This document shows, piece after piece, positions 1-20,252 of a DNA stretch of 20,252 nucleotides (positions within the stretch are counted from its first letter, which is position 1; each line of letters begins with the position of its first letter). Below the pieces are notes generated by a model. It saw nothing but the letters and a program-made list of their open reading frames with translations, was not told the origin of the DNA and ran no database searches. The position numbers and the translations under genes were made by a program. The stretch covers positions 1 through 20,252 of the IMG/VR virus record IMGVR_UViG_3300042992_001852, one strand, 5' to 3'. Source of the stretch: a virus.

Positions 1-125
1 GACCGTGCGAGTACTTGGCTTACTGCCAATCTGGATTCAATCCAAACGTCGCTGACAACCTGTACGAGATCGCTCTCCCGAACGAAGAGCTATCTCGTGT
101 TGATTCTGAAGCACCCCCATTCTGA
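1..125 (+). CDS. C-terminal end of a possible PD-(D/E)XK nuclease (partial)
   Basis: The frame starting at base 3 is open from the window edge to a TGA at 123-125 and gives about 40 residues ending in SEAPPF. It contains a C-x5-C pair (CEYLAYC) followed by a glycine-phenylalanine. Cysteines of this kind occur near the C terminus of RecB/Cas4-like PD-(D/E)XK exonucleases, which often sit just upstream of the AAA ATPase and DUF669 genes in phage recombination operons. The next gene begins 20 bases after the stop, so it is probably co-transcribed. The catalytic core lies outside the window, so the family assignment rests on one motif and on gene order. Confidence 0.45.
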   Translation, partial: PCEYLAYCQSGFNPNVADNLYEIALPNEELSRVDSEAPPF

Positions 126-145
126 TTTGAAAGGAAACCTTATTC

Positions 146-949
146 ATGACAATGACTTTACCAACCACCAAGACCAAGCCGACCACCGACTTGGCTAAGC
201 AATCGATCTTGCTCTATGGCGTTCCCAAGCTCGGCAAGAGTTCGTTCGCCTCGCAATTCCCTGAGGCCATGTTCTTCGAATGCGAACCAGGACTCAATCA
301 CTTGGAAGTGTTCAAGGTGCCGACCTACTCGTGGGAAGCGTTCTTGGAAGCTTGCAAGTTGCTGGCCAAGGGCGATCACAACTTCAAGACGATCGTAATC
401 GACACGGTCGACAACGCATTCAAGATGTGTTCGGACTATGTCTGTGCCAAGCATGGCATCGAGTACGAAGGCGACATGGGCCACGGTAAAGGTTGGGCTC
501 TGGTAAAGAACGAATGGCATCGCGTGCTGACTCGTTTGGCCAGCTTGCCATATGGCTTGATCCTCATCTCGCACGCGGTCGACAAGACGATCGAGACGCG
601 AACGGGCGAATACACCAAGACCACTCCGAGCTTGCCTGATCGTGCTCGCAACGTCGTGTTGGGCCTAGTCGACATCATCCTCTATGGCGACTCGGTCTCT
701 CGAAAAGACGCTGCGGGAAACCTCGTTGTCGATCGAGTGCTCCGAACCAAGCCTCATCCGACTTACGAGGCTGGCGACCGTACGGGTCGTTTGCCCGAGA
801 TGCTGCCACTGGATTACTCCGCCTTCAATTCAGCATTCAGTGGCACCGCTTCGAATTCACCCGCACAGAGCCCTGCGCCCGGCAAAGGCACTGCTGCGTC
901 TACTTCCAATCCGGGCAGCACCCCAGCAGGAAAGGCTGTTAAGCAATGA
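146..949 (+). CDS. RecA-like phage AAA ATPase (AAA_24 / Sak4-type recombination protein)
   Basis: This 267-residue protein has a Walker A loop GVPKLGKSS at residues 25-33 and a Walker B strand TIVIDTVDN at 82-90. A conserved GHGKGW follows at about 112-117, and a sensor-like strand LILISHAVDK lies at 138-147. This is the layout of the phage nucleotide-binding AAA_24 family, which includes Sak4-type proteins that promote single-strand annealing during phage recombination. The last 40 residues are a low-complexity Ser/Pro/Ala/Gly tail, probably disordered. AAAGGAAACC lies about ten bases before the ATG at 146; a second ATG two codons later is also possible. The stop overlaps the DUF669 start (ATGA, 946-949), implying translational coupling with a likely ssDNA-binding partner. 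Confidence 0.85.
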   Translation: MTMTLPTTKTKPTTDLAKQSILLYGVPKLGKSSFASQFPEAMFFECEPGLNHLEVFKVPTYSWEAFLEACKLLAKGDHNFKTIVIDTVDNAFKMCSDYVCAKHGIEYEGDMGHGKGWALVKNEWHRVLTRLASLPYGLILISHAVDKTIETRTGEYTKTTPSLPDRARNVVLGLVDIILYGDSVSRKDAAGNLVVDRVLRTKPHPTYEAGDRTGRLPEMLPLDYSAFNSAFSGTASNSPAQSPAPGKGTAASTSNPGSTPAGKAVKQ

Positions 950-1410
950 GCGATTACGAAGAATACGAAACCACCGACCAATCCGTTGATCTGTCGTCGT
1001 TCGATGATGAATTCGCAACCGCGGAAGCACCTGAGTATGACGAGGTCCCCGACGGCAAGTATCAAGCTCGCATTGAGTCGGTGAAGCTTGAGTCAAGTCA
1101 GAAGGGTGACCCGATGATCAAGTTCGATTTGGAAGTGCTGTCTGGCTCACATGCCGGCCGTCACATCTTCAAGAATTCGGTCATCACGCAAGCATCGATC
1201 CCTTACGTAAAGGGCGATCTCAAGACACTGGGCCTGGAGCTTTCCAAGTTCAGTGAGCTATCCGGGCGACTTGAAGAACTGCTCGATGTGACCTTGGAAG
1301 TCACGAAGCGGACTCGCGGTGACTACACCAACGTCTACTTCAATCGACGCATTCGTCTCGCGGCCGCTTCGAACGGTGAGGTCCCACCATCGCCGGACAT
1401 GCCGTTCTGA
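946..1410 (+). CDS. DUF669 family protein, probable phage ssDNA-binding protein
   Basis: This 154-residue protein starts with an acidic, tyrosine-rich segment (residues 1-35). A beta-rich core follows, including VPDGKYQARIESVKLESS, then MIKFDLEVLSG, a GRHIFKNSVI-like strand, and a C-terminal VTKRTRGDYTNVYF strand. This matches DUF669 proteins, which accompany AAA_24 ATPases in phage replication operons and are often proposed to be OB-fold single-strand DNA-binding proteins. The C terminus ends DMPF, an acidic/aromatic tip like that of bacterial SSB, which would suit partner recruitment. The start overlaps the ATPase stop in an ATGA. Family membership is fairly secure; the ssDNA-binding role is inferred from context. 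Confidence 0.8.
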   Translation: MSDYEEYETTDQSVDLSSFDDEFATAEAPEYDEVPDGKYQARIESVKLESSQKGDPMIKFDLEVLSGSHAGRHIFKNSVITQASIPYVKGDLKTLGLELSKFSELSGRLEELLDVTLEVTKRTRGDYTNVYFNRRIRLAAASNGEVPPSPDMPF

Positions 1411-1440
1411 TCGTTTGACGCTTGAGTTCGCACGGGTGCG

Positions 1441-1507
1441 GCTGGGACGGGCAAAGCGAGTGAGTTGGTGCAAACCAACTGTTCGTTCCGTCCCAGCTTT
1501 TCTATTT
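1441..1507 (+). terminator. Large bipartite hairpin followed by a T-rich run
   Basis: GCTGGGACGG (1441-1450) pairs perfectly with CCGTCCCAGC (1488-1497). Inside the loop a second stem, AGTTGGT (1463-1469) with ACCAACT (1474-1480), forms around GCAA. The outer stem runs directly into TTTTCTATTT. The shape fits an intrinsic terminator or attenuator. It lies between DUF669 and the resolvase gene, inside what otherwise looks like one operon, so partial termination is more likely than a full stop. Confidence 0.7.
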
Positions 1508-1525
1508 CAGTGAAAGGAAGCAAGG

Positions 1526-1909
1526 ATGGTTACCGAGTTTGATCTCCCGTATCCGCCCTCGGTCAATCATTACTTCAGCTATTACCAGGGCCGTCCCGTT
1601 CTCTCCAAAGATGCACGCACCTATCGACATCAAGTGCGACGCATTGCAATCGCCAAAGGCATCAAACCGCTGATGGGGTCAATTGCTATCCGCATTGACA
1701 TCGCACCACCTGATGATCGGCGTCGCGATTGTGACAACGTACAGAAGGCTGTTCTCGATGCATTGCAGCATGCCGGCGTGTTCTGGGATGACTCTCAGGT
1801 TGTTTGGTTGCTGTCAATCAAGCACGACTCCAAACCGAAGGGCCAAATCAGAGTGCAGATTGGTGATGCAGAATCACAAACGCTTTCACCTGCAATGGAG
1901 ATCGCTTAG
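1526..1909 (+). CDS. rusA: RusA-family Holliday junction resolvase
   Basis: This 127-residue protein has the RusA family layout: an N-terminal PPSVNHY motif (residues 10-16) and the catalytic and dimer region RRRDCDNVQKAVLDAL (65-80), with paired aspartates and the conserved lysine. A following DDSQV (88-92) supplies the other conserved acidic residues. RusA enzymes are small homodimeric endonucleases that cut four-way DNA junctions; in phages they resolve recombination intermediates or clear branched DNA before packaging. The length is close to that of E. coli RusA. The ATG at 1526 follows GAAAGGAAGCAAGG. It lies downstream of the 1441-1507 hairpin and two bases upstream of the next gene. 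Confidence 0.9.
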   Translation: MVTEFDLPYPPSVNHYFSYYQGRPVLSKDARTYRHQVRRIAIAKGIKPLMGSIAIRIDIAPPDDRRRDCDNVQKAVLDALQHAGVFWDDSQVVWLLSIKHDSKPKGQIRVQIGDAESQTLSPAMEIA

Positions 1910-1911
1910 CC

Positions 1912-2181
1912 ATGTCGCAACTCACCCGTTTCAGTCGCCCAATCGTGCGGCATTTGCCAAGTCTCAATCTCGTCGTTCGCTTTGACGATTCGGGCATCTC
2001 CGTCCGCGCTTATCGCTGCCGCAAATGGAAAAGCGTCACGTGGGCTCAGCTTGCATCACTGGCGGATGATACCGAGCCAGTGGTTCGGTTTTGTGAGACG
2101 GATCATGGGTCACGAGTATTGGAGGCGATGGGAGTACGTCTTCCTAAAGATGATCAATCAGCTAGAGGTGGCCCAGCTTGA
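1912..2181 (+). CDS. Small protein of unknown function
   Basis: This 89-residue protein is basic in its first half (repeated Arg around residues 6-45) and more acidic later. No motif or membrane segment is recognised. It starts two bases after the resolvase stop and its own stop overlaps the primase start codon (TTGA, 2178-2181). This tight packing between replication genes is the main evidence that it is real and suggests a role in replication or recombination, but the sequence does not show what it does. There is a short hydrophobic strand around NLVVRFD (residues 19-25) and a WAQLASLAD helix-like stretch in the middle. Confidence 0.6.
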   Translation: MSQLTRFSRPIVRHLPSLNLVVRFDDSGISVRAYRCRKWKSVTWAQLASLADDTEPVVRFCETDHGSRVLEAMGVRLPKDDQSARGGPA

Positions 2182-4847
2182 GTCATCCAGCGATTACTTT
2201 ATTGACGACTCTGTTCGAGCCATCGGACCTGATCCTTTTTCGACCTGTTGAGGCATGGACGGAAGGGGGACGGAAACGCAGTCGTGTCGATTATGGCAAC
2301 GTTTGCTACCGGCCTGCCAAGATAACGACACTTGAGCAAACGTTGACTCGACTGGAAACCAGCTCCGAGTCTGAACGTACGAATCTATTCTTCGGCGTCT
2401 GCCCACGGGTTGGAAATAAAGGTCGGTACGATCTCGCCTGGCAGATTCGCACTATTCGCTGCCTCTGGGCTGATCTCGATGGATGCGATGTTGCTCAAGC
2501 TGCAGAGCGTTGTGCTTCACAATCGATGCCCTCGCCGACAGCGATCGTCAATAGCGGCAATGGCGTGCATCTGTATTGGCTCTTGGATCGTCCTCTTCTG
2601 ATCGACGATGTTGGCAATCCTCCTCCCGTCGAAACGGAATGGACCATTGGCAGCGACGGACGGAAGAAACCGCGGCGTTACATCCTTGATGGCAAAGATC
2701 GTGTCTACGTTGATCGACGTCATCATCTGACCAAGACAAGCCCTAAGGCTTTGCAAGCCCAAGATCTACTTACAGGCATAGCGGCCACGATCAATGCAGA
2801 CCACACAACGGACCTCACTCGTTTACTCCGACTTCCGGGAACATGGAATCGCAAGGAACAACGTAATGGTCGTGAACCGGTCAAAGCAGAACTAGTCGAA
2901 TGCGACGGCAACCGTCGGTATCCAATCGATGCGTTTCAGAAGTTTGCGAAGTTGTGTGAAGCCACAAAGCGTCAACGGCAGATTGAGGCGATGCCCTTGC
3001 CTGCCGTCCGTAAGCTATCGGCTGGTAAGTCCGATAAGCTTTCCGAGCTTATTGCCGCATGTATGATCGCTCCTGAAGGCACTCGTTCCGAGGCTGACTT
3101 CGCGGTCTGCTGCTATGCAATTCGAAACGGAATCGCCAAGGATGAAGCTTGGACACGTCTGCAATCCGTCGGCAAGTTCGCAGAGCAAGGTCGCCGCTAC
3201 TTCGAATTGACCTGGGAAAGCGGTGAGTACGATGTGCGGGCCACTTTGTGCGATCGCTTGCAGAAGCGTTTGCCTCAGGAAAGTCCAGCAGTGGCTGCAC
3301 CGACAGGAGGCCAGCAGGCAGATGAGCCCGAAGAGCGACGAACCATTACGATCGACTCGCGCTCAACGCCCGTCGCTTCAACCATGGGGCAGATCACAGA
3401 TCGATTGCTTTCCACAGGCTCTTGTTTCAATCGGATGGAGCAATTGGTTGTGGTGCGAGAGCAATCGATCTCGCCAGTGCTCTCATCTGCGGAGTTGACG
3501 GGACTGCTCAACCAGCACGTCGAGTTCTACTTTGTTAATGAAGATGGGGGCGAGTACAAACCACTGCCAACCTCTTACGCGAACACTTGGCTCAACAACG
3601 TGGGCCAGCGCGAACGGCTGCCAGCGATTCGACTGTTTAGCCACAATCCGATCTACACAGCGGACTGGCGTCTAGTCAGCCCCGGCTTCGATCCCCAATC
3701 GGGTTTCTATTACGCAGGGCCGAACATCGAACCCGTCGAGGGGACCAAGCATCTCGATACGTTGTTGCGAGATTTCTGCTGGAGAAAGCCAACGGATCGC
3801 ACAAATTACATTGGTATCTTGTTAACGGGTCTGCTGGTCTCTCGCTTCATCGGCTCAAAGCCAGCCGTACTGTTCAACGGTAATCAACCCGAACTGGGCA
3901 AATCGGTTCTCGCACAAATTTTGGCAATCTTGCGAGATGGCCATCATGTGGAAACCGCCTCGTACAACGCCAACGACGAAGAGTTCGAAAAGCGTCTCGG
4001 AACGATTGTCCGTCATGGCGTCACCACCATCATCATTGATAACGCCAAGGCCCGTGGCCGCAATCCAAAGATAGACTCCGCTTGCCTCGAGCGTTCGATT
4101 ACCGATCCGATCCTATCCTTTCGGTTGCTTGGCTTCTCGCAAGAGATCCGCGCCGAGAACTCGCATCTTTTTTGTATCACTGCCAACTCGCCTGATGTAA
4201 GTCGAGACCTTATTACTCGCTGCGTGGCCATCAATCTACACCACGAAGGCGATCCTACGAAGCGATCCTTCTCGATGGACGATCCCGAGGGTTACGTACA
4301 AACACATCGACTTCAGTTGCTCGGCGAACTGATAAACATGGTCGAGCGATGGAAGGCCAGCGGAATGCCATTAGCCAAGGTGCAAACGCGTTTTAACAAG
4401 AAGGGCTGGGGCAATATCATCGGTGGAATTCTGGAAGCCAATGGTGAACCAGACTTCATGATCAACGCTGACGATGCCGCCAGCGAGATGGATGAGACCC
4501 GTCGTGAGTTCGAGGAGCTGGTCACGACGCTCGCGAAGCACCCGCAGGGGATCTGGTCGTCATCTGAGTTAACAGACCTCGCAAACAAAAACTTCGTTCT
4601 GCAGTCTGAACTCGGCGACGGCACTCCGCGCTCACAGACCACGCGCATGGGCAAACTGGCGGGTCGATTTGTTGGCGAGCGATTCAAGCTCGATGATGGC
4701 ACCTACGCAGTATTCAAACGGATCTTTAATGGCCAATACAACCAGTACCAGGTCTTCGTTGAGTCGGCCCAAAGTGACTGCTTAGGACTTCCGGACGTTG
4801 AAAACCAGACGTCCGGGAACGTCCGGGAATTGGAGCTGTTTTCATGA
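2178..4847 (+). CDS. Primase-helicase fusion (AEP-type primase plus AAA+ helicase)
   Basis: This 889-residue replication protein has two parts. The N-terminal third carries the archaeo-eukaryotic (RepB-type) primase signature: WADLD at 97-101, SGNGVHLYW at 126-134, and RLLRLPGTWNRK at about 215-226, which bind metal and nucleotide. The C-terminal half carries a helicase ATPase: Walker A GNQPELGKS near 568-576, a Walker B strand GVTTIIIDNAK near 614-624, and a sensor/arginine-finger stretch CITANSPDVSRDLITRC near 665-682. It would unwind the phage origin and prime synthesis. I chose TTG at 2178 because it overlaps the previous stop as TTGA and keeps the N-terminal segment before the primase core; there is no nearby in-frame ATG. 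The last 25 residues run into the GGACGT repeat zone. Confidence 0.85.
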   Translation: MSHPAITLLTTLFEPSDLILFRPVEAWTEGGRKRSRVDYGNVCYRPAKITTLEQTLTRLETSSESERTNLFFGVCPRVGNKGRYDLAWQIRTIRCLWADLDGCDVAQAAERCASQSMPSPTAIVNSGNGVHLYWLLDRPLLIDDVGNPPPVETEWTIGSDGRKKPRRYILDGKDRVYVDRRHHLTKTSPKALQAQDLLTGIAATINADHTTDLTRLLRLPGTWNRKEQRNGREPVKAELVECDGNRRYPIDAFQKFAKLCEATKRQRQIEAMPLPAVRKLSAGKSDKLSELIAACMIAPEGTRSEADFAVCCYAIRNGIAKDEAWTRLQSVGKFAEQGRRYFELTWESGEYDVRATLCDRLQKRLPQESPAVAAPTGGQQADEPEERRTITIDSRSTPVASTMGQITDRLLSTGSCFNRMEQLVVVREQSISPVLSSAELTGLLNQHVEFYFVNEDGGEYKPLPTSYANTWLNNVGQRERLPAIRLFSHNPIYTADWRLVSPGFDPQSGFYYAGPNIEPVEGTKHLDTLLRDFCWRKPTDRTNYIGILLTGLLVSRFIGSKPAVLFNGNQPELGKSVLAQILAILRDGHHVETASYNANDEEFEKRLGTIVRHGVTTIIIDNAKARGRNPKIDSACLERSITDPILSFRLLGFSQEIRAENSHLFCITANSPDVSRDLITRCVAINLHHEGDPTKRSFSMDDPEGYVQTHRLQLLGELINMVERWKASGMPLAKVQTRFNKKGWGNIIGGILEANGEPDFMINADDAASEMDETRREFEELVTTLAKHPQGIWSSSELTDLANKNFVLQSELGDGTPRSQTTRMGKLAGRFVGERFKLDDGTYAVFKRIFNGQYNQYQVFVESAQSDCLGLPDVENQTSGNVRELELFS

Positions 4848-5122
4848 TCAGTATCAAAAACGCCAATAGTGCGGTGCCGTTCAATCAATTTCGCTGCTTC
4901 CACATGCGAAGCTCGGTGTCCACTTCCGGACGTTTAGGACATTTCCCGGACGTAAAGATTTCCAAACGTCCTAACTTTTTACCCAGCATTTTCATTGGTG
5001 GCTTAGGACGTTCCGGACGTTCCGGACGTTTGTCAGGAGTTAGTTGTTGGGAGGGTAAACGAACGTGTTTTTCCCCGTATGTAGATCGTATAGGGAAACA
5101 CGTCCTAAACGTCCGGACGTCC
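4793..5122 (+). repeat. Iteron-like zone of GGACGT/ACGTCC repeats, candidate replication origin
   Basis: GGACGT or its complement ACGTCC occurs at 4793, 4809, 4819, 4928, 4948, 4966, 5006, 5015, 5024, 5100, 5109, 5115 and 5117. At 5006-5029 the unit GGACGTTCC repeats with a 9-bp period. At 5109-5122 it forms a continuous palindromic block ACGTCCGGACGTCC. Several clusters also contain TTAGGAC or GTCCTAA. The zone starts inside the 3' end of the primase-helicase gene and fills the following 330 bases. Dense, partly palindromic short repeats beside a phage initiator/helicase gene are typical of origins. That role is inferred; regulatory operator sites are the alternative. Confidence 0.7.
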
Positions 5123-5182
5123 GGGAATGCCTCAAACCACATTTCTCAGTCACCCCAAAATCGAAAGGCAACCTCGGTATGA
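4844..5182 (+). CDS. Doubtful open frame through the repeat zone
   Basis: This frame encodes 112 residues. It begins with an ATGA overlap on the primase stop (4844-4847) and ends with an ATGA overlap on the next start (5179-5182), and GGAG lies about nine bases before its ATG. Those points favour translation. Against it, the protein is dominated by the underlying DNA repeats (runs such as GRSGRSGRL), has no domain, and resembles no family I know. It may exist to carry ribosomes across the repeat zone between two coupled genes, or it may be chance. If it is not a gene, the segment 4848-5178 is a non-coding repeat region. Confidence 0.35.
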   Translation: MISIKNANSAVPFNQFRCFHMRSSVSTSGRLGHFPDVKISKRPNFLPSIFIGGLGRSGRSGRLSGVSCWEGKRTCFSPYVDRIGKHVLNVRTSGNASNHISQSPQNRKATSV

Positions 5183-5649
5183 ATCACGCATTTGCGTCTC
5201 GCCCCACCGTCTACAACGGCGTCCAGTTCCGTTCCCGCTTAGAAGCACAATGGGCATGCTTCTTTGATCAAGCGAATTGGAAGTGGGACTATGAGCCTAT
5301 GGACCTCGTCGGTTGGACGCCAACCTTCCGTGTGGAGTTTCCATGCGGTCACTCCGAGTGCCCTGACACCCATATGCTTTTGATCGATGTGCAGCCCTTC
5401 GATGACATCGCGTCGTTTGCTGGCCGTCGTTGCATGGACTTCGCATTCGGCGCGAGTCACAAGCCAAACGGCGAAGAGGAAACAATTCCTGCCGACGCAT
5501 CAGCGGCATTCGGAATCAATCCCGATGTGACTTACTGGCAGATGTCTCATGGTGCCGGCGGTGGTGAAGAGAACATCCGCAATTGGACGCCTACGAATGC
5601 TCACCAACTTTGGAAGCAAGCGGGCAACATCATCCGAGGTTGCTCATGA
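5179..5649 (+). CDS. PD-(D/E)XK endonuclease-like protein with altered active site
   Basis: This 156-residue protein opens with YNGVQFRSRLEAQWACFFDQ (residues 13-32) and then WDYEP (36-40). This is the N-terminal signature of a phage PD-(D/E)XK nuclease family, in which E23 of RSRLEAQWA belongs to the active site. The usual next motifs, LPDF and then VEVK, appear here as TPTF and LIDVQP, so the metal-binding Asp and the catalytic Lys are replaced by Thr and Gln. It may have a shifted active site, or bind DNA without cutting. The ATG at 5179 overlaps the preceding frame's stop and directly follows the repeat zone, where a structure-specific nuclease or binding protein would fit. The stop overlaps the next possible start at 5646. 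Confidence 0.65.
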   Translation: MNHAFASRPTVYNGVQFRSRLEAQWACFFDQANWKWDYEPMDLVGWTPTFRVEFPCGHSECPDTHMLLIDVQPFDDIASFAGRRCMDFAFGASHKPNGEEETIPADASAAFGINPDVTYWQMSHGAGGGEENIRNWTPTNAHQLWKQAGNIIRGCS

Positions 5650-5885
5650 GTAACCAATCGAGAACGCAAGTCATCGCACACGTTAGCGCACGTCGCAACC
5701 GTTGCTCTTCGTTCGAGTGCAACGCCCAGCACGCGACTGAACGCGTCAGTGGGCCAACAGTGGCCCCACAACGCGTCTGCCACTATGGCACTCGCAAGCC
5801 CCAAACGATGGGTCCTCCCCCAAAAACCACCGCGTTCTTGGGCCGCGGGAACAGCCGCGCTACTCGACACAGTTTGTTTTTTTAG
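5646..5885 (+). CDS. Possible small protein, low confidence
   Basis: A 79-residue frame begins with an ATGA overlap on the nuclease-like gene (5646-5649). It has a Cys pair (RCSSFEC) and a third Cys in VCHYG, but the second half is a Pro/Gly/Arg-rich string with no domain, and it contains DNA inverted repeats (5741-5776 and around 5843-5858). It ends in a run of T followed by a terminator hairpin. The overlap supports translation; the composition and the hairpins argue that much of the segment is structural or regulatory rather than coding. I do not recognise a family. Confidence 0.35.
   Translation: MSNQSRTQVIAHVSARRNRCSSFECNAQHATERVSGPTVAPQRVCHYGTRKPQTMGPPPKTTAFLGRGNSRATRHSLFF
5741..5776. 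repeat. Imperfect inverted repeat flanked by ACGCGT
   Basis: ACGCGT occurs at 5741-5746 and again at 5771-5776. Between them GTGGGCC (5749-5755) pairs with GGCCCCAC (5762-5769), with one bulged base. An overlapping smaller stem, ACTGA with TCAGT, also forms around the left ACGCGT. This could be a protein-binding palindrome or an mRNA hairpin. No function can be assigned from sequence alone. Confidence 0.5.
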
Positions 5886-5888
5886 TCC

Positions 5889-5910
5889 GGGCGACTTTCG
5901 CCCCATTTTC
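5889..5910 (+). terminator. Terminator-like hairpin before the 76-residue gene
   Basis: GGGCGA (5889-5894), loop CTT, TCGCCC (5898-5903), then CATTTTC. A T-run (TTTGTTTTTTTAG) lies on the other side, so the hairpin could act in both directions. It ends about eight bases before the AAGGAG ribosome site of the next gene, so it may separate the replication operon from the methyltransferase pair or attenuate read-through. Confidence 0.6.
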
Positions 5911-5924
5911 ACAAGGAGATTTTC

Positions 5925-6155
5925 ATGGATTGGGATACAGCCATGCGTCGGAAATTGAAGCGATTCAACGCAGCCGCCAGGCGTGCGATTGCAAAGCGCG
6001 AAGCGGGCGAGGTGGCTTCGAAACCATCAAAGCCGCAGCCAACAACCTGGGATGACGCATTGAAACGAATGCTACGCAAAGCACGAAGAAAGGCAGCGAG
6101 AACCCACAGAGTCGACGCGCTGCAAACACAGCATAGACCCCTCAACGCCAATTAA
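5925..6155 (+). CDS. Small highly basic protein with an internal duplication
   Basis: This 76-residue Arg/Lys/Ala-rich protein starts with ATG at 5925 after a strong AAGGAG site. It contains two copies of a W-D-x-A-[ML]-x-R-x-L-[KR] motif, WDTAMRRKLKR (residues 3-13) and WDDALKRMLRK (about 42-52), each followed by a basic helix-like segment. Two amphipathic basic helices joined by a Pro/Lys linker suggest nucleic-acid binding, but no family is recognised. It lies directly upstream of the methyltransferase gene with a 59-base gap and may share its transcript. Confidence 0.65.
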   Translation: MDWDTAMRRKLKRFNAAARRAIAKREAGEVASKPSKPQPTTWDDALKRMLRKARRKAARTHRVDALQTQHRPLNAN

Positions 6156-6214
6156 GCCCCCCAAAGATCAGAGATTGATTACCAACACGAGTCCATCAAG
6201 GAAGGAACACCAGT

Positions 6215-7612
6215 ATGTCAACCATCAATGCTTTGCAGATTGAAATGTGGACGCTCGATCGAGTTCGTCCCTATGAAAACAACCCTCGCAACAACGACAA
6301 AGCCGTCGACGCGGTCGCTGCTTCGATCAAAGAGTATGGCTTCTCGCAGCCAATCGTTGTCGACAGCGACAGCGTTATCATCGTCGGCCATACGCGACTG
6401 AAGGCAGCCCAGAAGCTTGGCCTGGAGCGTGTGCCCGTCGTGGTCGCTTCGCATTTGACGCCAGAGCAAGTTCGAGCTTATCGGATCGCCGACAACAAAA
6501 CCGCTGAGATCGCGGAATGGAATTACGACCTGTTGCCGATCGAATTGTCGGCATTGCAGGAAGCCAACTACGATCTCGGACTCCTCGGATTCAACGCTCA
6601 GGAACTTGCGAAGCTGATGGATACCGGCGTCAACGAAGGTTTGACGGACCCGGACGAGATCCCCGAGCCGCCAGACGATGCGGTCACTCAGCTAGGCGAT
6701 CTTTGGATCCTCGGTAACCATCGGTTGCTCTGTGGTAACTCCTCATCGCCGGCAGACCTGGATCGTTTGCTGGCCGGCGCTGCCATCCATCTCGTCAACA
6801 CAGATCCGCCTTACAACGTGAAGGTTGAACCGCGATCGAACAACGCAATCGCTGCCGGCCTTTCTTCGTTCACAAACGATGGAGCAGCTTCGAGACTCAA
6901 AGGTGGCCAAGGCAATGCTGCGTCTTTTGGTGTCGACCACGAGACTGGCAAGCCTAAGCATGCGGCGACGCACAAAAAGCTTCGTGCTAAAGATCGTCCG
7001 TTAGCGAATGACTTCGTTAGCGACGAGGCTTTTGATCAGTTGCTTGACGATTGGTTCGGCAACATTGCCCGAGTCTTGCTGCCAGGTCGCTGCTTCTACA
7101 TTTGGGGCGGCTACGCCAATTGCGGTAACTATCCGCCAGTGCTGAAGAAGCATGGGCTGTATTTCTCGCAGTCCATCATCTGGGACAAACAGCATCCTGT
7201 ACTTACGCGAAAAGATTTCATGGGTGCCCACGAATGGGCGTTCTATGGCTGGAAGGAAGGAGCCGGGCATAAGTATTACGGGCCCAAGAATGCAACGGAC
7301 CTATGGCAGGTGAAGAAGATCAATCCGCAGTCGATGTCGCATTTAACTCAGAAGCCTGCGGAGCTCGCCGTTCGCGCGATGCAGTACTCATCTGTGCAAG
7401 GTGAGAACGTGCTCGACCTCTTCGGTGGAAGTGGCTCGACGATGATCGGCGCGGAGCAATGTGGTCGCAATTCGTTCTTGATGGAACTCGACACACTTTA
7501 TTGTGACGTAATCGTTGATAGGTACCAAAGGTTTTCTGGTAACAAGGCCATCTTGGAACGGACCGGCGAATCTCCGATTCCGATGCAGCCTCGTGAACAG
7601 AACATGCGATAG
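6215..7612 (+). CDS. ParB-domain DNA methyltransferase (N6-adenine or N4-cytosine)
   Basis: This 465-residue protein joins a ParB/sulfiredoxin-like N-terminal domain (residues 10-100, with GHTRLKAAQKLGL at 58-70) to a DNA amino-methyltransferase. The catalytic motif DPPY is at 197-200 and the S-adenosylmethionine motif FGGSGST at 403-409. The order, DPPY before FxGxG, marks the beta class. The enzyme would transfer a methyl group to an exocyclic amine in a specific site on phage or host DNA. No restriction gene is adjacent, so it is probably a solitary phage methyltransferase for self-protection or regulation. The ATG at 6215 follows GGAAGGAACACC. It ends 10 bases before the convergent minus-strand block. 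A perfect AGGAGG starts within its stop codon (7611-7616). Confidence 0.9.
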   Translation: MSTINALQIEMWTLDRVRPYENNPRNNDKAVDAVAASIKEYGFSQPIVVDSDSVIIVGHTRLKAAQKLGLERVPVVVASHLTPEQVRAYRIADNKTAEIAEWNYDLLPIELSALQEANYDLGLLGFNAQELAKLMDTGVNEGLTDPDEIPEPPDDAVTQLGDLWILGNHRLLCGNSSSPADLDRLLAGAAIHLVNTDPPYNVKVEPRSNNAIAAGLSSFTNDGAASRLKGGQGNAASFGVDHETGKPKHAATHKKLRAKDRPLANDFVSDEAFDQLLDDWFGNIARVLLPGRCFYIWGGYANCGNYPPVLKKHGLYFSQSIIWDKQHPVLTRKDFMGAHEWAFYGWKEGAGHKYYGPKNATDLWQVKKINPQSMSHLTQKPAELAVRAMQYSSVQGENVLDLFGGSGSTMIGAEQCGRNSFLMELDTLYCDVIVDRYQRFSGNKAILERTGESPIPMQPREQNMR

Positions 7613-7622
7613 GAGGTCGCGA

Positions 7623-7940
7623 TCAAAACTTATGACTATGCCAAGCCTCGTCTTCAAAGACATAGATGTACTCCGCTCCGCAGTTCCTAGCGAATTCATG
7701 CAGGGCTGCGCGAGTGGGCATGACAACCGCGCGGTTGCCGTCGGTGAATCGTTCGGGCGTTCCGTCGTTAGCGAGCGATCGAATATCGCCGCCTGCGACC
7801 AGCGTTCGTGCCGACTCGATCAAAGTGTAATGTTCTTTGAGGACTCTGCCGGCATGGTCTTGGTAGCCATCGAAGTGAAGATAGATCGCTGCGTAGCGAC
7901 CGTCTTCTTGCTTGCAGGCAATCGTTGCTCTTGTGGACAT
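7623..7940 (-). CDS. Conserved-type phage accessory protein (IYLHFDGYQDHAG family), function unknown
   Basis: This 105-residue protein resembles a widespread family of phage and plasmid hypotheticals. An N-terminal STRATIACKQEDG strand pair is followed by AIYLHFDGYQDHAGRVL (residues 18-34), then LVAGGDIRSL, and a C-terminal YIYVFEDEAWH segment. In the family the central motif is usually HWDGYP-like and the end is an aromatic, acidic strand followed by Trp. No catalytic motif is visible and the role is unknown. ATG at 7940 follows AAGGAAACC, 12 bases after the DUF4314 stop, so these two genes form a pair. The stop is 10 bases from the convergent methyltransferase gene. Confidence 0.75.
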   Translation of the reverse strand: MSTRATIACKQEDGRYAAIYLHFDGYQDHAGRVLKEHYTLIESARTLVAGGDIRSLANDGTPERFTDGNRAVVMPTRAALHEFARNCGAEYIYVFEDEAWHSHKF

Positions 7941-7952
7941 AGGTTGGTTTCC

Positions 7953-8183
7953 TTACTTCGATGGTTCGTGGTGGTTGGGTTCGACGATGGCGACACAATC
8001 GTCGGGCATCGTCAACATGAGCGAGCGGCCGTTGTCCCAGTCGACATCTACCTGCGTCCAATCGCGATGCTCGTAAACTTCAACAACGGTCCCGAGCGAT
8101 CCAACGGGGATCGGGTCTGGATCTTGCGGCATCGACACCAAGCGGATGCGATCGCCTTTCTTCAAACGTGTCTGCATAGTCAT
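7953..8183 (-). CDS. DUF4314 family protein
   Basis: This 76-residue protein contains KGDRIRLVSMPQDPDPIPVG followed by LGTVVEVYEH and VDVDWDNGRSLMLTMPDD. This is a close fit to DUF4314: a small SH3-like beta barrel with conserved GDRIRL, M-x-D-P-x-P-I and W-D-N-G elements, common on phages and plasmids. Its biochemical role is not established. Two starts are possible: ATG at 8183, very close to AAGGAACCC, or ATG at 8177, with better spacing. It is followed 12 bases later by the 105-residue gene. Confidence 0.85.
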   Translation of the reverse strand: MTMQTRLKKGDRIRLVSMPQDPDPIPVGSLGTVVEVYEHRDWTQVDVDWDNGRSLMLTMPDDCVAIVEPNHHEPSK

Positions 8184-8237
8184 GGGTTCCTTGTTTCATT
8201 TGGTGTTTGCGTTGAGTTTGTCGAGCAACTCGCCGGC

Positions 8238-8411
8238 TTAAGCGAGTCGGGCATTGACCTGGGCCATCGTGTGAACGTTCCGCCATCGCAGCTTTGGGTA
8301 ATCTGGTTGTTGCAAGGCGTCAAGCGAATGACGCAATCGATCGAGGTAATCGCGTGCAACGAGGTGAAGGTTCTCGTAGGGAGCGGCCGGCTCAAGGGTT
8401 GGTTTGGACAT
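8238..8411 (-). CDS. Small protein of unknown function
   Basis: This 57-residue product starts at ATG 8411 behind AGGAACCAACC. It has a short Pro-rich start, one helix-like segment (LVARDYLDRLRHSLDAL) and a C-terminal QVNARLA helix. No family is recognised. Upstream, at about the position of the leader elements of other genes in this block, lies a diverged copy of the 38-bp leader (around 8444-8486), then an AACATGC palindrome. Good start signals and the shared register with its neighbours support it. Confidence 0.55.
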   Translation of the reverse strand: MSKPTLEPAAPYENLHLVARDYLDRLRHSLDALQQPDYPKLRWRNVHTMAQVNARLA

Positions 8412-8443
8412 GGTTGGTTCCTGGTTGGTGGAGAAACGAAAAA

Positions 8444-8486
8444 CGATCGTCAACAGTCAGCCAGCAAGTCGCGAAAACATCAAGCC
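8444..8486 (-). promoter_or_regulatory. Possible diverged copy of the block's leader element
   Basis: Read on the minus strand, GGCTTGATGTTTTCGCGA then GCTGGCTGACTGTTGA then CGATCG can be aligned with the 12775-12812 copy (GGCTGGATGTTCCTCGAA, GCATGGCTCATGTGTG, CATCG) if small gaps are allowed. Its GGCTTG is 70 bases from the start codon, against 75-90 for the clear copies. The similarity is partial and found by eye. Confidence 0.35.
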
Positions 8487-8526
8487 AACATGCGAGCATG
8501 TTTTGCAAAATTCCTCAAAACATGCC
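8487..8526. promoter_or_regulatory. AAACATGC motif cluster with a perfect palindrome
   Basis: AACATGC (8487-8493), GA, GCATGTT (8496-8502) is a perfect inverted repeat, and AAAACATGCC follows at 8517-8526. The same heptamer is clustered in the other long spacer of the block (12819-12925). A palindromic site repeated only in upstream regions suggests an operator for a phage regulator. Confidence 0.45.
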
Positions 8527-8586
8527 GACGCGCCAGAGAACCGCAGTATCGCAACGTGTCGCGTTGTGTTGCTTGTTGGACTTATG

Positions 8587-8630
8587 CTCGCATCAACGAG
8601 AAAACGCCCGCACGGTGTAAACGTGGGGCG
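8587..8630. repeat. Hairpin element related to a second copy at 12899-12955
   Basis: CTCGCATCAACGAG can fold with CTCG/CGAG. It is followed by AAAACGC and then a second stem, CACG (8611-8614) with CGTG (8622-8625), flanked by CCC and GGG. The order ATGCTC, GCAT, AACGAG, AAAACGC, AAACG recurs at 12897-12945. The region 8527-8663 contains no gene that I can support; this element and a weak CAACG/CGTTG stem near 8555 are the only structures seen. Confidence 0.4.
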
Positions 8631-8663
8631 ATTGGTGGGAAGCGTTCCGTGCTTCGGGCTTGT

Positions 8664-8897
8664 CTAAAAGTCGTGCGGTACCAGGATGGCAGCGCCGTGG
8701 CCGGAGACGGCAATCGAGTCTCCGTTGGTCGTTCGCGCGAACAGGTTTGGGCCTTGTCGGATCACGTCAACAACGCTGCCGACGTCGAGTCTGCGATTGT
8801 TGATCGTTCGCAGGTCGTAGGTGATACCTGGCTCTGGCGTTGCGATCTCGCCGTCGGCCAGGTCATCCACCGTTCGCAAATCGTAAAAGTGTTTCAC
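8664..8897 (-). CDS. Small beta-rich protein of unknown function, GTG start
   Basis: This 77-residue protein starts at GTG 8897. The ribosome site GGAG overlaps the stop codon of the upstream HARE-HTH gene (TAGGAG), so the two genes are probably co-translated. A motif YDLRT occurs twice, at residues 5-9 and 27-31, each followed by a polar turn, suggesting a short internal repeat. The C-terminal part (VGSVVDVIRQG then LFARTTNGDSIAV) alternates hydrophobic residues like a small beta barrel. No family is recognised. Coupling to a DNA-binding protein hints at a related function. Confidence 0.65.
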   Translation of the reverse strand: MKHFYDLRTVDDLADGEIATPEPGITYDLRTINNRRLDVGSVVDVIRQGPNLFARTTNGDSIAVSGHGAAILVPHDF

Positions 8898-8909
8898 CGG
8901 CTGGGTCTC

Positions 8910-9479
8910 CTAGCCTCGCACCGTGAAGCGTCCGCGTTCGGTCTTCACGAACTTGCTATCGTCACCCTTGGCCAGGTCGCGAAGGATCGCGCTGTACAAG
9001 GTCGCGTGGGGAGTCTTGCCACCGGGGCTGGTCCAATAGCCCTTGGCTTCCATCGCCGTGATCAACTCTTGAGCGTTCATCGGTTCGCTCGATTCGCTGA
9101 GAACCTTCAAGGCCGCAGCGACGCAGCTCAATCGCTTCTCGCCGGCGTCAGCCGTCTCGGTGGATGCTGCCTTTGCCTTGCGTGGCTTCTTGAGAACCGC
9201 AACCGCTGTGGACGACTCGCCTCCGATCGTTTCGACCGTGGCCGGTTCGTTCTCAACCACCGTTACGTTGCCTTCAGTGGTGACCTTCGCGCGTCCGCGC
9301 TTCGCACCCACTTCGCCCAGAAGGCGCTGAGCGCTCTTAATGAGAATCTTCTTGCCGGTTGCGAGGTTGGTTGCATCCCAGCCACCGCGAGGCTTCTCGG
9401 CATCGATTTGAATCTCGCATCGGTTGCCCGAAACGTTCGCGTAGTACTTGCCACCAATCTTTACTTCTGCCTTCTTCAT
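8910..9479 (-). CDS. HARE-HTH winged-helix domain protein
   Basis: This 189-residue protein has three parts. The first is an N-terminal beta segment (residues 1-60, KIGGKYYANVSGN and following) like a small barrel. A Val/Ala/Lys-rich linker of about 50 residues comes next. The last 76 residues are a HARE-HTH domain, with ALKVLSESSEPMNAQELI, GGKTPHATLYSAI and a final KFVKTERGRFTV strand. The GKTP-x-x-T-L and F-x-x-x-x-x-G-R-F motifs are diagnostic. HARE-HTH is a winged helix found in chromatin factors, restriction enzymes and phage proteins and is thought to bind DNA, perhaps sensing modified bases. ATG at 9479 follows GGAGAGACGAAG; an upstream in-frame ATG at 9518 lacks such a site. A methyltransferase on the same phage makes a modification-sensing role attractive but unproven. 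Confidence 0.85.
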   Translation of the reverse strand: MKKAEVKIGGKYYANVSGNRCEIQIDAEKPRGGWDATNLATGKKILIKSAQRLLGEVGAKRGRAKVTTEGNVTVVENEPATVETIGGESSTAVAVLKKPRKAKAASTETADAGEKRLSCVAAALKVLSESSEPMNAQELITAMEAKGYWTSPGGKTPHATLYSAILRDLAKGDDSKFVKTERGRFTVRG

Positions 9480-9572
9480 CTTCGTCTCTCCAATTCTGTG
9501 TTCGTGGTTGGCTGCCATCGTCAGGCCGATCGAACCACCGATCGACTACGCGCGTCCGTGCTGCGTTTCGGC

Positions 9573-9887
9573 TTATTGACCAAAGACCAAGTCCGACAAT
9601 CCCTCGCAAAGGAAGTCGACCACCACTTGGACTTCCGTGTTGACCGCCGGCACATCCAAACCACGGTCGAAGTTGAACATTACTTTCCGGTCGGAAAGTC
9701 GCTGAATCCAAAGCTTCGAAATTTTGCTTTGATTCAGTTCGAAGGATTTTTGGTCGGCGTGGTCGGCGAAGACCAAGGCGTCGAAGCGGTATTCATCGTT
9801 GATCTTGCCTTGTACCCAAGATCCGCCAGCGGTGCGGTTGCGGTTGCTGATCTTGGTGATCGTGAGGTCGAGGTCGCGTTCGGTCAT
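9573..9887 (-). CDS. Unknown 104-residue protein
   Basis: ATG at 9887 begins MTERDLDL. The protein alternates short beta strands with polar loops (LTITKISNRNR, SWVQGKINDEYRFDALVFAD, KLWIQRLSDRKVMFNFDRGLD) and ends in an acidic, hydrophobic segment EVQVVVDFLCEGLSDLVFG. No motif I know. The start is preceded by A-rich sequence rather than a clear Shine-Dalgarno site, unlike its neighbours. The 38-bp leader element lies 43 bases upstream. The shared register with the other ten genes and the leader support it as real. Confidence 0.65.
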   Translation of the reverse strand: MTERDLDLTITKISNRNRTAGGSWVQGKINDEYRFDALVFADHADQKSFELNQSKISKLWIQRLSDRKVMFNFDRGLDVPAVNTEVQVVVDFLCEGLSDLVFGQ

Positions 9888-9930
9888 TTGTTTGTATCTG
9901 TTGCTTGGTTGGTGAATCGTTTTCGCGTTA

Positions 9931-9968
9931 ACACACATGAGCCATGCGGTTTGAACCGCATCAAGCCG
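9931..9968 (-). repeat. 38-bp leader element, copy 1
   Basis: The plus strand reads ACACACATGAGCCATGCG, 13 variable bases, then CAAGCCG. In this copy the variable part makes a perfect hairpin on the minus strand (ATGCGGTT, CA, AACCGCAT). It lies 43 bases upstream of the start at 9887. Confidence 0.85.
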
Positions 9969-9971
9969 GAT

Positions 9972-10220
9972 TCAAAAGGAATTCGAATTCTTTTCTTCGG
10001 TGCATACCTGCGTGCGGAAATGCTGGGCGAGCTTCGCGGCTGTGGCCTGCACATCAGCCAACTCGTCGAAGAACCGTTTCATGGTGTTTGGGTCGGCAGC
10101 CGCGAGGATCGGCATTTCTTCGACCGCTGCGTACAGGTCGCTGATTGTTTCCAGCGCTCGTCGGTGTACGCCGAGGAACTGGGCCGAGGTCAGGCGTGGT
10201 CGGTTCGTCATGGTTGGCAT
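9972..10220 (-). CDS. Small helical protein of unknown function
   Basis: This 82-residue protein starts at ATG 10220 behind AAGGAGATCAACACG, a strong ribosome site. Apart from a short basic N terminus it looks all helical: FLGVHRRALETISDLYAAVEEM and TMKRFFDELADVQATAAKLAQHFR have heptad-like hydrophobic spacing. The C-terminal codons lie inside a GAATTCGAATTC palindrome that may be part of a weak terminator (9974-9994). Leader copy 2 is 45 bases upstream of the start. No family is recognised. Confidence 0.7.
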   Translation of the reverse strand: MPTMTNRPRLTSAQFLGVHRRALETISDLYAAVEEMPILAAADPNTMKRFFDELADVQATAAKLAQHFRTQVCTEEKNSNSF

Positions 10221-10265
10221 CGTGTTGATCTCCTTTTGTTCGTGTTTGATATGTCGTATGCGATG

Positions 10266-10303
10266 ACACACATGAGCCATGCGGTTCAACCGACAGCAAG
10301 CCG
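10266..10303 (-). repeat. 38-bp leader element, copy 2
   Basis: This copy has the same 18-mer, 13-base variable part and CAAGCCG. The variable part is identical to copy 4 (minus strand CTGTCGGTTGAAC) and can pair as CGG/CCG around TTGAA. It is placed 45 bases upstream of the 10220 start and directly after the terminator of the preceding gene. Confidence 0.85.
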
Positions 10304-10311
10304 AAGAAGAA

Positions 10312-10338
10312 AAGATTCTGGAGGTTTTCCAGAATCTT
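10312..10338 (-). terminator. Intrinsic terminator of the 90-residue gene
   Basis: On the minus strand AAGATTCTGG, loop AAAACCT, CCAGAATCTT forms a perfect 10-bp stem followed by TTCTTCTTC. It lies 27 bases after the stop of the gene ending at 10365 and immediately before leader copy 2. Confidence 0.8.
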
Positions 10339-10364
10339 CTCCCCGGCGCATCGATGTGTCGCAA

Positions 10365-10637
10365 TCAACTATCGCGACATGTTTCCCAAGCCCGTTTGCT
10401 GCCGTAGCAGATCTGACCGCCTTCGACGATGTAGACCGTGTGGTCGTCGGCAACGTCTTGGGCGTCGTCGTCTTCATCCTCATCGTCGGACGCGTCGTTC
10501 ATGTCGCGTCCGCTGGTCACGCCGCAGATGCGGTTCTCGAAGGGCCAGTTCTGCTGTGTCATAAGTCGCACTTCGGCGTCGCCTCCGAACTCTTCGCGGT
10601 AGTCGTTGAGGATTTCGATCAAGGTGTCGAGATTCAT
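10365..10637 (-). CDS. Acidic small protein of unknown function
   Basis: This 90-residue protein starts at ATG 10637 after CGGAGAACCAAAC. It begins with a helix, MNLDTLIEILNDYREEFGGDAEVRL. A middle part contains PFENRICGVTSG, then a run of Asp/Glu (about residues 50-64) interrupts the fold, and it ends DHTVYIVEGGQICYGSKRAW. The helix, strands and closing YIVEGGQICYG look like a compact alpha-beta domain with an acidic insertion. Similar short hypotheticals occur in phages, but I cannot name a family. The acidic stretch might mimic DNA, which is speculation. Leader copy 3 lies 43 bases upstream, and a strong terminator follows. Confidence 0.75.
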   Translation of the reverse strand: MNLDTLIEILNDYREEFGGDAEVRLMTQQNWPFENRICGVTSGRDMNDASDDEDEDDDAQDVADDHTVYIVEGGQICYGSKRAWETCRDS

Positions 10638-10680
10638 GTTTGGTTCTCCGTTTGGGTGAATGAAAATTGGTTATGTGATA

Positions 10681-10718
10681 ACACACATGAGCCATGCGGT
10701 GCGGACAACCTCAAGCCG
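10681..10718 (-). repeat. 38-bp leader element, copy 3
   Basis: The 18-mer and CAAGCCG are intact; the variable part on the minus strand is AGGTTGTCCGCAC, where only a short GGT/ACC stem is possible. The base run after the 18-mer is TATC rather than CATC. It is 43 bases upstream of the 10637 start. Confidence 0.85.
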
Positions 10719-10745
10719 TCCTTGCAATGTTTTCAGCAGGTTTTT

Positions 10746-11021
10746 TCAGCATTTTTTGGAAGGCAAACATTCATCGATCGCGTCGGGCAACATGCTGCCG
10801 GAAAGGACGTCGATTGCTTCCTCAAACATGCGGAGCTCTGCTTCGAGGGCTCGAGCGGAATCTCCGGTCGCTATTACGAATGCGCCGGCCAGGTTGTCAG
10901 CCAGTCGCCTCAACCTCGAGACCAATTCACGGTAGTCCTCACAGAGATCCATCGCTGTGGCGCGAGGCATTTGTTTGAAGGCGGCTCTAATAGCAGTGGG
11001 TCTGGCGTTGATTCGAGACAT
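10746..11021 (-). CDS. Small helical protein of unknown function
   Basis: This 91-residue protein starts at ATG 11021 behind AGGAGAACAGACCG. It has a basic N terminus (INARPTAIRAAFKQ) and two long helix-like stretches, DLCEDYRELVSRLRRLADNLAGAF and SARALEAELRMFEEAIDVL, ending in a Cys/Lys tail. The composition and length resemble the helical proteins at 9972 and 11313, though I see no clear alignment. It might form coiled-coil contacts. Leader copy 4 lies 49 bases upstream. Confidence 0.7.
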   Translation of the reverse strand: MSRINARPTAIRAAFKQMPRATAMDLCEDYRELVSRLRRLADNLAGAFVIATGDSARALEAELRMFEEAIDVLSGSMLPDAIDECLPSKKC

Positions 11022-11070
11022 CGGTCTGTTCTCCTATTGCGTGGTGAAAGCGGTTGGTCGCTGACCGATG

Positions 11071-11108
11071 ACACACATGAGCCATGCGGTTCAACCGACA
11101 GCAAGCCG
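11071..11108 (-). repeat. 38-bp leader element, copy 4
   Basis: This copy is identical to copy 2 over the whole 38 bases, including the 13 variable positions. It is 49 bases upstream of the 11021 start. Between it and 11263 I see no gene. Confidence 0.85.
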
Positions 11109-11263
11109 AGTCCGCTAGCTTTCTCCCATGTTCTTCCATGTTTCTTAGGAGGCCTTACGGGGCCCGACGTTGGCCCGTGTTGCGATGCTTTGAATGTTGG
11201 GGACTTGGTCGAAGGTTCCGACAAGAACGCTACTGCGGGCGAGTGTCGCGACCAAGCGGAAGA

Positions 11264-11287
11264 ACGCCGCGCTTCCGTTCGCGGCGT
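11264..11287 (-). terminator. Terminator-like hairpin after the 85-residue gene
   Basis: On the minus strand ACGCCGCG, loop AACGGAAG, CGCGGCGT is a perfect 8-bp GC stem followed by TCTTCC. It starts about 25 bases after the stop of the gene ending at 11313. The T-run is short, so termination strength is uncertain. Confidence 0.6.
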
Positions 11288-11312
11288 CCGTGGCATTCCG
11301 CTGGTCTGTGGT

Positions 11313-11570
11313 TTAGAGGATCTTTCCAAGGCGGCTGTTCTTCATCGCGTCCAGGGCTTGGACCGCGTTGAAGTGTTCGGTGAGAAGCGGGCCGGCGCTG
11401 GGTGTTTGTTGTGCGTCGGCGACCTCGAGGGTTTCCGCGAGGGTCATCAAACCCTCGATTGCCTTGTAGTAGGCTTCGCGGATCTCTTGGGCTTGGTGGG
11501 CATCCATCGCCTTGAAGATCTGGCGAAGGGTTGCGTCGGTCGCTGCGTGTGGGTTGTTTGCGTTGGTCAT
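11313..11570 (-). CDS. Small helical protein of unknown function
   Basis: This 85-residue protein starts at ATG 11570 after CGGAGACACAAAC. A short polar N terminus is followed by helix-like segments ATLRQIFKAMDAHQAQEI, AYYKAIEGLMTLAETLEVADA and LLTEHFNAVQALDAM. No domain is recognised. It is the third small helical protein in this block. Leader copy 5 lies 46 bases upstream and a GC-rich hairpin lies just downstream, so it looks like an independent transcription unit. Confidence 0.7.
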   Translation of the reverse strand: MTNANNPHAATDATLRQIFKAMDAHQAQEIREAYYKAIEGLMTLAETLEVADAQQTPSAGPLLTEHFNAVQALDAMKNSRLGKIL

Positions 11571-11616
11571 GTTTGTGTCTCCGTTTCGGAAAAAGGTTTG
11601 AATCGTTTACGCGATG

Positions 11617-11654
11617 ACACACATGAGCCATGCGGTTCGAATAACCTCAAGCCG
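11617..11654 (-). repeat. 38-bp leader element, copy 5
   Basis: The 18-mer and CAAGCCG are intact; the variable part on the minus strand is AGGTTATTCGAAC, pairing GGTT with AACC across ATTCG. It is 46 bases upstream of the 11570 start. A GATTCC/GGAATC hairpin (11665-11680) lies just before it on the minus strand. Confidence 0.85.
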
Positions 11655-11820
11655 AGCCTTCGAGGATTCCAAAAGGAATCTGAATGTTTTTCTGGATCGC
11701 GTCAGTTCGCACAAAACGCGCCGCGTCGCGTTACAGTTCGGGTTTGGCCACTATTAGTGACATACACGATTCGAGCCCAAGGTGACGTAAAATTTGCCTC
11801 ACGTTGGCAAACGTGTGAAA

Positions 11821-11840
11821 GCCGAACTTCCGTGTTCGGC
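11821..11840 (-). terminator. Terminator-like hairpin after the amidoligase gene
   Basis: On the minus strand GCCGAAC, loop ACGGAA, GTTCGGC forms a 7-bp stem followed by TTTC, 18 bases after the stop at 11859. A second small stem, CACGTT/AACGTG, lies at 11800-11815. From there to leader copy 5 (about 11681-11799) I see no gene; CACTATTAGTG at 11749-11759 is a short palindrome. Confidence 0.6.
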
Positions 11841-11858
11841 GTTTCGTTTGATTGCGGT

Positions 11859-12716
11859 CTAGGCCGCGCGGTCGTATTTGCGGGCGAGGTCGAGGAGTTT
11901 GGTTTTGATCGTCTTCCATTCCGGTTTGGTTTCGTCGGCAATCTCTCCGTAGACCTTGTCGCGAAGGGCACCCTTGTACCAACCCTTAGTCCATCCGAGT
12001 CGGTAGAACAATCGGTTGAGCTCCGTTTCGCCAAGGCCGGCACCAGGGCGGTCCCAGCAACTCTTTGTTCCTTCCTTCTTGATGTAATCCCATTCGCTGC
12101 AGCGTTTGGTATTGAGGGCGAGTTCTACCAAACCCAAAACCATCATCAGGTATCCGACCACCTTGGTCTTGTTGAGCGTTCCGCCGAAGGCCCGAAATTC
12201 GATTCGGTTCTTGCCGCGGGTCAGGTGGGTGAGGTTCAGCAGGTGGTAGCGATCCGATTCGCATCGGCTCTTGGCGTTGTCTTTGTTTCCGTATTGTTTG
12301 ATTCGCTTGGCGTACATCATCTGTTCGCGTTTACGGGTTCCGGTCGAAGCGTAGATCGCTCGTTCGTGGTTTCCGACCAAGGAAATCAATCTTGCCAAGG
12401 CGGCTGCGTCTCCGTTCCAGCTAACCGTTATGTGCAAACCGCAACTCGAATTTACTCGGCCTCCGCGAGCGTTGATCTGGTCGATTGCGTTCTCGATCTG
12501 GCGTACGCCTTCTGCCCCTTTGAGTATCGGGCTTACAAATTCGCATCCTTTGCGAGAGGTGTTCTCGGGTCGGATACTTCCGTCGCGTTCTGCTTTCCAT
12601 CCGGTTGGCAGCCAAGGTACTTGGTATCCGCTGTGGTAGGGTCCGATCGGTGTGTTGTCGGTGCTTGGGAGGGTGGTTTCGAATTCAATTCCGAAGGCGA
12701 TTTCGTTTGCGTTCAT
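11859..12716 (-). CDS. Amidoligase-family enzyme (Amidoligase_2, glutamine-synthetase-like fold)
   Basis: This 285-residue protein shows the motif series of the putative amidoligase family: GIEFE at residues 9-13, W40 followed by DGSI (45-48), CEFVSPIL (58-65), CGLHITVSW (92-100), RYHLLNL (156-162) and IEFRAFGGTLN (172-182). The conserved Glu residues, His95 and Arg175 match the metal and nucleotide-binding positions expected of a glutamine-synthetase-like COOH-NH2 ligase. Such enzymes are predicted to join an amine to a carboxylate using ATP, to make peptide tags or modified cell-wall or protein groups. No partner peptidase or cyclotransferase is visible nearby, so the substrate is unknown. 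ATG at 12716 follows AAGGAATAGAACG. Leader copy 6 is 58 bases upstream and a terminator-like hairpin follows. Confidence 0.85.
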   Translation of the reverse strand: MNANEIAFGIEFETTLPSTDNTPIGPYHSGYQVPWLPTGWKAERDGSIRPENTSRKGCEFVSPILKGAEGVRQIENAIDQINARGGRVNSSCGLHITVSWNGDAAALARLISLVGNHERAIYASTGTRKREQMMYAKRIKQYGNKDNAKSRCESDRYHLLNLTHLTRGKNRIEFRAFGGTLNKTKVVGYLMMVLGLVELALNTKRCSEWDYIKKEGTKSCWDRPGAGLGETELNRLFYRLGWTKGWYKGALRDKVYGEIADETKPEWKTIKTKLLDLARKYDRAA

Positions 12717-12774
12717 CGTTCTATTCCTTTGTGGTTCGAGGTGTGTTTTGCGTCGCGTTTTCTGCGTCGCGATG

Positions 12775-12812
12775 ACACACATGAGCCATGCGTTTCGAGG
12801 AACATCCAGCCG
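12775..12812 (-). repeat. 38-bp leader element, copy 6
   Basis: This is the most diverged of the six clear copies: ACACACATGAGCCATGCG is intact, but the second box is CCAGCCG instead of CAAGCCG, still exactly 31 bases from the first. It is 58 bases upstream of the amidoligase start, the longest spacing of the set. Confidence 0.8.
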
Positions 12813-12818
12813 ATTCCT

Positions 12819-12955
12819 GCATGTTTTTCCGGTAATTCTGCATGTTTTCAGAGAGGCCACCGGTGCCCCAACATTACGCCACCGGCGCGTCCAAACATGC
12901 TCCGCATAACGAGGCGAACATGCGGCTAAAACGCGACCGTGCGCAAACGGTGGCC
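12819..12955. promoter_or_regulatory. Divergent control region with four AAACATGC-type sites and a hairpin
   Basis: GCATGTTTT occurs at 12819 and 12840, 21 bases apart (two helical turns), and AAACATGC/GAACATGC at 12893 and 12916 in the opposite direction. Then AAAACGC and a short stem ACCGT/ACGGT (about 12935-12950) follow. The region lies between the minus-strand accessory block and the plus-strand late operon, so it probably holds divergent promoters. No standard -35/-10 pair stands out. Confidence 0.45.
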
Positions 12956-12990
12956 CCACGTTTCGAGATGCCAAACCATGGAGGAATGCG

Positions 12991-13197
12991 ATGAGTGACG
13001 GAAACAACCAGGTAGATCCGACGAGGCTTTCTGTAGAGCAAGCGGCGAAACTACTTTCAGCCGCGTACCGAGAACGCATCGAGCCAGAGAAGATCCGACA
13101 AGACCTACAAGACGGTGCGCCGGTGAACGTTGATGGAACGATCAACCTCGTGCACTACAGCGCATGGCAAGCAAAGGAGATGGGACGTGGCGAGTGA
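12991..13197 (+). CDS. Terminase small-subunit candidate (HTH-like)
   Basis: This 68-residue protein starts at ATG 12991 after a strong GGAGGAATGCG. LSVEQAAKLLSAAY looks like the first helix pair of a helix-turn-helix, followed by a short beta hairpin GAPVNVDGTINLVHYSAW. Its stop overlaps the start of the terminase large subunit (13187-13197). Its position first in the late operon suggests DNA recognition for packaging. The same fold appears at the N terminus of the next protein: GA-x-V/I, then T-I/V-N/D-L-x-x-Y-x-A-W. It is short for a small terminase, so it could be a partial or accessory packaging factor. Confidence 0.6.
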   Translation: MSDGNNQVDPTRLSVEQAAKLLSAAYRERIEPEKIRQDLQDGAPVNVDGTINLVHYSAWQAKEMGRGE

Positions 13198-15457
13198 TCC
13201 AAGGAAGCTAAAACCAAGCGAGCTATGTCGACTACTCAACTCGACGCCACTCGGCGAGGTGATCAGCGAACGCCAACTATATCGGCATCGTCAACGCGCC
13301 GGCGCACGCATTGGTGATAACAAGACGGTCGATCTCCTTCGCTATTGCGCGTGGATGCATATCGTACGACACACACCTCGCACGACAAACGGTGTCGATC
13401 CATACGATGCGATGAAGGAGCGAGCGCGTGCACGCAATGCAGCGCTTGCACTTGCCGGTCGTGATATTGGAGAATTGCCGGAGGTCGATAATCCAGATCG
13501 TAAAGATCGCGCTTCGCGTGACTTCCGGTACTTTTGCGAGACCTACTTTCCGCTCACGTTTCATCTCGCCTGGTCGCCGGACCACATCAAGGTCATCAAC
13601 AAGATCGAGCAAGCGGTTGTACATGGCGGTTTATTTGCACTCGCGATGGCTCGCGGTAGCGGGAAAAGCTCGATTGCTGAAGTCGCTTGTATCTGGGCCG
13701 TTCTTTATGGGCATCGCAACTTCGTTTGTCTGATCGGCAGCGATGAAGGGCACGCATGCGATATGCTCGATTCGATCAAAACCGAACTCGACAGCAACGA
13801 ACTGCTCTTAGCCGACTTCCCGGAGGTTTGTTTTCCGATTCAAGCTCTCGATGGAATCTCGAATCGCGCAAACGGTCAACTTTACAAAGGCAAACGCACG
13901 CAGATCGGATGGACCGCCAAAGAGGTCGTTCTACCAACGATCGAAAGTAGCAATGCCAGCGGAGCGATTATCAAGGTCGCCGGCCTAACCGGCCGCATCC
14001 GAGGTATGAAGTTCAAACGTCCCGATGGCAGAACAGTTCGTCCGAGTCTCGTGGTACTCGATGACCCGCAAACGGATGAGAGCGCTCGGTCACTTTCGCA
14101 GTGCGCAAATCGTGAAAGCATACTCGCCGGCGCAGTCCTTGGCTTAGCTGGTCCTGGCAAGAAGATCTCCGGTATCATGCCTTGCACGGTTATTCGTCCG
14201 GGTGATATGGCCGACAATATCCTTGATCGCAATCGCCATCCCGAATGGAATGGCGAGCGCACCAAAATGGTCTATTCGTTTCCAAAGAATGAATTGCTAT
14301 GGGAACGCTATGCCGAGATCCGAGCCGAAGGGATGCGTGGCGGTGATGGTGGTGAAGCTGCCACCGAGTTCTATCGTAAGAATCAATCTGCTATGGATGA
14401 TGGGGCTGTAGTCGCTTGGCAGGAGCGATTCAACTACGACGAACTCTCGGCGATTCAGCACGCGATGAATCTCAAATTGCAAGACGAAGCAGCGTTCTTC
14501 GCCGAATATCAAAACCAACCTCTGCCAGCGGAGACCGTTGTCGATGGGATGCTCAAACCAGAAGAGGTCGCCAGCAAGATCAACCGCATGGATCGTGGCT
14601 TGGTTTCGATTGGCGCGAATCATCTCACCGCTTTCATCGACGTCCAGCAGAAGCTGCTTTTCTATGTGGTCGCCGCATGGGAGGACGATTTCACGGGTTA
14701 TGTGATCGACTATGGTTGTTACCCCGACCAGCAGCGTCCGTACTTCACGCTACGTGAGGCTCGGCAGACGTTGAGCTCCGAAGCGACTGGAACCGGACTC
14801 GAGGGATCGATCTACGCTGGCCTCGAATCGCTGACATCGAAACTGCTCGATCGCGAGTGGCAACGCGATGATGGTGCAGCGATGCGTATCGGTCGCTGCT
14901 TGATCGATGCCAACTGGGGGCAATCGACTGATGTTGTCTACCAGTTCTGCAGGCAGTCGAAGCACGCCGCTGTGATCATCCCCAGCCACGGTCGTTTCGT
15001 TGGCGCGTCGAGTTTGCCGTTCAGCGAGTATCGTCGCCGGCCAGGTGATCGCGTAGGACTCAACTGGCGTATCCCCAACGTCCATGGCAAACGAGCCATA
15101 CGACATGTGGTCTACGATACCAACTGGTGGAAGTCGTTTATCAACACTCGGCTTCGTGTTTCGATGGGTGATCGTGGTTGCCTCTCGCTCTTTGGTACGA
15201 ACGCCGAAACGCATCGCATGCTCGGCGAGCACCTAACTTCCGAGTACTTCATCAAAACCGAGGCCCGCGGCCGGAGCGTTGATGAGTGGAAGCAGCGCCC
15301 GGAGCAGCCCGACAACCACTGGTTCGACTGTTTGGTTGGTTCTGCAGTCGCGGCATCCATGCAAGGAGTGATTCTTCCAGGCATCGAAGGTAAAGCTGAA
15401 GTCCGTAAGGAACGAATGAGCTTTACTGAAATGCAAAAGCGACGCCGGAGCAAATAG
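13187..15457 (+). CDS. terL: Phage terminase large subunit
   Basis: This 756-residue packaging motor has an N-terminal DNA-recognition-like segment (residues 8-58), the ATPase domain and a nuclease domain. The ATPase has Walker A MARGSGKSS at 154-162 and Walker B PSLVVLDDP at 286-294. The RNase H-like nuclease has acidic residues at Asp485 (FIDVQ), Asp574 (LIDANWG) and Asp714 (HWFDCLVG). It cuts concatemeric DNA and pumps it into the prohead. I chose GTG at 13187: GGAG lies seven bases upstream and the start overlaps the previous stop by 11 bases. The frame is open further upstream to 13130, but that region runs through the preceding gene. The protein is longer than many TerL proteins because of the extra N-terminal segment. 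Confidence 0.9.
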   Translation: MASDPRKLKPSELCRLLNSTPLGEVISERQLYRHRQRAGARIGDNKTVDLLRYCAWMHIVRHTPRTTNGVDPYDAMKERARARNAALALAGRDIGELPEVDNPDRKDRASRDFRYFCETYFPLTFHLAWSPDHIKVINKIEQAVVHGGLFALAMARGSGKSSIAEVACIWAVLYGHRNFVCLIGSDEGHACDMLDSIKTELDSNELLLADFPEVCFPIQALDGISNRANGQLYKGKRTQIGWTAKEVVLPTIESSNASGAIIKVAGLTGRIRGMKFKRPDGRTVRPSLVVLDDPQTDESARSLSQCANRESILAGAVLGLAGPGKKISGIMPCTVIRPGDMADNILDRNRHPEWNGERTKMVYSFPKNELLWERYAEIRAEGMRGGDGGEAATEFYRKNQSAMDDGAVVAWQERFNYDELSAIQHAMNLKLQDEAAFFAEYQNQPLPAETVVDGMLKPEEVASKINRMDRGLVSIGANHLTAFIDVQQKLLFYVVAAWEDDFTGYVIDYGCYPDQQRPYFTLREARQTLSSEATGTGLEGSIYAGLESLTSKLLDREWQRDDGAAMRIGRCLIDANWGQSTDVVYQFCRQSKHAAVIIPSHGRFVGASSLPFSEYRRRPGDRVGLNWRIPNVHGKRAIRHVVYDTNWWKSFINTRLRVSMGDRGCLSLFGTNAETHRMLGEHLTSEYFIKTEARGRSVDEWKQRPEQPDNHWFDCLVGSAVAASMQGVILPGIEGKAEVRKERMSFTEMQKRRRSK

Positions 15458-15568
15458 TTCTAGGGGATTGAATCAAAAAAATCTTCTCGTTCGTCCGTCA
15501 ATCTACATGTGAACCGGGTATTCCTACAGATAGAAGTCCACGTCTTCATTCTTAGGTAGGCCGATAGC

Positions 15569-15766
15569 ATGTCAGATAACTTGAAAGAGACGATTCGCGA
15601 GAGTGCGAAAGCACCCGCTAAGGCATCGGGAGATGCCGGAAGCGTCGAGCAGCATAAGCTCACCGAGCAAATCGCTGCAGACAAATATCTAGCATCCAAG
15701 GCGGCCGCCTCTAAGCCGAAGCGTGGCCTTCGATTTAACAAGCTCGTGCCACCAGGTGCCGACTAA
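15569..15766 (+). CDS. Small protein between terminase and portal
   Basis: This 65-residue polar protein starts at ATG 15569 behind AGGTAGG. It has an Ala/Lys-rich start, a central EQHKLTEQIAADKYLASKAAA helix and a C-terminal GLRFNKLVPPGAD. The EQHxLxxQIxADxYLASKxAA and KLVPPG pattern is familiar from small proteins in the same place, between terL and a lambda-type portal, in other phages. The position matches that of head-tail joining proteins such as gpW, but the sequence does not show that homology. The preceding gap (15458-15568) contains nothing I can identify beyond an A-rich run. Confidence 0.7.
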   Translation: MSDNLKETIRESAKAPAKASGDAGSVEQHKLTEQIAADKYLASKAAASKPKRGLRFNKLVPPGAD

Positions 15767-15837
15767 TCGTTCGCGCCTGATTGAGCTTGTTTCTATAGGC
15801 AGGGGTGTCGGGTTTAACAGAAGGGATTGATTCACGG

Positions 15838-17322
15838 ATGTTTAAGTTGTTGTCAGGGATTCTGAGCAGGAACGGCGATCGTAAAGATCGGTCGCTCGTC
15901 CGTGGACGCTCGGCCCGACACCCCTGGTCGTTGGTGAGAATGCTTGGACGCTACGACGCTGCGACCACCACGATCGACAACGTTCGCCACTGGGCGGCCG
16001 CCGACGGACTATCGGCCAGCGCGGCCAACAGCCCTGAAGTACGCCGCACGCTACGCAACCGTTCGCGGTACGAGATCGCCAACAACTCGTATGCCCGAGG
16101 TATCTCGCTGACTCTGGCAAACGACTGTGTGGGTACTGGACCTCGATTGCAGATGCTGACTGCGGATGCATTCGCAAACCACTTTGTTGAGCAGGAGTTC
16201 TTTGCTTGGGCTGATACCGTTGGTTTGGCTGAGAAACTACGCACGATGCGGCTCGCTCGCGTCTCAGATGGTGAATCCTTTGGTTTGCTAACTAGTAACC
16301 CAAGAATCGATTCGCCAGTTCAACTTGATCTAAAGCTGGTCGAAGCCGAACAGGTTACTTCGCCACTCTTGGCACTGGATGGTTATCGCTATCTCGATGG
16401 CATTCGCTTCGATGAGCATGGCAACGCGATCTCTTATGATGTCCTCCGAGAACATCCAGGGGACGACGCTTTCTCGTTGACCGAGAACTATGACACCATC
16501 GACGCCAATTCTATTCTTCACTATTTCCGAAGCGATCGGCCAGGGCAAATCCGTGGCATTCCCGATATAACGCCAGCCCTGCCACTGTTTGCACAATTGC
16601 GACGATTCACGCTGGCAGTATTAGCGGCTGCCGAAACAGCGGCTGATTTCGCAGGGATTCTCTATACCGACGCGCCGGCCGGTGGCGAAGCCGACGCCGC
16701 TGAACCTTTCGAACCGATCGAACTGGAGAAGCGATCTCTGCTAACGATGCCAGGCGGATGGAAGATGGCTCAGATGCACGCTGAGCAACCAGCCACGACA
16801 TACGCCGAGTTCAAGCGTGAGATTCTCAACGAAATCGCACGTTGTTTGAACATGCCGTTCAATGTCGCTGCTGGTAATTCGTCGGGTTACAACTACGCCT
16901 CCGGGCGACTCGATCACCAAACCTACTTCAAGTCGATCCGTGTCGAGCAGTCCCAAATGGCTCGCACCGTTCTGGATCGCATTCTGTACGCGTGGCTGCG
17001 CGAAGCGATTCTCATCGAAGGCTATCTGCCTAACTCGCTTCGCACTCTCGACTCGTCGTTCGAGCATCAATGGTTTTGGGACGGACATGAGCATGTCGAC
17101 CCAGCCAAAGAAGCCAATGCCCAGAAACTCCGCCTCGCCAATCATACGACAACTCTGGCCCATGAATACGCGAGGCAGGGGCGTGATTGGGAGGCGGAAC
17201 TTAAACAACGCGCGAAAGAGATCTCGCTCATGCGTGAGCTGGGACTCTCGGCCGATTCAACTTCACTTTCTCCAGGAGATGTAACGGATGACGAAGACAT
17301 TGCAGTCGAACAAGCAGAGTGA
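15838..17322 (+). CDS. Phage portal protein, lambda family
   Basis: This protein of about 494 residues matches lambda-type portals. An N-terminal segment, RNRSRYEIANNSYARGISLTLANDCVGTGPRL, is followed by the D-G-E-S-F turn, EAEQVTSP, a G-I-R-F-D-E-H-G-N-A beta hairpin and HYFRSDRPGQIRGIP. A late RCLNMPFNVAAGNSSGYNYASGRLDHQTY motif is characteristic. Twelve copies form the ring through which DNA enters the head. I take ATG at 15838 as start; a GTG at 15805 (AGGCAGGG just before) would add 11 residues. The C terminus is acidic. The next gene starts inside this one at 17288, overlapping by 35 bases, which implies coupled translation. Confidence 0.9.
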   Translation: MFKLLSGILSRNGDRKDRSLVRGRSARHPWSLVRMLGRYDAATTTIDNVRHWAAADGLSASAANSPEVRRTLRNRSRYEIANNSYARGISLTLANDCVGTGPRLQMLTADAFANHFVEQEFFAWADTVGLAEKLRTMRLARVSDGESFGLLTSNPRIDSPVQLDLKLVEAEQVTSPLLALDGYRYLDGIRFDEHGNAISYDVLREHPGDDAFSLTENYDTIDANSILHYFRSDRPGQIRGIPDITPALPLFAQLRRFTLAVLAAAETAADFAGILYTDAPAGGEADAAEPFEPIELEKRSLLTMPGGWKMAQMHAEQPATTYAEFKREILNEIARCLNMPFNVAAGNSSGYNYASGRLDHQTYFKSIRVEQSQMARTVLDRILYAWLREAILIEGYLPNSLRTLDSSFEHQWFWDGHEHVDPAKEANAQKLRLANHTTTLAHEYARQGRDWEAELKQRAKEISLMRELGLSADSTSLSPGDVTDDEDIAVEQAE

Positions 17323-19321
17323 GGTGGATGCCGAATCGGTACCAAGCTCGCTGCGAATCGTTTGTGACGATTCCAGTTCGATCAATTTACATGCCGCCGA
17401 GGCTGCCGAAGAAGGCAAGCCGGCGCTGCGAAAGTTCTCGATGGTTGCGTACACCGGTGGCGCGATGCGTCTTGGTGGCTGGCCTTACCCTGTCGTTGTG
17501 GACCTAGCAGGCATGCGAGTGACTCGTAAGTCGCGCCCAATCCTCAAGGACCACGATCGCGCCAGTATCGTTGGTCACACCGATGACATCATGGTCGGCG
17601 ATTCGAGACTGGAAGTCGCCGGCGTAATCTCGGGTGTAGGCAACACCGCTCAAGAAGTCATCGCCACCAGTGAGAACGGTTTCCCTTGGCAAGCATCGCT
17701 CGGAGCGAACGCCGACAAGGTTGTCTTCATTCCTGAAGGAAAGACTGCGACCGCCAACAGTCGCGAGTTCAAGGGTCCAGTCTACATCGCTCGCAAGTCA
17801 ACGCTCGGCGAAGTCTCTTTCGTGGCCCTTGGTGCCGACGATGACACCGAGGCTCGGATTGCAGCTGGCCAGTCTGGCGATGACGAGGAGCTCGATAGCG
17901 AACAGCCGGATGACGTCACCACCGAGTCCGATGATTCGGAGCTCGACCCGGTGAACGCAAGCCTGGATATGGGCAGCAAGCCCAAGCGTCCTGTCACTAG
18001 TGGAGTCGTTTCCAAGATGCGCATCGAAGCCGCTGCTGAATCCAAACGTATCGCCGGCATTCGCAAAGTGTGTGCTGGCAAGCATCCAGAGATCGAAGCT
18101 CGTGCCATTGAAGAAGGCTGGAGCGTTACCAAAACGGAGTTGGCAGTGCTGCGAATCGAACGACCCAAGGCTCCTGATCAACAGGCAAGCCAACCGATGT
18201 ACCGACGCGAAGTCCTCGAGGCAGCTTGCTGCTTATCGGTAGGACTCGACGAAACCAAGTTGCTCAAGGCTTATGGCGAGCGCACGCTCAACTCTGCCGA
18301 TCCACTTCGTCACATCGGCTTGCGTGAGCTCGTCGCCGAGTGCGCACGGCTCGAAGGCTTCGATGTTCCTCGCGTCTTCGGCGATGGAACGGCAACGATT
18401 CGCGCCGGCTTCTCGACGATGTCACTTCCAGGCATCCTCGAGAACGTCATGAACAAGACGCTTCTGTCTGCCTATGAGTCGACACCGATCGCAGCGTTTG
18501 ATTTGTGCAGCATTGGAACTGTGAGCGACTTCAAGGAAATCGCTCGCTATCGATTGCTTGGTACCGGCGGGTTTGAAAAAGTCGCGCCGGATGGTGAGCT
18601 CAAGCATGGCAAGCTTTCCGACCAAAAGTACAGCAACAAGGCTGATACTTATGGCCAGATCCTTGCGTTGACGCGCCACGACATCATCAACGATGACCTC
18701 AACGCATTCATGGACATACCGCGTCAAATGGGTCGCAGCGGAGCCGAGTCGATCGACGACCTGTTCTTTACGTTGCTCCTCAAGAACACCGGGTTCTTCT
18801 CCTCGGCTAACGCCAACTTGCTCACGGGTCCAGACACAAAGTTCGGTCCCGAATCACTCACCGTTGCCAAGACAACCTTCCGCAAACAGAAGGCTGGACC
18901 GAGCAACAAAGCCAAGGACCAAAAGCCGATTAACATTCGGCCCGAATTCCTGGTTGTTCCTGTCGAGATTGAAACCGACGCCGAACTGCTGATGGGCTCT
19001 GCGCAATTGATGATCGATGCGCAAGGAACGCCGACCAAGATCCCGGTCGACAACCCTCACCGCAACAAGTACCGCGTCATTTCAACGCCGCACTTGTCGG
19101 ACAGCTACTACCAGGGAGCCAGCGGCTCGGCTTGGTATCTGTTCGCTAATCCGAATGTGCTGCCGGCGTTTGAGATTGTGTTCCTCAATGGTCGACGCAC
19201 GCCGGTCATCGAACGCGTTGAAATGCCTGCCAACACACTTGGCATGGGCTTCCGTTCTTACATCGACTTCGGTGTGAACTCGCAAGACCCACGCGCTGCT
19301 GTGAAGGTCACCGGCGAGTGA
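17288..19321 (+). CDS. Prohead protease / major capsid protein fusion
   Basis: This 677-residue polypeptide joins two late functions. Residues about 45-190 look like a prohead maturation protease: LKDHDRASIVGH (His89 or His97), PWQASLGA (Ser138) and LGEVSFVALGADDDT (173-187). Residues about 195-250 are an acidic, low-complexity linker that may act as scaffold. Residues about 375-677 resemble a major capsid protein of the HK97/Mu gpT type, with a DDLFFTLLLKN helix, FLVVPVEIE and a final SYIDFGVNSQDP. The protease would process the fused chains during head assembly. GGAGATGTAACGG precedes the ATG at 17288. I see no internal stop or frameshift; how much capsid protein is released by cleavage cannot be read from sequence. 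Confidence 0.85.
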   Translation: MTKTLQSNKQSEVDAESVPSSLRIVCDDSSSINLHAAEAAEEGKPALRKFSMVAYTGGAMRLGGWPYPVVVDLAGMRVTRKSRPILKDHDRASIVGHTDDIMVGDSRLEVAGVISGVGNTAQEVIATSENGFPWQASLGANADKVVFIPEGKTATANSREFKGPVYIARKSTLGEVSFVALGADDDTEARIAAGQSGDDEELDSEQPDDVTTESDDSELDPVNASLDMGSKPKRPVTSGVVSKMRIEAAAESKRIAGIRKVCAGKHPEIEARAIEEGWSVTKTELAVLRIERPKAPDQQASQPMYRREVLEAACCLSVGLDETKLLKAYGERTLNSADPLRHIGLRELVAECARLEGFDVPRVFGDGTATIRAGFSTMSLPGILENVMNKTLLSAYESTPIAAFDLCSIGTVSDFKEIARYRLLGTGGFEKVAPDGELKHGKLSDQKYSNKADTYGQILALTRHDIINDDLNAFMDIPRQMGRSGAESIDDLFFTLLLKNTGFFSSANANLLTGPDTKFGPESLTVAKTTFRKQKAGPSNKAKDQKPINIRPEFLVVPVEIETDAELLMGSAQLMIDAQGTPTKIPVDNPHRNKYRVISTPHLSDSYYQGASGSAWYLFANPNVLPAFEIVFLNGRRTPVIERVEMPANTLGMGFRSYIDFGVNSQDPRAAVKVTGE

Positions 19322-19329
19322 TCTCCTTA

Positions 19330-19360
19330 GATGGGTCGGATCTGTCGGATTCGACCCATC
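19330..19360 (+). terminator. Hairpin between capsid and decoration genes
   Basis: GATGGGTCG (19330-19338) pairs with CGACCCATC (19352-19360), a perfect 9-bp stem eight bases after the capsid stop. No T-run follows, so transcript stabilisation, processing or partial attenuation is more likely than full termination. Confidence 0.5.
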
Positions 19361-19371
19361 CGTCCTAACAA

Positions 19372-19402
19372 ACTCAAGACTCAAGACTCAGGACTCCAGA
19401 CT
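19372..19402 (+). repeat. Four tandem copies of a 7-bp unit before the decoration gene
   Basis: ACTCAAG, ACTCAAG, ACTCAGG, ACTCCAG, then ACT, ending three bases before the ATG at 19406. The third copy provides the only Shine-Dalgarno-like AGGA, rather far from the start. A short tandem repeat at a ribosome site could change expression by slippage. Confidence 0.65.
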
Positions 19403-19405
19403 GAT

Positions 19406-19735
19406 ATGCAAGCTCAATTTGTTCATGACGGTAAGGCCGTCGATTTCACTCCCACCGTTGATGTCGCGGTTGGATCAATCGTGATCCAAGGCGACTTGGT
19501 GGGGATTACCAAACGCGACATCAAGGCCGGCTCGCTCGGCTCGATCGCTGTGGAAGGTGTCTTTGACATTCCCAAAGACCCCGCTCTGGCAATCGAGTTC
19601 GAAGCGGGCACCAAGGTCTACGTCGATGAAGACGGGGCTGTGGTCGCTGACGATGTTGGCACCAAGTATCTGGGCAAAGTCGTCACCGACGCTGCCGCCA
19701 CTGATTCCTTTGTCCGCGTTCGCCTGAGCCAGTGA
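19406..19735 (+). CDS. DUF2190 capsid decoration (cement) protein, paralog 1
   Basis: This 109-residue beta-rich protein contains DFTPTVDVAVGSIVIQGDLVGI, then IKAGSLGSIAVEGVFDIPK, then FEAGTKVYVDEDGAVV and a C-terminal FVRVRLSQ. This is the DUF2190 layout, a family found just after major capsid genes and now regarded as head-stabilising cement proteins that sit on the capsid surface. I chose ATG at 19406, which gives MQAQFVHDG; the frame is open to 19331 through the hairpin and repeat, which are unlikely to be coding. It is followed 9 bases later by a paralog. Confidence 0.85.
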   Translation: MQAQFVHDGKAVDFTPTVDVAVGSIVIQGDLVGITKRDIKAGSLGSIAVEGVFDIPKDPALAIEFEAGTKVYVDEDGAVVADDVGTKYLGKVVTDAAATDSFVRVRLSQ

Positions 19736-19744
19736 TGAGACACC

Positions 19745-20098
19745 GTGAGCAACAACGCACAAATCATAAACATTGGAGCGATCCACGTTGCTGACGGCAC
19801 GACCGTCGACTTCGTACCTGAGGTTGATGTGCCTGCAGGTTCGATCGTCGTCGTGGGAAAGCTTGTGGGCATCGCCAAGTTTGGGATTGGTGCGGGCTCA
19901 CGAGGCAGCATCACGGTTCGCGGCGTCTTTGACGTCGTAAAGGACCCAACCACCAATATTCCCGCTGGGACGATCCTTTACTGGTCGCAGATCAGTTGGC
20001 ATGTGGTCAAGAACGCTTACTCCCATTCGATGATCGGCAAAGCCATAGAGGCCGCGCCGCCAGGCACACTCACAGTCCGCTTACGTTTGAGTCAATAG
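19745..20098 (+). CDS. DUF2190 capsid decoration (cement) protein, paralog 2
   Basis: This 117-residue paralog of the preceding protein aligns over most of its length: TVDFVPEVDVPAGSIVVVGKLVGIAK with AVDFTPTVDVAVGSIV and following, and the same G-S-I-x-V-x-G-V-F-D core and RLSQ end. The middle differs, with YWSQISWHVVKNAYSHS replacing the acidic strand of the first copy. It starts at GTG 19745, close to a GAGACACC. Two different cement proteins may occupy different sites on the capsid, or one may be a tip or host-binding variant. There is no spacer before the next gene. Confidence 0.85.
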   Translation: MSNNAQIINIGAIHVADGTTVDFVPEVDVPAGSIVVVGKLVGIAKFGIGAGSRGSITVRGVFDVVKDPTTNIPAGTILYWSQISWHVVKNAYSHSMIGKAIEAAPPGTLTVRLRLSQ

Positions 20099-20252
20099 AT
20101 GATGGCATCAATCGCAAAAGTAACAATCGATCGAGCTCGCGCAACGCAGTCCTTGCGGATGGCCAATGGTCTAGTCAGCCAATGGCTCTCGGTGGGCGAG
20201 TTCCGAAGTTGCTTTTGCGTGGCAAGCCAGTCAGTTCCATCGGCATGGATCA
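20099..20252 (+). CDS. Start of a further late gene (partial)
   Basis: ATG at 20099 follows the TAG of the second cement gene directly (20096-20098), and a second ATG follows at once. The frame is open for 51 codons to the window end, starting MMASIAKVTIDRARATQSLRM. No family can be assigned from this fragment. By position it should encode a head-completion or head-tail connector protein, or a further hypothetical. The overlap-like spacing supports it as a real gene. Confidence 0.45.
   Translation, partial: MMASIAKVTIDRARATQSLRMANGLVSQWLSVGEFRSCFCVASQSVPSAWI

Follow-up and report, generated by a model that had tools for sequence, protein, structure and literature searches.

The minus strand of the window (the whole stretch of viral DNA that was analysed, 20,252 nucleotides) carries six copies of a two-box element, CTTG-N16-ATGGCTCATGTGTGT, placed before six genes of a temperate siphophage. 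In our reading each cassette gene would have its own strong phage-specific promoter with one copy at its core, a model to which, judging from the sequence, we give a probability of about two in three. The first-pass annotation had noticed the element and listed a phage-specific promoter among several options. The observation is real and larger than first described: this is a family-wide invariant cis-element, and a phage-specific promoter is the best reading here too. Promoter function, the start site and the type of polymerase are what we infer.

The copies, all on the minus strand, were found by sequence match at the positions already given for them: 9931-9968 (copy 6, before a DUF7678 gene), 10266-10303 (copy 5, before a gene of family 6), 10681-10718 (copy 4, family 1), 11071-11108 (copy 3, family 7), 11617-11654 (copy 2, family 2) and 12775-12812 (copy 1, before an amidoligase gene). 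Five of them read exactly CGGCTTG-N13-CGCATGGCTCATGTGTGT and copy 1 has CGGCTGG, as had been described, and the pattern did not occur in 100 shuffles. The distance from the element end to the ATG, announced as 43-58 bases, is in the same order 43, 45, 43, 49, 46 and 58 bases. The spacing is as rigid as had been claimed, with 20 bases between box starts in all six window copies; of 316 well-matched copies at other loci, 306 share this distance. Conservation was counted over 253 distinct copies, setting the C of CATGGC as x=0. CTTG at x -19 to -16 is 96-100% conserved, AA at x -5/-4 85-87%, CATGGCTCATGTGT at x 0-13 94-100%, and GT at x 14-15 89% and 80%. The triplet following CTTG (x -15 to -13) is ATG, CTG, AGG or AGC in 238 of the 253 copies, a restricted set in which neighbouring bases are interdependent. 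The paired CATG was also considered as a methylation target, a reading that was abandoned since one of the two CATG is missing from several variants. An open reading frame follows 333 of 336 element copies, 300 of them with a Shine-Dalgarno-like match; the ATG lies at a median of x=+61 (middle half 59-62) and the products typically have 69-104 aa.

The window is itself a virus record of IMG/VR, and a longer record (G011, 37,552 bases) holds it without mismatch at 2169-22420. The phage is a siphophage with plus-strand terminase, portal and protease/capsid genes beyond the minus-strand array. On the other side of the array there are a Sak4-like recombinase, a RusA-like gene and a primase/helicase-like protein, followed by a ParB-like N6/N4 DNA methyltransferase adjoining the array (6215-7612, plus strand; 67-85% identical across clades). 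The virus family is considered temperate because several relatives have serine recombinases and sit in chromosomes. The array genes, all on the minus strand, encode a putative amidoligase (11859-12716; Pfam Amidoligase_2, E 1e-17), the families 2 (11313-11570; 85 aa, paralogous to family 7), 7 (10746-11021; 91 aa), 1 (10365-10637; 90 aa, present in most arrays), 6 (9972-10220; 82 aa) and 3 (DUF7678, 9573-9887; 104 aa, E 1.6e-15) and, as the last gene, a HARE-HTH protein (8910-9479; E 5e-13). The amidoligase is the first gene in most complete arrays and is 70-81% identical across clades.

The element was present in all 26 related virus records checked, with one to nine copies each on a single strand per record, and the reversed-pattern control gave none in the same records. 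Scans with the core matched 115 viral stretches and at least 118 genome stretches; among the genome matches listed, those with the second box belong to Planctomycetota, chiefly Pirellulaceae, and the remaining ones are chance 15-mer matches without the upstream box. Forty-seven of 397 Pirellulales genomes carry the element, against 1/397 for the reversed pattern. In host chromosomes of 8-10 Mb the copies lie almost solely in prophage arrays, as tight groups (four in Rhodopirellula rubra and two in Aporhodopirellula aestuarii), and are confined to one cassette array per prophage; other genomes have lone or paired copies, likewise ahead of the same gene families. Moreover, a weight-matrix scan of eight phage genomes returned the array copies alone, no weaker ones elsewhere, and its control was empty. 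The search of genomes and phages that had been suggested as a check therefore describes an element that is phage-specific, precedes genes and is not randomly placed in genomes. The virus family carrying it infects Pirellulales bacteria. The element marks this prophage family with almost no background in genomes of 2-11 Mb, and can thus be used for finding such prophages. An annotated phage collection gave only distant portal and terminase matches (<60% identity), and a search of the open-access literature found nothing on the element; little appears to have been published on gene regulation in planctomycete phages.

As a promoter, the element would use the TTG at x=-18 to -16 as its -35 part, and the near-invariant CATGGCTCATGTGTGT would span the extended -10, the -10 and the discriminator region. 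Transcription would start near x=+17, about 17 bases past the C of CATGGC, giving a leader of about 44 bases that has a small hairpin at its 5' end, contains a Shine-Dalgarno site and runs up to the ATG at about x=+61. Upstream A/T triplets phased at 10.5-11 bp may serve a multisubunit RNA polymerase as an UP element or a region of bent DNA. Family-wide these triplets are centred at about x -57, -47 (0.92), -36 (0.88) and -25, with a period of 10-11.5 bp; the corresponding stretch (x -60 to -21) lies at 9967-10006 on the minus strand for copy 6, and in the same relative place before the other five window copies. For copies less than 70% alike, among which some relatedness remains, the phasing amplitude was 3.03, and the highest value reached by 2000 random register shifts was 1.47. 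The proximal and distal UP subsites extend from -45 to -37 and from -58 to -45 (PMC2613000), and when the TTG is taken as the -35 the nearest A/T peak, at about -41, lies within the proximal subsite and the next, at about -52, within the distal one. If the promoter is strong, it is a possible genetic tool for planctomycetes.

Some features count against the promoter model. There is no TATAAT-like -10, the -10 region is GC-rich, and the invariant block, at 14-16 bp, exceeds the length that is usual in sigma-dependent promoters. The earlier remark that this is not a sigma70 promoter agrees with our scan, in which neither strand of positions 9400-13100 gave a consensus match; by the sigma70 criteria the TTG and its spacing agree but the -10 differs, and the A/T-rich UP subsites are in place if the TTG is the -35. 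The resemblance of GAACC-N15-GTCAT to an ECF-type promoter was not supported, because conservation is weaker on both words and peaks between them, at CATGGCTCATGTGT. In addition, the two boxes and the phased A/T tracts upstream argue against a promoter for a single-subunit T7-like polymerase.

The nearly fixed distance to the ATG is a further point against the promoter model, since it would equally suit an element acting as RNA, that is, a leader of the cassette mRNA controlling termination, stability or translation. The spacer has a small excess of self-complementarity that points in the same direction (-7.55 kcal/mol versus -7.18 in column-shuffled copies, reached by 0 of 200 controls), although this difference of 0.3-0.4 kcal/mol may be due to relatedness; the element has no match in Rfam, and an undescribed family is possible. 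On the other hand, its fold energy is the same as that of shuffles (mean z -0.14 over family copies), and the small stem claimed between the spacer and the second box has a z of at most -1.8 in one copy and of about 0 in the rest. Covariation analysis, which had been proposed for this stem, revealed mutual information between neighbouring columns and not across a helix, and the helix pairs proposed from the 9931 copy were at chance level except for two isolated pairs. A short hairpin of shifting register with weak covariation (18:25) begins only at x=+18, as would be expected for a hairpin at the 5' end of an mRNA that starts near +17, and this was counted in favour of the start there. The phased A/T triplets upstream are a feature of DNA and, moreover, a strong terminator-like hairpin followed by a T-rich stretch lies just upstream of copy 5 (10306-10344, minus strand; -24.3 kcal/mol, z -4.8). 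The evidence favours the element acting as DNA over RNA, and we regard an RNA leader as very unlikely. Terminators had been reported before several copies; the hairpin before the 10266 copy is the one clear case, and the upstream stretches of the other five window copies fold no better than shuffles. A consensus terminator scan listed no minus-strand terminator and probably missed this hairpin because its stem absorbs the T-run. Family-wide, 19% of the upstream stretches fold much better than shuffles, which is consistent with terminators before some copies only.

For the factor reading the proposed promoter we would rank one common to Pirellulales hosts first, a phage sigma second and the HARE-HTH protein of the array third. 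A host-encoded factor fits the invariance of the element, but it leaves the absence of copies outside prophages unexplained unless its host promoters match much weaker. Specific reading by a phage-encoded sigma-70-like protein would give a phage regulon. The gene of such a protein lies just left of the window in the same virus (L240:1-597), on the strand opposite to the array and about 12 kb away. The assignment comes from PHROGs (sigma factor, E 6.7e-17) and from Pfam region 2 in 10 of 12 homologues; the AlphaFold model (pTM 0.39) and a fold search, without matches below 1e-3 and with mostly sigma chains at the top, ECF sigmas included, lend it weak support. Homologues occur in 23 of 34 records checked, about 31 of which have the element, and at least several of the misses are records that end on the sigma side. 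Of the 15 arrays in seven whole genomes, about 13 are accompanied by a homologue at a distance of 9-14 kb, usually past the array and on the opposite strand, and all four R. rubra arrays have one. This linkage is strong, but it may be mere co-inheritance. The sigma is the least conserved linked protein (19-38% identity across clades, compared with 73-78% for the terminase and 52-64% for HARE), although the element is invariant. L090 and L240 are 89-93% identical in aligned DNA blocks that begin just past the sigma gene and extend over most of the array, yet the L090 sigma is only about 27% identical and has a different region-4 recognition helix. The phage sigma is doubtful as the reader because L090 keeps the same elements despite this allele swap. 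Moreover, the prophage remnant L270 has the element without a sigma between methyltransferase and integrase. Two other apparent counterexamples, G186 and G360, were set aside and count neither way because the first is a contig end and the second a truncated prophage. Taken with its own evidence, reading by this sigma is unlikely.

The constant partners of the element are the HARE-HTH gene and the ParB-methyltransferase, present in 60 and 49 of 73 element-bearing loci respectively, both lower bounds because many loci are truncated; the methyltransferases are 61-100% identical. The HARE-HTH gene ranks above any other gene tested, is also found at single-copy loci with a different terminase and without sigma, and at several loci is directly preceded by a single element. 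The element might then serve chiefly to bind a regulator, for which HARE-HTH is a candidate, with polymerase contacts that are weak or nearby, and the two boxes with their long invariant block would be suitable for this. Nevertheless the core lacks dyad symmetry and does not form a clean direct repeat, HARE may merely be the most retained cassette, and we find this explanation quite unlikely. Within the promoter reading it is possible, as a tentative suggestion, that the promoter is of a new kind, in which an invariant extended -10 block of 14-16 bp, unlike any described sigma target, is read by a factor so far unrecognised, either an initiation factor of the host or HARE-HTH together with the neighbouring methyltransferase, and the fast-swapping sigma of the phage serves other promoters. 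Which factor reads a promoter that does not change when one phage sigma allele takes the place of another is a question that can be tested.

The cassette genes form 24 families at a 45% identity rule. Families 2, 7, 8 and 9 form one superfamily, families 14 and 21 form a third, and families 6, 13, 17 and 5 are probably a further one, with some pairs weakly supported by sequence. This grouping indicates array growth by joint duplication of leader and gene, with the leader unchanged; the arrays would grow and shrink by duplication and loss of whole units of leader plus gene. The description of each gene as a cassette is supported, in that each has its own leader. Within a lineage the cassette order changes little, and arrays differ by the presence or absence of entire cassettes, which could also suggest an integron-like recombination site for cassette exchange. 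However, the crossovers that best account for lost cassettes are scattered, some before the element, some within it and some after it; the element lacks an attC-like fold, and ordinary recombination between identical leaders suffices, making such a site extremely improbable. An integron attC or other site-specific site was rejected since the junctions have no fixed position.

Phage morons are small accessory genes on the opposite strand that form apparent transcription units of their own and are gained or lost between relatives. The array genes share these characteristics, but they have one leader in common and most are without a clear terminator by the tests used. Phage-encoded sigma factors read their own promoters, as for the middle genes of SPO1. 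Here, too, a promoter-like sequence is shared by a set of genes and a phage sigma is usually present, whereas the linked sigma is fast-evolving and swapped and the element is invariant. The start-associated sequences (SAS/ESAS) of cluster K mycobacteriophages are located 3-8 bp before the start codon. An SAS is the 13-bp GGGATAGGAGCCC, accompanied in about half of the genes that have it by 17-bp inverted repeats (PMC3203893). Like SAS/ESAS, the element is a conserved sequence of fixed orientation that precedes the start codons of numerous small phage genes and persists in diverged phages and gene families (PMC3203893); unlike them it is made of two rigidly spaced boxes at a long distance before the ribosome site, lacks inverted repeats and is confined to one array. 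Identity with SAS/ESAS was rejected, as the sequence differs and lies 43-58 bp before the start. With UP-element promoters (PMC2613000) it has in common the TTG box, the 17-18 bp or so to the conserved region and A/T subsites at the expected distances, but a GC-rich invariant block of 14-16 bp replaces the TATAAT-like -10. What the element has in common with the 'Rhodopirellula-1' motif (PMC2864571) is a host name.

An open frame of 1804 codons runs antisense to the whole array (7515-12929, plus strand) and is probably an artefact of codon bias. In the diverged prophages L261, L262, L264-L268 and L278 the HARE-HTH proteins have long lysine/alanine-rich N-termini that resemble histone H1-like tails. 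Before the last array gene the element is replaced by a type II hammerhead ribozyme (9506-9573, minus strand) that is kept in relatives: a scan of 16 related loci showed it just before the HARE-HTH gene in 15 (among them L034, L017, L105, L036, L050 and L129). Judged by its sequence, this ribozyme would cleave the mRNA at a point between DUF7678 and HARE.
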